A stretch of DNA of 64,000 nucleotides, from positions 682,001-746,000 of the forward strand of contig JAQYWK010000002.1 of the NCBI GenBank assembly GCA_030145055.1. The letters run 5' to 3'. The position numbers and the translations under genes are program-made. The first letter of the stretch is position 1; each line of letters opens with the position of its first letter. Of the stretch, positions 1-64,000 are shown piece by piece. Below the pieces are notes generated by a model, which saw only the letters and a program-made list of their open reading frames with translations, did not search any database and was not told the DNA's origin. The stretch comes from Desulfovibrio sp. GTDB taxonomy: Bacteria; Desulfobacterota; Desulfovibrionia; Desulfovibrionales; Desulfovibrionaceae.

Positions 1-2101
1 TAATGACTTTAATTTCGTACTCAACTCTCTTTTCAATTTCTTCAGTTATCTTACTGACGCCTTTAATCAGATGTATATACGCAACATAGTTCTTAATTTT
101 AGCAAGACGTCCCATCCTCTCCATAAATTTATCTGCGTCAGCAGCAAAGTCATGGCCTTCGTCAAACCATTGACCGATATCTGCAGAAAGAGAATCTATT
201 CCGGAGGCAACTTCTTTTGCTTCACTCTCCGCGTTATCCCATAACCCCCCAAGAGCTTGAAGAACAATCAAGCGACCGCGATCCAACTCAGGATCTATCG
301 CGACCCTATTAAAATAGTACGGGTCTTTTAAGATAATATCCTCAAAGTGACCAATAGATTGCTCTGCAAAACCCATTTTGACCATACATATCGCTCTTCG
401 ATACTGCGGTTCAAGCCAGTTAGGACAAACACCGAAGGCTCTTTTATACAAATTAGAAGCCTCGCCAAATTCTCCGGAGACTTCTTGCAACCGAGCTTGT
501 AAATAAATGAAATAAGCCTGCTGCAATGGGGAGAAACTCAACCTCTCAGCTTCCTGCCAATAAAACGTGGCCTGATCAGGTTCGTTTATTTCAAGCTGAA
601 TAAACCCCATCAAGGATCTAGGCTGATAACTTCTACTAAAACGTATCATAGCGTTTTTAATCAAAATTTCAGCATCATTTATATCACCACTAACAAAAGA
701 CTCAAAAGCGGACCAAATAATTTCACCCTCTTCCGGACCAACATCTTTGATCCCATTAGGCCATTCTTTACCCCGACATCTCCAAATCAAGTAAAGAACC
801 CGAAGCTGTGAAATCGCATTAATATTAAATAAAGCATTGGTAATGATATTTTCATACCCACTTTTGCCCTGTAAAAATTTCTTAAATTCTGCGACAGCAT
901 CTGTCTTGCCCTGCATTTCAATGTCAATATTATTGAATCCTTCAGTGAATTTGTCGCTATCTATTGCTGCAAGCTGCTTCCAAGCCTTAGAATCAAACCC
1001 TTTTAAAATTTTGCTTGGACATTCAGCCGGAGTATGGTTTTTCATGCCGCAGTAAAAACATTCATCATTTTCACCAATGGAAACCCTACGGGAAATCGTA
1101 ACTTCCATCGAATCAGAACCACTTTCCTCCACCCCTTTACTCAGGCTAACATGACACCACCCATCCAAATTCTCCTGTTCACTTCCGAACCGGACCTCAT
1201 TAACGATAAACTCTTTACCCAAAAGAAAAGCATCACGATATCTTAGATGCGGGCAATCCGGGGTAAGCTTGTCCCAATCTAAATTTACCTTTCGTATAAT
1301 ATCATCATTAAAGCCCATCCCCTGCTGAGGAACAAGAGCCATAACCGTCGGCCAATATGTAACCTCACCGCCTTCTTGGTTTCTAACTTTTGAAATGAGA
1401 ACCAAAATATCTTTTAGGAATGTCCTGAGTAGAGACAATGACTTAAGAGGAAGTATAACCCGCTCTTCAGAGGTGATATATTGAATTCCAAGTCGCTGCA
1501 GCAAAATTTGAACTTCGGAGAAAAAGGAACGCCACCCCTTAATAAACTCTTTATCAGAAGGAGAGCCGATTGGAATTAAAACAAAATACCAACTTTGAAG
1601 GGATTCATAGCCTAGCCCCTGATCAGGAGCCAAAGTAAGCCAGCCCGATCTAGACAGACTGCTGGCCACTCTTTCGTCTTTTAAATTTAATCCACTAATA
1701 GCCTTAACATCTGGACCTAACTGAGGATGAACTAATACTTCAAATTCAGAAGGCAGAGCGGTCTCTTGAGTTGTAAATTCGTCGGCAACGTTCAATGAAA
1801 GATTTAAGTTAAAATCGACAAGCAAGGTCGCAGGCATCAACTGCACAAACACAGTCATAGGATTAAGCTTGGACCAGATCTGAAGGCGAGCGACCACCCT
1901 GAAAACGTCATCACTGAAAAAGAACCAGTAAGCCTGATTATCACCAGTACTCATGATCATTCCACCGAAGTCAGTTAAACTGCGAGTTACTGAGTCATCA
2001 AGACGACCTTCCCAAACCAACCAAAGGCCATAACCTCGATTAACCATACGAGAATGGCTGACAACGGGGAGGTTTTCGAATAAGCTGGCAATCTGATACA
2101 A
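1..2101 (-). CDS. TPR-type protein with a CCHC zinc knuckle (3' end beyond window)
   Basis: Reading the reverse strand gives one open frame of at least 700 codons that runs off the left edge. A stop codon lies three codons upstream of a TTG at 2101, and AAGGAG sits about 8 nt before that TTG, so TTG is the likely start. The first 330 residues are not recognised. Residues 348-361 read C-x2-C-x4-H-x4-C (CFYCGMKNHTPAEC), the spacing of a retroviral-type zinc knuckle, which is rare in bacteria. After about residue 470 there are helical repeats that look like tetratricopeptide units. There is no signal peptide or membrane segment, so it is probably cytoplasmic. It is divergent from the moaE-like gene. 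Function unknown. Confidence 0.75.
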   Translation of the reverse strand, partial: MYQIASLFENLPVVSHSRMVNRGYGLWLVWEGRLDDSVTRSLTDFGGMIMSTGDNQAYWFFFSDDVFRVVARLQIWSKLNPMTVFVQLMPATLLVDFNLNLSLNVADEFTTQETALPSEFEVLVHPQLGPDVKAISGLNLKDERVASSLSRSGWLTLAPDQGLGYESLQSWYFVLIPIGSPSDKEFIKGWRSFFSEVQILLQRLGIQYITSEERVILPLKSLSLLRTFLKDILVLISKVRNQEGGEVTYWPTVMALVPQQGMGFNDDIIRKVNLDWDKLTPDCPHLRYRDAFLLGKEFIVNEVRFGSEQENLDGWCHVSLSKGVEESGSDSMEVTISRRVSIGENDECFYCGMKNHTPAECPSKILKGFDSKAWKQLAAIDSDKFTEGFNNIDIEMQGKTDAVAEFKKFLQGKSGYENIITNALFNINAISQLRVLYLIWRCRGKEWPNGIKDVGPEEGEIIWSAFESFVSGDINDAEILIKNAMIRFSRSYQPRSLMGFIQLEINEPDQATFYWQEAERLSFSPLQQAYFIYLQARLQEVSGEFGEASNLYKRAFGVCPNWLEPQYRRAICMVKMGFAEQSIGHFEDIILKDPYYFNRVAIDPELDRGRLIVLQALGGLWDNAESEAKEVASGIDSLSADIGQWFDEGHDFAADADKFMERMGRLAKIKNYVAYIHLIKGVSKITEEIEKRVEYEIKVI

Positions 2102-2131
2102 AACTATAACTCCTTACTTAACGGAGACATT

Positions 2132-2494
2132 ATGGACATTTCAAAAAGAATTTCTGAATTAAAACAAGACCCCGAGTTCGCAAATAATGTTGGAATGATT
2201 CTGATTCATAACGGTATCGTTCGCGGCTGGTCCCGTGGATCTCGCGAAGAAGTTTCCGGAATCGAAATCAAAGCTGATTTTAAAAAAATAGAGCAACTAC
2301 GCGCTGAACATGAAAAGCATCCGGGTATTTATAAAATAGTTGCCGAGGCCAATGAGGGAACATTCAAACCCGGAGATGATGTCCTCTTTCTCATTGTTGC
2401 CGGAGATATTCGTGAAAATGTAAAAGCTTGCCTTGCCTCAATGCTGGACAGAGTTAAAGCTGAAGCATTCTCTAAAAAAGAAATAATGGCCTAA
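2132..2494 (+). CDS. moaE: MoaE-like molybdopterin synthase catalytic subunit homologue
   Basis: The 120-residue protein follows the MoaE pattern: an N-terminal strand with the GxVR-like segment GIVRGWSR (residues 28-35), a central IEQLRAEHEK helix, a stretch resembling the conserved G-x-(F/L)-xxGD turn (EGTFKPGDDVLFL), and a last helix ending in KxxAFSKKE, where canonical MoaE has K...WKKE. MoaE transfers sulfur from MoaD to precursor Z in molybdenum cofactor synthesis. It is about 30 residues shorter than E. coli MoaE and lacks the conserved Trp near the C-terminus, so it belongs to a divergent subgroup. GGAG precedes the ATG. It stands alone and ends at a hairpin terminator. Confidence 0.7.
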   Translation: MDISKRISELKQDPEFANNVGMILIHNGIVRGWSRGSREEVSGIEIKADFKKIEQLRAEHEKHPGIYKIVAEANEGTFKPGDDVLFLIVAGDIRENVKACLASMLDRVKAEAFSKKEIMA

Positions 2495-2508
2495 AAAGAA
2501 TCCTAAGC

Positions 2509-2550
2509 GGGGGCTGCCTAGCTGAAAAGAAGCAGGCGGCCCTCATTTTA
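2509..2550 (+). terminator. Rho-independent terminator after moaE-like gene
   Basis: GGGGCTGCCT at 2510-2519 pairs with AGGCGGCCCT at 2534-2543 (two G-T wobbles). The loop carries a further GCT/AGC pairing, and ATTTTAT follows. It lies between the convergent moaE-like and glycosyltransferase genes. Confidence 0.6.
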
Positions 2551-2557
2551 TAAGAAA

Positions 2558-3460
2558 TCAGCCTCTAAATATTTTTTGTCCCAAAAGAACATCAGCTGGT
2601 GTCACACACTGACCGCTTAAAACATTTTTCACAACGCTTTCCACCCTAGCAGCCTGCTCAACTTTTCCACGCTTTATACAGCCACCTAAAAAATAACCAA
2701 CCTTCCGTTGCAATTCACTTTTAGCAAGCTCAAGCTCATCCGGTCCAAGCTCTTTGCTATGTAACAATTTTATAATAGAATAAATCCGGTATAAATCAAA
2801 GCTTGCCACGCGATTAGTAAGTTGGTCAGGTCGCCCTCCGTGCTTAATTGTCAGCCGATCTTCAAGCAGGCCTACCGGAAACTTAAATCCCGATCTAATC
2901 CATAGATCATAATCTTCGCACGCGGGCATATTCTCATCAAAAGGACCAACGCTGTCCCAAAATTTTCTATTAAACATGGCGCAAGAAGGGCTTATCAAGC
3001 ACGTTTCAAGAGACTGCTCAAAAAACATTCCCGAAGGCTTACGATACTTCTTGCTCTGCTTAACCTGCTTTCCATTGCGAACCCATGTCTCATTGGTTTG
3101 ACATATATCGAGTGATTCAGATTTCATGAATGAAAGTTGGAGTTCAAGCTTTTCCGGTAACCACTCATCGTCCGAATCCAATAAAGCTATATACTTACCA
3201 CAAGATTCTCTTATTGCTAAATTACGAGCAGATGATACGCCTTTATTCTCCTGATGTAGAATTTTAATCCTTTCATCTGAAAATTTTACCAGTTCCAGAT
3301 CTGTATCATCGGTAGAGCCATCATTAACTATTATACATTCAAAATCAGTATAAGTCTGAGCCAGAGCAGAGCCTAAAGCACTGCAAAGCATCTCGGACCT
3401 ATTATAAGTAGGTATAATAATGGAAACTTCAGGACTTTCTTTTAATTCTTCATTACTCAT
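2558..3460 (-). CDS. Family 2 glycosyltransferase
   Basis: The 300-residue protein begins after a short leader with the GT-A fold signature VSIIIPTYNR, then VNDGSTDDT and the metal-binding LLDSDDEW near residues 95-102. These are the nucleotide-sugar and divalent-cation binding motifs of GT2 enzymes. The segment PACEDYDLWIR matches the acceptor-side ED motif expected of an inverting GT2. It probably adds a sugar from an activated donor to lipopolysaccharide or exopolysaccharide on the cytoplasmic face. The donor and acceptor cannot be read from sequence. A divergent GT4 gene starts 184 bp away. Confidence 0.88.
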   Translation of the reverse strand: MSNEELKESPEVSIIIPTYNRSEMLCSALGSALAQTYTDFECIIVNDGSTDDTDLELVKFSDERIKILHQENKGVSSARNLAIRESCGKYIALLDSDDEWLPEKLELQLSFMKSESLDICQTNETWVRNGKQVKQSKKYRKPSGMFFEQSLETCLISPSCAMFNRKFWDSVGPFDENMPACEDYDLWIRSGFKFPVGLLEDRLTIKHGGRPDQLTNRVASFDLYRIYSIIKLLHSKELGPDELELAKSELQRKVGYFLGGCIKRGKVEQAARVESVVKNVLSGQCVTPADVLLGQKIFRG

Positions 3461-3644
3461 TCAAATAGCCTTTATTAAAAAAATCTTTATAATTCAAACC
3501 GTAAAGTGTACATGTTAGTGAAAGAAAGCATAAACATGCTGTAACCACTGCTTTTATGCGTTACGCTCTAATAAATCTAGCTATTATCCTGTATATCGGC
3601 CCTTTTTACTTCACTCTTTAGTTTACGGATTACCATTTACCTTC

Positions 3645-4760
3645 ATGAGAATTTTTCAAGTCATAAATGTCCGCTGGTTCAATGCAACCTCATGGTATGC
3701 CCTTTATCTCAGTAAATTGCTGCAAGATGCTGGGCACGATGTCCTTGTGATAACTGTGCCTGACACAGAGACAGAAGATAAAGCCCGAGAAATGGGGCTC
3801 AACGTTGAAGCTATAGACCTAAACTCAACGCAACCCGTAAAACTTGTAAAAGCATGTGCGAAAGTCCTATCACTCGTTCGCAAACATAAACCGGATGTTG
3901 TAAACTGTCACCGCGGAGAAGCTTTCTTCTGGTGGGGAATACTTAGAAAAATGCGCTTAGGGTTTAAACTGGTGCGAACCAGAGGAGATCAACGTCTCCC
4001 CCGCAATGACATCATCAATCGTTACCTGCATTCCAACATTGCGGATGCTGTAGTGGTAACAAATAAGCGCATGGCGGAACACTTTCTTAAAAAGATGGAA
4101 TTAGCTGAAAACAGCCTTTGGCTCATCCATGGCGGTGTTGATACTAAAACATTTAAATACACCGAAAGTGGCCGCGCAGAAGTTCGCAAAAATTTTGGAT
4201 TTACCGATAAGCACACAGTCATCGGACTTCTGGGTCGCTTTGACAGAGTAAAAGGACAGCATGAACTAATCGAAGCTGTCGCAAAAATCAGAAATGAATC
4301 GAATAATGACAATATAAGACTTTTTCTGATGGGCTTCCCTACCGCCACCAGCAGACACGAAATTGATTCATGGATTCAGATGAACAACATGGATGACATA
4401 ACTGCGATAAGTGGTAAGTGTGAAGACGTATCAGCTTGCATTTCAGCCATTGATATAGGAGTGATAGCCTCGCTTTGGTCTGAAACTATTGCTAGAGCTG
4501 CTCTTGAAATAATGGCCTGCCAAAGACCGCTGATTTCTACCTCAGTAGGAGTCATGCCGGACCTACTTCCTGAAGAAGCGCTGGTCGAACCACAAGATGT
4601 TGCAGGTATGGCAAATAAACTTGCAGAGATTATCGAAAACCCGGAAATGCAGGATAAACTGCTCAAAGAACATGCTAAAACCATGTCGCAACTATCAGGA
4701 GCAGACTTTTTAAAACGCACTCTCACGTTATATCAGGGAATACTTTCTAAAAGATCTTAA
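3645..4760 (+). CDS. Family 4 (GT-B) glycosyltransferase
   Basis: The 371-residue protein has the two Rossmann-like halves of a GT4 enzyme. The N-terminal half contains SKLLQDAGHDVLVIT and PDVVNCHRGEAFFW. The C-terminal half starts at VIGLLGRFDRVKGQHELIEA, which is the family's G-R-x-x-x-x-K-G-x-x-x-L-I motif, and then has ETIARAALEIMACQRPLI, the E-x7-E nucleotide-sugar signature. Likely a retaining glycosyltransferase of surface polysaccharide assembly. It overlaps nothing and converges on the transglycosylase gene with only 9 bp between them and no obvious hairpin. Confidence 0.85.
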   Translation: MRIFQVINVRWFNATSWYALYLSKLLQDAGHDVLVITVPDTETEDKAREMGLNVEAIDLNSTQPVKLVKACAKVLSLVRKHKPDVVNCHRGEAFFWWGILRKMRLGFKLVRTRGDQRLPRNDIINRYLHSNIADAVVVTNKRMAEHFLKKMELAENSLWLIHGGVDTKTFKYTESGRAEVRKNFGFTDKHTVIGLLGRFDRVKGQHELIEAVAKIRNESNNDNIRLFLMGFPTATSRHEIDSWIQMNNMDDITAISGKCEDVSACISAIDIGVIASLWSETIARAALEIMACQRPLISTSVGVMPDLLPEEALVEPQDVAGMANKLAEIIENPEMQDKLLKEHAKTMSQLSGADFLKRTLTLYQGILSKRS

Positions 4761-4769
4761 CAGCCAAAG

Positions 4770-5696
4770 CTACTCTGGGCCAAATGTTGAACGAATGCCG
4801 TCCAGTTCCTTGGCTACTTCAAAAATAGTTCTAGAGTACACCATCGAATGATTATAGCGATAGATGACTTTAAGCTTCTTATCTTTACTCAGTGACTCTT
4901 TCCAGCCGTGCTTTTTCAAAAAATTAGCCATACTATCCAAAGCATCATCAGTGCTGAATAAGTCGATCCGCCCATCGGCGTTTCCGTCCACAGCATAACT
5001 CATTGCGGTGGTCGGCATGAATTGACATATTCCAAAGGCACCATATGGTGACCCGGGTATTTCTGTCGGTTTAATAGAATTAGCTTTGGAAAATTTTAAA
5101 AGGGCAACCATTTCTTTGTAAGCCCAGTCGGCCTTCTGCTTTGTTCTCTTTTTAAGCCACTTAAGATCTTCGTCCTTTAAATCACTATGTCCAAGATCGT
5201 CAAAAAAAGTCATAGGGTCTGTGCTTGCCGCCATATTCGCCAGATTCAAGAAAGCCGGAGCCTTGCCAAGCGTGCGACCGAGTTTTGTTTCAACAAGAAG
5301 AAGTGACACTAAAATAGAAGGTGACACACCGTATTTTTTATCAATTGCAAGTAAGATGTCAAAATTTTCGCGAAGATAAGAGTAAGCACCAGCAAGAGGA
5401 ATAACCCCGACATACCTTTCATCAAATTCTTTTTCACGTGCTACTTTTTTAGCTGATGGCTCAAATTTGCGATGGAGTAGGACTCGCATTTTTCTAGACA
5501 TTATACCAGAATCATATTTCATTGATTCAGCAGAAAAGACCTGAGTTACGTACTCTAAGGTAAACCCGTCTTTGACGAGCCTGTCCTTCAAAGGATTCCA
5601 TTCCACAGAATTTGCGGCGCATAACACCTCGCTACAAATAATAAATGAAAAACACAGAACAGAAAGTACCGTTAGTCTTTTAAGCTTAAAAATCAT
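4770..5696 (-). CDS. MltB-type lytic murein transglycosylase
   Basis: The 308-residue protein has an N-terminal signal peptide (hydrophobic stretch about residues 8-24, Ala-rich cleavage zone near 26-27) and an SLT_2 (MltB) domain. The general acid is the Glu of LLLVETKLGR, and the family's SPYGAFGICQFMPTTAMSYA and DGNADGRIDLF segments are intact. It should cleave peptidoglycan in the periplasm with 1,6-anhydromuramyl product formation. No lipobox Cys is placed for lipidation, so it looks soluble. The ATG has GAGGGG immediately upstream, inside the 9 bp that separate it from the small dual-CXXC gene on the same strand. Confidence 0.85.
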   Translation of the reverse strand: MIFKLKRLTVLSVLCFSFIICSEVLCAANSVEWNPLKDRLVKDGFTLEYVTQVFSAESMKYDSGIMSRKMRVLLHRKFEPSAKKVAREKEFDERYVGVIPLAGAYSYLRENFDILLAIDKKYGVSPSILVSLLLVETKLGRTLGKAPAFLNLANMAASTDPMTFFDDLGHSDLKDEDLKWLKKRTKQKADWAYKEMVALLKFSKANSIKPTEIPGSPYGAFGICQFMPTTAMSYAVDGNADGRIDLFSTDDALDSMANFLKKHGWKESLSKDKKLKVIYRYNHSMVYSRTIFEVAKELDGIRSTFGPE

Positions 5697-5705
5697 AACC
5701 CCTCA

Positions 5706-5936
5706 TTATAGTCGATTCATAGAAACGTTGGACATTTCTTCTTCGAAGTCATCATCAATAAACTCCGCATAATCGGCAACTCTGTATATTTTACTGCAAG
5801 ACCCGCAGCGTAAATAAACGCCAGCTCAACCCCTGCGCGAGAAAATTTCTCCGCCACACTCTTTGCAAAACATGCCCGGCTTAGGATCTTTATAGTCCCG
5901 TCCCTTGCTAGCGTTAAACCTTTTATTTCCAAACAT
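5706..5936 (-). CDS. Candidate dual-CXXC small selenoprotein (in-frame TGA read as Sec)
   Basis: Read from the ATG at 5936 (GGAG four bases upstream), the frame gives 76 residues if the TGA at 5826-5828 is decoded. CXXC pairs sit at residues 24-27 (CKEC) and 44-47 (CGSC), and the TGA is residue 37 in RRG-U-AGVYLRC. Sequence after the TGA stays protein-like (IYRVADYAEFIDDDFEEEM) and ends at TAA 9 bp before the transglycosylase start. A hairpin with a GGTCT loop begins 12 nt after the TGA. From memory, Desulfovibrio homologues have Cys at this position, and such proteins are annotated as dual-CXXC small (seleno)proteins. Reading the TGA as a stop would leave a 36-residue stub. Function unknown, probably redox or metal binding. 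Confidence 0.7.
5790..5814 (-). promoter_or_regulatory. Candidate bacterial SECIS hairpin
   Basis: On the reverse strand TTTA-CG-CTGC pairs with GCAG-TAAA around a 7-nt loop GGGTCTT, with a two-base bulge on the 5' side. The loop GT lies 24-25 nt after the TGA codon. E. coli fdhF has a similar GGUCU apical loop roughly 20 nt after its UGA, so spacing and loop fit SelB recognition. Confidence 0.6.
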
Positions 5937-5992
5937 AATTCTCCCATAATCAAATTACTCACGAATATAAATCAATTACCCCAGCCCCACAA

Positions 5993-6027
5993 TAAAAAAA
6001 GCCGGATTCCTTGGAGGAAGCCGGCTT
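5993..6027 (-). terminator. Rho-independent terminator of the TolC-family gene
   Basis: AAGCCGG-A-TTCCT pairs with AGGAA-G-CCGGCTT around a TGG loop. On the reverse strand the hairpin is followed by a run of seven T. It sits directly after the stop of the outer-membrane efflux gene. Confidence 0.85.
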
Positions 6028-6048
6028 AATAATAATCGAGAGTTTCTA

Positions 6049-7476
6049 CTAACTGGTTTTAAGCGAGGGGTTTTTAGTACCCATAGCAACGAACAATCTT
6101 GCGAGAGCAACCTGATAATCAGACAATGCCTGAATTAGCTGAGCTTCACTGGCACTCAATCTGGACTGAGCATTCAAAACTTCGTTGTTTGTGCTGACCT
6201 GTGCTTGATAACGAGCCATAGCCATTCTGTAACCTTCACGTCCAGCTTCAACAGATTTACGACCAACGCCGATTCTGTCGGCTGCTGCCTGAAGATTTAG
6301 AAGTTCATTCTTGATTTCGTAAGAAGCTTCAAGTCTGGTATTGTCGTACTCAGCTTGAATTTTGCCAACGTTCTCGTTAGCTCTCTTCACATCGTAATAT
6401 GTTTCGCCCCAGTTGAAGAAATCCCAATTTACATTGGCTCCAACACTCCAGTTATCTGGACGATCTTTGTGATTATATTTATTTTTACTTACAGAAGGAT
6501 CATCACCAGTGCTAGAGTAGTCGAAGTCTGCGGTAAGTTTAGGATAAAAAGAACTTTCCGAGATTGTAACATCTTCTTCTGATATTTTAATCGCCTTCTG
6601 CGCAATACGCAGGTCCGGACGATCTTTGTCCGCTTTGATAATACACTGATCGAGAGTCATTGAAAAAGGTAAGTAAGTAAGTTCACCTGAATAGTTAACA
6701 TTTTCTTCAAGCGGAAGATTTAGCAAGGTATTAAGTCTTGCAACTTTTGAAGCCACTACGTTCTGAGCTTTAAGCAGATCCTGCTGAGAAGTAGCAAGTT
6801 CAACTTCTGCCTGCAAGACATCAACTTTAGGTCTAAGTCCTACCTGATAAAAAGCCTGAATAACTCCAAGCTGAGATTCCAATCTGGCAACTGAATCCTG
6901 CTTACTTTTCACTTCCATACGTCCCTGAAGCAAAGTAAGAAAGGCGGTCTGAACTTCTCTTATCAAAATTAATTCGGCATTATAGAGACTTGCGTCACTC
7001 TGTTCTCTTTGAAGCTTAGTCTTCTGGAATTTAGATAGTAACTCAAAACCCATGAAAACTGGCTGACTGACATTGATGCCAAGTCCCCACTGATCTTGAT
7101 ACCCAGAAGCTGTGTTTCTGATTCTAGGCTGTTCGCCGTTATGAGTGTAACCATATTTTAAATTCATTCCAGCACCAAACTGACCGCGCTGCGATTCTAC
7201 ACTGCTTGTAGAAGCCATTAGTTGTTGACGGGCTGCAATGATTGTCGGGTTTTGTTGAATACCCAAATTAACGCATTCTTCCAGAGTAAGTGTTCTATCT
7301 GCAGACTTTTCCTCTTCGGAAACAGCTTGCGGAACCTGTGTTGTTGCCGCTTCCATAGAAACAGGAGCCTGCGCTTCACCTATTTTTTCTTCACCTGGTA
7401 ACTGCTGCGCAAAAACTTGCGACGCGGCAACTAGTATAAATATTAATGTAAATAAAAGAGAAATATTGCGTTTCAT
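6049..7476 (-). CDS. TolC-family outer membrane efflux protein
   Basis: The chosen ATG at 7476 has AGGA 8 nt upstream and gives 475 residues. A longer frame from a TTG at 7494 has no ribosome site. A signal peptide (KRNISLLFTLIFILVAASQVFA) is followed by two halves of the OEP repeat, each starting with a motif such as LTLEECVNLGIQQNPTI and FSMTLDQCIIKADKDRPDL, and by long coiled-coil helices. TolC-type proteins form trimeric outer-membrane channels with a periplasmic helical barrel for drug efflux or type I secretion. No membrane-fusion protein or pump is adjacent, so the partner is unknown. Confidence 0.9.
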   Translation of the reverse strand: MKRNISLLFTLIFILVAASQVFAQQLPGEEKIGEAQAPVSMEAATTQVPQAVSEEEKSADRTLTLEECVNLGIQQNPTIIAARQQLMASTSSVESQRGQFGAGMNLKYGYTHNGEQPRIRNTASGYQDQWGLGINVSQPVFMGFELLSKFQKTKLQREQSDASLYNAELILIREVQTAFLTLLQGRMEVKSKQDSVARLESQLGVIQAFYQVGLRPKVDVLQAEVELATSQQDLLKAQNVVASKVARLNTLLNLPLEENVNYSGELTYLPFSMTLDQCIIKADKDRPDLRIAQKAIKISEEDVTISESSFYPKLTADFDYSSTGDDPSVSKNKYNHKDRPDNWSVGANVNWDFFNWGETYYDVKRANENVGKIQAEYDNTRLEASYEIKNELLNLQAAADRIGVGRKSVEAGREGYRMAMARYQAQVSTNNEVLNAQSRLSASEAQLIQALSDYQVALARLFVAMGTKNPSLKTS

Positions 7477-7580
7477 TCTAGCCATCCTGAACAATGCGAG
7501 TTTTTATAGTTAAAATACCAAAAACAAAATCATGATCTTTATAGATGTTCCTGCCAAGGTAATCAAGAAACATTTTGTAA

Positions 7581-8366
7581 TTAAACACCCCGTGTTTTTG
7601 CGCAGTCTGACAAGTCTCCCTGCAGCTTTTCAACAGCATGTTTTAAAGCTGGAAGTATAGCTTCCAAACTCTCCTTTACAGCTTTAGGACTACCGGGAAC
7701 ATTGACAATAATACTCTCACCAAGAGTTCCGGCAACTCCCCTTGAAATCATGGAGTGAGGTGTTTTTTCAAGCCCGGCTGTGGTTATAGCCCGCTCAAAA
7801 CCAGGTAAACGCTTTTCAATGACTGCCAAAGTTGCTTCGGGCGAAACGTCCCGAGGCCCGACTCCTGTCCCTCCAGTGGTGATAATAATGTCAAATTTAC
7901 TGGTATAGGCGAGATTCATAAGTAGGGACTTTAAGTCGCCGTATTCATCTGGAATTAAAAATCCGTGCACAATCGAGACAGCCATGGTGTCGCTTACAAT
8001 CTGGGCAATAAGCGGACCGCCCGTATCTTTTCTTTCTCCACGTGCGCCTTTATCACTTAGTGTGACATAAGCTACGGAAAAACCGGATCTCTCAGTTTTT
8101 AAGTCTAAGCTTCCAGAGTTCGGTAAAGGTTCTAGAACTTCTGCAACCCATGTTTTTGCGCCGGGCACCTGATCAGCCCATGAGCCTGATACAATTCGCA
8201 TAAGATCGGTCCCTTCGCTGCAAAGCTTCATTCCGGCTCTAAGCTTCGAAGCTTCTAATGATACTTTTATATATGGACATCCCTCTGGAAAAACATCTGC
8301 ACCACCAAGATATATCCTGCCCCCCACACGAACTGATCCTGAGGAAGAAAAATCACATTTTATCAT
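7581..8366 (-). CDS. mogA: MogA/MoaB-type molybdopterin adenylyltransferase with N-terminal extension
   Basis: Residues from about 95 onward form a MoCF-biosynthesis domain: VAYVTLSDKGARGERKDTGG, DIIITTGGTGVGPRDVSPEAT and NVPGSPKAVKESLEAI are the family's substrate-binding motifs. The enzyme adenylates molybdopterin before molybdenum insertion. About 90 extra residues precede the domain and are not recognised; they may be a small beta domain. GGAG lies 8 nt before the ATG. With the MoaE homologue this shows molybdenum (or tungsten) cofactor synthesis, as expected in an organism with formate dehydrogenases. Confidence 0.85.
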   Translation of the reverse strand: MIKCDFSSSGSVRVGGRIYLGGADVFPEGCPYIKVSLEASKLRAGMKLCSEGTDLMRIVSGSWADQVPGAKTWVAEVLEPLPNSGSLDLKTERSGFSVAYVTLSDKGARGERKDTGGPLIAQIVSDTMAVSIVHGFLIPDEYGDLKSLLMNLAYTSKFDIIITTGGTGVGPRDVSPEATLAVIEKRLPGFERAITTAGLEKTPHSMISRGVAGTLGESIIVNVPGSPKAVKESLEAILPALKHAVEKLQGDLSDCAKTRGV

Positions 8367-8416
8367 AACTATAACTCCGTAAATCTACTATTTATTAGGC
8401 CGACAGCAATACTATT

Positions 8417-9121
8417 TTAGGCCAACAAGACGGCTAAAATTCCGGTTATAAAAATACCGTCAAAAGTACCTGCTCCACCAATAGAAACAACTGGAGCATC
8501 GAGCACTTTTCGAGTTGCAGGAGTAGCCAAATGTAAAATATCAGCCCCAATCAAAGTCCCAAGACTACCTGCAACATATGCGGCAATGGGAGCGATTTCG
8601 CCCGGAACAAAAATCAATGCTGCAAGAGCGGTGATAATTGGAGGAATAAGAACAGGAATACCAATCCCTACTCCTGAAATTGGCTTAGCAAGAGCGTAAG
8701 TAGCCGCAGTCACTATAATGATACAAAGTAAAATAGAAAAATTATAACCATATTTGGCAAGAAGCGTTATTGATAACAAAGTTGGAATCACACATCCGCC
8801 AATATTTACTGCTACGATCTGATTAACAAGAGACTTCCCTTCATGCTGATTATCCATGTGCGGTTGCGGGTTTAAAACCCTGAACGTTCTGACAAGAACA
8901 TTAGGAACTAACCTTTCAGAACGAAACACGGGGATATTAACTCCACTTCCAAATAAGGTTGCAATTAGCAGAGCAAACCCTTGCCCCGAAGTAAGTCCCA
9001 ACTTGGCAAATGCAGTCGTAATTAGTCCAACCTGTACAAATATAAACAAAAAGAATATGACCACGAAAAAAATAACACCTAAAAGCATTACGGTAGGCAA
9101 CGAAAATAAGGGGCCGCGCAT
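8417..9121 (-). CDS. DUF1614 family membrane protein
   Basis: The 234-residue protein has about six hydrophobic segments with a charged loop (RSERLVPNVLVRTFRVLNPQPH) after the second. Glycine-rich stretches such as PISGVGIGIPVLIPP and AAYVAGSLGTLIGADILHL fit the DUF1614 family of inner-membrane proteins, whose role is unknown. It is followed 50 bp later by mogA on the same strand, so the two may be co-transcribed. Confidence 0.75.
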   Translation of the reverse strand: MRGPLFSLPTVMLLGVIFFVVIFFLFIFVQVGLITTAFAKLGLTSGQGFALLIATLFGSGVNIPVFRSERLVPNVLVRTFRVLNPQPHMDNQHEGKSLVNQIVAVNIGGCVIPTLLSITLLAKYGYNFSILLCIIIVTAATYALAKPISGVGIGIPVLIPPIITALAALIFVPGEIAPIAAYVAGSLGTLIGADILHLATPATRKVLDAPVVSIGGAGTFDGIFITGILAVLLA

Positions 9122-9252
9122 AGTAAAATAATCTCCTTAATTGCTAATCTTAATTCAAATGCGTTATTTAAAGCTATTGAAGCAGACACTTCAAGAAAAT
9201 ATTGCTAAATAAATTATATTACGAGTTAATTATACAGGAGGCTTACAACATT

Positions 9253-10140
9253 ATGAAAGGTATTATTCTAGCGGGCGGTTCCGGAACCAGACTATATCCT
9301 CTGACGCGAGTTGTCAGTAAACAACTCCTACCTGTTTATGACAAGCCCATGATTTACTACCCACTATCTATTCATATGATGTCGGGAATAAAAGATATTC
9401 TTATCATTTCCACACCTGAAGATCTGCATAGATTTCAAGATTTACTGGGCGACGGCTCCAGACTTGGTATCAATATTCAATACAAAGTCCAACCAAAACC
9501 AGAAGGCCTTGCTCAAGCATTTATTATAGGTGAAGAATTTATTGGAAAAGACAACGTCAGCCTTATACTAGGAGATAACGTCTTTTACGGTCATGACCTT
9601 CCACATATTTTGCAACAGGCCGCTAAACTAAAGAGCGGCGGAACAGTATTCGCTTATGCGGTTAAAGATCCACGAAGATATGGTGTTGTTGAATTCGATA
9701 AAAATCAATCCGTAATCAGCATTGAAGAAAAACCAGAAGTACCCAAGTCAAAATTTGCTGTAACCGGCCTATATTTTTACGACAATTCAGTAATAGAAAT
9801 TGCTAAAAACATCACCCCCTCCCATCGCGGAGAACTTGAGATAACAGATATTAATAAAGAATATCTGAAACGTGGAACACTGAATGTAGAACTCCTTGGA
9901 CGCGGATACGCATGGCTTGATATGGGAACACACGCGTCACTACTTAGAGCTGCCGCATATGTTGAAGCAATTCAAGAAAGGCAAGGTTTCCTGTTAGCAT
10001 GCTTGGAAGAGATTGCTTTCAAAATGGGATACATCGGAGCTGAACAGCTGAAAGATATGGCGGCAGATATGCTGAAAAATGATTACGGCAAATATCTGAT
10101 GGAAGTCTACGAAGAAGCAATGGAGCAGAACAATGCGTAA
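9253..10140 (+). CDS. rfbA: Glucose-1-phosphate thymidylyltransferase
   Basis: The start is set at the ATG at 9253, which follows AGGAGG by about 11 nt and puts the nucleotide-binding motif [17 protein letters not shown] at the extreme N-terminus. The 295-residue length matches RmlA/Rfb[19 protein letters not shown], the metal-binding GDNVFYG and [20 protein letters not shown] are all present. It condenses glucose-1-phosphate and dTTP into dTDP-glucose, the first step to dTDP-rhamnose for O-antigen. Its stop overlaps the start of the next gene by 8 bp. Confidence 0.95.
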
Positions 10141-10618
10141 CTCTTTTATTATAATAGCATTAGCATTAATAATGGGTTTTGCTACTCCTGCATTTTGCAG
10201 TGAGAACATTATTCCGAAGGCTTTTGGCAAGCTTTCGGAAGTCGAGGCTGCACTTAAGAAGATAGGACAAAACTTAGACAAAATAGCAGGATCAGCGTCA
10301 CAACCAGACAGAGTATTCGCGTTGCAAGATCTGGCAAATTTATGCAAAACCAGCCGGATGCAGGTTCACGGACTGAACTCGTTATACTCAGTTGTATATG
10401 TTGTTAAAAGAGAAAAGGGATTTGAAAGTAAAGAAGCTGTTATGCTCAAAGATAAATGTAAATTCGCAACAAATGATTTCCTGCGCAGGAAAACTTTTAT
10501 TCACGACATGACATTAAAGGCGAGTGACCAAAAACTGAAAGACCTAGCCTACATTCTCGGGGCACAATTAAACATCACTCTTAACAACTTATCCATAATC
10601 AGCAAAAATTTGAAATAA
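10133..10618 (+). CDS. Small exported protein of unknown function
   Basis: The 161-residue protein has a clear signal peptide ([22 protein letters not shown]) and then an all-helical, lysine-rich body with Cys at positions near 69 and 107. The start overlaps rfbA by 8 bp, so translation is probably coupled, and the unit ends at a strong terminator. I do not recognise the family. The AFCS tail could be a signal peptidase I site; the Cys there lacks a good lipobox. Confidence 0.75.
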
Positions 10619-10623
10619 AAAAA

Positions 10624-10647
10624 GGCGCGAAATTCGCGCCTTTTTTT
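10624..10647 (+). terminator. Rho-independent terminator of rfbA operon
   Basis: GGCGCGAA pairs with TTCGCGCC, followed by seven T, six bases after the stop codon of the small exported protein gene. Confidence 0.92.
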
Positions 10648-10650
10648 ATA

Positions 10651-10676
10651 AAAGATGGAAAAGCCAAAGGCTTTAT
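10651..10676 (-). terminator. Hairpin after the 47-residue membrane protein gene
   Basis: AAAGCC and GGCTTT (10660-10665 and 10669-10674) form a short stem. Read on the reverse strand it is followed by TCCATCTTTTAT. A weak terminator, backed up by the stronger palindromic hairpin just beyond it. Confidence 0.4.
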
Positions 10677-10688
10677 CCGAAATTTTTC

Positions 10689-10832
10689 TTAATGATGACC
10701 TTCTTCTTTACCCTGCTGAATTCTGTAAAAAGCCATGTAAAGAATCCAAGCGAAATATACACCAATTAGAGAGACGCCTACGAAACCAGCTGTTGTGCTG
10801 TGTCCCATATTACTAAGTAGTTCACCGATCAT
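10689..10832 (-). CDS. Small single-span membrane protein (47 aa)
   Basis: The reverse frame reads MIGELLSNMG, then a hydrophobic span of about 22 residues (TTAGFVGVSLIGVYFAWILYMAFY, given here in two parts: residues 13-24 and 25-36), and a charged tail RIQQGKEEGHH. GGAGGT lies 8 nt before the ATG, which strongly supports translation. The His-rich end and size recall accessory subunits of membrane redox complexes, but no partner is adjacent. Family not recognised. Confidence 0.75.
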   Translation of the reverse strand: MIGELLSNMGHSTTAGFVGVSLIGVYFAWILYMAFYRIQQGKEEGHH

Positions 10833-10936
10833 ATTACTGTACCTCCAAATTATTAAGCCCGATTTATTACCAAAAAATGTTAAATATTAATTACTTCTAT
10901 TTGCAATAATGTCAAGGGGTAGTTTGAGTAATGTTA

Positions 10937-10964
10937 TTGACAAATTATGACATACATATAAAAT
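10937..10964 (+). promoter_or_regulatory. Sigma-70-type promoter of the PilZ gene
   Basis: A perfect TTGACA at 10937-10942 and TAAAAT at 10959-10964 are separated by 16 bp. Transcription would start near 10971, leaving an 87-nt leader. Confidence 0.65.
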
Positions 10965-11057
10965 TCAGGTATAAAAGTTCCACTTAATGATCATTGAATT
11001 AATTACTTTAAACATGCTACAGTCACAAAAGTTAGAACTTCACCATCAGAGGAACAT

Positions 11058-11606
11058 ATGGCGAACGAAGAAAATAATGACGGTATTCTTGGGCGATTGA
11101 AAAGCAAGCTCGACAGAATGCTTGGCAGAAAAGATGCTGAGTCATTTGATGTTTCCTTCACTCAAAAGAGGGGGACTCCAAGCATGAGAACCGCCTTTAG
11201 AATTGACGTGGACAATATGCAAGTCATTTGCAGATCTCCCAGAATCAAATGTAAAATCACAGATATAAGTGCCAACGGAGTCGGATTCAAGTCCTCGAAA
11301 GATTTTCCAGTGGGAGAAATAATCGAGTCGGTATTACTTTGGTCCGGCAAACCTGTGCTCAAAAATATTAAAATGAAAGTGGTAAGACGAAAAGGTAATT
11401 TAGTTGGATGTGAGTTCTTAGATATTGATAAGAATCAAGATAAGGTCATCAGTAAGATCGTGGTGGCTGCCCAAAAAAGATCCATCAAAACATCTCATTC
11501 AGGAGTTAAACCCGCTCAAAATATCGACAAGGAGATTCTTGAAACTGCTGAAAAACAAGCTAAGAAAGCATCGGCTAAAGCTCCTTCTAAAAAGATCAAA
11601 CTATAA
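11058..11606 (+). CDS. PilZ domain protein (c-di-GMP receptor)
   Basis: The 182-residue protein has a charged N-terminal 45 residues, then a PilZ barrel. The first c-di-GMP motif is R-TAF-R (RxxxR) near residues 44-48 and the second is DISANGVGF (D-x-S-x-x-G). VVRRKGNLVGCEFLDID is the conserved closing strand. The last 45 residues are rich in Lys and Ala and probably disordered. It should change conformation on c-di-GMP binding and act on motility or exopolysaccharide, target unknown. A consensus promoter lies upstream. Confidence 0.85.
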   Translation: MANEENNDGILGRLKSKLDRMLGRKDAESFDVSFTQKRGTPSMRTAFRIDVDNMQVICRSPRIKCKITDISANGVGFKSSKDFPVGEIIESVLLWSGKPVLKNIKMKVVRRKGNLVGCEFLDIDKNQDKVISKIVVAAQKRSIKTSHSGVKPAQNIDKEILETAEKQAKKASAKAPSKKIKL

Positions 11607-11692
11607 CCATCTGGTTTCCATCGATAAGCTCCCACTTTGACATTGTACGCCCATCTATTAATCTTAGCTAATATCAATCAAAAGGACTACTT

Positions 11693-12658
11693 ATGAACAT
11701 GGTAATTCTAGACGGGTACACAGTTAACCCCGGCGACAATCCCTGGACTGAACTTGAAAAGCTTGGCAACCTGACGATATTCGACCGCACCCCCCCATCT
11801 AAGATAATCGAACGTTGCATCGACGCTGACATCTTATTCACCAACAAGGTGCTATTTCCCAAAGAAATAATTACCGCATTACCAAAATTAAAATTCATAT
11901 CAGTTCTAGCCACCGGCTATAATACTGTAGATTTAGATGCTGCGGCAGAACAAGGGATTATCGTCTCAAATGTTCCGGGCTATTCACCCCCTTCTGTTGC
12001 TCAACATGTCATCGCGATGCTTTTAAATTTTTCAAACAATGTCAGCTTGCACAACACAGCCGTTAAGAATGGAGAATGGTCCACTCAGAAAGACTTCTGC
12101 TTTTGGAAAGCTCCGTTAATTGAATTGCAAAACAAAAAAATGGGTATAGTTGGATTTGGCGGTATAGGTAGTAAAGTTGCAGCCCTTGCAAATGCATTCG
12201 GAATGGAAGTTTTAGCTTACGCTCCACGTCCGAAAACACCACCTTCCTACTCACCTTTCAAGTTTGTGGAATTAGATGAACTTTTCGTAAAATCTGACGT
12301 TATATCACTCCACTGCCCGCTTACCGAGGACAATAAACATTTCGTAAACAGCGCCCTTCTTAACACTATGAAAAAAAATGCTATTCTCATCAATACCGCT
12401 CGCGGGCAGCTTATTAATGAACTAGACCTTGCCAAAGCTCTTCATAATGGAACGCTTGGAGGAGCGGCGCTAGATGTAGTTGAGATAGAACCAATATTGC
12501 CCAATAACCCTCTACTGCAATCTCCAAACACAGTCATAACGCCGCACATCGCATGGGCAACCCTTGAAGCCCGTAACAGGCTTACAAAAACCACAGTAGA
12601 AAACGTGGCAGCCTTTATAAAAGGCGCCCCTATTAACGTAGTAGGTAAAGTAAAGTAA
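11693..12658 (+). CDS. hprA: D-2-hydroxyacid dehydrogenase, probably glycerate dehydrogenase/hydroxypyruvate reductase
   Basis: The 321-residue protein is a full-length D-isomer-specific 2-hydroxyacid dehydrogenase. The NAD-binding GFGGIG is at residues 154-159, the substrate-binding Arg is in NTARGQLIN, the catalytic Glu in DVVEIEPI and the catalytic His in VITPHIAWAT. The N-terminal stretch NPGDNPWTELEKLG and overall motifs fit the HprA group, which interconverts hydroxypyruvate and D-glycerate. AAGGA precedes the ATG by about 7 nt. It stands as a single gene. Confidence 0.88.
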   Translation: MNMVILDGYTVNPGDNPWTELEKLGNLTIFDRTPPSKIIERCIDADILFTNKVLFPKEIITALPKLKFISVLATGYNTVDLDAAAEQGIIVSNVPGYSPPSVAQHVIAMLLNFSNNVSLHNTAVKNGEWSTQKDFCFWKAPLIELQNKKMGIVGFGGIGSKVAALANAFGMEVLAYAPRPKTPPSYSPFKFVELDELFVKSDVISLHCPLTEDNKHFVNSALLNTMKKNAILINTARGQLINELDLAKALHNGTLGGAALDVVEIEPILPNNPLLQSPNTVITPHIAWATLEARNRLTKTTVENVAAFIKGAPINVVGKVK

Positions 12659-12708
12659 TTACGAAGGGTGATGTAGAAAAAAGTTCGACACGCCAAAACT
12701 GAGGATCT

Positions 12709-13137
12709 TTAAGTATATTTCTGAACAGCGTTGATAAGATCAGCTTTTCTGACAGGTTTGGTCATAAAAAAATCACAGCCTACATCATACGCCTTGTCTC
12801 TGTTTTCGCTTAGAGCGTGAGCAGTAACAGCTATAATCGGTGTTTTTTCAAGACCATTATCTTTTTCATATTGACGAATACTAGTGGTGGCCTGATAGCC
12901 GTCGGTAAACGGCATCTCGATATCCATTAAAACCAGATCATACTGATTCTTTTGGTATAATTCAAAGGCCTCTCCGCCATTCTCAGCTACATCAATAGAG
13001 TACGGAAACTTCTTTAAATATAACTGCACCAACAATACATTATTCTCACAATCTTCAGCAAGCAGGATTTTTAATTCCTTGCTCGTTTCAGCATTGCTAC
13101 CAGTAGCAAAAGTCTTATTAAGGTCAGTAGAAAGCAT
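12709..13137 (-). CDS. Stand-alone response regulator receiver protein
   Basis: The 142-residue protein is a single CheY-like domain after about 20 flexible residues. The acidic pair is in LLAEDCENN, the phospho-acceptor Asp in LVLMDIEMP, the conserved Thr in AVTAHAL and the Lys in FMTKPVRK. NNVLLVQLYLKK near the N-terminus is typical of receiver domains fused to or paired with hybrid histidine kinases. There is no output domain, and no kinase is adjacent, so its partner is encoded elsewhere. Confidence 0.9.
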   Translation of the reverse strand: MLSTDLNKTFATGSNAETSKELKILLAEDCENNVLLVQLYLKKFPYSIDVAENGGEAFELYQKNQYDLVLMDIEMPFTDGYQATTSIRQYEKDNGLEKTPIIAVTAHALSENRDKAYDVGCDFFMTKPVRKADLINAVQKYT

Positions 13138-13323
13138 TAAAACACCTTTTTAAACGTCAAAAAACAGACAAACCAAATTCACCATTTGCCCACAACTTAT
13201 TTAAGATAAGATTACTATACTACTGTTCTAGCATTCACAACAATTATATGCAAAAAATAACGCTAGTTTTTTTTACACTAAAACTCAATTATGTCAGGTG
13301 CACAGCCAAAATAACTAGCTCAA
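13138..13323. other. Intergenic stretch without a gene
   Basis: An AT-rich 186-bp spacer with T runs between two reverse-strand genes. It probably holds the promoter of the response regulator. No clear hairpin or reading frame was seen. Confidence 0.4.
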
Positions 13324-13698
13324 TCACTTCATATTGCGAACACTTTCGGCAAACAATTCAAGATCATTTTTATCCCCTTCATTGTATTCTTCAGAATACA
13401 AAAGTGCCGACATAAAAAAGACGCTATTTATCTTTAACGATTGCGAAGCAGAAAGGGCGAACTGATCAACCCGCTCAATGATGAAAGCCTTACCTTTATC
13501 ATCTAGAACTTGAATAGCATCATTAAGCTGATCAGCGAGCGCTGAAAGAAGTAAAGCCTTCTTTCGCATAAGCTCTCTGTACGCATCCTCATCTTTATTT
13601 TCATAAAGTTCAGACTTAGCAAGGGATTCAATCACTCTGACTTTTCCAGCCTCAATATCCAACAAATCAGCTATCGCATTATAAGCGTCGTTAACCAT
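13324..13698 (-). CDS. Conserved-looking helical protein, unknown function
   Basis: A 124-residue, mostly helical, acidic protein with heptad-like spacing (LLDIEAGKVRVIESLAKSEL, ADQLNDAIQVLDDKGKAFI). No signal peptide, membrane span or Cys. AGGGAGAAGTC lies directly upstream of the ATG as ribosome site. Family not recognised; a coiled-coil adaptor is possible but not shown. Confidence 0.65.
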   Translation of the reverse strand: MVNDAYNAIADLLDIEAGKVRVIESLAKSELYENKDEDAYRELMRKKALLLSALADQLNDAIQVLDDKGKAFIIERVDQFALSASQSLKINSVFFMSALLYSEEYNEGDKNDLELFAESVRNMK

Positions 13699-13800
13699 GA
13701 CTTCTCCCTAATTTTGATTTTACCTGTTGATCATAGGTTTTCAAAAAATCAAAATCAAGTAAGTACTAAACAAAGTGCTCAATTTATAGCTCATCCATTT

Positions 13801-14004
13801 TTAAAGAGAACCACAAATCTGCCTATAGTTACCGCACTCCTGCTTATTGATAAACGGGCATGGACCGTTCATAAACCACCTTTTGCGAGGACACCAGAAT
13901 CTCCCCTTAAATGGTTCATTACACGCTTGCGAAGTAAGCTTCTTCCTTCGCTGATTACCCATTACAATAAAGTCGCCATCGGTTCGAACTGTCCAGAGTG
14001 TCAT
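13801..14004 (-). CDS. Small Cys-rich basic protein (67 aa)
   Basis: The protein has five Cys (28, 38, 49, 57, 64) among many Arg/Lys and aromatic residues (FKGRFWCPRKRWFMNG). AGGAGGT stands 4-5 nt before the ATG, so translation is very likely. Cys spacing suggests a zinc-binding or iron-binding fold. Function unknown. A forward frame that overlaps it has no ribosome site. Confidence 0.65.
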   Translation of the reverse strand: MTLWTVRTDGDFIVMGNQRRKKLTSQACNEPFKGRFWCPRKRWFMNGPCPFINKQECGNYRQICGSL

Positions 14005-14066
14005 AAAGACCTCCTGTGCTTATATCAGCTACATAACTGACTAAATCCTCCTGAAAAATTAACTAT

Positions 14067-14094
14067 TTTACAAACATCAGTTGTATATTATATT
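14067..14094 (+). promoter_or_regulatory. Sigma-70-type promoter of the RdgC-like pair
   Basis: TTTACA at 14067-14072 and TATATT at 14089-14094 with 16 bp between. Initiation near 14101 excludes the in-frame ATG at 14095 as a start and supports the downstream TTG. Confidence 0.55.
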
Positions 14095-14217
14095 ATGCAC
14101 CAAATATGCCATACTTGCGCAGTTGGTTATTCTTTCCCTTTACATCTGAAAAGAATGATTTTACCCATGACCACCAATGGTGCGCCGCACATGACAAAAT
14201 ATTCAAAGGAGTCAGTT

Positions 14218-14835
14218 TTGCCTATACTTTCTACCAGTGTCGGACTTACCCGCTACAGGGTTTTAGAAGAAGTTGAAGACGATTTGATCCGGTCTATTCC
14301 AGACCTTTTAGTCAAGTTTGCTTTTAAAGATATCGATCACACAGCAGAAGAAAGATCTTTCGGCTGGGTGAATATGGATGAAATGCTCGACGATAAATGG
14401 AATATTTCCCCGCCGGAAAAAGGACAGTATTATACCTTCGCCCTGCGGTTAGACACTCGTAGAATTCAGCCCGCAGTTCTAAAGAAACACCTACAGATTG
14501 CACTGAACCACGAGCTTGAAGAAGCTAAAAAAGAAGGTAAGAACTTTATTTCACGCGACAGAAAACGTGAATTAAAAGATCAAGTTACATTAAAAATACG
14601 TGCTAGATCACTACCTATTCCAGCAATGTTTGACGTTGTATGGAACGTGCCAGACAACAAGATCTATTTTACATGTACGAACTCTAAGGTCATGGAAATG
14701 TTTGAAGAATATTTCACAGACACGTTCAACTTGACTCTTGAGCCGCTTACTCCCTTCTTTTTGGCAATGAACATGCTAGGCGAAGACGCAGCGCAGAAAC
14801 TAGAATCACTCGACCCAACATATTTCGTCGCCTAG
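14218..14835 (+). CDS. RdgC-like protein, N-terminal half (TTG start)
   Basis: The start is the TTG at 14218, preceded by AAAGGAG with about 7 nt spacing, giving 205 residues beginning (M)PILSTSVGLTRYRV. The ISTSV-type N-terminus, the DIDHTAEERSFGWV block, RRIQPAVLKKHLQIAL, SRDRKRELKDQV and SLPIPAMFDVVW match the first two-thirds of RdgC-like recombination-associated proteins of deltaproteobacteria. RdgC binds DNA as a ring and moderates RecA. The protein ends where single-chain relatives continue, and the continuation appears to be the next gene, 12 bp away. Confidence 0.75.
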   Translation: MPILSTSVGLTRYRVLEEVEDDLIRSIPDLLVKFAFKDIDHTAEERSFGWVNMDEMLDDKWNISPPEKGQYYTFALRLDTRRIQPAVLKKHLQIALNHELEEAKKEGKNFISRDRKRELKDQVTLKIRARSLPIPAMFDVVWNVPDNKIYFTCTNSKVMEMFEEYFTDTFNLTLEPLTPFFLAMNMLGEDAAQKLESLDPTYFVA

Positions 14836-14847
14836 GAGAATAATTAT

Positions 14848-15381
14848 ATGGATCTCTTACTTCTTGCGGAAAGGGAAAACACCCTACTTGGTCAAGATTT
14901 TTTGACATGGCTATGGTTTAAAAGTGAAATGAGCGACGGTCAGTTCCAACTTGATGACGGCGAACGGTTCTTGCTTTTCATGGAACAGCGCATGTCTGTA
15001 GTAGGCGGAGAAGGTGAAAACATCGACACTGCTACGGTTAACTCCTCAAGCGGAGATATGACTGAAGTTCTAATGGGTCTTAAAACCGGTAAAAAAGTTA
15101 ACCGTGCCCAAATTAGAATGGAGATTGACGAAAACGAATGGCAGGTTCAGATTAAAGCCGAAGATTTTGGGATTAGCGGTCTCAAAACACCAAAAGTTGA
15201 AATGAAAGATGAAGAAGGCGATGATCCTGATTCTAAATTTCTCGAAAAAATATTCCTGATCGAAAAATGTCTAAGTTTATTGGACAGCGTTTACATGGAT
15301 TTCATTAAGATCAGAATATCTAAAGAATGGCAGGACGAAGTATCAAAATTCCGTCACTGGCTTCGCAACGACGAAGACTAA
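14848..15381 (+). CDS. RdgC-like protein, C-terminal half as a separate gene
   Basis: The 177-residue product starts LLLLAERENTLLGQDFLTWLWFKSE, resembling the LGxEFLxWL region that follows the N-terminal part in single-chain RdgC-like proteins as I remember them. It ends with IFLIEKCLSLLDSVYMDFI, like their last helix. It begins at an ATG with GGAG upstream, 12 bp after the first half stops, so the two chains would be made together. Whether they form one complex is inference. An alternative is that it is an unrelated conserved partner. Confidence 0.6.
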   Translation: MDLLLLAERENTLLGQDFLTWLWFKSEMSDGQFQLDDGERFLLFMEQRMSVVGGEGENIDTATVNSSSGDMTEVLMGLKTGKKVNRAQIRMEIDENEWQVQIKAEDFGISGLKTPKVEMKDEEGDDPDSKFLEKIFLIEKCLSLLDSVYMDFIKIRISKEWQDEVSKFRHWLRNDED

Positions 15382-15396
15382 AACAAGAGACACAAT

Positions 15397-15960
15397 ATGG
15401 CTCAGATAACAATTGCCGCATTTGGTGACAGCCTAACTGAAGGGTACGGACTTCCGGCCTACAGTTCTTTTCCTGCTCAACTTGAAAGGAAATTACTTGA
15501 GGAAGGATGTCATGTGGAAATTTCGAATTTCGGAGTTTCCGGTGACACTTCCGCTGACGGGCTGTCACGTCTTGTGGAGGTTATCGAAAGCAAGCCCGAC
15601 GCAGCATATATTGAATTCGGAGCAAATGACTGTTTTCAGTTAGCTGAACCGGATCAGATAGAAAGTAACATATGCGCCATGGTTGAAGCCTTTCAGGAAG
15701 CGTCTATTCCTGTCATCCTGCTTGGCTTCAGGCCCATGAACTTCACTCCGCAGTCCTACAGTTCAACATTTAACGCAATCTTTCCTAACATTGCACAGAA
15801 ATATTCTATCCCTCTCTATGAGAACTTAATGTTAGGTATCGGTGAAAACCCGGAATTTTATCAAGCGGACGGCATCCACCCGAATGATGAAGGTGTTGCC
15901 ATCATGGTTGAAAATATCCTTGCGGAATTCAAAGTTTTTTACAAAAACCTGACAGAATAA
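15397..15960 (+). CDS. GDSL-family esterase/lysophospholipase (TesA-like), cytoplasmic
   Basis: The 187-residue protein carries the four SGNH blocks: FGDSLTEGYGL (catalytic Ser), GVSGDT (Gly), GANDCF (Asn) and DGIHPND (Asp and His). This is the TesA arylesterase/thioesterase pattern. E. coli TesA has a signal peptide; this copy begins directly at the first strand, so it should stay in the cytoplasm. It follows the RdgC-like pair by 15 bp and is probably in the same operon. Confidence 0.88.
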   Translation: MAQITIAAFGDSLTEGYGLPAYSSFPAQLERKLLEEGCHVEISNFGVSGDTSADGLSRLVEVIESKPDAAYIEFGANDCFQLAEPDQIESNICAMVEAFQEASIPVILLGFRPMNFTPQSYSSTFNAIFPNIAQKYSIPLYENLMLGIGENPEFYQADGIHPNDEGVAIMVENILAEFKVFYKNLTE

Positions 15961-16068
15961 AATATATCTCCATCTTTTTTAAGAGCTTGCCTTTACTGCG
16001 ATTTTACTGATTAGTATTGTAATTATTCCCTAACAAAGTTATCTTTTTCCAAAGTAAACGGAGAAAGA

Positions 16069-17178
16069 ATGGAAGACATAGTAAATTCAAAGCCAGAAAA
16101 AAAATCTGCCAAAGAAAGTGATCGCCCTTCAGTCGCCCTCATCATCGGATCTGAAGGCATTAAATCATTCTGCGCTCTACCATTTATCGAATATTTACAA
16201 GAACAAAAAGTCCCAATTGACCTTGTAATCGGAGTAAGTGGCGGCGCACTCATCGCAGCGTTTCTCGGAGCGGGATACAATCTCAAACAGATTCAAGATG
16301 TTTTTGCAAAAGCTGTTGATCCTCGCTTTTTCAGAGATATAAATTTCAAATCAGTCATGGATATAGCCGACATGGGGCTGGGAAAGTTTAATGCTGAATC
16401 AGGCATTTTAAATACTGACGCCATTCGAAAAACATACGAAACTTTATTTAAAAAAATCGACATATCCGACCTGAAGCCCAAAACTCTAATTACAACGACA
16501 GACCTAGCCACAGGTAAGCCTATCATTTTAGACAAAGGGAATGTAGCTAAGGCGATTTATGCCAGCAGCGCGATATACCCTCTAATGGCTCCGGCAAATA
16601 TCGACGGGAAAAAACTAATCGACGGGGCTTTTTCTTCACCAGTTCCTGTCATGGAATGTGTGAAGCGCAACATCGATATCATTATCGCGATCTACTTCGA
16701 TGACGCCTGCAACCCCGAACCTGAAAATTTCCTCGAAAGCTATTTCAACTCTTCGCGCATTTTCAAAAGATCAATACTTACCAGCCAGTTACCACTTTGC
16801 ATAGACATGCATCATCACGAAATATTACCAGTTTATATTAAACACCCTCGCCCCATTGAAATGTGGGAAATTAAAAAATTAAATGAAATAGTTCATGCTG
16901 GAAAAGTAGCTTTAACAGCTCAAAAAGGTAATTTTAAAGATGCAATTTTTGAATTCAAAAAGAAAAAACAACTTAAAGAAGAAAAACGACACCTCGAAGA
17001 AGAGGACCGCAAATTAAACGAAGAACGCAAAAGTTTAAAAGAAGAAGCTTCTGGAAAAGCCTCTAAAGGTCATGTTGGGGTTAAGCCTCCTGAAACAGCG
17101 AAGAAAGAGCCTGCTCCAGTCAAACGAAAGATCAAGATCATTAAATCCAAAAAAGAAAGGCAAGGTTCTGGATCATGA
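16069..17178 (+). CDS. Patatin-like phospholipase with charged C-terminal tail
   Basis: Residues 20-300 form a patatin domain: nucleophile Ser57 in GVSGG and the catalytic Asp185 in IDGAF. The oxyanion-loop GGGxRG motif is degenerate here (GSEGIKS). After residue 295 comes a Lys/Glu coiled coil (KKKKQLKEEKRHLEEEDRKL) and a basic Lys/Pro tail. It probably hydrolyses acyl ester bonds of lipids, although the weak oxyanion loop leaves activity uncertain. GGAG precedes the ATG, and its stop overlaps the next start (ATGA). Confidence 0.82.
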   Translation: MEDIVNSKPEKKSAKESDRPSVALIIGSEGIKSFCALPFIEYLQEQKVPIDLVIGVSGGALIAAFLGAGYNLKQIQDVFAKAVDPRFFRDINFKSVMDIADMGLGKFNAESGILNTDAIRKTYETLFKKIDISDLKPKTLITTTDLATGKPIILDKGNVAKAIYASSAIYPLMAPANIDGKKLIDGAFSSPVPVMECVKRNIDIIIAIYFDDACNPEPENFLESYFNSSRIFKRSILTSQLPLCIDMHHHEILPVYIKHPRPIEMWEIKKLNEIVHAGKVALTAQKGNFKDAIFEFKKKKQLKEEKRHLEEEDRKLNEERKSLKEEASGKASKGHVGVKPPETAKKEPAPVKRKIKIIKSKKERQGSGS

Positions 17179-18398
17179 AAATACTGATACTGACTCTTGC
17201 TTTTCTAATTTCATTCTCATCAGCAGGTTCAGCCGAAGAGCTAATTCTTGGTGGGCTTTTCCAAGTTAAAGGGGAAAATTCCCTGACAGCTCAAGAAGCT
17301 ATGAATGGCGCAATTTTAGCTGTTAAAAAATTCAATGATGCCAGTCATGACCTAAAAATAAAAATTGATTTAGAATCTCCAACAGATGACCAGCGCGAAG
17401 TAATCGAAGCTGTTAATGAGCTTACAAGTACTACTGGTATTTCAGCTGCCACGGGAGTCATCTCCAGCGAGACAGCACTCACCGCAGGACCGGCTTTTCA
17501 AGCAGCTCAGCTCCCCTTTCTATGTACCGGAGCAGAAATAGACGGATTAACCGGACCCGAAACATCAAACGTATTCACACTGGCAGTTCCAGACGGCGTA
17601 ATAGGCAAACACTTGGCAAAATACACATATGCTACAGTTGAGGCTGAAAATATTTTCCTGATCAGGTCAACTATGAGTGATGCTATTGCCGGACAGGCTG
17701 AAAGCTTCGCGCGAAATTACAAGAAGCTGGGTGGCACAGTCCTTAAACAACTTGAGATCACAACAAAAGATTCAGACTTATCATTCATAATCAAAGCCAT
17801 TGAAGCCCTTGCGCCTCTACCTGAATCTGACAGCAAAACGACAACTAAAGAGATGGGGGCGACTAATTTTATTGATGAGGGAGCCGTGTTCATAACACAA
17901 AACCGAACATCTCCACCTGAAATCCAAGAGATTGAAGCAATCGTAATTCTAGCTTCAACAAAGGTAAGTGCCGAACTTCTCAGCCTTATGAAAGAGAAAA
18001 AAATAAACTACAATATCGTTGGCGGGACCAGCTTTGACGCTGTCACTATGGTGAAGCCGATCGAATCATGGCCGGGAAATATTGTTTACGCATCGCAGGC
18101 AAGCCTGACTCGCCCGGACAAACTGGTAACTCTGTTCGTTAAAGCATATACAGAAATGTTTGGAACGAAACCGCTAACAGGCTATTCGGCCCTCGGTTTT
18201 GACTCAATATCACTGCTGGCGCACGCGGCCGGAAAGACCGGAAATAAATCTGCGAATATCAGAGCAAACCTTTCCGCTACCAAGAATTTCCAAGGAGTTT
18301 CAGGAAATATTTCATTTGCAGGTAGAAGCGCACAGAAACCTTTGTACATTATCCAGTCAGACAGCGGAAAACTCTCTTTAGCGGCTGAAATTCAGTAA
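17175..18398 (+). CDS. Periplasmic ligand-binding protein (branched-chain amino acid ABC type)
   Basis: The 407-residue protein has a signal peptide (KILILTLAFLISFSSAGSA) and a Peripla_BP_6-type two-lobe fold: LILGGLFQVKG at the first strand, ATGVISSETALTAGPAFQAA around the ligand site, and GYSALGFDSISLLAHAA in the second lobe. No permease or ATPase genes are nearby, so it may be an orphan sensor protein or use a distant transporter. Its ATG overlaps the patatin stop by 4 bp, so the two are translationally coupled, an unusual pairing. Confidence 0.82.
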   Translation: MKILILTLAFLISFSSAGSAEELILGGLFQVKGENSLTAQEAMNGAILAVKKFNDASHDLKIKIDLESPTDDQREVIEAVNELTSTTGISAATGVISSETALTAGPAFQAAQLPFLCTGAEIDGLTGPETSNVFTLAVPDGVIGKHLAKYTYATVEAENIFLIRSTMSDAIAGQAESFARNYKKLGGTVLKQLEITTKDSDLSFIIKAIEALAPLPESDSKTTTKEMGATNFIDEGAVFITQNRTSPPEIQEIEAIVILASTKVSAELLSLMKEKKINYNIVGGTSFDAVTMVKPIESWPGNIVYASQASLTRPDKLVTLFVKAYTEMFGTKPLTGYSALGFDSISLLAHAAGKTGNKSANIRANLSATKNFQGVSGNISFAGRSAQKPLYIIQSDSGKLSLAAEIQ

Positions 18399-18419
18399 CC
18401 ATAACTGAAGTAAAACCAT

Positions 18420-19100
18420 CTAACATGATTTGTTTAGGCTCTTTCTGATCGCTTTTATAAGTAGGAATATCACGCACCCTGCTCCGACTAAAACACCCAC
18501 AAGTTCATAGCTGACCGTCCCTTTAGTCACGCCCGATTGCAACAAATGTCCACCAGCAGTCAAAAAGATTGTCTCGGGTATCAAGCACAGCACGCTCATA
18601 ATAAGATAAGGTAGAAACCGCACACCCGTCACGGACCACAAGTAGTTTGCCAAAGAGTAAGGAACAACCGGTACTATGCGGCTAAGAGCAAGAATCTTCA
18701 GTGGATGCTTCTTGCTCAGCATTTCTAAATCTAAAAAATATGAATTTGAGCTAAATCTGCGCAAAATTCTTTCTCTAAAGACAAATCTTCCGAGAAAAAA
18801 AGCTATTGCGGAGCCTGCCCCCATACCGATCAAGCTAAATGCTGCTCCTTTAAAAGTCCCGAAAAGCAGCCCTGCGACAACAGTAAACAGCGTTTGCGGA
18901 AACACTATACAAAGCGCAAACATATTTACTATGATGAATATCATAGGCGCTAAGTTGCCACTACTCTCTACCCAGTGAACAATGTCTTGGATATGACCTT
19001 CGCCATATGTTTCAACTGCATAGGAAACAATTCCAACGACCAGTAGAATGATAGCGCCATGCAAAAACGTTTTGCTTTTCAAACAATCTTTTATAACCAT
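18420..19100 (-). CDS. TVP38/TMEM64 (DedA-like) family membrane protein
   Basis: The 226-residue protein has about five membrane segments and the family's core FTVVAGLLFGTFKGAAFSLI-x-x-x-GSAIAFFLGRF, then SRIVPVVPYSLANYLWSVTG. These are the two re-entrant, half-membrane motifs of the VTT domain. Members are thought to act in lipid scrambling or membrane homeostasis. It converges on the ABC binding protein gene with 21 bp between. Confidence 0.85.
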   Translation of the reverse strand: MVIKDCLKSKTFLHGAIILLVVGIVSYAVETYGEGHIQDIVHWVESSGNLAPMIFIIVNMFALCIVFPQTLFTVVAGLLFGTFKGAAFSLIGMGAGSAIAFFLGRFVFRERILRRFSSNSYFLDLEMLSKKHPLKILALSRIVPVVPYSLANYLWSVTGVRFLPYLIMSVLCLIPETIFLTAGGHLLQSGVTKGTVSYELVGVLVGAGCVIFLLIKAIRKSLNKSC

Positions 19101-19217
19101 ATTTACCTACTTCACTTGCGAGCTTAAATATCCTACCATCACGGTTTGAACATAATAGCGGTTACATATTTAATTATCAACATGAGATGCTGTTTACCAG
19201 CAAAATCAAGGAAATAC

Positions 19218-20915
19218 ATGCGCTACCAACTTAAACTTATGGATACCCTTTCTGGAACAGGCTGCTTTGCAGCTCTCCCCGTACCTAACTTAAGTTTTTC
19301 CGACGTCTTAAAGCATTTGGAAAAACACCCGTATGACGAGTTCATGCATCGCCACATGCTTGATATGCTCGGCAAGCACCGCACCCGTAAAATTGAAAAA
19401 TTAATTACCGAGATTAAAGGTGATCCGAATAAAAAAGTGATCGCCGCGCTGATTTATGAAGCATGTTTGACTCATCCGAAACTGGCATCTCTCAAAGCTA
19501 AAGTTGAGCAAGAGTTTGATTCTCAGGAACTGAAAAACTCTACACCAACGCTACATCTGCGTTCCCATCTATTAGCAGACCAGCCCCTGCACAACCAGTG
19601 GACATTAGTTCTATCCGAAAACATGGAAGAGCACGAAGACCTACCCATGCCCGAGGAAACCGGACTCCCTCTTTTATATGACATAGAAAGCCTTCCTCCT
19701 AAAATTTCCATAGATGCGGCCTCGGTCAAAGCAGCGCTCGAAAAGGAAGGGAAGCTTCCACCCGCTAAAGAACGTGCCCCAATAGCAGAAGTAACTGCTC
19801 ACGCAATGAAACAACTTGAAGCTCTAGAGGTATTCCTTGGCCCGCAGATGCGCCAAAAAGGATGTCTAAGCCCTGCGGCGGTACTTCAACACTGGCAGAT
19901 TAAGACAAGAAGTGACAGCGGTTCATTCTCGAATTCATTAGATGCAATTCAGACTAGTTACGGACGTGGATTCTCTCTCATAAACGCGCAAGTTTCCTGC
20001 GCCATGGAAGTTGTCGAACGCGTAAGTTCATATGCTAGCATCGGCAAGGCAGGAGTTTTAGGCAGAACTAATCCTTCTCCTGTTATCCAAGGAAGTTACG
20101 AAGAGGTATCAAAAGACCACAACGCACTTGATCCTTCCACTATAGCCCTAGAATATCCTTACGAAGGACAATCTTTATGGTGGATGGAAGCTGAAAGATT
20201 TAACGGCGAAGAATATGAACTGGTACTTATCCCAGTTCAACACGTATTTCTATTCTGCAACCTTGATGAGCAAAACCTGTTCAGCGGCCTAAGCTCAACC
20301 GGACTTGCCTCGGGCAACACCTTCGCAGAAGCACAACTCAGCGGACTACTTGAAGTTCTTGAACGTGATTCAGATTCAACTTTACCATTCGATAAAGAAA
20401 AATGCTTCACAATAGAAAGCGATAACGCCGAAGTTCAAAAACATTTGGGCGACTTAAAAGACTCAGGAATCCATGTATGGTTCCAAGACATGACTTCCGA
20501 GCTAGGAATTCCCTGCTACCGAGCTTTTGCAGTCGGCAGGCTAGGAGATATCAATAAAGGTGGTGGATGCAATCTGAACGGTCAACGTGCGCTACTATCC
20601 GCCCTGACAGAAGTACCTTACCCTTTCCCCGGACCAGTTACTCAACCATGTCCTGAAGGATTACCTATCCGCAAACTGGAAGATCTACCCGACTTTTCCA
20701 CTGGCAGCGCGGATGGCGACGTAATGGTGCTCGAAAATCTTCTGGCAAAAAACGAGTTCTACCCAATATATGTAGACCTAACGCGAAAAGACCTAGGAAT
20801 ACCCGTAACCCGCGCAATAATACCGGGTCTCGAGATTGTATCAGACATGGACAAATTCTCACGCGTTAGCCCGAGACTTTTCAGAAATTACCTTGAAATA
20901 AAAAAAGTACTATAA
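19218..20915 (+). CDS. YcaO-domain protein
   Basis: The ATG at 19218 follows AAGGA by 6 nt; an earlier in-frame ATG at 19146 lacks a ribosome site. The first 180 residues are an unrecognised helical region. The YcaO domain follows, with ATP-binding Glu residues in AMEVVERVSSYAS (264, 267) and in LSGLLEVLERDSDS, and the ALLSALTEV helix with Asn and Arg before it. YcaO enzymes use ATP to activate a peptide backbone amide for cyclisation or thioamidation. No precursor peptide or TfuA gene is adjacent, so it may instead be the housekeeping YcaO type tied to ribosomal protein S12 modification. Confidence 0.8.
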   Translation: MRYQLKLMDTLSGTGCFAALPVPNLSFSDVLKHLEKHPYDEFMHRHMLDMLGKHRTRKIEKLITEIKGDPNKKVIAALIYEACLTHPKLASLKAKVEQEFDSQELKNSTPTLHLRSHLLADQPLHNQWTLVLSENMEEHEDLPMPEETGLPLLYDIESLPPKISIDAASVKAALEKEGKLPPAKERAPIAEVTAHAMKQLEALEVFLGPQMRQKGCLSPAAVLQHWQIKTRSDSGSFSNSLDAIQTSYGRGFSLINAQVSCAMEVVERVSSYASIGKAGVLGRTNPSPVIQGSYEEVSKDHNALDPSTIALEYPYEGQSLWWMEAERFNGEEYELVLIPVQHVFLFCNLDEQNLFSGLSSTGLASGNTFAEAQLSGLLEVLERDSDSTLPFDKEKCFTIESDNAEVQKHLGDLKDSGIHVWFQDMTSELGIPCYRAFAVGRLGDINKGGGCNLNGQRALLSALTEVPYPFPGPVTQPCPEGLPIRKLEDLPDFSTGSADGDVMVLENLLAKNEFYPIYVDLTRKDLGIPVTRAIIPGLEIVSDMDKFSRVSPRLFRNYLEIKKVL

Positions 20916-20929
20916 TAAGCTATTGTTTC

Positions 20930-20958
20930 TTGACTAGTTAACGGACAAAGTATAAATA
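20930..20958 (+). promoter_or_regulatory. Promoter of tRNA-Leu
   Basis: TTGACT at 20930-20935 precedes TATAAATA at 20951-20958; the spacer is 15 bp to TATAAA or 17 bp to TAAATA. The tRNA begins at 20970. Confidence 0.5.
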
Positions 20959-20969
20959 CATTTCTCCGT

Positions 20970-21056
20970 GCCCGGATGGCGGAATTGGTAGACGCAAGGG
21001 ACTTAAAATCCCTCGAGCTTCGGCTTGTACGAGTTCAAGTCTCGTTCTGGGTACCA
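20970..21056 (+). tRNA. tRNA-Leu (anticodon UAA)
   Basis: The acceptor arm GCCCGGA pairs with TCTGGGT, the discriminator base is A, and CCA is encoded. The D loop contains GGTAGAC, and the anticodon stem AGGGA/TCCCT encloses the loop CTTAAAA with anticodon TAA at 21004-21006. There is a long variable arm (class II, as for Leu) and a T arm with GTTCAAG. A functional gene; its 3' end is the likely attachment site of the prophage that follows. Confidence 0.97.
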
Positions 21057-21067
21057 CGGTTAAATCA

Positions 21068-21111
21068 AGGGTTTACGAACAATCTCACGATTGTTTGTGG
21101 ACCCTTTTTTT
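21068..21111 (+). terminator. Long-stem terminator after tRNA-Leu
   Basis: AGGGTTTACGAACAATC (21068-21084) pairs over 17 positions, with G-T wobbles, with GATTGTTTGTGGACCCT (21089-21105), followed by seven T. It would stop tRNA transcription from entering the prophage. Confidence 0.85.
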
Positions 21112-21503
21112 ATGGCCTGTCCCCACTTTGAGCCTTAATAGAGCCTTGTTTTGTGTCCCATACACACCTGGTTTGTTTCAAATCATCGTCGCGACTGCCT
21201 CAGCAGTCGCATCCTTAGCTCTTACAGTCGGGGCCGCTCTTCGCCTTCCCCCCGCCCCCTTCCGAAAAATACAATCCAAAGTCCATAGGCCCAGATTTGG
21301 CCTTATACAGCTCTTAATAATTTGGGTCCCTCTCGAGCTTTCGCGCTATTGCGGGCGCTATCGAGCGCGATACTTCCGCGCGCAAAATTTTCTATTTCGG
21401 CTGGAAAAATGGAAACTGTTTTTCGCCTACACACATCATGATACGAAATCTTGTTTCGGTGTTACTGCATTAATCCCGAGAACTTACGTGTGCGGAGTAC
21501 ACA
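21112..21503. other. Prophage left-end non-coding region
   Basis: About 390 bp with no convincing gene; an open frame exists but has no ribosome site and poor codon use. It holds an 8-bp perfect hairpin GCGACTGC-CTCA-GCAGTCGC (21191-21210) and a GC-rich patch with repeated CGCGC-like motifs (21348-21383). The primase-helicase ATG follows a GGAG at its right end. It may hold attachment-site arms or a promoter. Confidence 0.4.
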
Positions 21504-23099
21504 ATGAGTAAGGTTTTAGAACTCGTGAAAGAGCGAGTGAAAGAGGAAGGATCTGACGGCGGCAATGGAGACGGCGACGGTCTTGATCCGCAGTTTGTAC
21601 AAGATTGCCTCGATGCCGTTGGTTACGGAGATGGAGTTTTATTCGCAGAAGTTTTTCGCGGAAAAAGGCTCTACAATCACTCAACTCAGGAATGGTATTT
21701 TTGGACCGGACATTCATGGGGATTGGATGTTGGTGAAAAGCACACGAAAACTAGCTGTGAAGATATCGCTGTTTTATATCTCGAAGAAAAAGCAAAAATT
21801 GATAAACAAGCAAATGAATCTCACGACAATGAGACGTTAAAAAAGCAACTCCAAGCGCGAAGCAAATACATAGCTGGTCGAGCAAAACGATTGCGATCAC
21901 TTGCTGGTCGCAAAGAGGCCATGGAGATGGCGACCACAAATAAAAATCCAATCGATGTTTTCGGGCATCAAATGGATAACCGCCCAACCTTGGTGGCTGT
22001 TGCGAATGGAGTTGTGGATCTGGAAACGGGTGCTCTTCGGGATGGCCGAGCTGATGACTTTTTGTTGCGCTCTTCTCCAGTCGAATACGATCCTGATGCT
22101 TCTTATGAATTTTGGGATAAGATGCTTTTCGAAATTTATGGCGATGATGACAAAGTTGCGTTTCTACAGCGACTTTTCGGAGCAGCTCTCTTTGGCTGGA
22201 GCCGTGAGCACATCATTACTGTTTTCTTCGGACAGGGCCGGAACGGGAAAGACACCATATTTGAAGCTATCAGTTATGTTCTTGGAAATCTTGCCGGAGT
22301 AATTCAGCCGGAAATGTTGCTCGACCAAGGCCGTGTAAAGAATTCTAGCGGCCCTTCTCCCGACATTATGGCTTTGAAAGGTCTTCGTCTGGCGGTTGGA
22401 TCTGAAACCAACGAAGGTGCTCGGCTCGATGTTGGTCGAGTAAAGCTGCTTACTGGTGGCGGTCGATTAGTCGGGCGCTGGCCTCATGACAAACATGCTA
22501 CAGAATTCGACCCTACACACACACTATTTCTGCTCACAAATAATAAGCCGAATGCAGGTAATGACTATGCGTTCTGGAAAAGGGCATTTTTGATTTCGCA
22601 TCCCTACTCTTTTGTATCTGATCCTAAAGGGCCAGATGAAAAACTCGCGGATAAACATCTGAAAGATAAACTGAGAGCAGAATCTTCAGGCATTCTTTTA
22701 TGGATGGTGGAAGGTGCGATCTCGTATCTGGAAAGGGGGTTGCGGCCTCCGGCTTGTATCCTCGAAGACACGGCAGAATACCAGCGCAATGAAGATATGA
22801 TCGGAGATTTTGTTGAATCTTGCTGTGTAATTAGCCATGAGCTTGAACCTAAGTTCCCCGGTATACCTCAAGAATTACTTCTCAAACATTCTATTGATCA
22901 GATGAAAACGTCGTTCAAGGACATTCAAGAAGCATTTGAAACTTGGTATCAGCAATATCGCGGCAAAAAAGTCCCATCAAACAAGTGGATTGGCGACCAA
23001 TTACGTGTGCGATTCCCTAAGAAAAAAAGCGGCACCATCTTCTATTTAGGTATTGGAATTCAACCAAATCATAATATTCAGGAAGATTACACTCCCTAA
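21504..23099 (+). CDS. Phage P4-family replicative helicase (D5/primase C-terminal type)
   Basis: The 531-residue protein has a D5-like N-terminal region (residues about 40-230) and a superfamily 3 helicase core. Its Walker A is GQGRNGKDT at residues 243-251 (Lys249), followed by a sensor region with LFLLTNNKPNAG. This matches the C-terminal part of P4-type alpha proteins; the zinc-binding primase part is carried by a separate downstream gene. It should unwind the phage origin as a hexamer. GGAG lies before the ATG. Confidence 0.87.
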   Translation: MSKVLELVKERVKEEGSDGGNGDGDGLDPQFVQDCLDAVGYGDGVLFAEVFRGKRLYNHSTQEWYFWTGHSWGLDVGEKHTKTSCEDIAVLYLEEKAKIDKQANESHDNETLKKQLQARSKYIAGRAKRLRSLAGRKEAMEMATTNKNPIDVFGHQMDNRPTLVAVANGVVDLETGALRDGRADDFLLRSSPVEYDPDASYEFWDKMLFEIYGDDDKVAFLQRLFGAALFGWSREHIITVFFGQGRNGKDTIFEAISYVLGNLAGVIQPEMLLDQGRVKNSSGPSPDIMALKGLRLAVGSETNEGARLDVGRVKLLTGGGRLVGRWPHDKHATEFDPTHTLFLLTNNKPNAGNDYAFWKRAFLISHPYSFVSDPKGPDEKLADKHLKDKLRAESSGILLWMVEGAISYLERGLRPPACILEDTAEYQRNEDMIGDFVESCCVISHELEPKFPGIPQELLLKHSIDQMKTSFKDIQEAFETWYQQYRGKKVPSNKWIGDQLRVRFPKKKSGTIFYLGIGIQPNHNIQEDYTP

Positions 23100-23344
23100 A
23101 TGGACGATAAAACGGAGAATAGGATATAACAAATTCACTTTAAAATTAGATAGTTAAACAAATTTAGGGACGATAGGACGATTATTGAGCGAACTTTGCC
23201 CATGCATAAAACAAGTACGTTCAACGAACGGAGTTTGGATTATAAACCTCTTATACTCCCTAGATACTTTTAATAAGTTAAAAAGAATAAATAATATAAG
23301 GATATAGAACTTTTATCGTCCGTCCAAAATTGGGAGGTTAATAA
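23100..23344. repeat. Iteron-like GGACGATA repeats, candidate phage origin
   Basis: An AT-rich 245-bp gap between helicase and primase genes. GGACGATA occurs at 23102-23109 and 23168-23175, with GGACGATT at 23176-23183. The inverse TTTTATCGTCC is at 23311-23321, a perfect 11-bp match to 23102-23112. A small hairpin CGTTC-AAC-GAACG lies at 23219-23231. The GGGAGG ribosome site of the primase gene closes the region. Confidence 0.4.
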
Positions 23345-24793
23345 ATGAATTTACTAGATTGTCTTAACGATCGAGGACTTACGCCTCTTAATGCCGGACC
23401 TAAACACGGTGGAGAGTATCATTCTCCTTGTCCTATATGCGGTGGGCAGGATCGTTTCCGTTGCTGGCCTGAGCAGCCGAACGAGAAGCACGGTATACCC
23501 GGCTCATACAATTGCCGTCGGTGCGGAATTTCCGGTGATGTTGTGCAATGGTTTGTCGATGTTGATGGGATGGAATATCCGGCGGCCTTTGCATCTGCTG
23601 GGGTAAAGGGGAATGGTTCGTCGTTGCCGCGCAAGTATCGCTCCCCTGCTCCTAGAAAACAGCCTCAAAAATCTCAACCTAACGGACGAGTCTGGGATCT
23701 ACCACCCGAGTTGTGGATGGAAAAAGCGGGTAAGCTGGTCGAATATGCTCATCAGCAATTACTGAAAAATCCAGAGCAGATGGCATATCTTGCAGGACGC
23801 GGCCTAAAATCTGAGACTGTAATCAAGTATCAGCTTGGCTGGCTACCAGGTGAGAATGGGAAAAATGTAATGTACCGCGCTCGTGTCGGTTGGGGATTGC
23901 CGGAAATTAAGTGGCCTGATGGTCGTCCGAAGGCTCTCTGGTTGCCGCGCGGAATCGTCATCCCTTTGATTTCCGAAGACGGCAAGCTGATGCGTCTCCG
24001 TATTCGCCGTCCTAAATGCGATATTAAGAAAAAGACCGATCTGAAATATTACGTTGTTCCCGGATCGAGCATGGCGACGATGATCCTGAATCCAGAATCA
24101 GAGGCGCTTGTCCCTATCGAGGCCGAACTTGATACCATGCTAGTTGCTCAAGAGTGCGAAGGGATTGCTGGAGCGATCAGCACCATGAGCGATACTGGAA
24201 AGCCTGATGCTTTTGCTCTTGAATGTTTGCAACGGGCAAAAGCTATTCCTGTTGCTCTAGATTTTGACCCGCCAAAGGAAGATGGAACTCGTCCAGGGGC
24301 AAAAGCAGCTAAATGGTGGATAGAAAATTTCGACCGTGCATACCGCTGGCCTGTGCCGGAAGGTAAAGACCCAGGTGATGCTTTTCAAGCTGGAGTAAAT
24401 CTCCGCGAATGGATTCTTGCCGGATTGCCGCCAGTTTTCAGGATTCGGGAAAAAGAGCGCTTAAAATCTCAAGGTCAACAAGTAGTTGAAATTATTAACG
24501 AGGGAACTCCCACAAAACCAAAGCCCACACCAAAACCAGCCCCGGAAAAACAGCCTAAGCCGATTCCCACGAAGCTCGGTTCGCTGTTCGCTTTTTTGGA
24601 TGGCAATCCAAAAATGTACTTGAAATTTTATTCAACGGAAAAAGGTAACGCGGCTTACGCTCCGGCTCCGGCAACAGAAGTTGAGTCGGTAACCTATTTG
24701 ACTTCTCTCATGATTGAGGCAGTAGATGAAATAGAGAAAAATCCTATGGAGGTGGCTTATCGATACGGGAAGCCACGGATGGGTAAAAACTAG
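23345..24793 (+). CDS. Phage DNA primase (zinc finger plus Toprim)
   Basis: The 482-residue protein starts with a four-Cys zinc ribbon (C29, C32, C57, C60) containing CPICGGQDRFR, the motif of P4-type and DnaG-type primases. A Toprim domain follows at about 250-310: the Glu lies in AQECEGIAGA and the acidic pair in PVALDFDPP. After a Pro/Lys linker (about residues 393-410) a C-terminal tail may contact the helicase. It should make RNA primers on phage DNA. GGGAGG lies upstream of the ATG. Confidence 0.85.
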   Translation: MNLLDCLNDRGLTPLNAGPKHGGEYHSPCPICGGQDRFRCWPEQPNEKHGIPGSYNCRRCGISGDVVQWFVDVDGMEYPAAFASAGVKGNGSSLPRKYRSPAPRKQPQKSQPNGRVWDLPPELWMEKAGKLVEYAHQQLLKNPEQMAYLAGRGLKSETVIKYQLGWLPGENGKNVMYRARVGWGLPEIKWPDGRPKALWLPRGIVIPLISEDGKLMRLRIRRPKCDIKKKTDLKYYVVPGSSMATMILNPESEALVPIEAELDTMLVAQECEGIAGAISTMSDTGKPDAFALECLQRAKAIPVALDFDPPKEDGTRPGAKAAKWWIENFDRAYRWPVPEGKDPGDAFQAGVNLREWILAGLPPVFRIREKERLKSQGQQVVEIINEGTPTKPKPTPKPAPEKQPKPIPTKLGSLFAFLDGNPKMYLKFYSTEKGNAAYAPAPATEVESVTYLTSLMIEAVDEIEKNPMEVAYRYGKPRMGKN

Positions 24794-24876
24794 GTGAGGG
24801 TTGCCGGACAGATCTTGTACATCCACCCGGCGACCGAATGACGTAACATTCGATCAGGAACTCCCAACCCTCTCAC
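24794..24876 (+). ncRNA. Candidate multibranch structured element (RNA or cos-like)
   Basis: GTGAG-GGTTG (24794-24803) pairs with CAACC-CT-CTCAC (24865-24876) around two internal hairpins: GCCGG/CCGGC (24803-24807 with 24827-24831) and CGAATG/CATTCG (24835-24840 with 24847-24852). The stretch has no open frame and lies between primase and methyltransferase genes. The internal CGGCGACC is also part of the lambda cohesive-end sequence, so a packaging site is an alternative. Confidence 0.4.
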
Positions 24877-24910
24877 TAAGCATCGAGGGGAATATCACGG
24901 GAACCTTCGA

Positions 24911-26266
24911 ATGGCAAAACTCTCTTTAGAGCATTGGCCCCTTGAACGGTTCCGGTCATATGACCGGAATCTCAAAAAACACAAAACGAGCGTGAGTAAG
25001 ATGGTTGAATCAATTCAGGAATTCGGATTCCGCATCCCCGTTTTAGCTCAAAGTGATGGTGCTATTATTGACGGAGAACTCCGATTGCTTGCTGCGATTC
25101 AACTGGAAATGGAAGAAATTCCCATTGTTCTCGCGGATGGAATGACTCTGCAACAGGTAAAGGCGTTCCGACTCATGGCGAATAGTTCTTCTGCCTGGTC
25201 AAAATGGGATGATGAATTACTTGCACTCGAACTTGAAGAACTACGTACTGATGATTTTGATTTACAACTTACAGGTTTTCCGCTTTCGGATGTTGAAGAT
25301 TTGCTTGAGCAATTTGGCCCTGAATATGGCGGCAACAAAGATCCTGATTCTGTACCCGAGGTTGAGTCTGAATATGTAAGCAAGCACGGCGACCTTTGGA
25401 TTCTGGGCGCACATCGTCTGCTCTGCGGAGATTCCACAAGTGGCGCGGATATTTCAAGGCTCATGAACAACGAGTCTGCTGACATGGTTTTCACCGATCC
25501 GCCGTATAATGTAAATTATGAAGGCAAGGCTGGAAAAATCAAAAACGACAATATGTCTAACGATCAATTTTACCAATTTCTTTATGACGCATTCACCACC
25601 ATGTTTCTGGCTCTCAAAAAGGGCGGTCCGATCTACGTTGCCCACGGCGAAAGCGAATCGATAAACTTCCGCTCTGCTTTTCAAGACGCAGGATTCAAGA
25701 CAGCAAGTTGTGTCATATGGGCAAAGAACGCCTTTGTTTTAGGCCGTAGTGATTTCCAACCACAACATGAGCCTATTCTATATGGCTGGAAACCGGGCGC
25801 TCGTCATTGCTGGTATGGAGGCAGAAAAAGAACTTCTGTCCAGGCTTTAGAAAATGATGACCAAATGCAGATTGAAAATGGTTCTATCCAGTTATCCCTG
25901 CATAACAGGGTTTTGAATATTACTGGTGACAACCTGCAGGTCGAAGAGTTTGTCCCTTCGGTTGTCCATGAGAAGAAGCCTCATCGTAGTAAAGAACATC
26001 CTACGATGAAGCCTGTAGCACTGGTTGAAAGGTTTCTAAAACACAGTTCTCTAAAAAATAACAATGTTCTGGATTCCTTCGGCGGCTCCGGCTCAACCCT
26101 CATAGCTTGTGAGCGGACTAGGCGAAAATGCCACACGATGGAACTTGATCCGCGCTTTGCTGATGTAATTGTACGCCGCTGGCAGGAATTCACAGGCCAG
26201 ACGGCAATTCTTGAATCTGACGGTAGAACCTTTGAGCAGGTCCAATATGCAGGAAAAATTCAATAA
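24911..26266 (+). CDS. ParB-like nuclease domain fused to a DNA methyltransferase
   Basis: The 451-residue protein has a ParB N-terminal domain at residues 1-100 (IIDGELRLLAAIQL matches the G-E-x-R motif) and a DNA N4/N6 amino-methyltransferase at 155-450. The catalytic motif is DPPY at 196-199 and the S-adenosylmethionine-binding FxGxG motif is in DSFGGSGST near 388, an order typical of beta-class enzymes. Such fusions are common in phages and may protect phage DNA or mark origins. The target site cannot be read. The last 20 bp overlap the terminase small subunit start. Confidence 0.88.
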   Translation: MAKLSLEHWPLERFRSYDRNLKKHKTSVSKMVESIQEFGFRIPVLAQSDGAIIDGELRLLAAIQLEMEEIPIVLADGMTLQQVKAFRLMANSSSAWSKWDDELLALELEELRTDDFDLQLTGFPLSDVEDLLEQFGPEYGGNKDPDSVPEVESEYVSKHGDLWILGAHRLLCGDSTSGADISRLMNNESADMVFTDPPYNVNYEGKAGKIKNDNMSNDQFYQFLYDAFTTMFLALKKGGPIYVAHGESESINFRSAFQDAGFKTASCVIWAKNAFVLGRSDFQPQHEPILYGWKPGARHCWYGGRKRTSVQALENDDQMQIENGSIQLSLHNRVLNITGDNLQVEEFVPSVVHEKKPHRSKEHPTMKPVALVERFLKHSSLKNNNVLDSFGGSGSTLIACERTRRKCHTMELDPRFADVIVRRWQEFTGQTAILESDGRTFEQVQYAGKIQ

Positions 26267-27209
26267 ACTTATCGAAGTAGTTTCTCAGAACGACAAGCTT
26301 GAGCTTGTCGTTCTGAATAATGCTGTCGTGGATAATCTGCGAGCTTACAAGGATTCATCAACGGTAAGAAATAAAAAGAATTGGGATGCGGCAAAGAACG
26401 GTTTTGAAAAAGCCGTTGACCAAATGTGGGGGAAGTATTTTCCAGATGAAGGCAAAGAAACTCCTGCCGGATTTAAGAATTACACAGAGGTCCACAAGCA
26501 CCTGAAAGATCAAGGATACAGAATCTCTAAATCTCAGGTTTATGCTGACCAATCCATGCTTCCAAAAGGAAAGGATGGATTTATCGCTGATAGTATAGTC
26601 CGCAAATACGCACAGGCGAAAGGATTAACAAACAAAGAACCTTCTGCCCGTGAGCAAGCGGCCTCAGTAAAGACGCTTGAGGCTAAAGCGAAAGATGCCA
26701 GCGAAACAGCCCGTAAAACTCGGCTTCAAAATGAAATTCTTGAAAGCAAGCTGGGTAAAGAAACGAAAGCTCTTTTTCCAGCTGATGCAGTTAATTTCGA
26801 ATTTTCTAAGCGGGCGCAAACTTTTAGGTATGCTCTTGAAACTTGGGCAGAAAAAATGGCTGATCCTATTGCCGGAATTTTCGGAGCTAACGAAGAGGTT
26901 GCCGCCAAAATACTCGAGTCTATAGGTTTTGATAAATCAAAAGCTCCTGACTTAGCGGTTAAAATAATGGAACAGCAGTCAGGCTTTATCGAACTATTTA
27001 ATGCGGACATAAACGCCCTTCTCCATCCTTTTTCGAATGGGACATGGGAAACTGAAGAGATGTCTAACTTGATGCTCGAATGGCTGGAAATGGAAAAGGA
27101 AAAAGAAATTAAAACCATAGGAGAATTAATCGACCTTGTTAATTCCGGGGCTAGTGAGATTGAAGTTCTTGCTTCATTTCATTTAACTCGCAAATGGAGC
27201 ATGTGCTAG
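26247..27209 (+). CDS. Putative terminase small subunit
   Basis: The start is taken at the ATG at 26247, preceded by GAGCAGG and overlapping the methyltransferase end; a start at 26169 would lie further inside it. The 320-residue protein is mostly helical with a long basic coiled coil (SVKTLEAKAKDASETARKTRLQNEILE). A helix-turn-helix-like stretch TEVHKHLKDQGYRISKSQVY lies near residues 85-105. Position directly before the large subunit, and Nu1-like traits, suggest a DNA-recognition subunit. Family membership is not certain. Confidence 0.6.
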   Translation: MQEKFNKLIEVVSQNDKLELVVLNNAVVDNLRAYKDSSTVRNKKNWDAAKNGFEKAVDQMWGKYFPDEGKETPAGFKNYTEVHKHLKDQGYRISKSQVYADQSMLPKGKDGFIADSIVRKYAQAKGLTNKEPSAREQAASVKTLEAKAKDASETARKTRLQNEILESKLGKETKALFPADAVNFEFSKRAQTFRYALETWAEKMADPIAGIFGANEEVAAKILESIGFDKSKAPDLAVKIMEQQSGFIELFNADINALLHPFSNGTWETEEMSNLMLEWLEMEKEKEIKTIGELIDLVNSGASEIEVLASFHLTRKWSMC

Positions 27210-29098
27210 CAATGACCACCAGCCCTATCATAAATTTTTTCCCCGGTGAAAAAGCTGTATTTGCAATGCGGCCCCAGACACCGACTTATGAATGGGCTTG
27301 CAAAAATTTCAAACTTGCAGCCGGTCCTCAAAAAGGTAGCCTCTGGGACCCGAAAGACGTTCCGCATGCAAAGTTTATGATGGATATGTGGGATCGTCCT
27401 GAAGTTCGCAAAATGTTTTTTGTAGGACCATCGCAGGGAAGCAAGAAAACGACTATCGCATATGCTTGTGCTCTTGCCCGTATTTCTAGGAGGCCCGGAC
27501 CGCTCGGCATTGCGATGCCGGATCAAGACGCTATTGAACGTGTTTTTACAGAAAGATTAACTCACCACTTGAACGGCAGTCCCTTTCTTCGTTCCCTCAT
27601 TTCGCCAAGCCGATACGCTGAGCAGAAGTCTCAAATTCAATTGAAAGATGGCTCCATGATTCTCGGCATTTGGTGTGGATCTGAAATGCGTATGTCTTCC
27701 TTCTCAGCTGAAACGATGCTGATTGACGAAGAAGATGCCAACGCAAACAAAGCTTCGGTTTCGACTGCGGAAGAAAGAACATGGAGCTACAAGCGCACAC
27801 ACAAAATTTTCCGTTTTACCAAACCGCGCGGAACCGAAGAAGAATCTACGATCTGGAAGGACATGCGGGCAGAAGCACAGGCGAGATATAAATATCACGC
27901 AGTATGCCCTTCTGTTGCCTGTCGAACTCCACAAGTTATGGATTTTGACAACATTCATGTTCCTGACAAGATTCGCGATCCTGCTCTGATTGAAGAAAAG
28001 AAACTAGCCAGATACGTCTGCCCTCATTGCGGATACGAATGGTCGGACTTCATTCGCAACAAAGCTCTCGATGCTGGATTTTGGGCAACCGATTCCAAGG
28101 TGGAAAACCCAACTGTTGTTGGTTTCCATTTGCCGTCTTGGATGTGCAAATCAATGTCGCTGTCCAAAGTGATGGCTGACTATTTCAAAAAGCGGCGCGA
28201 AGGACAGGACGGAATACTGTGGTTCGACAATTCGCACCGCGCTATGCCTTATGAGCCTACGATAGTTCAAGCCGATGAAGATCAACTGAAAGAATTCATC
28301 ATGCCGGAGCTGGCGGCGCAAATTGTGCCGAAAGGAGCTGTGGCTCTGACTCTATCTGTTGATACTCAAAAGGATCATTTTTGGTATTCAATCTGCGCCC
28401 ATTCTGTTGAACCTCGCTGGGAATGCATTATCGATTACGGACGTGTTGATTCATTTGAAGAGCTTAAAGAAATAGCCTTTAAAACGTCCTACCGACAAGA
28501 AGGATCTCAGGACCGTATGGGCATCTGGAAAGGCGTAATTGATACAGGTGGTGGTCGCGACAAGCCGCTAGAAGAATCCCGAACAGAGCAAGTATATAAA
28601 TGGCTCCTTAAATTACCACCGGGAGTCATGTTCGGTACAAAGGGTATGAGCCATAAAACGCCGGGAGTAGTCATTAAGCGTTCATTGCTTGAGACTCTGC
28701 CAAGCGGAAAGAAAATGAAGAGCGGGCTAAAACTAACTTTGCTCGATGCAGATACTTTCAAATCGCTTGTATTCTGGCGGCTATCTGAAGGCCATGAAGA
28801 AGAACCTATATTCTTTCACGCTGACACCGGAGATGATTATTTCAAGCAGCTCTTATCAGAAAAGAAAGTATGGGATCGCAAAAAGAAAAAAGAAGTGTGG
28901 AAGAAAATCAGAAACGATAACCACTATCTTGATACTATGGGAGGACATATGGCTCTATCGCATTTTCAGTGGAAGCCCACGTTGGAAAGTCTTGTTGAAC
29001 AGCTTAGTAAGCCGAAAAAAGCAAACAGCGGACCGCCTCCGATTAATTCAGGGCCACCTAGGGGTGGGTCTTTTGGTGGTCGAGGGAGGGGTTGGTAA
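27194..29098 (+). CDS. Terminase large subunit (lambda gpA family)
   Basis: The 634-residue protein has an ATPase domain with Walker A-like GPSQGSKKT (residues 78-86) and Walker B TMLIDEEDA, and a CPHCG zinc-binding insert near residue 276. A nuclease domain follows, with acidic residues in LSVDTQKDHFWY and VIDTGGGRD. This is the GpA family that cuts cos or headful sites and pumps DNA into the prohead. The start is ambiguous: ATG at 27194 or 27212. The C-terminus is a Gly/Arg tail. Stop and next start overlap (TAATG). Confidence 0.92.
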   Translation: MEHVLAMTTSPIINFFPGEKAVFAMRPQTPTYEWACKNFKLAAGPQKGSLWDPKDVPHAKFMMDMWDRPEVRKMFFVGPSQGSKKTTIAYACALARISRRPGPLGIAMPDQDAIERVFTERLTHHLNGSPFLRSLISPSRYAEQKSQIQLKDGSMILGIWCGSEMRMSSFSAETMLIDEEDANANKASVSTAEERTWSYKRTHKIFRFTKPRGTEEESTIWKDMRAEAQARYKYHAVCPSVACRTPQVMDFDNIHVPDKIRDPALIEEKKLARYVCPHCGYEWSDFIRNKALDAGFWATDSKVENPTVVGFHLPSWMCKSMSLSKVMADYFKKRREGQDGILWFDNSHRAMPYEPTIVQADEDQLKEFIMPELAAQIVPKGAVALTLSVDTQKDHFWYSICAHSVEPRWECIIDYGRVDSFEELKEIAFKTSYRQEGSQDRMGIWKGVIDTGGGRDKPLEESRTEQVYKWLLKLPPGVMFGTKGMSHKTPGVVIKRSLLETLPSGKKMKSGLKLTLLDADTFKSLVFWRLSEGHEEEPIFFHADTGDDYFKQLLSEKKVWDRKKKKEVWKKIRNDNHYLDTMGGHMALSHFQWKPTLESLVEQLSKPKKANSGPPPINSGPPRGGSFGGRGRGW

Positions 29099-29274
29099 TG
29101 AGTTCGGTTGTATCGAGCAAAAAAGCTCAAACTCTGATCGGTTGTGGTAAAACTAAATTTTGGGAACTTGTGGCTTGTGGAGAATTTCCTAATGCATACA
29201 AGGTCGGACGCAAGATTATGGTGCCGAAATCGGATATTGAGGAGTTTGTTTTCCGATCAAAAATACGAAAGTAA
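29098..29274 (+). CDS. Small helix-turn-helix protein (excisionase/AlpA-like)
   Basis: The 58-residue product begins at the ATG that overlaps the terminase stop. KKAQTLIGCGKTKFWELVACGEFPNAYKVGRKIMVPKSDIEEFV is a winged-helix HTH_17 fold over residues 7-50. Such proteins act as excisionases or regulators. Here it may control the cargo genes that start 107 bp later. It closes the packaging operon before the AT-rich insert. Confidence 0.75.
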   Translation: MSSVVSSKKAQTLIGCGKTKFWELVACGEFPNAYKVGRKIMVPKSDIEEFVFRSKIRK

Positions 29275-29380
29275 ACAATGCATTATATTTCAAATAAGGT
29301 ATTGACCAAATTTATTAAAAATGTGACATAAAACACATATTCGTAAATTTTACCCAAATATAAGACTAAAGAGATAAAAA

Positions 29381-30688
29381 ATGCTTGTTGAACTCACAGT
29401 TGAAAATTTTAGATCCATAGGTGCTTCTCAAACATTTAGTATGGTTGCGGCAAATAGAAAAGAACTCGAAGAAAATGTCTTCGAGGCTCCAAATAGTGAA
29501 AAGTTTTCACTTCTCAAATCAGCATTAATTTATGGGGCAAATGCATCAGGTAAAACAAACCTATTGCTCTCTCTTAGAGCTCTATGCCATCTTATTATCG
29601 AATCTAGGAAATATGATGCAGACCAACTTTTCGCTTGCTATGAACCGTGCAGGGTTGATGAAGATCTAGTAAATAAAAATATTTCTTTGGAAATTGAATT
29701 TTATTCTTCTGATATTTTTGATGAAGTTAGACTCCGACGGTACAATTTTCAAGTTGAATTCAATTCATCCCAAATTATAAAAGAAAAGCTATCTGCATTT
29801 AAAACTGCAAGACCTACTAATGTTTTCTCACGAGAACTAGGAAAAGACGTTAGCTGGGGCAATATCTTTACTAAGAGCGATAAAGAATTTGCGACCAATA
29901 AAAACCAATTATTTTTATCTGTTGCTGGTAATTTGAAAACTCATTTTTTAAATAAAATCATGTATTTTTTTACTGATACATTAATTTTACCACCCCAAAC
30001 ACATATCATTGGGAGTACATCTGCTTCAACTTATACTACTTTGATTAAAAACTTAGAAAAAAAATCTGAAAAAAATTCTTATTCCAGTTTAATGAAAGTA
30101 GCAGATATCGGTATTTCAAATATCCATGTTAAAAAAAGAGATCTTGACAAATTAAACTTACCAGAAGATACGCCAGAAGCCATAAAAGAAGCGTTAAAAT
30201 ATGAACTTCTTCTGACTCACCCCTTGTTTAAAAAACTAGAACAGGTAGGCCATATAGATTTTGGAATTGAAGAGGAATCTGATGGAACAAAAAGACTCCT
30301 TACACTCGCCAATAAAATTTTTAAAGTTCTTAGCACTGGTGGAGTCTTTGTTGTTGATGAAATTGAAACAAGCTTACATCCTGAAATATCGCGTGTAATA
30401 TTAGAGCTCTTTTCCGAAAAAAGTACAAATCCTAATAATGCTCAACTAATTGCTACCACACATGATGTAACACTTTTAAACTCTAAAAGATTACGTCGTG
30501 ATCAAGTATGGTTTGCAGAAAAAAATAAACAAGCGCAAACAAATTTGTATAGTTTAGTTGAATTTAAAAATAGTGATCTAAGAAGAGAAACGGCATATGG
30601 AACATGGTATCTGAATGGTAGATTTGGAGCCATCCCCACAATTGGTCCATTAACTCATCTTACAAAATGTGATGAGTGTAAGGGCTAA
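29381..30688 (+). CDS. RloA-like AAA ATPase (SMC/OLD-type)
   Basis: The 435-residue protein starts LVELTVENFRSIG, the N-terminal strand of RecF/OLD-type ATPases. Walker A is GANASGKT at residues 52-59, Walker B VFVVDE around 322-327 and the H-loop ATTHD about 35 residues later. The region between is a long coiled insertion. It forms a pair with the RloB gene 2 bp after its stop. In PARIS and related defence systems an ATPase of this type senses a trigger and controls a partner nuclease. The gene is visibly AT-richer than the phage genes around it, consistent with acquired cargo. Confidence 0.82.
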   Translation: MLVELTVENFRSIGASQTFSMVAANRKELEENVFEAPNSEKFSLLKSALIYGANASGKTNLLLSLRALCHLIIESRKYDADQLFACYEPCRVDEDLVNKNISLEIEFYSSDIFDEVRLRRYNFQVEFNSSQIIKEKLSAFKTARPTNVFSRELGKDVSWGNIFTKSDKEFATNKNQLFLSVAGNLKTHFLNKIMYFFTDTLILPPQTHIIGSTSASTYTTLIKNLEKKSEKNSYSSLMKVADIGISNIHVKKRDLDKLNLPEDTPEAIKEALKYELLLTHPLFKKLEQVGHIDFGIEEESDGTKRLLTLANKIFKVLSTGGVFVVDEIETSLHPEISRVILELFSEKSTNPNNAQLIATTHDVTLLNSKRLRRDQVWFAEKNKQAQTNLYSLVEFKNSDLRRETAYGTWYLNGRFGAIPTIGPLTHLTKCDECKG

Positions 30689-30690
30689 TC

Positions 30691-31308
30691 ATGGCAAAAA
30701 AAAGAAAAACAAATAAAATACCGGTACTACGCTCTTTCTTAATTTTCTGCGAAGGTAAAAAAACTGAAGTTAATTACCTAAAAAGTTATATACACTCTTT
30801 AAAATTAAATTCTAAACTAGCTCGGGTAGAACCACTTTTCATAAATAAAACTAATCCATGGGGGATAGTCAATGAAGCATGCGCCCAGAAAAAAAAGATA
30901 GAAAAGGATGCTCCCAAAGGGTGTGAATTTTGGGTAGCATTTGACAAAGACACTCATGCTAAGCTTCCAGAGTCTTTTAAAAAAGCTAAAGACAACGGAC
31001 TCAAAGTAGCTTTCTCCAGCATTTGCTTTGAGCTATGGTTCTTATTACATTACGTAACCAACCCGGCTCATGCAGTAGACTGTACTGCTCATAATACAGC
31101 ACTTAAGCAATATGTTACTGATTACGAAAAAAAATCTGACTGTATGTATGAAATACTCTGTGACAAGACTGATGATGCAAAAAGAAACGCAATAAGGATT
31201 AGAAATATGGGCAATGGCCCAATATATAATCGATATCCATACACAGATGTAGATAAGCTTTTAGAAGCAATCGATAAGTTTAAAGAGGATCATAATCTTT
31301 CCCCCTAA
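30691..31308 (+). CDS. RloB-like protein with TOPRIM-like acidic residues
   Basis: The 205-residue protein matches RloB (PF13707): the N-terminal LIFCEGKKTEVNYLKSY (Glu21), FWVAFDKDTH (Asp85, Asp87) and the SSICFELWFLLHY block near 109-121. A Glu plus D-x-D set is what metal-dependent TOPRIM nucleases use. It is expected to be the effector of the RloA-like ATPase. RloA/RloB genes were first named as open frames linked to type I restriction loci; no restriction genes are present here. Its last 29 bp overlap the reverse-strand SWIM gene. Confidence 0.78.
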   Translation: MAKKRKTNKIPVLRSFLIFCEGKKTEVNYLKSYIHSLKLNSKLARVEPLFINKTNPWGIVNEACAQKKKIEKDAPKGCEFWVAFDKDTHAKLPESFKKAKDNGLKVAFSSICFELWFLLHYVTNPAHAVDCTAHNTALKQYVTDYEKKSDCMYEILCDKTDDAKRNAIRIRNMGNGPIYNRYPYTDVDKLLEAIDKFKEDHNLSP

Positions 31309-31723
31309 AATTGCACCCCCTACCCTCAATCCCAGCCTCAACAATCCTATCATCTGTGATTGCAGTGATAGGATAGACTGAAGCAAGATGCTTACATATT
31401 CTACGCGGATCACCGAGTCCGTATCTAGCTCTCCGGTTTAACCAATCTGGACAGGTACAAGTTTCTAGATTGATATCTACTTCGTAATAAAGACCAGGAA
31501 TAGTAAAGCTTTCGACCATTTGATCATCAGCAGGTTTAGCCCTGAGAACTCTGGTTCTGTCATAATACGAATCAAGGGCAGCCTTCGTCTCTTTATTCTT
31601 AGTCCTCTTCCTCCAGAACCTGACAATAGGTTCCGCAATTCCTATCAACCCACAAATGAAGCCTAGCACCAGTACAGGGAACGTAACGATTTCCCATAAA
31701 ACTTTTTTTATAAACTTTCCCAC
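31280..31723 (-). CDS. Membrane-anchored SWIM zinc-finger protein
   Basis: The 147-residue protein has an N-terminal hydrophobic stretch (about residues 8-30, WEIVTFPVLVLGFICGLIG), then a cytoplasmic part. A SWIM motif follows: CTC at about residues 88-90, then CKH near 110-112 (C-x-C-x(n)-C-x-H). SWIM domains bind DNA or protein. It faces the RloAB genes on the opposite strand and overlaps RloB's end by 29 bp. Function unknown; an immunity or regulatory partner of RloAB is conceivable but not shown. Confidence 0.65.
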   Translation of the reverse strand: MGKFIKKVLWEIVTFPVLVLGFICGLIGIAEPIVRFWRKRTKNKETKAALDSYYDRTRVLRAKPADDQMVESFTIPGLYYEVDINLETCTCPDWLNRRARYGLGDPRRICKHLASVYPITAITDDRIVEAGIEGRGCNFRGKDYDPL

Positions 31724-32006
31724 TTGACATCCCCCCCATTTTTCTCCAACCTAACACCAGAGCTTAGAACCTCTTAAATTCCGTAGGCGGCCTTCCGCTC
31801 CCGTCAGCAGTGGCTTTTTTATGTCCAATTTTTTGCTGCAACTTATTTTCGGACATACTATTTAGTCTCCATATTTTGTCGGGAGTCTGTAAGTTATACA
31901 ATACCCTTCGGGGGAAGACTTGCAGGGGCGTTCCTACGGACGTCGTTCTAAACTCCCGGCAATTACCCAAAGTCTTAGAACACTTTCAACCGTAGGAGCT
32001 ACTCTC
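31724..32006. other. Intergenic leader between SWIM gene and small-gene cluster
   Basis: About 280 bp with no well-supported gene; probably promoters for the flanking divergent genes. A reverse 30-codon frame (31764-31856) has GGAG 10 nt before its ATG but nothing else in its favour. Confidence 0.35.
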
Positions 32007-32402
32007 ATGAGTACTAATCCAATTTCCCTTTCCATTACCCTTCTTGACGAAACAATCCAAAATCACGTTCTTATTAAACTGCCAGAGATTACTGAACATC
32101 TGGACTGCCTCTCGAATTTACCCAGCTACACTTCCGTGTATGAACTTTCCGAGATGCTCTGCAATTCATCGGAAACCCTGCATAATGATTTTATGTCTGA
32201 AGTTAATAGCTTTTCTGAAAATGGTATTGCCGTGATTTCAGCAGCTGACATTCTCAAGCATATAGCCAAGCTCACCCGCCCTTTTGAATTGCTTGCAAAG
32301 ATCACCAATGATGAAGCCATTACCGAAATGATCAACTCCATTGTGAATGGCCTTGATATCAAGGTTATGGAACTTCTTCGCGGAGGTTCCGATCATGAAT
32401 AA
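32007..32402 (+). CDS. Small helical prophage protein, unknown function
   Basis: The ATG at 32007 has AGGAG 8 nt upstream; earlier ATGs in frame lack a ribosome site. The 131-residue protein is helical and acidic with no membrane segment (LLDETIQNHVLIKLPEITEHL, AADILKHIAKLTRPFELLAK). It overlaps the next gene by 8 bp, so the cluster 32007-33498 is likely one operon ending with the antirepressor. Confidence 0.6.
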   Translation: MSTNPISLSITLLDETIQNHVLIKLPEITEHLDCLSNLPSYTSVYELSEMLCNSSETLHNDFMSEVNSFSENGIAVISAADILKHIAKLTRPFELLAKITNDEAITEMINSIVNGLDIKVMELLRGGSDHE

Positions 32403-32607
32403 CGTCATCCCATTCCCTACAAAAAATTCAAAACAGATTTACCGTCCAACAAAAGGCGTTACAGGAAGAACAATGCCCGCCAGCCACGCATGGGGAGAAA
32501 TGACTAAGTTTATCTCATATCTCACTGACACGCACGATGATCCATCCGTGATCGTGATCCGTGGCAATGGAGAAATCCGCATCAAGTTTCGCGGGGGTAG
32601 TAAATAA
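32395..32607 (+). CDS. Small prophage protein (70 aa), unknown
   Basis: The start at 32395 follows GGAGG in the end of the previous gene. The product reads NNVIPFPTKNSKQIYRPTKGV and ends in IVIRGNGEIRIKFRGG, which looks like a beta-rich basic domain. Its stop overlaps the next start (TAATG). Family not recognised. Confidence 0.55.
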   Translation: MNNVIPFPTKNSKQIYRPTKGVTGRTMPASHAWGEMTKFISYLTDTHDDPSVIVIRGNGEIRIKFRGGSK

Positions 32608-32705
32608 TGAACACTGAAACCGTAACAGTCCTCAAATCAAATTTGAATCAAAAAGTGTCGAGCACAACAGCCATGCTGAGAGAGGGACTGTGCCATGCAG
32701 AATAA
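32607..32705 (+). CDS. Possible 32-residue coupled peptide
   Basis: The frame starts inside the stop of the preceding gene and ends 11 bp after the antirepressor start, so it bridges the two. The sequence is MNTETVTVLKSNLNQ then a short helix. It has no ribosome site of its own beyond coupling. Translation is plausible but unproven. Confidence 0.35.
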   Translation: MNTETVTVLKSNLNQKVSSTTAMLREGLCHAE

Positions 32706-33498
32706 TATCATCCCCTTTGATTTTGGCGACAACCTTGTGCGAGTTCACAAAACAGACGATTCCAGTTTTTGGTTTGTGGCGAAAGATGTTTGTCAGGTTT
32801 TGGATTTGTCTAATACGAGCAAGGCAATTGATTCATTGGATGAAGATGAAAAGGGTGTAACTAATAGTTATACCCTTGGCGGACAGCAATCTATGTCAAT
32901 CATTTCAGAATCCGGCCTATATTCCCTAATCTTCCGCTCCCGCAAACCCGAAGCTAAAAAGTTCCGCAAGTGGGTAACTTCCGAAGTCCTACCCTCTTTG
33001 CGCAAAACAGGAACATACGAATGCGTTCCAGCTCCGGCACCAACTTCGTGTCTGCCAGACGCAACCCTATACCTAAAGCCCAACTTGCGATCCACTGCCA
33101 TGAATACGGCAATGCAAATGGTTAAGCATACAGATGGCACTCTTGAGGATCTTGATTCTCTATACGCCAAATATTGCGCAATGCTTGCCGCCAAACCTAC
33201 AATATCTCAAGAGCCAAAAGGATTACCGCCCTTAAGAAGACTGGTAAGCACTGCCGGAACTGAACTTGATGAACATCTGTTCCAACAATGGGCTGTCGAG
33301 CGGTTGTCTCCAGTTCTGCGAAAAGGCGTACAAGCCGCAAAGCTCTATAATGATTTCACCCATTTTTGCAAAAAGCATGGAGTACAACCTCCAGTCATAA
33401 AAATATGGGGAACTCTCATGGGCGACCGCTTTGAAAAATATAAAAGTGGTAATATCTGCTACAAAGTAGCTATTGTTCCTGTGCCGCCATCAAGATAG
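32695..33498 (+). CDS. BRO-N domain phage antirepressor
   Basis: The 267-residue protein has a BRO-N domain at residues 5-105: SSFWFVAKDVCQVLDLSNT, IISESGLYSLIFRSRKPEAKKFRKWVTSEVLPSLRK. That fold is typical of prophage antirepressors which bind DNA or a repressor. The C-terminal half is an unrecognised helical domain (LDEHLFQQWAVERLSPVLRK). As part of the cargo block it may counter repression in cis or of co-resident phages. Confidence 0.85.
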   Translation: MQNNIIPFDFGDNLVRVHKTDDSSFWFVAKDVCQVLDLSNTSKAIDSLDEDEKGVTNSYTLGGQQSMSIISESGLYSLIFRSRKPEAKKFRKWVTSEVLPSLRKTGTYECVPAPAPTSCLPDATLYLKPNLRSTAMNTAMQMVKHTDGTLEDLDSLYAKYCAMLAAKPTISQEPKGLPPLRRLVSTAGTELDEHLFQQWAVERLSPVLRKGVQAAKLYNDFTHFCKKHGVQPPVIKIWGTLMGDRFEKYKSGNICYKVAIVPVPPSR

Positions 33499-33553
33499 AA
33501 GCTTTTAACTATAATCGGAATATACATAGTTAATACAATATGTGGAGACCTTA

Positions 33554-33598
33554 AAAACGTTGTAAAACTGGATTTGCATCTTTTTTTTACAACGTTTT
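33554..33598. terminator. Bidirectional terminator between antirepressor and channel genes
   Basis: AAAACGTTGTAAA (33554-33566) is a perfect inverted match to TTTACAACGTTTT (33586-33598). T runs follow in both directions. The right arm overlaps the stop codon of the reverse-strand channel gene. Confidence 0.7.
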
Positions 33599-34714
33599 AT
33601 TATTTTTTAATAATCGAGCCAATCTTGCTCTATATTTCAAATATCTTAAACGGCTCATTCCAAGGGCAAGACGTTTTCTTTTTAAAGGACTCATATTTGT
33701 CTGAATACCATACGCAAGAAAAATTTCGATAGGAATAAATTCTTCACCATTACATAAAAAGCATCCCCCTTTTGCACATTTAGGATTGGGGCAATACACT
33801 TTATCCTCAACGTTACTGAGCGTTTTTACTAACTCGCTCGAAAATTTTAAATCCTTCGCAAATTGACTAATTTCTTTTTTAGCCTTTTTTATCTGACGCT
33901 TATAGCCATTTAAAATATCAACTTTATTTAATCTGGTCGACAAGCTAGTAAACCAATAAACGATGGACAATAGAGTTCCTATGTTAACAACCATGACTAA
34001 TAGTCGCGATCCATTGGAAATCGGAATAACGTCTCCATAGCCTAATGTTGTATACGTAACTAAGAAAAAATATAAAAAATCAAAGCCAGATAAAAGTCCA
34101 TCTATTGTTCCACCCATCATTAGGATGCGAAATTTCATATCAAAAAGAATATGTATCATCCAAAGTAAAAGTGAACATTGTAATATCATCGACAAAAAAT
34201 ACACAGGAGATCTATCAATTCCAAACTTGTTAAAGTTATGATTTACACCTTCAACCATAAGAGCAAATAAACTATCACGATACATTTTATTGTTAAAATC
34301 AGCAATCCACGAAAATATAAATGCGCTTAAACAAATAACAGCTGTTATCATCAGTATAAGAAACGTATAAAAATATAAAAATAAAAATATATACCAACAT
34401 GCAATATGTAAAACATCGCTAAATGGGGGTGAGAAAAAATAATTCCTGTAAGCAATATTCACCCCTCTTGTCTGTGTTAAAAGAAAGATTAAGGCCAGTA
34501 AGCTCAAAGCAATATCAATAATTTTACATTTATAATGCCTAAGCATTGCGTGCCTTGCTACATGAATTGCAAGTTTACCATGATCACAAGGGGCCTGCTC
34601 TAATTTGATCTTATATTTTGACGTGCAAAAAAATGACCTAAGCCCTGTCACATAACTGGGGCTGAACACTGGTATTCCTGAAATGGAAGACTTTATCTCA
34701 TCAATGTTACTCAC
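33587..34714 (-). CDS. Potassium-channel-like membrane protein
   Basis: The 375-residue protein has about five hydrophobic segments in its first 250 residues. The last pair flanks a pore loop with TTLGYGD at residues 222-228, the K+ selectivity filter. Thus it looks like a two-TM pore (Ion_trans_2) preceded by two or three extra spans. The cytoplasmic tail has a coiled stretch (RQIKKAKKEISQFAKDLKF) and a Cys-rich zinc-type motif CPNPKCAKGGCFLC, then a basic end. The gene is AT-rich and oriented against the phage genes. Its ligand or trigger is unknown. Prophage-borne, possibly an abortive-infection or fitness gene. Confidence 0.78.
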   Translation of the reverse strand: MSNIDEIKSSISGIPVFSPSYVTGLRSFFCTSKYKIKLEQAPCDHGKLAIHVARHAMLRHYKCKIIDIALSLLALIFLLTQTRGVNIAYRNYFFSPPFSDVLHIACWYIFLFLYFYTFLILMITAVICLSAFIFSWIADFNNKMYRDSLFALMVEGVNHNFNKFGIDRSPVYFLSMILQCSLLLWMIHILFDMKFRILMMGGTIDGLLSGFDFLYFFLVTYTTLGYGDVIPISNGSRLLVMVVNIGTLLSIVYWFTSLSTRLNKVDILNGYKRQIKKAKKEISQFAKDLKFSSELVKTLSNVEDKVYCPNPKCAKGGCFLCNGEEFIPIEIFLAYGIQTNMSPLKRKRLALGMSRLRYLKYRARLARLLKNNKTL

Positions 34715-34783
34715 AAAAGTTAACTCCCTATTAATAGAGAAAGGCTAAATATTAGCAGTCCATTTACTGTTGAAGCCATCTTA

Positions 34784-34832
34784 TTTACTTGAATTAAAGA
34801 TCTAATAATTACTATAGTTTTATTCAAGTAAA
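34784..34832. repeat. Inverted repeat in the channel gene promoter region
   Basis: TTTACTTGAAT (34784-34794) and ATTCAAGTAAA (34822-34832) are perfect 11-bp inverse copies 27 bp apart. They could bind a regulator or form a hairpin upstream of the channel gene. Confidence 0.4.
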
Positions 34833-34972
34833 AATTAGGTTTTTTTTACTCATTGGGATCGTATGTAAACAAAACAAACACATAGAACAAACTCAATATT
34901 TTTGAACTATACAACTTTCTTAGAAAATCTTAATTTTTTAATTCAACAATATCAACCATTTAAAGATCTATA

Positions 34973-35024
34973 GTTCGCCACGGTTCGCCACGTACCGTGC
35001 GTTAAATCCACCCATGATTTAACG
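34973..35024 (+). promoter_or_regulatory. Repeat and hairpin leader before the gpW-like gene
   Basis: GTTCGCCACG occurs twice in tandem (34973-34982, 34983-34992). CACGGT/ACCGTG and CGTTAAATC/GATTTAACG (35000-35008 and 35016-35024) can form two hairpins. The ATG at 35032 has no clear ribosome site, so the second hairpin may restrict translation. Confidence 0.4.
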
Positions 35025-35031
35025 TGCATTC

Positions 35032-35274
35032 ATGACTGGCAACTACTTAGAACCCTTCTCTGATGCTGAACTTGAAGACCTTTCCTCTGAATGTAAGAAA
35101 GGTCTTCTCGCTTGTGCTATGAACAAAAGCTACACCGTTGCTGGTCAGTCTTTTGAACGCGCTGATATCCCCCAGTTACAGGGAATGCTCGGTGATATCG
35201 CGACAGAACAACGCCGCCGCGCTGGTAAATCTACACCTCGCACCTTCTCTCCCATAATCAGGCGGTTGTCCTGA
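35032..35274 (+). CDS. gpW-like head-tail joining protein
   Basis: The 80-residue protein ends in QGMLGDIATEQRRRAGKS and has SYTVAGQSFERADIPQL, resembling lambda gpW in size and in the helix-hairpin-helix layout. It lies where lambda W sits, just before the portal, apart from the 5.7 kb insert. It would stabilise DNA in the head and help tail joining. Its stop overlaps the portal start. Confidence 0.65.
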   Translation: MTGNYLEPFSDAELEDLSSECKKGLLACAMNKSYTVAGQSFERADIPQLQGMLGDIATEQRRRAGKSTPRTFSPIIRRLS

Positions 35275-36824
35275 TGAATACCCTTCGCTCTATAAATCGC
35301 CTAAAAGCTAGTTCTCGCGCTAATTCTGGTGCTCGAGCTAATGCCATTCGGTCTGTTCGCAAGGTCGGAGCCAGTCAGGGCGGCACTATGTCGAATTGGA
35401 ATCCTCGGCGCACTCAGCGCGGCAGTGAACGCCTCGACCGAGAACGCATACAAACTCGTACCGAAGATATTGTTGCAAATGATGGACATGCGGCTTCCAT
35501 ACGCTCGACTCTGACAACTAACATCGTTGGACCGGGCATTCGTCCTCAGTCGGCCCTTGTTGCGAAGAAGTTGGGACTTACAGCAGAGCAAGTTCTCGAA
35601 ATTGAATCCGCGCAAGAAGCGGCCTTCGAACTCTGGACAGAGGAAGCCCATATTGGAGGTCAACTCCATTTTGCTGATCTGCAAGCTTTGGCTCTTTCTA
35701 CTTTAGTCCCGTTCGGTGAATTCTGTTATTTGTGCAGATTTCTCGACGAATCGGCTAGAACGCGCAAACAACGTAATTTTTCTTTTACTCTGCAAGATAT
35801 TCATCCTCTAAGATTAAAAACACCGCCGAATGAGCTGATGTCCACCAATTTACGGGACGGCATCAATTTTGACGAAGATGGTGAGGTCGATGGCTACCAT
35901 ATTCACACTCCGGCAGAAATAACCGATCCTGAATCATATACATATTACAAAGCAAAAGCCGGACACCGCCGCCTCTTTTTTCACTGCTTTCGCTCTATCG
36001 ATCCTGAGCAAGTGCGCGGGGTTTCTATTCTTGCGCCTGTCATTAAACTTTTCCGCGATAAATACGACTTTCTCGATTACGAACTGATTGCTCAAATTGT
36101 CACGGCCTCTTTCCCTATTGCCATCGAAAGAGCCATCCCACCCGAGGGTTTTGAAGATCCAGCCTCCAAAGACTGGGACCCGCGCTGGTATCAGAATGTT
36201 GATGCCGGACAGATTCTTTACACCAACCCCGGCGAGAAAGTTAATCCGATTTCATCCGACCGCCCAGGCAATAACTTTGATCCATTTTTCAAGACTGTAA
36301 TCAGAACCTTAGCTTCCGCCGCAGGGCTTCCTTACCATCAGGTAATCAAAGATTTCTCTGAAACGAATTATTCGTCTGCCCGCGCCGCACTGCTTGAAAG
36401 CTGGCGTGAATTTGAAGTGTACAGAGGCTGGTTCGTTCGCCACTTCCTGCAACCGATCCGAGTCATGGTTTTGGAAGAAGCATATTTGCGTGGCTATTGG
36501 AAAATTCCAGTCGGATCACCAAACTTTTACAAGGCAATGAAACTCTGGACAGCATGCCGATGGACACCACCGCCACGCGGACACATCGACCCTGACAAAG
36601 AAGCAAAAGCAAATGAACGCGCCCTCGCAACTGGTCAGAAAACATATTCAGACATGTACGCAGAACAAGGCAAGGATTGGCGCGAAGAGTTTGGTCAGCA
36701 AGCGAAAGAGAAAGCAGAGCGTGAAAGACTCGGCTTGCCTGTACTCGATCCAGCTAATGTGCAGACCTCCCCTGATGAGCCGGAAGAACAAGAAGAAGAA
36801 ATTCCCAAAACGGAAGCCGCATAA
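35274..36824 (+). CDS. Portal protein (lambda gpB family)
   Basis: The 516-residue protein begins with a basic, disordered region and has lambda portal features: an RARDLVANDGHAAS-like block (RIQTRTEDIVANDGHAASI), TNIVGPGIRP, and the FCHCFRSIDPEQVRGVSILAPVI region that defines the crown/wing. Length is close to lambda gpB (533). It forms the 12-subunit ring for DNA entry. Stop and next start overlap by 1 bp. Confidence 0.88.
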   Translation: MNTLRSINRLKASSRANSGARANAIRSVRKVGASQGGTMSNWNPRRTQRGSERLDRERIQTRTEDIVANDGHAASIRSTLTTNIVGPGIRPQSALVAKKLGLTAEQVLEIESAQEAAFELWTEEAHIGGQLHFADLQALALSTLVPFGEFCYLCRFLDESARTRKQRNFSFTLQDIHPLRLKTPPNELMSTNLRDGINFDEDGEVDGYHIHTPAEITDPESYTYYKAKAGHRRLFFHCFRSIDPEQVRGVSILAPVIKLFRDKYDFLDYELIAQIVTASFPIAIERAIPPEGFEDPASKDWDPRWYQNVDAGQILYTNPGEKVNPISSDRPGNNFDPFFKTVIRTLASAAGLPYHQVIKDFSETNYSSARAALLESWREFEVYRGWFVRHFLQPIRVMVLEEAYLRGYWKIPVGSPNFYKAMKLWTACRWTPPPRGHIDPDKEAKANERALATGQKTYSDMYAEQGKDWREEFGQQAKEKAERERLGLPVLDPANVQTSPDEPEEQEEEIPKTEAA

Positions 36825-38008
36825 TGAAAACACTACTTCGTGAAAAATTTTGGTTAATCGAAGAAACATCACTGATACCATTTTTAAACAGTGATCTAAC
36901 CCCCGATGCCGAAGCGAACGCTTTCTCCGGCAAGAAACGCCCTTTCAAGCTCGAAGGCAATGTCGCTGTAATTAAAGTGGCTGGATCACTCAATATGGAT
37001 TGGCATTACCCTCCGTACTGCTCTTCTTACACAGTGATCAAAGAACAGATCAAAGCGGCATTGGCTGATTATTCTGTTCGCTCAATCCTGCTTGAAATTG
37101 ATTCACCCGGCGGCACGGTTTACGGCTGTGACGATTTAGCTACCGCTGTAGCTAACGCTGATAAAATCAAGCCCGTTTATGCATACACAGGAAGTCAGGC
37201 AACTTCTGCGGCATATTGGGTAGGCTCCAGCGCACGGTATTTCGCGGCTGGTAAAACTGCCGATCTCGGTTCCATCGGTGTGATCATGGTGCATATGGAT
37301 TACACGGGCTTGTATAGTGATGCTGGAATAAAGCCGACAATCTTCCGCGCTGGCGAATTTAAAGCTTTAGGAATCCATCTCGAATCTCTCAGCGATAAAG
37401 CAAAAGAATCGTTGCAATCTCACCTCGACCAGACTTGCGAAATTTTCATTAATTCAATCGCCGGTAATCGTAAAAAACTTAAAATTTCCAACAAAAATGA
37501 CTGGGCCGAAGGTCGCGTTTTCCTTGGTGAAGACGCTAAAACCATCGGCCTTATCGACTGCGTATGCACTCGAGATCAATTAACTTCGCATATCCTCAAG
37601 GAGGCTAGCATGAATGCGGATGAATTACGGGCACAGTATCCCGATGCCGTCAAAGCGATAGAAGACGGCGCAAAGGCTGAGGCAGCCTCCCAACTAACGG
37701 GAGCAAAGGCTGAAACTATTACACTAGCGGCAGATGTTGCTGTTGCAATGTTTGGCGAGGAAGCTGGCGGCAAACTCAAAGCGGCATTTGAAGCTGGACT
37801 GAGCGCTGAAAGTATCACGAAGCTCGGGCTTGCTCATGATGTAAGTGCTCAGCCGGAAGCAAAGGGTGATGATCCCACGCAAGCCGCAATGCTGGCGGCT
37901 CTGGCTAACACGGATCAGGGGGGGATTGTTCCAGGGTCCCCGAAGACTGGTGCAAAAGTGAATCCTGTTCACGCGGCGCTTACGGCTAAACTAGGACTGA
38001 AGGAGTAG
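36824..38008 (+). CDS. Head maturation protease (S49/lambda gpC type) with C-terminal scaffold
   Basis: The 394-residue protein has an S49 protease domain at residues 40-260: nucleophile Ser128 in GSQATSAAYW, GSIGVIMVHMDY, and catalytic Lys180 in AGEFKALG. The remaining residues are Ala/Glu-rich and helical, typical of scaffold. An internal ribosome site and ATG in the same frame can make that part alone, as lambda C and Nu3 do. It should cut the scaffold and portal during prohead maturation. Confidence 0.9.
   Translation: MKTLLREKFWLIEETSLIPFLNSDLTPDAEANAFSGKKRPFKLEGNVAVIKVAGSLNMDWHYPPYCSSYTVIKEQIKAALADYSVRSILLEIDSPGGTVYGCDDLATAVANADKIKPVYAYTGSQATSAAYWVGSSARYFAAGKTADLGSIGVIMVHMDYTGLYSDAGIKPTIFRAGEFKALGIHLESLSDKAKESLQSHLDQTCEIFINSIAGNRKKLKISNKNDWAEGRVFLGEDAKTIGLIDCVCTRDQLTSHILKEASMNADELRAQYPDAVKAIEDGAKAEAASQLTGAKAETITLAADVAVAMFGEEAGGKLKAAFEAGLSAESITKLGLAHDVSAQPEAKGDDPTQAAMLAALANTDQGGIVPGSPKTGAKVNPVHAALTAKLGLKE
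37610..38008 (+). CDS. Nested scaffold protein (Nu3-like) inside the protease gene
   Basis: AAGGAGG at 37598-37604 lies 5 nt before an ATG at 37610 that is in the same frame (codon 263 of the protease). The 132-residue product is Ala-rich, starts NADELRAQYPDAVKAIEDGA, and ends PVHAALTAKLGLKE. The pattern copies the lambda C/Nu3 arrangement, where the scaffold is translated from within the protease gene. Confidence 0.72.
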   Translation: MNADELRAQYPDAVKAIEDGAKAEAASQLTGAKAETITLAADVAVAMFGEEAGGKLKAAFEAGLSAESITKLGLAHDVSAQPEAKGDDPTQAAMLAALANTDQGGIVPGSPKTGAKVNPVHAALTAKLGLKE

Positions 38009-38011
38009 CCC

Positions 38012-38668
38012 ATGGTAATGTATTCAGAAAAAAAACGGCTGAACGATATCCTCATTCGTGAATTGGACCCAGATTTCTGTCGTGAGACTGTCACCATAGG
38101 TCAAGGCAAAAAATATCCTGTTGGCACTGTGGTAGGTCGCCGTCTCTTCTCCGTTCCTGAAGTAGCAACAGCTGAGGATGGCATTGTCGGATTTGGCAAC
38201 ATGTCAGACATCTCCATAGGTTCACTGGCAATGTACGGTCCCTACACCATGACTTGTGTTGAAGCTAAAGCCGATGGTGGCAGATTTATCGTTACCACTC
38301 CCGAAGGTGTTCGCTTGCCGGATGCGCTTGTCGGAACTCCATTCGTGTCTCCACATATCAACTTCACTATTAATGATGGTGATCCTGATTTCGTTGCTGG
38401 TGACAGCTATACAGTCGAAATTGCTCCCGGTGACGGTAAAGCTTTTCAGATTGACTTTGCGGCTACCGACGGCACTCAGATCCCCTATGGTTTTACCTGC
38501 GGAGACTATAACGCAACGGACTTTGACACCCGAGGCGTGGTTGTAAAAAAAGATGCTCTCATTTTCGGAGAGGAACTAATCTGGCCTGATGGAATCACCG
38601 CAGACCAGAAAGCAAACGCAATGGCAAACCTCTCTGTCAGAGGATTTATCAGCAAGGTAGGTGCATAA
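38012..38668 (+). CDS. Head decoration protein (lambda gpD family)
   Basis: The 218-residue protein has the decoration-protein segments ITIGQGKKYPVGTVVGRRL and GVVVKKDALIFGEELIWPDG and lies between protease and major capsid genes. Lambda gpD is about 110 residues, so this copy is nearly twice as long. The middle (ISIGSLAMYGPYTMTCVEAKA) may be an extra beta domain. It likely cements the expanded capsid. GGAGTAGCCC precedes the ATG; it overlaps the capsid start by one base. Confidence 0.82.
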   Translation: MVMYSEKKRLNDILIRELDPDFCRETVTIGQGKKYPVGTVVGRRLFSVPEVATAEDGIVGFGNMSDISIGSLAMYGPYTMTCVEAKADGGRFIVTTPEGVRLPDALVGTPFVSPHINFTINDGDPDFVAGDSYTVEIAPGDGKAFQIDFAATDGTQIPYGFTCGDYNATDFDTRGVVVKKDALIFGEELIWPDGITADQKANAMANLSVRGFISKVGA

Positions 38669-39702
38669 TGAGTTTAATTGTAGATCCTTTTTCTGATGAT
38701 TCTATCTTCGGCCTAGTAGCCCTTACTGATGAGATTAATCTCATCCCGAATACATACGGTAGACTGAATAAATCCGGTTTATTCAATTTTAAGGGTGTCG
38801 CTACCAAAAGTATCATCGTTGAATTGAAGAATAATATTGTGCGGATTCTTCCCAGTCAGGAACGTGGTGGTGACAAAAACCATGCGCGCCATGGCAAAAG
38901 AAATGGGGTAACTCTCGATATTCCTCATATCAATCTCGTAGATCAAATTCTTCCTGATGAATACATCGGTAAAAGATCATTCGGAACAACTGACCAATTA
39001 GAAACAATTGGATCAGTCATGGCTGACAAACTGATGGAAAATCATCTGAGCTTTGAGCTTACATGGGAAAACCTCATGTGGGGAGCTGTCAAAGGCATCA
39101 TCTATGATAGCGACGGTAGTACAATTCTCTGCGACCTTTTCAACAAATTCGAGATTCCTAAAAATACTATCAATTTTAAACTTGATGATCCGGACACGGA
39201 TGTTCTTGCAATATGTCGTGAGCTTACGCGGTATACTAAGAAAAATCTCTACGGAGATACGATGTCGGGCATACGCTGTCCTGTCTCCCCTGAATTTTTT
39301 GATGCTCTTGTCGGTCATAAAAATGTCGAAAAGTTTTGGATTGGACATCAAGAATCTTGCCAGCATGCCCAAGTAGATCCTCGTGAAGGCTTTAAGCTTC
39401 AAGGGGTAATTTTTGAAGAATTCGAAGGTGAAGCCCCCAATGTAGATGGTGGGGTAACCCGTTTTATTGAAGAAGGAAAAGGTCACACTATTCCCGAAGG
39501 GACTCTCCGAACATTTAAAGGTGTATACGGACCTGCCGGATTTACTGAGACAGTTAATACCGACGGAGAAGCCATTTATGTTCGCCAGAAGCCGCGCGAC
39601 TTCAATCTTGGCATTGATATCTATATGGAATCTAACCCGCTCCCTTACTGCACCAACCCAAGAGTACTCTCTGAACTCGTTATGAGTCAGGAAGCCGAAT
39701 AA
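38668..39702 (+). CDS. Major capsid protein (lambda gpE family)
   Basis: The 344-residue length is that of lambda gpE (341). The N-terminal SDDSIFGLVALTDEINLIPN and the C-terminal DIYMESNPLPYCTNPRVLSEL (here cited in part) are characteristic of the family. HK97-fold elements run through the middle. It follows the decoration gene directly and is the main shell protein. Confidence 0.92.
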   Translation: MSLIVDPFSDDSIFGLVALTDEINLIPNTYGRLNKSGLFNFKGVATKSIIVELKNNIVRILPSQERGGDKNHARHGKRNGVTLDIPHINLVDQILPDEYIGKRSFGTTDQLETIGSVMADKLMENHLSFELTWENLMWGAVKGIIYDSDGSTILCDLFNKFEIPKNTINFKLDDPDTDVLAICRELTRYTKKNLYGDTMSGIRCPVSPEFFDALVGHKNVEKFWIGHQESCQHAQVDPREGFKLQGVIFEEFEGEAPNVDGGVTRFIEEGKGHTIPEGTLRTFKGVYGPAGFTETVNTDGEAIYVRQKPRDFNLGIDIYMESNPLPYCTNPRVLSELVMSQEAE

Positions 39703-39726
39703 GTTTTAACTCTCCATCGCAAACAG

Positions 39727-39761
39727 CCCGGACCGCACTTACCCGTTTTCAGCGGTCCGGG
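39727..39761 (+). other. Strong hairpin after the capsid gene
   Basis: CCCGGACCGC pairs perfectly with GCGGTCCGGG around a 15-nt loop, without a T run. It may stabilise the head mRNA end or attenuate readthrough into the lysis genes. Confidence 0.5.
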
Positions 39762-39785
39762 TACAAACAAAAGCCGGATTAATAA

Positions 39786-40382
39786 ATGAACATTTTTGAT
39801 CACATCGCCATCAAAATCAGCTTTGCAAGTTGCTGTACAGCAGCTTCATGGCTGATTGGCGGATTTGATAAAGCATTACTTGCTTTGGTTGTTCTGTATT
39901 TGTCCGACTTCGCTTTAGGGCTAGGCCGCTCTCTACATAATGGTTCATACAGCAGTGCCAAATTCCGGCACGGTGTGGGCAAATTTGTTGTCTATTCAAT
40001 AGCGATCATCATGGCGAATATGCTTGATGTCACCCTTGATGAGTCTCTGCCCTCCGTTTGTGCATATGTTCGCGAATTCTTGGTTATGTATCTAGCATCT
40101 AATGAATTTTTAAGCGTGGCTGTGCATCTTGCTGAAATGGATGTGCACGTGATTCCGCGCAAACTTACAAAAAGGATCAAGTCCTTCAGGGACGAGTTTG
40201 ATCCGATTCAAGACAGGAGTCGTTATGGGACGTCAAATAGACATGGTGGTGGTTCATTGCTCGGACTCGGGCTGGGGCAACGCGGAAGTAATCAACGAGT
40301 GGCACCTGGAAAGGGGATGGAGCGGGATCGGATATCATCTGGTAATTCTGAACGGCCACCCCATAAGCCACGGAGATTATGA
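39786..40382 (+). CDS. Phage holin (toxin-secretion/lysis holin type)
   Basis: The first 140 residues have three or more hydrophobic spans (ASWLIGGFDKALLALVVLYLSDFALGL, FVVYSIAIIMANML, SLPSVCAYVREFLVMYL) and match the Phage_holin_4 layout. The final 50 residues are Gly/Arg/Ser/Pro-rich and are an out-of-frame read of the amidase gene, which they overlap by 158 bp. A holin would make holes that release the amidase. Confidence 0.75.
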   Translation: MNIFDHIAIKISFASCCTAASWLIGGFDKALLALVVLYLSDFALGLGRSLHNGSYSSAKFRHGVGKFVVYSIAIIMANMLDVTLDESLPSVCAYVREFLVMYLASNEFLSVAVHLAEMDVHVIPRKLTKRIKSFRDEFDPIQDRSRYGTSNRHGGGSLLGLGLGQRGSNQRVAPGKGMERDRISSGNSERPPHKPRRL

Positions 40383-40665
40383 TCCAGAGCTTGATGGCAT
40401 TGTTGAATCTGGGCGCGATATCGAAGACAAAGGTGCGCATTGTAAAGGATTTAACAGCAGGTCCATCGGTATTTGTCTGATTGGTAAAGAGACTTTTACC
40501 GAAAATCAGATGAAAACTTTGACGCAAGCTCTGCTTGAAATCCTCCAACATTACGGACTCGATCCTGATGCGATTTACGGTCACAACGAACTAGATGATC
40601 ACAAGACTTGTCCGAATCAGGAAGTGGCTGAAATCAGAGATCGACTTTGGAGCTTGATGTCATGA
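40225..40665 (+). CDS. N-acetylmuramoyl-L-alanine amidase endolysin (T7-lysozyme type)
   Basis: The ATG at 40225 has AGGAG 5 nt upstream; the 146-residue product starts GRQIDMVVVHCSDSGW. Zinc ligands fit the Amidase_2 fold: His11, His126 and Cys129 (DDHKTCPN). It cleaves the amide bond between muramic acid and the stem peptide. It follows the holin and overlaps the spanin start by 4 bp. Confidence 0.9.
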   Translation: MGRQIDMVVVHCSDSGWGNAEVINEWHLERGWSGIGYHLVILNGHPISHGDYDPELDGIVESGRDIEDKGAHCKGFNSRSIGICLIGKETFTENQMKTLTQALLEILQHYGLDPDAIYGHNELDDHKTCPNQEVAEIRDRLWSLMS

Positions 40666-41141
40666 TCCCCGTATCCATGCTTCTAGGACTATTCACAGGC
40701 GGTGGAAAAGGCAAAGCCATCGCCATAGTTGTAGGTGTGCTGATTCTTACAGTTGTAATTGGCGGCTTATGTTTCAAAATATCATGGTTGAAAACCGACA
40801 TTGCAGTTCTTGGAAAAGAGAAGGCAGAACTCGAGTCCGACATATCCGCTTATAAGCTTGAGATTAAAAACGGCGAAACCGAAATTACTTTGCTCAAAGA
40901 AAGCAGCAACCAGACCGCGCGAGTAATCAGTAGTTTGCAGGGTCAACTTAGTACGGTCCAGAAGTCAGCTAAAAAATATCGAATCCAACATGCGAAGGCC
41001 GTGCGACTTTTGAACTCGGCACAAAATCATCCAATAACCAATTCAACCGGAGTTCTCAGCTATGAAGACAGTCGTAATGCTGCTGAGTTTATTAACCATA
41101 CTCTCGGCTTGCAACCAGAAACGCACCAGCAAAATAGATGA
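40662..41141 (+). CDS. Rz-like inner-membrane spanin
   Basis: The 159-residue product from the ATG at 40662 has one N-terminal membrane span (AIAIVVGVLILTVVIGGLCF) followed by a long coiled coil with leucine/glutamate heptads. That is the i-spanin layout. It overlaps the amidase by 4 bp and encloses the start of the Rz1 gene in another frame. With Rz1 it fuses the membranes in the last step of lysis. Confidence 0.8.
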   Translation: MIPVSMLLGLFTGGGKGKAIAIVVGVLILTVVIGGLCFKISWLKTDIAVLGKEKAELESDISAYKLEIKNGETEITLLKESSNQTARVISSLQGQLSTVQKSAKKYRIQHAKAVRLLNSAQNHPITNSTGVLSYEDSRNAAEFINHTLGLQPETHQQNR

Positions 41142-41343
41142 AGTCCGTAAGATTACAGTTACTGCCCAATATATTGAATGCGTTTCTCCCGAAAAGCCGG
41201 ACCTTCAGCCGTTACTTGAAGATCAGCACCTAGGCTCAAAGGAAAACGTAGGCCGCTTAATGCACAACACAGTTGAAGCGAAAGCTTATACCGAAGGACT
41301 TGAAGCCGAAAACACCTGCTACCGCTCACAGGCTGGAAAATAA
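41062..41343 (+). CDS. Rz1-like outer-membrane spanin lipoprotein
   Basis: The 93-residue product starts MKTVVMLLSLLTILSAC, a signal with lipobox LSAC, so Cys17 would be lipidated and the protein held at the outer membrane. Its first 80 bp overlap the Rz gene in another frame, the classic Rz/Rz1 embedding. The mature part is longer than lambda Rz1 (40 residues). Confidence 0.8.
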   Translation: MKTVVMLLSLLTILSACNQKRTSKIDEVRKITVTAQYIECVSPEKPDLQPLLEDQHLGSKENVGRLMHNTVEAKAYTEGLEAENTCYRSQAGK

Positions 41344-41344
41344 A

Positions 41345-41668
41345 ATGGATTTCAAAGATCAGATGAAAAGGGACGCTCGAAGCGTCTTTATGAATAAGAA
41401 GGAATACGCTGATCCAATTAACTGGAATGGCAACGACATTACCGCCGTTGTCACCGATGAAGGCGAAGGTCAGAGCGATGGGGAATCCTTCGATTCAACT
41501 AGAGCTGGCGTGAGCATGGAAGTTAAAAGTGTCTTGATTGTTTCCGGAGATATTGAACGGCCCCGGCTCCATAAAGAGTGCAAGTTTAATGATGAGAAGT
41601 GGATTGTTTCCAGAGTTAAAGGCGAAGGAGTTATGCTTAACATTCAGATTTACAGAGAAAAATCATGA
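41345..41668 (+). CDS. Head-tail joining protein (gpFII-like)
   Basis: The 107-residue protein starts at the ATG at 41345. It reads as a beta-rich domain (ITAVVTDEGEGQS, EVKSVLIVSGDIERPR) similar in size to lambda FII (117). Its place before a gpZ gene also fits. It overlaps gpZ by 4 bp. Family assignment is by layout more than clear motif. Confidence 0.55.
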   Translation: MDFKDQMKRDARSVFMNKKEYADPINWNGNDITAVVTDEGEGQSDGESFDSTRAGVSMEVKSVLIVSGDIERPRLHKECKFNDEKWIVSRVKGEGVMLNIQIYREKS

Positions 41669-42273
41669 GCGTTCTTGAAATCGATACCTCTGATGCAATG
41701 AAGCAACTTGCACGTGTGAAAGAAGTTCTCGCGCTCGTTCCCGGCGGCATGCAGTTGGCGTGTCAGCGGGCGGCGAATAAGACCGTCAAATCGTTAAAAG
41801 TGGCAGCTAAGAAAGCAATACGTGATGAATACAATATTAAGTCTAGTGATTTAGAACGCCAGTTTTCAATCGTTCAAGCTTCTAAATGGAATCCATTTGC
41901 AGAGCTTCACGCGACTGGCAGTCGTTCCATATCTCTTTCGCATTTCAACCCACGGGCGCGGACGGTTACAGCAGAAACTAAAACCAGGTCCGGCAGCACT
42001 GCGCGAGTTAAGCGCAAAGGTGTATCAGTCAAAGTTAAAAAGACTGGAGGTCGCAAGCTGGTCAAGGGCGGTTTCCAACTTAAGGCTGGCGCAATCATGA
42101 AACGAGTTGGTGATAGTCGGTTGCCTCTTGCGAAACTCTACGGCCCTTCTCCTTTGCGCATGCTTGAAGAATCCAGTGTGCAAAGCCATCTCGGATATAT
42201 TGCCGAAGAACTTATGGAAAAGAATCTCGAACATGAAGCAACTCATATTCTTAGACAAGCGAGACTGAGATAA
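41665..42273 (+). CDS. Minor tail protein Z
   Basis: The 202-residue length is that of lambda gpZ (192). AANKTVKSLKVAAKKAIRDEYNIKSSDL and the basic middle match PF06763. It helps finish the tail tip for head joining. The gene overlaps its neighbours by 4 bp and 1 bp. Confidence 0.8.
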   Translation: MSVLEIDTSDAMKQLARVKEVLALVPGGMQLACQRAANKTVKSLKVAAKKAIRDEYNIKSSDLERQFSIVQASKWNPFAELHATGSRSISLSHFNPRARTVTAETKTRSGSTARVKRKGVSVKVKKTGGRKLVKGGFQLKAGAIMKRVGDSRLPLAKLYGPSPLRMLEESSVQSHLGYIAEELMEKNLEHEATHILRQARLR

Positions 42274-42740
42274 TGACTGAACTCGTAATGATGTCTCTAT
42301 CCAGATTCTTAGAAGATAATCTTGCGGATTTGAAGCTTGAGAAAGCTGGCAAGAGTGAGCTTGTACCTTTTCAAGTTTACACCAACGCCATCCCTACCGA
42401 GCAAACCGATGATGAAATATATCCATGCTTAGTCATCCGCTGGGTGACTTCTGAGGATGATGAAGAAGGCGCAACCGAAACCTTGGATATTTTGATTTGT
42501 GTTTACTCTGACGAAGGACGAGGCGTTTGTGAAAGCTGGTCGAATATTGTTTCCAGCAGAATTCGCAGATTGCTACGAGATAATGAAGTTCTTGAGCAGA
42601 AATATTTGCGCACAGGCTCGGTCGTCGCCCGGAATCCTTTGCTTGATCCAGATGCACGGCATCATACTCATCACGTTTCAACTATCAGATCGCGCTGGTT
42701 CTACCCATTCCCCAGCAAACCAATTTTACAGGAGGATTAA
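42273..42740 (+). CDS. Probable tail terminator/completion protein
   Basis: The 155-residue protein sits between gpZ and the sheath gene. It resembles the tail-terminator fold in size and in its alternate strands (YPCLVIRWVTSED, TLDILICVYSDEG, WSNIVSSRIRRLL). Mu-like gp37 proteins have similar traits. No motif is decisive. Confidence 0.5.
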   Translation: MTELVMMSLSRFLEDNLADLKLEKAGKSELVPFQVYTNAIPTEQTDDEIYPCLVIRWVTSEDDEEGATETLDILICVYSDEGRGVCESWSNIVSSRIRRLLRDNEVLEQKYLRTGSVVARNPLLDPDARHHTHHVSTIRSRWFYPFPSKPILQED

Positions 42741-43964
42741 ATGACTTACGGACATGGTATTTATCCATTTGAAGTACCTACATCTCTGGTCCCGCCCCGG
42801 CGCGTGGACTCGGCAATTCCGATTGTATTCGGAACGGCTCCCGGACCTGTTGCCGGAGATTTACCCATCAACGAACCAATTCTTTGTTTTAGCATGACGG
42901 AATTTGTCGCAGCATTTGGCTACGATGAGGACTGGACGAAATACACACTTTGCGAATTCGCGACTGCACACTTCGTTGATTACGGAATGTGTCCTGCAAT
43001 CTTCATTAATGTGTATGATCCTGCAGTTCATAAAACTGACGAGACTCCCGATCCGACAGTCGTGGCGGGAGAAGATATTATCGGCGGAATTGACGAAGAC
43101 TCTCTCGAAAAAACCGGACTTGAACTTATTAATGAAGTCTTTCCGAAGTACCGCATTGTACCAGGTTCGATTGTCGCTCCGGGCTTTTCCGACGAACCTG
43201 CAGTTGCCATTTCTATGAGCAGCAAAGCAAGCCTCATCAACGGTATTTTTAAGGCAATGGCCATAATTGATATCCCTGAATCAGTTACAAAATATACTGA
43301 TGTACCCAGCTATAAAGAGGCAAACAATCTCACAGACGAACATATGATTGTCTGCTTTCCCAAGGTCAAAAAAGGAGACAAAGTTTATCACCTGAGCAGT
43401 CAGGTTGCCGCGCTGATGGCCCGTGTAGATCATGACGCGGAAGGTGTTCCATATCGTAGTCCGTCTAATCAGCGCATGGAAATTACAGGCAATGATCTTG
43501 CTGGAAAAGAACTCCGCCTCGGCCTTGATGAAGCAAACTATCTCAACGGTCAGGGCATCATAACTGCTCTAAATTGGGATGGAGGTTGGAAGCTCTGGGG
43601 TAGCCGCACAGCTTGCTATCCTTCAAACACCGACCCCAAAGATTCATTTATTCCAGTGCGCCGCTTTTTCAATTGGCATTCAAACACTTTTATCCTGACC
43701 TACTTTTCAAAAGTGGATTGGCCTCTGACTCGCCGTTTACTAACCACGATTATGGACAGTGAAAATATCCGTCTAAACTCCTTCGCCTCACGCGAAATCA
43801 TCCTTGGTGGTCGCATTGAGATTCTGGAATCGGAAAACCCGACAACAGATTTAATGGACGGACTTGTCAGATTCCACACATATATGACCCCGCCTTCCCC
43901 GGCTCGGGAAATCATCAATATTCTGGAATATGATCCAACATATATTTCAACCTTGTTCGGCTAG
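42741..43964 (+). CDS. Tail sheath protein (P2 FI/Mu L type)
   Basis: The 407-residue protein has sheath features: the start YGHGIYPFEVPTSLVPPRRVDSAIP, IVFGTAPG, and near the end a FFNWHSNTFILTYFSKVDWPLTRRLL block. Contractile sheaths are diagnostic of myoviruses. AGGAGG lies just before the ATG. The tube gene follows 11 bp later. Confidence 0.9.
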   Translation: MTYGHGIYPFEVPTSLVPPRRVDSAIPIVFGTAPGPVAGDLPINEPILCFSMTEFVAAFGYDEDWTKYTLCEFATAHFVDYGMCPAIFINVYDPAVHKTDETPDPTVVAGEDIIGGIDEDSLEKTGLELINEVFPKYRIVPGSIVAPGFSDEPAVAISMSSKASLINGIFKAMAIIDIPESVTKYTDVPSYKEANNLTDEHMIVCFPKVKKGDKVYHLSSQVAALMARVDHDAEGVPYRSPSNQRMEITGNDLAGKELRLGLDEANYLNGQGIITALNWDGGWKLWGSRTACYPSNTDPKDSFIPVRRFFNWHSNTFILTYFSKVDWPLTRRLLTTIMDSENIRLNSFASREIILGGRIEILESENPTTDLMDGLVRFHTYMTPPSPAREIINILEYDPTYISTLFG

Positions 43965-43975
43965 GAGATAGAAAA

Positions 43976-44500
43976 ATGAAAAACAAAAGTTACGGAACAA
44001 CCACAGAATACAGCGTCTACCTGAACGGTGGCGAGTCTCTGGGAACTGCCACCGTTGAATTGCCCAAGTTTGAACACATCACAGAAACACTCTCCGGTGC
44101 TGGACTTGGTGGTGAAGTTGATGCGCCATCCCCGCTGTTTAAAGCCATGACTGCGAAGCTGACGTTTAACAAAAAAACCAGCAACTACGCGAAACTGCTT
44201 GCTCCTGTAGGTCATCACCTTGACTTGCGGGCATCTGTTCGTGGGCTGAATACCGCTGATTCAACTTTCGGAGATACACCAGAGCGGATTGTCCTACGTA
44301 CATTGCCTAAAAACTTTGATTTAGGAAAATGGGAAACCGGGAAAAAACAAGAGAACGGAGTTGAATTTGGAGTGATCTACGTCAAGCTTGTGGTCGACGG
44401 CAAAGACGTTCTTGAATTCGACAAGTTCAATTATAAATACGTTGTAAATGGCACAGATTATTTGGCTGAAATCAGAACAAATATTGGGATGGAGGGATAG
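43976..44500 (+). CDS. Major tail tube protein (P2 FII type)
   Basis: The 174-residue protein is the length of P2 FII (172) and lies right after the sheath gene. It contains the tube-type block VELPKFEHITETLSGAGLGGEVDAP and ends KYVVNGTDYLAEIRTNIGMEG. It stacks as rings inside the sheath. Confidence 0.9.
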   Translation: MKNKSYGTTTEYSVYLNGGESLGTATVELPKFEHITETLSGAGLGGEVDAPSPLFKAMTAKLTFNKKTSNYAKLLAPVGHHLDLRASVRGLNTADSTFGDTPERIVLRTLPKNFDLGKWETGKKQENGVEFGVIYVKLVVDGKDVLEFDKFNYKYVVNGTDYLAEIRTNIGMEG

Positions 44501-44505
44501 CAAAA

Positions 44506-44847
44506 ATGGCAAGACTTAAATCTGTAGAAGTTGTTTTTGATGAGCCTGTAATGGTCGGTGGCGGAGAGGTTAAATCTGTAACTATGCGCCGTCAGAAAGT
44601 GCAGGATTCGATTGACGCTGAGGTTATGGCCACAACTAAGACCGGGGCAGAAATGGAAGCTTGTCTGTTTTCTTTAACCTGCGAAATCCCGGTTGAAGAC
44701 ATACTTACTTGGGACCATGTGGATTATCTGAAGTTACAGGAAAAATACGTTTTTTTAATGACCACCAGCTCCGCGAACATAGTGCAGCCCTCCGAAGAGG
44801 AATCCTCTGTCTCGCTAGCTGGTCAGGATGGAGCCGAAAAGAAATAG
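44506..44847 (+). CDS. Tail assembly chaperone E (unshifted product)
   Basis: The 113-residue protein lies between the tube and tape-measure genes, like P2 gpE. It carries VTMRRQKVQDSIDAEVMA near the N-terminus. A T_TTT_TTA heptamer lets some ribosomes move into the -1 frame for a longer product. It likely wraps the tape measure protein before tube assembly. Confidence 0.8.
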   Translation: MARLKSVEVVFDEPVMVGGGEVKSVTMRRQKVQDSIDAEVMATTKTGAEMEACLFSLTCEIPVEDILTWDHVDYLKLQEKYVFLMTTSSANIVQPSEEESSVSLAGQDGAEKK

Positions 44848-44933
44848 GCAACATGACATTAGAGGAGTTCAGTAAAAATCTTGAGGCTTTGCCGAAGGAT
44901 GAAAAGGGGCGGCTATTCTTCAGGAGTAATTAG
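44506..44933 (+). CDS. Tail assembly chaperone E+E' (-1 frameshift product)
   Basis: The frame of gene E is followed to TTA at 44755-44757 (84 codons), then read from 44757 in the -1 frame for 58 more residues to a TAG at 44933. The extension contains WSRKEIGNMTLEEFSKNLEAL, similar to the P2 E' tail (W-x-x-x-E-(I/L)-x-x-M). The total is 142 residues. This copies the P2 E/E' and lambda G/GT scheme. Confidence 0.75.
44751..44757 (+). promoter_or_regulatory. -1 frameshift slippery site T_TTT_TTA
   Basis: The heptamer is in the right phase for gene E (codons GTT TTT TTA), so tandem slippage by one base is allowed. The -1 frame has no stop until 44933. Confidence 0.75.
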
Positions 44934-45178
44934 CCCCTTCTGAACAACCTCATAGAAGATCGGAATAGATTCTTAACCTCGTTGCCTAGCTCTTGCCAGA
45001 TAACAAACAACAGCACAGCACCTACAAGGAAAGTGCCGAGTGTTTGCCAGCTGGGAACTAGGACAAGATCAACGGCCCCCTTGCTTGATACAAGGAAAAC
45101 AGATGCGCCGAGTAGCAGAATAAATAATAAACCTGCCGCCAAGAATATGAATGAAGATGCGAATTTAATTCTATTCAT
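44930..45178 (-). CDS. Small two-span membrane protein on the reverse strand
   Basis: The ATG at 45178 gives 82 residues: NRIKFASSFIFLAAGLLFILLLGASVFLV is the first membrane segment (residues 6-28) and LGTFLVGAVLLFVIWQEL the second. The tail NEVKNLFRSSMRLFRRG is basic. It is reversed inside the tail operon and overlaps the E' end by 4 bp. Reversed small membrane genes at such places are often superinfection-exclusion or other moron genes. The ribosome site is weak. Confidence 0.5.
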   Translation of the reverse strand: MNRIKFASSFIFLAAGLLFILLLGASVFLVSSKGAVDLVLVPSWQTLGTFLVGAVLLFVIWQELGNEVKNLFRSSMRLFRRG

Positions 45179-45213
45179 GGCGGCATTATATAGCACTTTA
45201 GAGAGCAAATCAA

Positions 45214-47514
45214 ATGAATAGCATTGTAACTAAGTTTGTAATAGGCGGGGCCGTTGGTGGGCTTGTTGCGGCTTTGGGCACTGCTGAATCTAAAGTCGGG
45301 CAACTCGGATCGGCAATATCAGACCTGAAAGATAAGAAACCTTTCAAGGCTGGTGAAGCTCTTGCCCAGCAACAAAAACGAGTTGTTAAGCTCTATGGTG
45401 CTTACCAAGAAAGCGAGACTCGGCTCCAGTCCTATACTGTAGCTATGCAAAAATCTGGTGCACATAAAAAAGTATATGCCCAGCTCATAGAAAAAGAAGC
45501 AAAGAAACTAAAAGGACTCAAACGCCAGCACGTATCAGCTCGCCACGAATATAAAGCACAAGTAGTGGCAATTAAAGCCGTTGGTCAATCTGTCAAAGGT
45601 TTACAAAGTGACTACCGGACCGCGTCTTCGGAAGTTGAAAAACTGACTAGAAAGCAGAACGCCCTTTCTAAATCCATGAAAGCCCGTTCTGACAGAGCAA
45701 ACAATCGTCAAAATCTCCGAACTCAAATGGGCGAAACAGCCGCTATGGGCGCTGTAATGCTGGCCCCCGTCCTGCTTGCCGCTAAAGCAGAACAATCCGA
45801 AATACGGTTATCAACAGCTATTAATACAGATGATGAAGTAACCGCGATGTTGCATGCTCGAAAAGCTGCTAAGGCCTTAGCAAAAACGGGTCTTGTTGCT
45901 TACAATGAAGCCTTCGATATTCAGTACGCTCTGAACTCTGCCGGGATGACAGCGAAGATGGCCCGCGTGGGTTCCGCCGTTGTGGCCAAAGTTGCGAAAG
46001 TCACAAACGGTCAGGCTGAAGGAGTCGGCGAAGTAGTCGCAACTACTTTTAATAACCTTGGCGAAAGCATGGTTGGCACTGCCGAACAAAAGATGAACCG
46101 GATCGGCGATCTGCTCACTAAAACTCAGTTAAAATTTCAGATTCGCAACTTTGATCAGTTAGGCGAATCAATGAAAAAATCTGCTGCTTCCATGAAAACA
46201 TACGATATGGGGATCGAGCAGGGGTTAACAATGCTCGGAACGCTAAATAGTGCCGGGGTTGTTGGAGGAGAAGCAGGTACAGCTCTCAATGCGGTTCTCC
46301 GTAGTCTCGGAAGAGCTAAAGAAGAATTCGGCATTGATATTGTTCGAGATGATAAAGGTCAGCTGGATCTCACATCCACACTTGAACAGATTCAAGAAGC
46401 AACAGCCGACATGGATACGGACGAAAGATCACAAATTTTACAAAAAACTTTCGGCGATGAAGGTTTAAAAGGCGTTGCCCCACTCCTCGCTAAGCTTAAG
46501 GAATTGCGGGCAGTTCAAAAGGATGTATCTGAAGGCTCAAGAGGTATTGTTAATAAACAAGCGCAGAAGTATCTCAAGTCTGGAATGGTAAAAATAGAGC
46601 AGATTAAGAACCAATTGGTAATACTCGGTTCAACAGTTGGCTCGGTTTTACTCCCCGGTATGATTGCTGTGACTAGAGTTTTTACGGGATTACTTGCTCC
46701 TGTTGCATGGATGGCTGAAACTTTCCCAGGTGTAACAGCCGTAGTTGGTGGCGCGGCTTTCGGATTCCTAGCTCTGACTCTGGCAATCAAGGGAGTAAAG
46801 TACGTTGGTTCGATGGCAGCTGATGGAATTTCAATTTTAAAAGACACCGTCACTTGGCTATCCAGCTCTCAAAAGGTTGCAACAGTTCGCACTTACGCTT
46901 TTGCCGCCGCGCAAAAAATTGTAGCTGTCGGGACTAAGGTTTGGACTGGAGCACAATGGCTGTTGAATGCGGCAATGACAGCAAACCCTATCGGGCTGGT
47001 GATTGCCGGAGTCGCGGCACTGGCTGGCGGAGCTTACCTGTTGATCAATAATTGGGGTGCTGTCAAAGAATTTTTCTCCGGTCTTTGGGATGGAATTGTA
47101 ACTGGTGCGAAATGGGTATGGAACGCGATTACAAGTCTTTTCGAGAACTCCCCTTTTGGTTTAGTTATCGATGCTTTCCAAAGTGTCACAAGCTGGTTCG
47201 GCTCTGATGAATCAACTCCGTCCAGCAAGACAGTTGCAAAAAACGCCTCCCCCGTTGCCCGAATGGGTGGTGAAATATTTATTGATGACACTAAATCAAC
47301 ATCATCGGTCCAATCATCAGCCACGCATGTATCCAGCACGGCGCAAACAGCCTCCCCCGTAAGCCTCACAATCGAACAAAACATCACCGTCAACGGCGGC
47401 GACGAAGCCACCGTGCGCAAGGCTCTCAGCGGAGCAAACGAAGGACTCGAAGATCGCATTCATCAAATCATGGATCAGTGGTTCGAGAAAAAAGAGAGGC
47501 TTCGTTTTGCTTAG
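45214..47514 (+). CDS. Tail tape measure protein
   Basis: The 766-residue protein has a helical, coiled N-terminal 190 residues, then a PhageMin_Tail-type domain (ALNSAGMTAKMARVGSAVVAK and so on). Hydrophobic helices follow at about 480-620 (GMIAVTRVFTGLLAPVAWMA; PGVTAVVGGAAFGFLALTLAI). Its length sets the tail length. It is placed after E/E' as in P2 and overlaps gene X by 8 bp. Confidence 0.9.
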   Translation: MNSIVTKFVIGGAVGGLVAALGTAESKVGQLGSAISDLKDKKPFKAGEALAQQQKRVVKLYGAYQESETRLQSYTVAMQKSGAHKKVYAQLIEKEAKKLKGLKRQHVSARHEYKAQVVAIKAVGQSVKGLQSDYRTASSEVEKLTRKQNALSKSMKARSDRANNRQNLRTQMGETAAMGAVMLAPVLLAAKAEQSEIRLSTAINTDDEVTAMLHARKAAKALAKTGLVAYNEAFDIQYALNSAGMTAKMARVGSAVVAKVAKVTNGQAEGVGEVVATTFNNLGESMVGTAEQKMNRIGDLLTKTQLKFQIRNFDQLGESMKKSAASMKTYDMGIEQGLTMLGTLNSAGVVGGEAGTALNAVLRSLGRAKEEFGIDIVRDDKGQLDLTSTLEQIQEATADMDTDERSQILQKTFGDEGLKGVAPLLAKLKELRAVQKDVSEGSRGIVNKQAQKYLKSGMVKIEQIKNQLVILGSTVGSVLLPGMIAVTRVFTGLLAPVAWMAETFPGVTAVVGGAAFGFLALTLAIKGVKYVGSMAADGISILKDTVTWLSSSQKVATVRTYAFAAAQKIVAVGTKVWTGAQWLLNAAMTANPIGLVIAGVAALAGGAYLLINNWGAVKEFFSGLWDGIVTGAKWVWNAITSLFENSPFGLVIDAFQSVTSWFGSDESTPSSKTVAKNASPVARMGGEIFIDDTKSTSSVQSSATHVSSTAQTASPVSLTIEQNITVNGGDEATVRKALSGANEGLEDRIHQIMDQWFEKKERLRFA

Positions 47515-47710
47515 TTACACTACAATTCAAGGCGACACTTGGGACATCATTGCCCGTAAATTATGGGGCCGCGAAACCATGTGCTCTGATTTGATGAAAG
47601 CAAATCCTGAATATACTGAGACCATATTTTTTTCTAGCGGGATCATTTTAGCCGTGCCGGAAATGGAAATACCTGTCGTTTTTACCGCTGCGCCTTGGAG
47701 GTCTAAGTAA
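47507..47710 (+). CDS. Tail protein X (LysM-like), TTG start
   Basis: The 67-residue protein starts at a TTG inside the tape measure gene end (GAGAGG upstream). QGDTWDIIARKLWGRE and SGIILAVPE match P2 gpX, a small LysM-type tail protein. Its stop overlaps the next start by one base. Confidence 0.82.
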   Translation: MLSYTTIQGDTWDIIARKLWGRETMCSDLMKANPEYTETIFFSSGIILAVPEMEIPVVFTAAPWRSK

Positions 47711-48741
47711 TGGATATTATTAAACCTCGTAGCGCACAGCTTATTCTTTCATATGATGGCGTTAATATTTCAGCGGCTATTGCTGAATACGTAACTAATT
47801 TTTCATTCACGGATAATGCTGGATCTCAAGCTGATGATCTATCTGTAACTCTTGAGGATCGCGAATCGCTCTGGAAGAACTCATGGTATCCGGCTAAGGG
47901 CGCAAGTCTTGAAGCAGCTATCCGTTGCGAAAATTGGTTTGCACCCGGAGCTTCTCCGATAGTTCTACCATGCGGTAAATTCGAACTTGATGAAATTGAA
48001 ATGTCTGCCGGAGCTGGCGACACTGTCACGCTGAAAGGTGTATCCGCGCTGGTCATGAATTCCATCCGCAAGGAAAAGAAAACTCGCGCCTGGGAAAACA
48101 TTTCTCTCATATCAATTGCCGGAGACATTGCCACCGAACATAGTTTGACTCTGCAATTTGAGGGGAACGATGCAACCTATACCCGCATTGAGCAACGTGA
48201 TGAATCTGATCTTAAATTTCTTCAGAGGTTGATTAAAGACGAAGGCAACAGTCTCAAACTAGCTGATAAGCGTCTCGTTATTTATTCCGGTAGCGAATAC
48301 GAACAACACCCTGTTTCCCACACGTTTACTCGCGGGGAATCGGATATAGGTTCCGTACAGCTCCGATCTAAAATCACCGAAATTTATCGAGCATGCACCG
48401 TTAAATATCACGACCCCAAAGATAAGCAGCTCAAGAGCTACACCTTTACCCCGCCAAATCCACCGCCAAGCGGAGAAATTTTGCAGATCAATAAAGATGT
48501 TGAATCTATCGCACAAGCTCAGCGGTTAGCGAAATCTCGGCTGCGTTCAAAAAACAAACGAGAAACAACCGGCTCCATTTCCATGATGGGCGATCCTCGT
48601 CTTGCCGCGACTATGAATGTTGGACTCGCGGGATTCGGTAATTTTTCCGGCAAATATTTCATTGACCAGGCAACTCACGCTTTCGGACGCTCTGCTGGGT
48701 ACACAACGAATTTAAATGTGCACCAAGTGCTGGGATTTTAA
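47710..48741 (+). CDS. Baseplate hub protein D (late control D)
   Basis: The 343-residue protein matches P2 gpD: N-terminal PRSAQLILSYDGVNISAAI, a middle REQRDESDLKFLQRLIKDEG-like block (RIEQRDESDLKFLQRLIKDE), and the C-terminal AQRLAKSRLRSKNKRETTGS. It forms the hub that carries the spike. Confidence 0.88.
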   Translation: MDIIKPRSAQLILSYDGVNISAAIAEYVTNFSFTDNAGSQADDLSVTLEDRESLWKNSWYPAKGASLEAAIRCENWFAPGASPIVLPCGKFELDEIEMSAGAGDTVTLKGVSALVMNSIRKEKKTRAWENISLISIAGDIATEHSLTLQFEGNDATYTRIEQRDESDLKFLQRLIKDEGNSLKLADKRLVIYSGSEYEQHPVSHTFTRGESDIGSVQLRSKITEIYRACTVKYHDPKDKQLKSYTFTPPNPPPSGEILQINKDVESIAQAQRLAKSRLRSKNKRETTGSISMMGDPRLAATMNVGLAGFGNFSGKYFIDQATHAFGRSAGYTTNLNVHQVLGF

Positions 48742-49650
48742 ATGGACGGATTATCTCAAATACTGGACAGGCTCGACTCCCTTGAATCCGCACTTGCTCA
48801 AACGGTGCGCGTTGGCAAAGTCGTTACCTTGATTCCTGAGCGCGGAACCGTGCGAGTGGAATTCCCTGACGCAGATGCCTCCGGCAAAAAACTGGTTTCC
48901 TACGAACTGCCCGTGCTTGCCCATAAAACATTGCACGACAAAAGTTACTGGATGCCAGACGTAAACGAGCATGTTTTGTGTGTGTTCCTACCCTTCGCCC
49001 AACGTCAGGGATTCGTTGTCAGTGCATTTTATTCTGACGCTGACACCGTGCCTCTAGCTAATCCAGATGTTCGGCATGTCATTTTTAAAGATGGATCATG
49101 GTTTCAGTATGACCGTAAAAAGCACCTGCTCTCAGGGCATGTTGTTAATGGCTGTGCGGATCTTGAAATTGACATCGATGCCAAGCTCACTGTCGGGCAA
49201 GACCTGACTGCGGATATCGGTCGCGATACGGACATCACAATTGGTCGCGATCTATCTGCAAAAGTAGTTCGCGATGTAAAGGCCGAGATTGGAAACGATG
49301 CTTCGCTGGCGATCACGAATGATCTTTCAGCCACTGTCGGCAATAACACGACTCTTGAAGTTACCGAGACTTTGAAAGCTACGGCTAAGAATATTCAAGC
49401 CGAAGCAAAAGAAACGGCCGAAATTACAGCTGGTGAATCTATCAGATATTCGGCGCCGCAAATCTATCAGACAGGAAACATTACCGCCGAAGGAACCAAC
49501 GGTGAAATCGGCAATGAAATCAAGAGAGTTCATACGGATCACACAGGAAGCTACGAACTTAAAGGAGACTCATTAATCATCGGTCACTTGCATGTAAAAT
49601 CCTTAACCGTTGACGAACCAATTCATGGAACTATGGCGGTGATGTCATGA
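48742..49650 (+). CDS. Baseplate spike protein V with beta-helix repeats
   Basis: The 302-residue protein has an N-terminal OB-fold (VGKVVTLIPERGTVRVEFPD) then a phage-base V core. Residues 145-225 form short repeated strands such as DLTADIGRDTDITIGRDLSA, expected of the triple-stranded beta-helix of the membrane-piercing spike. It starts right after the D stop. Confidence 0.87.
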   Translation: MDGLSQILDRLDSLESALAQTVRVGKVVTLIPERGTVRVEFPDADASGKKLVSYELPVLAHKTLHDKSYWMPDVNEHVLCVFLPFAQRQGFVVSAFYSDADTVPLANPDVRHVIFKDGSWFQYDRKKHLLSGHVVNGCADLEIDIDAKLTVGQDLTADIGRDTDITIGRDLSAKVVRDVKAEIGNDASLAITNDLSATVGNNTTLEVTETLKATAKNIQAEAKETAEITAGESIRYSAPQIYQTGNITAEGTNGEIGNEIKRVHTDHTGSYELKGDSLIIGHLHVKSLTVDEPIHGTMAVMS

Positions 49651-50030
49651 AAGTAGGCTCATTTGGAACCATAGTTTTTCAGTGCTCGGATAAAGAGATT
49701 ATGACTTTTAAAGATCTTTCACGCACTCGCTCTGCGGAATTTGCGGAGCATCCAGTGCTTGAGAAAAAGTCCAAGCTTCAATTTGTTGGAGTATCGCTTG
49801 AAGAAATGTCTTTCACTGTCCAGCTTCACGCACAATTTACAGACCCCGAAGATCGTGCTTCTGCTTTTTGGGCCGCACAGGGAACAGGTGAACCGCGCAA
49901 CATGGTTATCGGCAACCGTAACTATGGCAAATTTGTAATCGTGGACATTACCGAAGGTCAAAAACATCACGACGGGGACGGCGAAGCGGCCTTTATTGAG
50001 CTGGAACTAAGCCTCAAGGAGTACAACTAA
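49647..50030 (+). CDS. Tail protein U (P2 gpU)
   Basis: The 127-residue protein has the GpU pattern: IVFQCSDKEIMTFKDLSR, HPVLEKKSKLQFVGVSLEEM, and the end AFIELELSLKEY. P2 gpU helps end or cap the tube. Overlaps with V and W are 4 bp and 1 bp. Confidence 0.85.
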   Translation: MKVGSFGTIVFQCSDKEIMTFKDLSRTRSAEFAEHPVLEKKSKLQFVGVSLEEMSFTVQLHAQFTDPEDRASAFWAAQGTGEPRNMVIGNRNYGKFVIVDITEGQKHHDGDGEAAFIELELSLKEYN

Positions 50031-50359
50031 TGGACACAGTAGTTGATACCCGCACACCTTTTTCCATCGTCATCGGTGCAATCGGCATTACCGAGATTTT
50101 GCAATGCGTACGCACAATTTTAGGCACGATCAAAGGTTCTGTCCCGCTCGACCGTGATTTCGGTTTGTCCCTCACTTATCTGGATAGTCCAATGCCGGAA
50201 GCAATGGCGGCTTTCAGCGGCGAAATTGTCGAGGAAGTTGAAAGGCTGGAGCCTCGTGTATCTGTGGTCAATGTGAATTTTTTGCCAAAAGAAGATGATG
50301 CCATGCAGGGGACGCTTTATCCCGTTGTGCGAATTAAGATTAAGGATGGTGCTTTATGA
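50030..50359 (+). CDS. Baseplate assembly protein W (gp25-like)
   Basis: The 109-residue protein has the gp25 signature LDRDFGLSLTYLDSPMPEAM and IKGSVPLDRDFG. It holds the baseplate wedge to the sheath. Start and stop overlap U and J. Confidence 0.88.
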   Translation: MDTVVDTRTPFSIVIGAIGITEILQCVRTILGTIKGSVPLDRDFGLSLTYLDSPMPEAMAAFSGEIVEEVERLEPRVSVVNVNFLPKEDDAMQGTLYPVVRIKIKDGAL

Positions 50360-51480
50360 GTTCAACCAACTTGCCGAATATTTCTTTTTGCGAGACCAAC
50401 GGGTCAAAGGTCGAGCAGGAAGTTCTCAGTGTATATGAAAGTATCACAGGAACAAGCCTTGCGGCTGGCGATCCTGTTCGTTTGCTTCTTGAGGGGTTGG
50501 CTTACACCATTACGGTTCAACGTCAGGTTATTGATTTGACTGGTAAGAAAAATCTGCTTGCATATGCTGGTGGGGATCATCTTGACCATCTTGGTGAGCT
50601 TACCGATACCCCACGCTTGCAACCGTTTTTCTCACAAGCAGAAATTCGCTTTGAACTTGGTGAAGTGCAAACATCTACAGTGCATATTCCCGCCGGAACG
50701 AGGCTGACCCCTGATAGCAAACTCATGTTTGCGACTGTCGGCCCTGCCGAAATTCCAGCCGGATCATTATATATTGATACAACTGCGATTTGCGAAACTG
50801 CCGGAACCATCGGCAACGGATTTGTTCCCTCCCAAATAAACAGGGTTGTTGACCCTGTTGCCGGAGTCACGAAGGCACACAACCTTTCCACCACACTCGG
50901 CGGGGCTGAGATTGAAGCGGATGATCGCTATCGGGAACGCATCAAGCTTTCGCCGGAAAAAGCGTCCGTTGCTGGCCCTGCTGGTAAATATCAATACTGG
51001 GCTGAGTCTGCGCATCAGGATATCGGAGATGTCGCGGTGCTCTCCCCTACTCCCGGCAAAGTTGATATTATCGTGCTCATGAAAAACGGAGAGCTACCAA
51101 CCGCTGAAATACTGAATGCGGTCGAGGCTAAAGTTTCGCCTGAAGACGTGCGGCCCCTGACTGATAACACCGAAGTTCTCGCCGCTGAAACTGTAGAATA
51201 CACCATCGAACTTTCATGGTTTGTCGGCAGATCTAATGCCACCCTTGCCGCTTCCATCCAGACAAAAGTCGATAAGGCTATTGCGGACTTTATTCTTTGG
51301 CAACGGTCCGCATTGGGGCGCGATATCAACCCGACTGAATTAATTCATTTGATACGCCAAGCCGGAGCTAAAAGGGTTGAGCTGACTGCTCCGGCATATG
51401 GACAACTGACGGGGAGACAAGTTGCGATCCTTGCACCAGATGGTTTGTCCGTGATCTACGGAGGCGTTGAAGATGATTAA
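50356..51480 (+). CDS. Baseplate protein J
   Basis: The 374-residue protein is a P2 gpJ-type wedge protein with a GLAYTITVQRQVIDL helix, HIPAGTRLTPDSKL and the DDRYRERIKLSPEKASVAGP block of the Baseplate_J domain. It lies between W and I in normal order. Confidence 0.9.
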   Translation: MSSTNLPNISFCETNGSKVEQEVLSVYESITGTSLAAGDPVRLLLEGLAYTITVQRQVIDLTGKKNLLAYAGGDHLDHLGELTDTPRLQPFFSQAEIRFELGEVQTSTVHIPAGTRLTPDSKLMFATVGPAEIPAGSLYIDTTAICETAGTIGNGFVPSQINRVVDPVAGVTKAHNLSTTLGGAEIEADDRYRERIKLSPEKASVAGPAGKYQYWAESAHQDIGDVAVLSPTPGKVDIIVLMKNGELPTAEILNAVEAKVSPEDVRPLTDNTEVLAAETVEYTIELSWFVGRSNATLAASIQTKVDKAIADFILWQRSALGRDINPTELIHLIRQAGAKRVELTAPAYGQLTGRQVAILAPDGLSVIYGGVEDD

Positions 51481-52204
51481 TCTGGCGGATATTAATTTTG
51501 CAGACTTGTTGCCGTCATCCATAGCTGGTGATGAACAATTTCAGGCATCAGCCAGTGTGCTTAATGAGCAGCTTAGCGCCGTGACTGCGGCTATCCCGCA
51601 AGTGCTGATTTATTCCCGCATTAATGAGCTTGAAGAACCGCTCCTTTCATTACTTGCTTGGCAGTTTCATGTTGATCATTGGGAACCGGAATGGAGTCTC
51701 GAAACGAAGCGTGAAGCGGTTAAGACATCGATTAAATTGCATAAGAAAAAAGGCACTCCGTGGGCCGTTCGCAAAGCTATTGAGGTTGCGACCGGAGCAC
51801 CTGCGGAAGTTCTTGAATGGCAGGACTACGGTGGTGATCCTTACAAGTTTAAGGTCAGCACCGAAGTGACCGCCAATGAAGAAACATATTTGTCGATTGT
51901 TAGCGCGGTAAACTCTGCGAAGAATGTTCGCTCTCATCTTGATGCGGTGGTTTTTAAATCTGTTCTTAAGAAAGAAATTTACACAGGCGGAAAAGTCATA
52001 ACTGGTGACATTCATAATATCCCGCACCGTTTTGAAATCAAAGTTAACCCTATTCAAACTTATGCCGGAGCCGGATTAACACAAGCCGACATCATAAATA
52101 TTGGAATTCGAGAATCAGAAATCACGATCTCACCCGTTGCTCTAAATATGGGCATTGCCATGCAGCAGGTAGACATAACTTCAATTCCCACACGGGAGGT
52201 TTAA
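51473..52204 (+). CDS. Tail protein I
   Basis: The start is the ATG at 51473 with GGAGG 8 nt upstream inside gene J. The 243-residue protein has LLSLLAWQFHVDHWEPEWS and KKGTPWAVRKAIEVATGA, typical of gpI. P2 gpI is shorter (176), and the extra 60 residues (PHRFEIKVNPIQTYAGAG) are a beta-rich addition. Confidence 0.85.
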   Translation: MINLADINFADLLPSSIAGDEQFQASASVLNEQLSAVTAAIPQVLIYSRINELEEPLLSLLAWQFHVDHWEPEWSLETKREAVKTSIKLHKKKGTPWAVRKAIEVATGAPAEVLEWQDYGGDPYKFKVSTEVTANEETYLSIVSAVNSAKNVRSHLDAVVFKSVLKKEIYTGGKVITGDIHNIPHRFEIKVNPIQTYAGAGLTQADIINIGIRESEITISPVALNMGIAMQQVDITSIPTREV

Positions 52205-54790
52205 ATGGCAGATTTCCAAGGTACAGTTCCAACCCGTTTAGGGCTGGAATTATTAGGTTTGCTCGGAACAGGTGTAACCCTCAATTTTACAAGGGTTGCT
52301 GTCGGTTCTGGGTTGTGGTCAGCCGAACAAGTGGCGGCTCCTGCAGAAATGATAGGATTGATAACTGAGGAAATGACGCTTGCGATCAGCCCCGAATCCG
52401 TAAAACCCGTAACCGTTCCCGAGGGTGATACTCCTGCAGGGTGTTACGCAATCAGCGTAATGCTCACAAATGCGGGACTTGAAGAAGGGTTTGCTTTGCG
52501 TGAGATTGGTTTGTTTGCAACTCATCCACAGCGCGGGGAAATTTTGTTTGCAGTGGATTATGCAGGTAATCTGTCCGATTATATTCCGGCCCTGCCAGCA
52601 AATGCAGCGCCGCTTGAAAAACAATTCAATATGAACATTCTGACGGGAACAGCAAAAGAGATCTTCGTCAATCAGGCTCCTGTTCTGCTTGCGACTCACA
52701 CTGACATTGTGGATCACAACGGAAACCCAGAAGCGCACGAAGAATTATTTAAACGTCAAGCTACAGGCATCCCCGCAATTATAAGCCCCGCAGATAGCGC
52801 AGCCAATATCGGCGAAACTCCGATATTCACATTCGGAGAATTCATTCCCACCCTTGCCGGAACATCCGAACAGGCTATTCAATTTCAAACCGATATTATC
52901 GGTGGTGATTTTACTGCACCGCTTCATGATTCTGGTTTTCTGACCACAATCGCAAGCGGCTATGAACTGCCGTCTGACATTTATGAACCCGCCAAAACCT
53001 ACAAATCACGAATCAGGCGCAGGTTGAACAATGGCTTGATTTCTGACTGGTCCGAGGTTCCGACTCTGACCACTCGTGATATTTTCAACTATGTTGACCG
53101 CCCGGTGAATCTTGAGCCTGTTAGCGGTGCAAACAATGTTCAGGAGTGCCCGCTTCTTAAATCTGGCCCGTTCGCCGTTGTTGGCGATACTGTGGACACT
53201 CACTCAGGGATACAGTTCAGAATCAGGCAAGGTGATACAGTTCTGCATTTGTCGCCTGAACTTGGCGCGGTACTGGAATATCTGATACCAGCTGGATTGC
53301 TTCAAGTGTCCACTGATTATGTTTTTGAATGTCGCCATAAAGGTGCGTTGCTTAGTTATTCGGAATGGTCAACGGCAACAGGATTCCGCACTGCAGCCGC
53401 TTTTATCACTGGTGACGAGGCTGTCTATCCTAGTTCATGGGTAGGGCATGATAATGCTAGTGTTGCCGGAGTTGCTCTTGCTGATGATGCAGCGCTTAGA
53501 AGTAATGGAATTGATCAAGGTGAGGGAGAAGCTGATTGGGCAGAGTGTTCCGTTCGGGCTAAAGTTCGTGATAAAGGAATTTCGGTGTTAGCAGGAACTA
53601 CCGCGGAGGAGCTGGAAACCCTTACTGAAATTAACCTGGGCGATGTTTTGTACTGTTCTGATGGACAAGCCGTTGCGGGAGCTGTGACTGGGGAAGTTTT
53701 AGCTAAGTTCTATTTTATATCTGCCACAAACCTGATTGAATACAACATTGCTACAGGCACGATGATTGATACAGGCACTCCTGTAACGAGTGATGGTTCC
53801 CCTTACAGTGCCATTGTCAATATTGATATTGACAATTTATTGATAGCATCTGGATATACAACTCCTAAACTGCATAAGTATACCATAAGCACAAACACGT
53901 TAGTAGAATTGGCAACACCCCCATTCACCGGGTACTTTTCTATAGGTATGGTTGATTCTGATAATTTTATATTGTTTGGGGGGCACACAAGCCCTAAACA
54001 TTGCACATACACGTTGAGCGTAAATTCCTACAGCTCCCCCCTTGTATTAAGTACTGCCGTGGGGGTTTCAAGGTCAGCGTACAGCATCAGTAATAAGCTC
54101 TACTTTTCGTGGACAAAAACTTTAGTTGAATATGACATTGCAACAGGGACTCTTGTTACCAAAGTCATCGTGAACGAGGCAGATGACTCTTATTACAACG
54201 CCGTAGTTAATGTTGATGCTGATACTTTGTTAATAGCATCAGGGTATTCGGAACCAAAGCTACACAAGTACACGTTAAGCTCAAATGAGTTAGTAGAGTT
54301 AGCTCCCCCCCCATTCGGCGGGTATTTTTCAATAGGAGTTATTGGAGCTAATATTTTTGTTATATTTAGTGGAACACAGCGATGTGTATATTCATTAAGC
54401 ACAAATACTTACGGATCTGTAGTTTCCTCAACCGCGGCTGTGGGGGCGGCTAAATCTGCTTATGCTTACGGAAGCTTTAAAGTAGATATCTCGTCCGGTA
54501 ATTTTACTGTAGCACCTACTCGTGTTCACAAACAACCGTTACTCACCGCCGCAACAGGTCCAGCCGGAACCCCGTTTGTTTCCGATGATTTCGCAGAAAT
54601 AACAATCGAAACCGCAACTCTCGGCACTGATTCAGATCCCGACAGACCTGATTTCATCCTTTTAAAATCTGCCAAGCAAACCCCGGCTGAATCCTTCCGT
54701 CGTGTGGCCCTTGGCGTGTCTGGGTTACCCGAAGGTAGCGAGTGCCGTATTAATGAAACTCAAATTGATTCTTGGAAACAGGGAGCATAG
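52205..54790 (+). CDS. Tail fibre protein with a collar-type N-terminus and kelch-like repeats
   Basis: The 861-residue protein begins like tail-collar fibres (DUF3751): TRLGLELLGLLGTG..., REIGLFATHPQRGEILFAV, and a middle of beta-sandwich type. Residues about 500-760 hold two similar blocks of 125-130 residues with IASGY-(T/S)-x-PKLHKYT and a GYFSIG motif, looking like propeller blades. This is the probable receptor-binding part. No chaperone fibre-assembly gene of the usual type follows. Confidence 0.78.
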   Translation: MADFQGTVPTRLGLELLGLLGTGVTLNFTRVAVGSGLWSAEQVAAPAEMIGLITEEMTLAISPESVKPVTVPEGDTPAGCYAISVMLTNAGLEEGFALREIGLFATHPQRGEILFAVDYAGNLSDYIPALPANAAPLEKQFNMNILTGTAKEIFVNQAPVLLATHTDIVDHNGNPEAHEELFKRQATGIPAIISPADSAANIGETPIFTFGEFIPTLAGTSEQAIQFQTDIIGGDFTAPLHDSGFLTTIASGYELPSDIYEPAKTYKSRIRRRLNNGLISDWSEVPTLTTRDIFNYVDRPVNLEPVSGANNVQECPLLKSGPFAVVGDTVDTHSGIQFRIRQGDTVLHLSPELGAVLEYLIPAGLLQVSTDYVFECRHKGALLSYSEWSTATGFRTAAAFITGDEAVYPSSWVGHDNASVAGVALADDAALRSNGIDQGEGEADWAECSVRAKVRDKGISVLAGTTAEELETLTEINLGDVLYCSDGQAVAGAVTGEVLAKFYFISATNLIEYNIATGTMIDTGTPVTSDGSPYSAIVNIDIDNLLIASGYTTPKLHKYTISTNTLVELATPPFTGYFSIGMVDSDNFILFGGHTSPKHCTYTLSVNSYSSPLVLSTAVGVSRSAYSISNKLYFSWTKTLVEYDIATGTLVTKVIVNEADDSYYNAVVNVDADTLLIASGYSEPKLHKYTLSSNELVELAPPPFGGYFSIGVIGANIFVIFSGTQRCVYSLSTNTYGSVVSSTAAVGAAKSAYAYGSFKVDISSGNFTVAPTRVHKQPLLTAATGPAGTPFVSDDFAEITIETATLGTDSDPDRPDFILLKSAKQTPAESFRRVALGVSGLPEGSECRINETQIDSWKQGA
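53709..54470 (+). repeat. Two tandem repeats in the tail fibre gene
   Basis: Block 1 is about 53709-54092 and block 2 about 54099-54470. Both encode EY(N/D)IATGT, LLIASGY and (Y/F)SIG in the same order with about 50% similar residues. They may arise from duplication and help receptor diversification. Confidence 0.6.
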
Positions 54791-54793
54791 AAA

Positions 54794-55087
54794 ATGAAAG
54801 ATGTAAAAGACATGACCCACGCTGAAAAAAATGCACTTGTTGCGGAGCTGATGCCGCATTTCGTTGAGCAATTAATGAAGACGGATTCAGTCATAACCAA
54901 TGATGGACAGAAGGCAACGACCCTGTCCGTGAGGTTTCTAAACTCGCACCAAATCTCGACTGAAAGCCGGGGGGCTTTGGATGCGTCCCTTAAAGAAACT
55001 GAGGATGCAACCACGATTTTGGGGCTTAGGGCAGCAGTATATGATGCTTTGGCAATAATTAAAAACATAGCAGTGGGGAATGAGTAA
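54794..55087 (+). CDS. Small tail-linked protein, unknown function
   Basis: The 97-residue helical protein follows the fibre gene after 3 bp and overlaps the next start by one base. It has HAEKNALVAELMPHFVEQLM and lacks membrane segments or Cys. Its role as a fibre accessory is only suggested by position. Confidence 0.55.
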   Translation: MKDVKDMTHAEKNALVAELMPHFVEQLMKTDSVITNDGQKATTLSVRFLNSHQISTESRGALDASLKETEDATTILGLRAAVYDALAIIKNIAVGNE

Positions 55088-55860
55088 TGATCAAATTAGC
55101 ATTGTTAATTTTCTTAGCCGGATTTGTAATCTGGTTTGTCTGGGCGTATCGGCGTGAAAACGGCTGGCAAGGCGTGAAAGTATTTGAGACAGACGAATGC
55201 TCTGGATACCAGAGCCGCATATATCGCTTTTTCACTAAGAAAAGGCTTCCGTGGGCTGATGAATGCGTTCTGCACGACGTTTATTATCATGCTGGCGGAA
55301 GTGCCGCACTGAGGCTTGAGGCAGATAAAAAACTTAAAGCTGGCGTTGTAAAATGTGGATATCCATTCTGGGCTTTGGCAATGTATGCCGTCATTCGTCT
55401 AGGCGGGGTCTGGTGGCTCCCAACGACTTATCGTTGGAATTACGGAACCGCGTATCAGTTGCCTTGGAATATCCGCACTGAAGACGGTAGCGTAGCGCGA
55501 ATTGAACGCACTTGGGTGCAGTTTTTTAAAAAGCCTATTTTCGGCAAGACTGTGTGGACAACCGACAATGAAGGCGTGAAACATTACACCAGCGCGGAGT
55601 ATTACAAATTGCCATACTTACCGGAATGCATCTGCAATCTGGTTAAGCGCCATGAGTCTGGTCATCTAGCGGGAATCAAAGGCAGTTGGAAATGCTTAGA
55701 TATTATGTGGGAAGCACCTGGTAAAATGGCTGACACGATCTGGGAAAAGCTGGCTATGATTGTTGTTGGGCCTGTGGTGCTTGTTCGGTTATGGGTGACT
55801 GGTAGTTGGTTTAGTAAAAAGAATCAGGCTGTGCTTGAGAAAAGCTCCGCGACAGTGTAA
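55087..55860 (+). CDS. DUF1353-like protein with an N-terminal membrane span
   Basis: The 257-residue protein has a membrane segment (LALLIFLAGFVIWFVWAY). Then comes a domain with DECVLHDVYYHAGGS and RLEADKKLKAGVVK, followed by YPFWALAMYAVIRLGG. That H-D-x-x-Y / A-D / A-V-R pattern is that of phage DUF1353 proteins. A HESGH motif near residue 196 is also present and may bind metal. Role unknown. It is the last gene of the late operon, ahead of a terminator. Confidence 0.6.
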   Translation: MIKLALLIFLAGFVIWFVWAYRRENGWQGVKVFETDECSGYQSRIYRFFTKKRLPWADECVLHDVYYHAGGSAALRLEADKKLKAGVVKCGYPFWALAMYAVIRLGGVWWLPTTYRWNYGTAYQLPWNIRTEDGSVARIERTWVQFFKKPIFGKTVWTTDNEGVKHYTSAEYYKLPYLPECICNLVKRHESGHLAGIKGSWKCLDIMWEAPGKMADTIWEKLAMIVVGPVVLVRLWVTGSWFSKKNQAVLEKSSATV

Positions 55861-55892
55861 ATTGAGGCTGGAAGAAATTCCGATACCCTAAA

Positions 55893-55930
55893 AAATCCCC
55901 CGCCGCTCATTGTGAGTGACGGGGGATTTT
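55893..55930. terminator. Bidirectional terminator at the end of the late operon
   Basis: ATCCCCCG-CC-GCTCA pairs with TGAG-TGA-CGGGGGAT around TTG. Nine T follow on the plus strand, and A6 before the stem gives a T run on the other strand. It separates the late operon from the converging TPR gene. Confidence 0.9.
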
Positions 55931-56006
55931 TTTTTATGGCCTCATACGCTTTTGCTTCGTCTGAGAGTCCGCCCATTCTATTTTATCCCTTTAGATTTTG
56001 ATAATT

Positions 56007-57770
56007 CTAATTGTCTTTCTGTGCGGAAAGATCATCAAGCATGCCTTGAACTAGTTCAATCTTCGCGGCTGCTCCGACCTCTTTATAAATATCTAACGAC
56101 TTGTTCCAAAATTCCTTAGTTCCCTCAAGGTCGCCCTGAGCTATGCGGATTAGTCCGAGGTTGCCGTAATCCTTCGCTATGCCTTCTTTATTCCCCCGTT
56201 CTCTATTAATTTTCAGAGCTTTTAGCTGATACTCCTCAGCTCCCTCAAGGTCGCCTTGAATTTGGCGGTTGTTGCCGAGGTTGGAGTAATTTATCGCTAT
56301 ACCTTCTATGTACCCCAGTTCTTGATCAATCTTCAGAGCTTTAAGAAAATATTCATCAGCCCCCTCAAGATCTCCCTGAACTTGGCGGATGATGCCGAGG
56401 TTGGTGTAATTTATCGCTATACCGTGTTTATTTCCCAGTTCTCTATTAATGTTCAGCGATTTCAGTTGATATTCATCAGCACCCTCAAAGTCACCCTGAT
56501 TTTTGCGGATGACGCCGAGGTTGGCGTAATTTGTAGCTATACCGTGTTTGTTTCCCAGCTCTCTACTTATTTTCAGAGATTTTAGTTGATATTCCTCAGC
56601 ACCTTTAAGGTCGCCCTGAATTCCACGGATATTGCCGAGGTTGGAGTAATTTATCGCCATACCTTCTATGTATCTCAGTTCTTCGTTAAACTTTAGAGAC
56701 TTTAGATAGAATTCCTCAGCACCCTCAAGGTCGTCTTTAATTTGGCGGTTGTTGCCGAGGTTGGTATAATCCGCTGCTATGCCTTCTATGTATCCCAGCT
56801 CTTTGTGAATTTTCAAAGCTTTGAGATAATATTCCTCAGCACCCTCAAGGTCGCCCTGAGTTTGGCGGATGTTGCCAAGGTTGGCGTAATTTGCTGCAAT
56901 ACCTTCTTTGCGCCCCAGTACTCTATTAATTTTCAGAGCTTTTAGCTGATACTCCTCAGCCCCCTCAAGGTCGCCTTGATTTTCGTGGATGTTACCTAGG
57001 TTGGTGTAAGCCTTGGCTATACCTTGTTTGTATCCCTGTTCTTCGTGAATTTTTAGAGCCTTGCGCTGATATTTCTCAGCCCCTTCAGGGTCGCCCTGAG
57101 TTTGGCGGATTATGCCGATATTGCCGTAAACGGCAGCTTCTAGCTCTTTGTCGTTTGTAGACTTGGCTAACCTTAAGACTTCTTTGTGAGCGGCAGTTGC
57201 TTCATCCAGTTTTCCGATTCTAAGGAGTAAAGATCCTAACATGTTCCAGCCCACGGCATTATCCGGATCAAGTTCAACTGATTTTTGATAGGCATCAATG
57301 CCTTCCTGAGTATTATTTAGATATGCTAAAGCCCCTAAGCGGCGATAAGCTTGAGCTGCTTTGGCCTTTTCGAAAGTAGAATTTTTAAGACTCTTTTCAG
57401 CTATATTGCGAAATATATCTTTTGCTTTGTCTGGATTACCAGCAACAAGTTCACGTTCTGCTTCGGCAGCAAGTTTTGCTGTGCCATCATGCTTTTCTAA
57501 GTATCGCAAACCTTCAACAGCATCTTTTAGAGCGCTGATTTCTTTGTCTTTGTCTTTGATGGATTGATTAGCTTCGAGAAGGCGATCTCGGTTGTCGTTT
57601 GAGCTGTTAGCTAGTGCTATGGCTATTTCTTCTGGTGTGTTGCGGACATCTTTGAATAAAGTTTTGTCTGCCACAAAAAAAAGAGTTGAGACAATTACTG
57701 ATAGGACTATTCCCCAAAAGGCCAGTTTATCCCCACGCGTCCATGTTCTAAATATCGTCATCTTAACCAT
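56007..57770 (-). CDS. Membrane-anchored TPR protein with nine 40-residue repeats
   Basis: The 587-residue protein has an N-terminal segment (LAFWGIVLSVIVSTLFFVA, residues 14-32) that should anchor it. A coiled coil follows (RLLEANQSIKDKDKEISALK), then two classic TPR motifs. Residues 209-568 hold nine near-identical 40-residue units of the kinesin-light-chain TPR type (NLGNIRQxQGDLEGAEEYxLKALKI). Such arrays bind partner peptides. The gene is reversed against the late operon. A phage-related role is not known; see also the paralogue next to it. Confidence 0.8.
   Translation of the reverse strand: MVKMTIFRTWTRGDKLAFWGIVLSVIVSTLFFVADKTLFKDVRNTPEEIAIALANSSNDNRDRLLEANQSIKDKDKEISALKDAVEGLRYLEKHDGTAKLAAEAERELVAGNPDKAKDIFRNIAEKSLKNSTFEKAKAAQAYRRLGALAYLNNTQEGIDAYQKSVELDPDNAVGWNMLGSLLLRIGKLDEATAAHKEVLRLAKSTNDKELEAAVYGNIGIIRQTQGDPEGAEKYQRKALKIHEEQGYKQGIAKAYTNLGNIHENQGDLEGAEEYQLKALKINRVLGRKEGIAANYANLGNIRQTQGDLEGAEEYYLKALKIHKELGYIEGIAADYTNLGNNRQIKDDLEGAEEFYLKSLKFNEELRYIEGMAINYSNLGNIRGIQGDLKGAEEYQLKSLKISRELGNKHGIATNYANLGVIRKNQGDFEGADEYQLKSLNINRELGNKHGIAINYTNLGIIRQVQGDLEGADEYFLKALKIDQELGYIEGIAINYSNLGNNRQIQGDLEGAEEYQLKALKINRERGNKEGIAKDYGNLGLIRIAQGDLEGTKEFWNKSLDIYKEVGAAAKIELVQGMLDDLSAQKDN
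56067..57146 (-). repeat. Nine tandem 120-bp repeats in the first TPR gene
   Basis: Each unit encodes a 40-residue TPR and is highly alike at DNA level. Repeated GCCGAGGTTG and CCTCAAGGTCGCC motifs recur every 120 bp. Such tandem DNA can change copy number by slippage. Confidence 0.85.
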
Positions 57771-57811
57771 CCATTATACTTTTTCTATTTAAGAATCGGA
57801 ATCAAAAGAGT

Positions 57812-59089
57812 TTAATTGTCTTTCTGTGCAATAAATTCATCCAACCAGCCTTGAATCTGTTCAACCATCGGGCCTGCACCGATATCTTTATAAAGAGCTA
57901 GAGATTTGTTCCAAAACACCTTAGCCCCCTTAAGGTCGCCCTGATTTTGGCGAATGATGCCGATGTTGCCGTAATTCGCAGCCATGCCTTCTTTGTGTCC
58001 GAGATCTTCATTAATTTTCAGAGATATTAGGTAGAATTTCTCAGCTCCACCAAGGTCGCCTTGAGTTGCGCGGATTAAGCCGAGGTTGCCATAATTCGCA
58101 GCCATGCCCTCTTTACGTCCGAGTGCTGCATTAATTTTTAGAGATTGTAGATACAATTCCTCGGCTACACCAAGGTCGCCTTGAGTTGCGCGGATTAAGC
58201 CGAGATTTTCGTATTGAATTGCCATGTTTTCTTTATCACCCAGATTTTTGTTAATTATCTGAGCCTTAAGGTAATATTCCTCAGCTCCATTAAGGTCGCC
58301 CTGAGTTCTGCGGATGACACCAAGGTTTCCGTATTGAATTGCCATACCTTCTTTGTGTCCGAGTTCTTCATTAATTTTCAGAGATTTTAGATATAATTCC
58401 TCAGCCCCATCAAGGTCACCCTGAGTTTTGAGGATGTTGCCAATATTTCCGTAGCTCACAGCTAATAGACCTTTTTCTTTTGTAGTTTTGCCACGAATTA
58501 AGGCTTCTTTGTATGCTGCGAGAGCTTCATCCATTTTTCCAAGTCGTTCCAACAAAAGCCCTAAGCGATTCCACCCAACTATGTTTTGTGGGTCTAGTTC
58601 AATTGACTTTGTATAGGATTCAAGCGCTTCTTGTGTGTTGCTCATAAATGCTAATGCGCCTATATTTCGGTATGTTTGAGCTGTTTCTATTTTGAAATTT
58701 TGAATTTCATTATTTGATTTTAAAAGTCTTTGTTTAGCAATTTGTCGGAAGAGTTCTTTTGCCTTCTCGGGATTACCTGCAACAAGTTCGCGCTCCGCTT
58801 CGGATGCTAGTTTTGCAGTGTCATCTTGTTTTTCCAAATTCCGCAAACCTTCAATAGCATCTTTCAGGGCTCGTATTTCTTCGTCTTTGGATTGAATGCT
58901 TTCTAGAAGATATTTTGAACTACTTGCCAACTCTCTGGCTACTTCATCCGGAGTACTACGTTTATCTTCATTTTGTATAATAAACTTAACCAACATAAAC
59001 ATTGAAACTATACTTAAAATCACAACTATAGACGCAAGCCTTATTGTGTGTTTTCTACCCCAAATACTAGATATAAGCATATTAAACAT
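57812..59089 (-). CDS. Paralogous membrane-anchored TPR protein with five repeats
   Basis: The 425-residue protein has the same layout: membrane span (residues 18-38, IRLASIVVILSIVSMFMLVKF), a matching linker (STPDEVARELASSSKYLLESI; EIRALKDAIEGLRNLEKQDDTAKLASEAERELVAGNP), two TPR motifs, then five 40-residue units at residues 207-406. The linker matches that of the neighbour nearly word for word. This shows a gene duplication with a change in repeat number. Confidence 0.8.
   Translation of the reverse strand: MFNMLISSIWGRKHTIRLASIVVILSIVSMFMLVKFIIQNEDKRSTPDEVARELASSSKYLLESIQSKDEEIRALKDAIEGLRNLEKQDDTAKLASEAERELVAGNPEKAKELFRQIAKQRLLKSNNEIQNFKIETAQTYRNIGALAFMSNTQEALESYTKSIELDPQNIVGWNRLGLLLERLGKMDEALAAYKEALIRGKTTKEKGLLAVSYGNIGNILKTQGDLDGAEELYLKSLKINEELGHKEGMAIQYGNLGVIRRTQGDLNGAEEYYLKAQIINKNLGDKENMAIQYENLGLIRATQGDLGVAEELYLQSLKINAALGRKEGMAANYGNLGLIRATQGDLGGAEKFYLISLKINEDLGHKEGMAANYGNIGIIRQNQGDLKGAKVFWNKSLALYKDIGAGPMVEQIQGWLDEFIAQKDN
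57872..58471 (-). repeat. Five tandem 120-bp repeats in the second TPR gene
   Basis: Five units of 120 bp encode 40-residue TPRs with GNLGLIRATQGDLGGAE-like cores. They resemble the repeats in the neighbour gene. Confidence 0.8.
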
Positions 59090-59155
59090 CTCTATTTTTT
59101 AATAATTAGAATTGAGCCAAATATTTTATAATTTTTCTATTAAGCAGTGATTAAA

Positions 59156-59836
59156 TTAATTATCACTATAAGAATCAATTTCAATTATCAGGCTATTTAT
59201 TTGTTCATACTGAGTTGTCATATGACTATTTATATAAATCAATCGAGCTTTTTTACCGTAATTAATAGCTTCATTAATTTTACCTTGATCTTTACGAATG
59301 ATCATTTGATTACAGTAGGAACTTGCTTCTAATTGCTCATCAGAACAAGCCTGAGCAATCTTCACAACTTTTTCGTATGTTATAACAGCTTCATCGTATC
59401 TTTTAAGTAGGTAAAGAACATGTCCAAGTTGCTTCCACCCTGAAGACTCTTGGGGGTCTAGTTCAACTGCTATTTGCAATAGAGTATATGCTGTCTCTAA
59501 ATTTCTTAAATCTTTAAATAAATCTGTAGTAGCTGCTAGTCGTAATATCTGGGCTCTTTCTTTGCGATTAAGTTCTTCAGTCATTAAATTAGCTTTCAAT
59601 TTAACAATTTCATCTTCTTTCTGTTGGAGAACTATATTGGCCTTAGTTAGTTCTTCATCTTTTTTAAAAAAATGAGTCGAAAAATCTTCAATAAGGTTAA
59701 ATGCCCTCAGATCTGGGCCACCGAAAGCGAAAGTTCCAACCCAAAGAAGAATCGCAACTGTTGGGGGGAGGACTATTCCCACAACAGCCAGTTTATTTGC
59801 AAGTTCCCAATTTCTAAAGCCCATTATAATAACCAT
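59156..59836 (-). CDS. Third, shorter membrane-anchored TPR-family protein
   Basis: The 226-residue protein keeps the N-terminal layout: a span in LAVVGIVLPPTVAILLWVG (residues 15-33), coiled coil (DEELTKANIVLQQKEDEIVKLKANL) and two TPR motifs around residues 110-190. It lacks the 40-residue array. The C-terminus ends YEQINSLIIEIDSYSDN, similar to the ends of the two larger proteins. It is the first gene of the reverse TPR cluster. Confidence 0.72.
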   Translation of the reverse strand: MVIIMGFRNWELANKLAVVGIVLPPTVAILLWVGTFAFGGPDLRAFNLIEDFSTHFFKKDEELTKANIVLQQKEDEIVKLKANLMTEELNRKERAQILRLAATTDLFKDLRNLETAYTLLQIAVELDPQESSGWKQLGHVLYLLKRYDEAVITYEKVVKIAQACSDEQLEASSYCNQMIIRKDQGKINEAINYGKKARLIYINSHMTTQYEQINSLIIEIDSYSDN

Positions 59837-59983
59837 ATAGAGTATATGTTTTTAGAAATAGCGAATCCAGCAACTGATTTAATCGGCTTGGTAAGTTCTG
59901 AAACATTATATATGTCCCCAAATATTCAAAACCTTAAATTATCTATTGAGATTTTAATAATCTTTATAATTAATAAAAATCGC

Positions 59984-60024
59984 AAAAAAAATTGACCCAC
60001 ATGCCTTTGAAACATGCGGGCCAA
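59984..60024 (-). terminator. Terminator of the CI-like repressor gene
   Basis: TTG-A-CCC-A-CATG pairs with CATG-C-GGG-C-CAA; on the reverse strand it is followed by eight T. It lies 14 bp after the repressor stop. Confidence 0.75.
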
Positions 60025-60037
60025 TCTGCTTTACGCT

Positions 60038-60865
60038 TTATCCAACGTCCTTCACATCGTCGTCGCCTTCTACCTTTCCCGCACTTGAATTATTCAATCC
60101 TGCAGTAGCAAGTCGAAAAACTTCCAGCCCTGATTCTGACCCGAACTTTTCCATCAACCGCTCTGCTTCTTTCATGCGTTCGATAGCAGGATCAATAGAA
60201 GACCCTACTTCCGGCAATAACTTCTTATGACGATCATGTTCATAAGGTTCGCCGTCATATAAATCACTATCAATATGCTCTACGGATTCGGCATTGGAAG
60301 GATTCGCGCACCCTTTCGGGTACTCATCTTCCTTTCTTTCCCTGCGGAGCCACATCAACGGCCCGTTCTGCTCGTATTGCCCTCTGGTCAGTAAGGGATA
60401 CCCTATCTGAGCAACTAAGAAATTTAAATTGACGCGATACCTCAGCGTCCAGTTCCGCAGAGCTGACGCTGGCGGCAAGATCTTGCCCTGCAACATGGCA
60501 GTTAATTCATCATCCGTAATGCCGCCGATTTCCGCAAATGTTTCGGGAGTCGTCTTTAAATCCCCAGAGAGAACATCATTAAGAGTTCGGGCTAAATGAC
60601 TATACTCAGGATTAACCTTTAGGTCACGCGGATCATTAGAAATAGATCCCTCTCCAAAGAGTAGCCAATGAGCTGAGATATTCAAACTCTTAGAAATTTT
60701 TGCCAAATCTTCCGCACTAGGCCGCTGACCACCATTCCAAGCAACCCACTTGTTTTTACTAACACCAATCAAGGCTTCAGCTTTGGCATAACTGAACTTC
60801 TGATCATTTTCGACAAGTTTTTCTTTTGCTATTTCTGCAATTATTTCAAGCTGTTTTGACCACAT
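60038..60865 (-). CDS. CI-type phage repressor without peptidase domain
   Basis: The 275-residue protein has an N-terminal helix-turn-helix (FSYAKAEALIGVSKNKWVAWNGG), then LAKISKSLNISAHWLLFGEG, the end of the phage CI N-terminal domain. The rest is helical with no S24/LexA cleavage Ser-Lys pair visible, so induction may need an antirepressor (such as the BRO protein) rather than RecA self-cleavage. It faces the Cro-like gene across three operators. Confidence 0.85.
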   Translation of the reverse strand: MWSKQLEIIAEIAKEKLVENDQKFSYAKAEALIGVSKNKWVAWNGGQRPSAEDLAKISKSLNISAHWLLFGEGSISNDPRDLKVNPEYSHLARTLNDVLSGDLKTTPETFAEIGGITDDELTAMLQGKILPPASALRNWTLRYRVNLNFLVAQIGYPLLTRGQYEQNGPLMWLRRERKEDEYPKGCANPSNAESVEHIDSDLYDGEPYEHDRHKKLLPEVGSSIDPAIERMKEAERLMEKFGSESGLEVFRLATAGLNNSSAGKVEGDDDVKDVG

Positions 60866-60883
60866 ATTAAATATATCTTGTGT

Positions 60884-60967
60884 TTAATAGAAATTTCTGT
60901 TGACTATTGGTAGTAATTTCTATTAAAAGTATTTTTACGAAGTTGATTTATTAGAAATCTCTATCAA
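60884..60967. promoter_or_regulatory. Three CI/Cro operators in the divergent control region
   Basis: Three 20-bp sites share an AGAAATTTCT-type palindromic core: 60884-60903, 60907-60926 and 60948-60967 (centres 23 and 41 bp apart). TTGACT at 60900-60905 overlaps the first site, and a possible -10 TTAAAA at 60923-60928 overlaps the second. This resembles a lambda-type switch controlling the early operon. Confidence 0.75.
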
Positions 60968-60996
60968 GATTTTCTACACAAATGGAGTTCAATAGA

Positions 60997-61251
60997 ATGA
61001 TTAACCAAACTACAGCAGAAATGCAAACCAAGAAATTTAAGATATGGCTGTTGAAAAACGACAAAAACTATCATTGGGTTGCCGAAATCTTAGACGTTGG
61101 ATCAAAGCGCGGAAACCAGATTGTCAATAAGGGTGTTTGTACCCCACAGCAACGCGCCGTCCTAGAAAAAGCAAAAGTACCAGCAGAATCACTCCCTATA
61201 GCGTCCCGAGGCAAAACTGGACCACTTCCTGCCAACGAAGCGAGGATATAA
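60997..61251 (+). CDS. Cro-like small regulator
   Basis: The ATG at 60997 has GGAG 9 nt upstream; an ATG at 60982 is less well supported. The 84-residue protein has a helix-turn-helix-like stretch KNYHWVAEILDVGSKRGNQIVNKG at about residues 23-46. Position opposite CI suggests Cro or a Cox-like role. The ligase start follows 3 bp later. Confidence 0.6.
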   Translation: MINQTTAEMQTKKFKIWLLKNDKNYHWVAEILDVGSKRGNQIVNKGVCTPQQRAVLEKAKVPAESLPIASRGKTGPLPANEARI

Positions 61252-61253
61252 AC

Positions 61254-63059
61254 ATGTCTAAAACCGACCTCACCACCACCCTCCAAGCCGCAAACGAAGC
61301 ATACCGCACTGGCAAGCCCGCCATGGACGACCATGTATATGATGCCATGCTGGACGAACTCCGCGCGACCGATCCCGAAAACAAATTTCTGCATGCGGTC
61401 GAGCCGGAAAAGTCTGACCGCCTCAAGGTCAAGCACTCCGCGCCCATGCTTTCTACTGAGAAGGCTTATACCATTGCTGAGATAGAAAAGTTTATTAGCC
61501 GGTGTGAAGCTGGAGCGCGTGAGATTGGGCTGACAGGACGAGTGCTTTACACTCTCACCCCCAAGCTGGACGGCATGGCGGCTAAAAGAAATGCACACCA
61601 GCTCGTTTCGCGCGGTGATGGGGAATACGGATTTGATATTTCTGACGCTTTTAGCCGTGGACTGAATCCAGATATCTATCCAAATAACTATGGCCCTGGT
61701 GAGATAGTTGTCTACGAAGCTTTTTTTCATGCTCATTTGAAAAATGAATACAGCCATCCGCGAAACGTTGTTTCTGGTCTGATTTTGTCTACAGAAAAAA
61801 ATGCCGAACGGGACTCGATAATCAAAAAAGGTATGACCTTTATCAGCTTTCACGCTCTCAGAACGCTGAATGGCAAGCGATGCTATGGCGAGGATGTTTC
61901 GGAGAAATTGCTTATTGCTCTTTCTGAAAAATACACCGAATGGGTTTACCCTGTTGATGGACTTGTCCTTGAGATTGTTGATCCTGAACTGAAAAAGAAC
62001 CTCGGTGCTACATCCCACCATCACCGCTGGCAAATCGCATTCAAATGCAAAGGCGAAACTGCCGAGACTACCGTCAAAGCTATTCGCTGGCAGGTCGGGC
62101 GCACTGGTGCAGTTACTCCGGTTATCAAGATTGAATCCATAAATATTTCTGGAGCCAATATCAGCAATGTGACAGGGCACAACGCCGCATACATAGAAGA
62201 TAAATGTATCGGCGTTGGAACCCAGCTGCGCATTGTTCGGTCCGGCGAAGTGATTCCTAAAGTTGATGCAGTTTTGCAGACCACGACTACCCGCCTCCCT
62301 TCCAACTGCCCTGAATGCGGCGGCTGGCTCCATAGAAAAGGCGTGAATCTTGTTTGCGATGCTGAGAATTGTGTTGCGCGTCTGTGCCGCCAGAAAGAGC
62401 ACTTTTTTAAGACGCTTGATATCAAAGGATTCGGTCCTTCGACCGTTGAGAAAATGGCTACTGTCCCGCTCCATCATTTTTTCGACCAAATGGATGACGT
62501 GCATTATCACGGTTTTGGGTTCGGTATGAAGCAAAGTGTAAACCTGAATCGAGCAATTCAGGACCGAAAAGCGAATCCTGTCACCCCTGCTAAGTTCTTT
62601 GCCGCACTCGGCATCGATGGGTTTGGCGAATCCACTGCTAAAAAGATTCTGTCTGAAATTTCTTTTGACGGACTGCTTTTCGCCACTCCTAACGTACTGA
62701 TGAAAATACCTTCCATTGGTACGACTACAGCATCCAGCATTGTTGTCGGACTCCAAAATCACCTCGCCCTGATCGAAAAGCTCACGGACTACTTTAAGTT
62801 TGAAGTGGAACAAGAGCCGGAGTCCGGCAACCTTGCGAATATGTCTCTTGTGTTCACGGGTAAAATGGAAACAGGAAGCCGCAAGGATTGCGAAGCCCTC
62901 GCTATCCAGCACGGGGCTACTGTCCAAGGTTCCATTACCGCCACAACTACTCACCTGATTTGCGGCGCGAATGTCGGCAAAGCCAAAACGGACAAAGCCG
63001 CCAAGAGCGGAGCCGAGGTTTTGAGCGAGGCTGAGTTCCTCAATATGATTAAGAGTTAA
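61254..63059 (+). CDS. Phage-encoded NAD-type DNA ligase
   Basis: The ATG at 61254 is preceded by GCGAGGA. The 601-residue protein has a short Ia-like N-terminus (AYRTGKPAMDDHVYDAML), the nucleotidyl Lys104 in PKLDGMA, an OB domain with HRWQIAFKCKG, a four-Cys zinc finger (CPECGGWL...CDAENC), helix-hairpin-helix pairs and a C-terminal BRCT domain (SLVFTGKMETGSRKDCEALA). In LigA enzymes the DGVVIK motif has a Lys; here it reads DGLVLE. It joins nicks in DNA with NAD as cofactor, if active. It is the second gene of the early operon. Confidence 0.85.
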   Translation: MSKTDLTTTLQAANEAYRTGKPAMDDHVYDAMLDELRATDPENKFLHAVEPEKSDRLKVKHSAPMLSTEKAYTIAEIEKFISRCEAGAREIGLTGRVLYTLTPKLDGMAAKRNAHQLVSRGDGEYGFDISDAFSRGLNPDIYPNNYGPGEIVVYEAFFHAHLKNEYSHPRNVVSGLILSTEKNAERDSIIKKGMTFISFHALRTLNGKRCYGEDVSEKLLIALSEKYTEWVYPVDGLVLEIVDPELKKNLGATSHHHRWQIAFKCKGETAETTVKAIRWQVGRTGAVTPVIKIESINISGANISNVTGHNAAYIEDKCIGVGTQLRIVRSGEVIPKVDAVLQTTTTRLPSNCPECGGWLHRKGVNLVCDAENCVARLCRQKEHFFKTLDIKGFGPSTVEKMATVPLHHFFDQMDDVHYHGFGFGMKQSVNLNRAIQDRKANPVTPAKFFAALGIDGFGESTAKKILSEISFDGLLFATPNVLMKIPSIGTTTASSIVVGLQNHLALIEKLTDYFKFEVEQEPESGNLANMSLVFTGKMETGSRKDCEALAIQHGATVQGSITATTTHLICGANVGKAKTDKAAKSGAEVLSEAEFLNMIKS

Positions 63060-63140
63060 ACCGTTAAGCATAACAGCAATAATACGGATTCTGAGAGCCA
63101 TATCAACGTTGAAATGGGCGTTTATTTAACGGAGCGAATA

Positions 63141-63557
63141 ATGACAAAAACATTGACCGAACTTTTACACGAAATAGTTCAAAACTCAGGATGCTCACGA
63201 GAAGTCGCTGAGGCTGTAGAAAAAAAATATCACGTCCTGCTCAATGAGCTGAACCCTGACAGTGACAGCCATAAACTCGGCGTGAATATGCTTATCCCGA
63301 TTATGCGCATCTGCCGGACTTTAGAACCGCTCCATTTCTTAGCTAAAAAGTTTGGTGGCGTTTTCATCAAACTACCTGAAACGGACTCATGCGAACGGGA
63401 CGTAATCAAGGTTGTGAAAGAATTCGGCGAATTCATTGCCGCTTATGGCGAGGGCATTGAAGACGGAAGCCTCAGCCGAAGCGACAAAGCGAAGATAAGC
63501 AAAGAGGGCCACGAAGCTCTGACAGCGATTCAAGAACTGCTCTGCAGTATAAAATAA
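63141..63557 (+). CDS. CII-like phage regulator (CP76 family)
   Basis: The ATG at 63141 has GGAG 6 nt upstream and gives 138 residues. LLHEIVQNSGCSREVAEAVEKKYHVLLNELNP, followed by KLGVNMLIPIMRICRTLEPLHFLAKKFGG, is the typical Phage_CP76/CII pattern. It may activate lysogenic promoters or replication functions. It lies 81 bp after the ligase. Confidence 0.72.
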   Translation: MTKTLTELLHEIVQNSGCSREVAEAVEKKYHVLLNELNPDSDSHKLGVNMLIPIMRICRTLEPLHFLAKKFGGVFIKLPETDSCERDVIKVVKEFGEFIAAYGEGIEDGSLSRSDKAKISKEGHEALTAIQELLCSIK

Positions 63558-63562
63558 ATTTC

Positions 63563-63652
63563 CTGACCGAGAATTGCTTTCCCGTGCATTGGGCGCGGCG
63601 AAGCAACAGTAAGCATCATCGTAAATTTAATAAGTACTGATCCCGGTCAGGA
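63563..63652 (+). ncRNA. Candidate structured leader between early genes
   Basis: CCTGACC (63563-63569) pairs with GGTCAGG (63646-63652). Inside, TTGCTT (63575-63580) pairs with AAGCAA (63602-63607). No gene overlaps it. It resembles the multi-stem layout at 24794-24876 in general form only. Confidence 0.3.
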
Positions 63653-63677
63653 CTACTTTAAATCAGGGGAGGATTTC

Positions 63678-63968
63678 ATGGACAAAAATAAGTTTGACCA
63701 CACAACATGTCGGCATAATGACGGGAATTGCAGCACCAAGAGTTGTGCCGATTGCCCCATGAATCCTTCCCGCCCCCAACCTAAACCGTTCAAGAATCTT
63801 TTCAACAATCCTCCCGGCATGGCTTGCGTTGAAACAGTCGAAGATGCCGCGCGGGATGCGATTGAATATTTCAATGAGCTTTACATGAACTGTGGTGATT
63901 TTAAGGCATCCATGTTTGCGGCTAGGCTCGAAAATGCATTGGAGAGAAGCGGTGTCTCAGCACCTTAG
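63678..63968 (+). CDS. Small Cys-rich early phage protein
   Basis: The 96-residue protein has GGGGAGG 5-6 nt before its ATG. The N-terminal TTCRHNDGNCSTKSCADCPMNP may bind a metal. The rest is helical (EDAARDAIEYFNELYMN). Family not recognised. The early operon continues past the window edge. Confidence 0.65.
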   Translation: MDKNKFDHTTCRHNDGNCSTKSCADCPMNPSRPQPKPFKNLFNNPPGMACVETVEDAARDAIEYFNELYMNCGDFKASMFAARLENALERSGVSAP

Positions 63969-64000
63969 CATCAAACGCATTGTTACTTTTGAATGCACCT

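Follow-up and report, generated by a model that had tools for sequence, protein, structure and literature searches.

A predicted member of the dual-CXXC (seleno)protein family NF041197 in Desulfovibrio sp., with a SECIS-like hairpin overlapping its second CXXC pair

Does the TGA that interrupts a short, cysteine-containing reading frame of Desulfovibrio sp. end translation, or does it encode selenocysteine (Sec)? The frame lies on the minus strand of the window, the whole stretch of 64,000 nucleotides that was analysed. It starts with ATG and, translated from 5936 to 5706, ends with TAA after residue 76. A first-pass annotation, made from the sequence alone, had described an in-frame TGA in an otherwise continuous frame with a CXXC motif on either side, ending 9 bp before the start of a transglycosylase gene. 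Translation confirms all of this: the TGA is codon 37, and 9 nt separate the TAA from the transglycosylase ATG at 5696. The key residues of the readthrough protein are C24, C27, U37, C44 and C47. In an alignment of 21 TGA-containing homologues, all five Cys/Sec columns are invariant. The features of the locus are as follows.

5706..5936, minus strand: predicted gene for the dual-CXXC selenoprotein; 76 codons, one of them a TGA read through, followed by TAA (translation; NF041197)
5826..5828, minus strand: TGA codon 37, predicted Sec (104 loci compared: TGA in 57, Cys in 47)
5856..5867, minus strand: first CXXC, residues 24–27 (translation; neither Cys varies among 21 TGA homologues)
5796..5807, minus strand: second CXXC, residues 44–47, within the SECIS-like hairpin (translation; no variation at either Cys in the same 21 homologues)
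5793..5809, minus strand: SECIS-like hairpin of 6 bp, loop GGTCT at 5799–5803 (fold; register kept in 56 of 57 TGA loci; covariation)
5941..5945, minus strand: GGGAG, likely ribosome-binding site 4 nt 5' of the ATG (by eye)
4770..5696, minus strand: lytic transglycosylase (SLT_2), the downstream neighbour (PF13406, 163.3 bits; synteny)

The gene and its family

The readthrough protein matches the NCBIfam model NF041197.2 with 71.9 bits (cut-off 40), over positions 1–53 of the 53 in the profile. The model is named CxxC_Se_CxxC, 'dual CXXC motif small (seleno)protein', and is now part of the NCBI annotation library. It has matches in 257 of 297 genomes sampled from the order, 251 of them above the cut-off. 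Homologues are present in 43 of 58 genomes, the genome of the window included, and their in-frame stops are exclusively TGA among the matches listed.

In the accessible text of a 2026 review (PMC13188914), 'Dual CXXC motif small protein (hypothetical protein OS_HP3), NF041197' appears as a predicted selenoprotein, with reference to Zhang and Gladyshev 2007; a separate entry reads 'Hypothetical protein DW, NF041197'. OS_HP3 carries the accession SMF39960.1 in the available portion of PMC9312934, and the same accession is assigned to DW in the accessible text of PMC13188914. Since both names are given one accession in these portions of different papers, OS_HP3 and DW may be one family. For DW, the available part of PMC12013277 describes Sec- and Cys-containing homologues as well as SECIS-like structures; the accessible text of PMC1914089 does not name the dual-CXXC family.

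The unifying point is a Sec/Cys column between two CXXC pairs, which the window protein shares with the NF041197 family and from which it shows no difference in kind. The window gene adds one more member to a predicted selenoprotein family that is already on record. The novelty implied by the first-pass annotation therefore falls away, the family being already catalogued (NF041197; PMC13188914, in its accessible text).

The Sec/Cys column and the neighbouring transglycosylase gene

Across 104 homologous loci, the Sec column holds TGA in 57 and Cys in 47, a ratio that is no measure of prevalence, because the TGA loci were fetched on account of a TGA flagged by the searches and the Cys loci are the top-ranked rows plus eight picked by hand. 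The Cys-containing homologues of the first-pass annotation are thus borne out by the alignment. The pattern behind the 104 loci demanded U or C at the column; looser patterns, read by eye, also gave only Cys or TGA, and Trp in none of the homologues read. Homologues with Trp or another residue at this site, named beforehand as evidence against Sec, were thus not encountered among those read. Five further loci on genome contigs (L033–L037), all with Cys, were left out of the 104. One genome (G066) contributes two of the 57 TGA loci, as it harbours two TGA-bearing copies of the gene (L124 and L136).

Within the genus, 14 of 17 genomes (the window's own included) have TGA and three have Cys (G001, G010 and G013). 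The G010 locus (L011) has TGC at the Sec column, and its GGTCT hairpin is still in register; this looks like a leftover SECIS element, as expected of a recent Sec-to-Cys change. In a protein tree of the neighbouring transglycosylase from 21 loci (17 of the genus and four others), the Cys label needs four changes, at least three of which are forced by well-supported branches. The label shows no clustering beyond that of shuffled labels (166 of 500 as low), and the tree does not set the direction of change. With Sec and Cys members mixed in one genus, G010 among them, close relatives would allow the cost and gain of Sec to be compared.

The first-pass annotation had further proposed that readthrough would couple the selenoprotein gene to the transglycosylase gene. 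Extended to a rival reading, Sec would be inserted at the TGA, but the UGA would serve mainly as a selenium-dependent switch on translation of the adjacent transglycosylase. The 9-nt gap speaks for such a link, as does the gene order, since the transglycosylase lies downstream in all 17 genomes of the genus. This simple picture does not extend to the wider family. A transglycosylase match within 1200 nt downstream occurs at 29 of the 57 TGA loci against 10 of the 47 Cys loci, where some fetched stretches are short downstream (955 nt in G109), as are at least two of the 28 TGA loci without a match. In two of the 29 (G024 and G156), the transglycosylase starts more than 750 nt away. Moreover, possible starts close after the stop codon were seen by eye behind Sec and Cys members alike, which makes the arrangement independent of the UGA. 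Coupling between UGA and transglycosylase was accordingly rejected as a general feature: it is local at best, and the neighbouring gene is not part of the Sec mechanism. A UGA that acts mainly as a switch is very unlikely.

The SECIS-like hairpin and the Sec machinery

The bacterial SECIS element of E. coli fdhF has a GGUC-type apical loop on a short stem, with the loop about 18 nt after the UGA. The window hairpin resembles it in having such a loop, a short stem and a place close behind the UGA; its stem has 6 bp, and its 5-nt loop, GGTCT, begins later, 22 nt past the TGA. According to the bSECIS model in the accessible text of PMC13188914, the loop has 3–9 nt, the upper stem 4–16 bp, G stands in the first two loop positions, and the distance from the UGA is 16–37 nt. 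Judged by hand, the window hairpin (6 bp, GGTCT, 22 nt) fits these figures, and the earlier description of a GGTCT apical loop at bacterial SECIS spacing is upheld against the quoted range.

Taken by itself, the window offers some room for a second rival, in which the TGA is an ordinary stop and the frame is either the remnant of a decayed gene or a pair of short, unrelated frames with CXXC by chance. In all six frames, the window contains 111 frames that are bridged by a TGA and open for 30 codons or more on each side, and two of these, this one and one other, have CXXC on both sides; the dual-CXXC motif alone is therefore weak evidence. The hairpin alone is modest and unremarkable against shuffled sequences, with z = +0.20 for the stretch of 53 nt from the TGA onwards and z = −1.58 for its 30-nt core (15 of 200 shuffles fold as well). 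It is the comparison with relatives that lifts the case above chance.

In a gap-free alignment, the TGA loci share a common helix of up to eight pairs (six in the window) around a 5-nt loop that begins 22 nt after the TGA. A hairpin was counted as in register when the minimum-energy fold places an apical hairpin there, with G within the first two positions of its loop. Among the 57 TGA loci, 56 have it, where synonymous recoding with local codon usage predicts 12.7; among the 47 Cys loci, seven have it, and the same recoding predicts 6.1. The register-specific criterion was chosen after the folds had been seen, and kinship among the sequences, which are not independent, inflates these counts. 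Folding energy relative to synonymous recoding separates the two sets only in part (mean z −1.27 for TGA loci, −0.58 for Cys loci). The loop pattern xGGTCx is shared by 34 of the 57 loci with TGA, compared with two of the 47 with Cys.

Covariation points the same way. For 53 distinct TGA rows, the score is 0.219, a value reached by none of 500 shuffles, with 89.9% of helix cells paired; for 45 distinct Cys rows, it is 0.184, reached by 392 of 500 shuffles, with 62.5% paired. Four pairs in the TGA set have both partners changed, a number also reached in 28 of 500 shuffles, and for the number of pair types 21 of 500 shuffles are as high. The two outermost pairs of the helix fail in 25 and 17 of the 53 distinct TGA rows. 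The hairpin is thus kept beyond what the coding sequence needs. Together with a protein similarity that crosses the TGA in many genomes, and with in-frame stops that are only TGA among the matches listed and that, wherever loci were read, always coincide with the Cys column, this makes an ordinary stop highly improbable.

Reading of the TGA as Sec requires the corresponding machinery, and its absence had been named in advance as a finding against Sec; all of its parts are present. The genome of the window (G000, 3,897,077 bases) contains selA (607.6 bits) and selB (374.7 bits), both in frames free of in-frame stops, as well as selD (329.6 bits), with one in-frame TGA of its own. One tRNA-Sec scores above the gathering score (80.1 bits) and has the anticodon TCA. 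The TGA in selD (L071, TGA at 1528) lies in the context AGUAAK and is followed by a stable predicted hairpin; SelD of this genome is probably itself a selenoprotein. A selA match occurs in 17 of 17 genomes of the genus. Among the matches listed, comprising 149 of 252 matching genomes, selA is no more associated with TGA than with its absence (54 of 56 TGA genomes, 87 of 93 others; Fisher p 0.71), a test that says little because 87 of the 93 genomes without TGA also have selA. The two TGA genomes without a selA match are 53% and 63% complete.

A TGA read as Trp or another ordinary residue, or a sequencing error, has a negligible chance of being right, as no point in its favour was found and it is opposed by a column devoid of Trp in every homologue read, by TGA at that position in 57 loci, and by a genome with tRNA-Sec and with uninterrupted selA and selB frames.

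Sec coding with a SECIS element is strongly supported by the family match, the machinery, the Sec/Cys column, the hairpin register and the covariation, all of them drawn from sequence. It is very likely that TGA 37 encodes Sec and that the gene belongs to the NF041197 family. The candidate dual-CXXC selenoprotein of the first-pass annotation is therefore well supported in this comparative sense; comparison together with an RNA-level control favours a Sec gene in a family of no known function. As to mechanism, we infer that SelB with Sec-tRNA(UCA) would recognise the hairpin with its GGTCT loop, 22 nt past the UGA, and that Sec would enter as residue 37 of the 76-residue, two-CXXC protein. If selenium were lacking, the chain would end at residue 36.

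The second CXXC pair and a possible function

The hairpin and the codons of the second CXXC pair occupy the same stretch of RNA, and the family is a clear case of a SECIS element overlapping a probable metal-binding motif. At the codon eight positions after the Sec codon (U+8), the third base is G in all 57 TGA loci and in 27 of the 47 Cys loci. When this codon specifies Arg, it is AGG in 26 of 26 cases; in the long open stretches of these loci, AGG accounts for 8.7% of the codons for Arg. Hairpin and codon pattern together can be read as a sign of selection on the RNA, and the overlap as a limit on the middle residues and codons of the second pair. The residue itself is Arg in 26 TGA members, Gly in 13, Lys in 10, Thr in seven and Met in one, and Pro in none of the 57; among Cys members, it is Pro in 31 of 47, a difference that may partly reflect ancestry because many Cys rows come from one genus (g32).

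Zinc-ribbon proteins offer a comparison for the product. The likeness consists of two CXXC knuckles, weak profile matches, and a predicted pair of strands between the knuckles. RPB9, LysW, HypA and Zn_ribbon profiles match the family alignment weakly, and zinc-ribbon profiles match the window protein below their curated cut-offs. The last point is also a difference, as is the additional fifth Cys/Sec column; to our knowledge, such a column is not a feature of zinc ribbons. An AlphaFold model built with six sequences is weak (pLDDT 61.0). It has strands at residues 30–36 and 39–44 that flank residue 37, followed by short helices at 53–56 and 62–69. A Foldseek search with this model returned nothing at E 0.001 or better (best E 0.22), and the best hit of a profile search against solved structures had E 0.055. 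No signal sequence was seen by eye. Tentatively, the product may be a small zinc-ribbon-like redox protein, in which the CXXC pairs would bind a metal and the redox-active residue would be Sec37, placed at the turn between the predicted strands; this assignment is possible, though less likely than not. A bolder scheme is improbable as a whole: the need for Sec would fix the middle residues of the second knuckle and their codons, with Cys members less constrained, a switch from Sec to Cys would free the metal site of the RNA constraint, and in the genus, the choice between stop and Sec might tune translation of the adjacent transglycosylase according to selenium supply.

As regards the surrounding DNA, a promoter and terminator scan of 5690–6100 found nothing, and an Rfam scan of 5500–6200 gave two matches, each under its gathering score. 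At about 5994–6027 on the minus strand, between a TolC-like gene and the selenoprotein gene, an inverted repeat is followed by a run of T; it is terminator-like by eye and absent from the scan output. Elsewhere on the minus strand of the window (7581–9121), a gene for a DUF1614 protein (8417–9121) adjoins a gene with a MoCF_biosynth domain (7581–8366).
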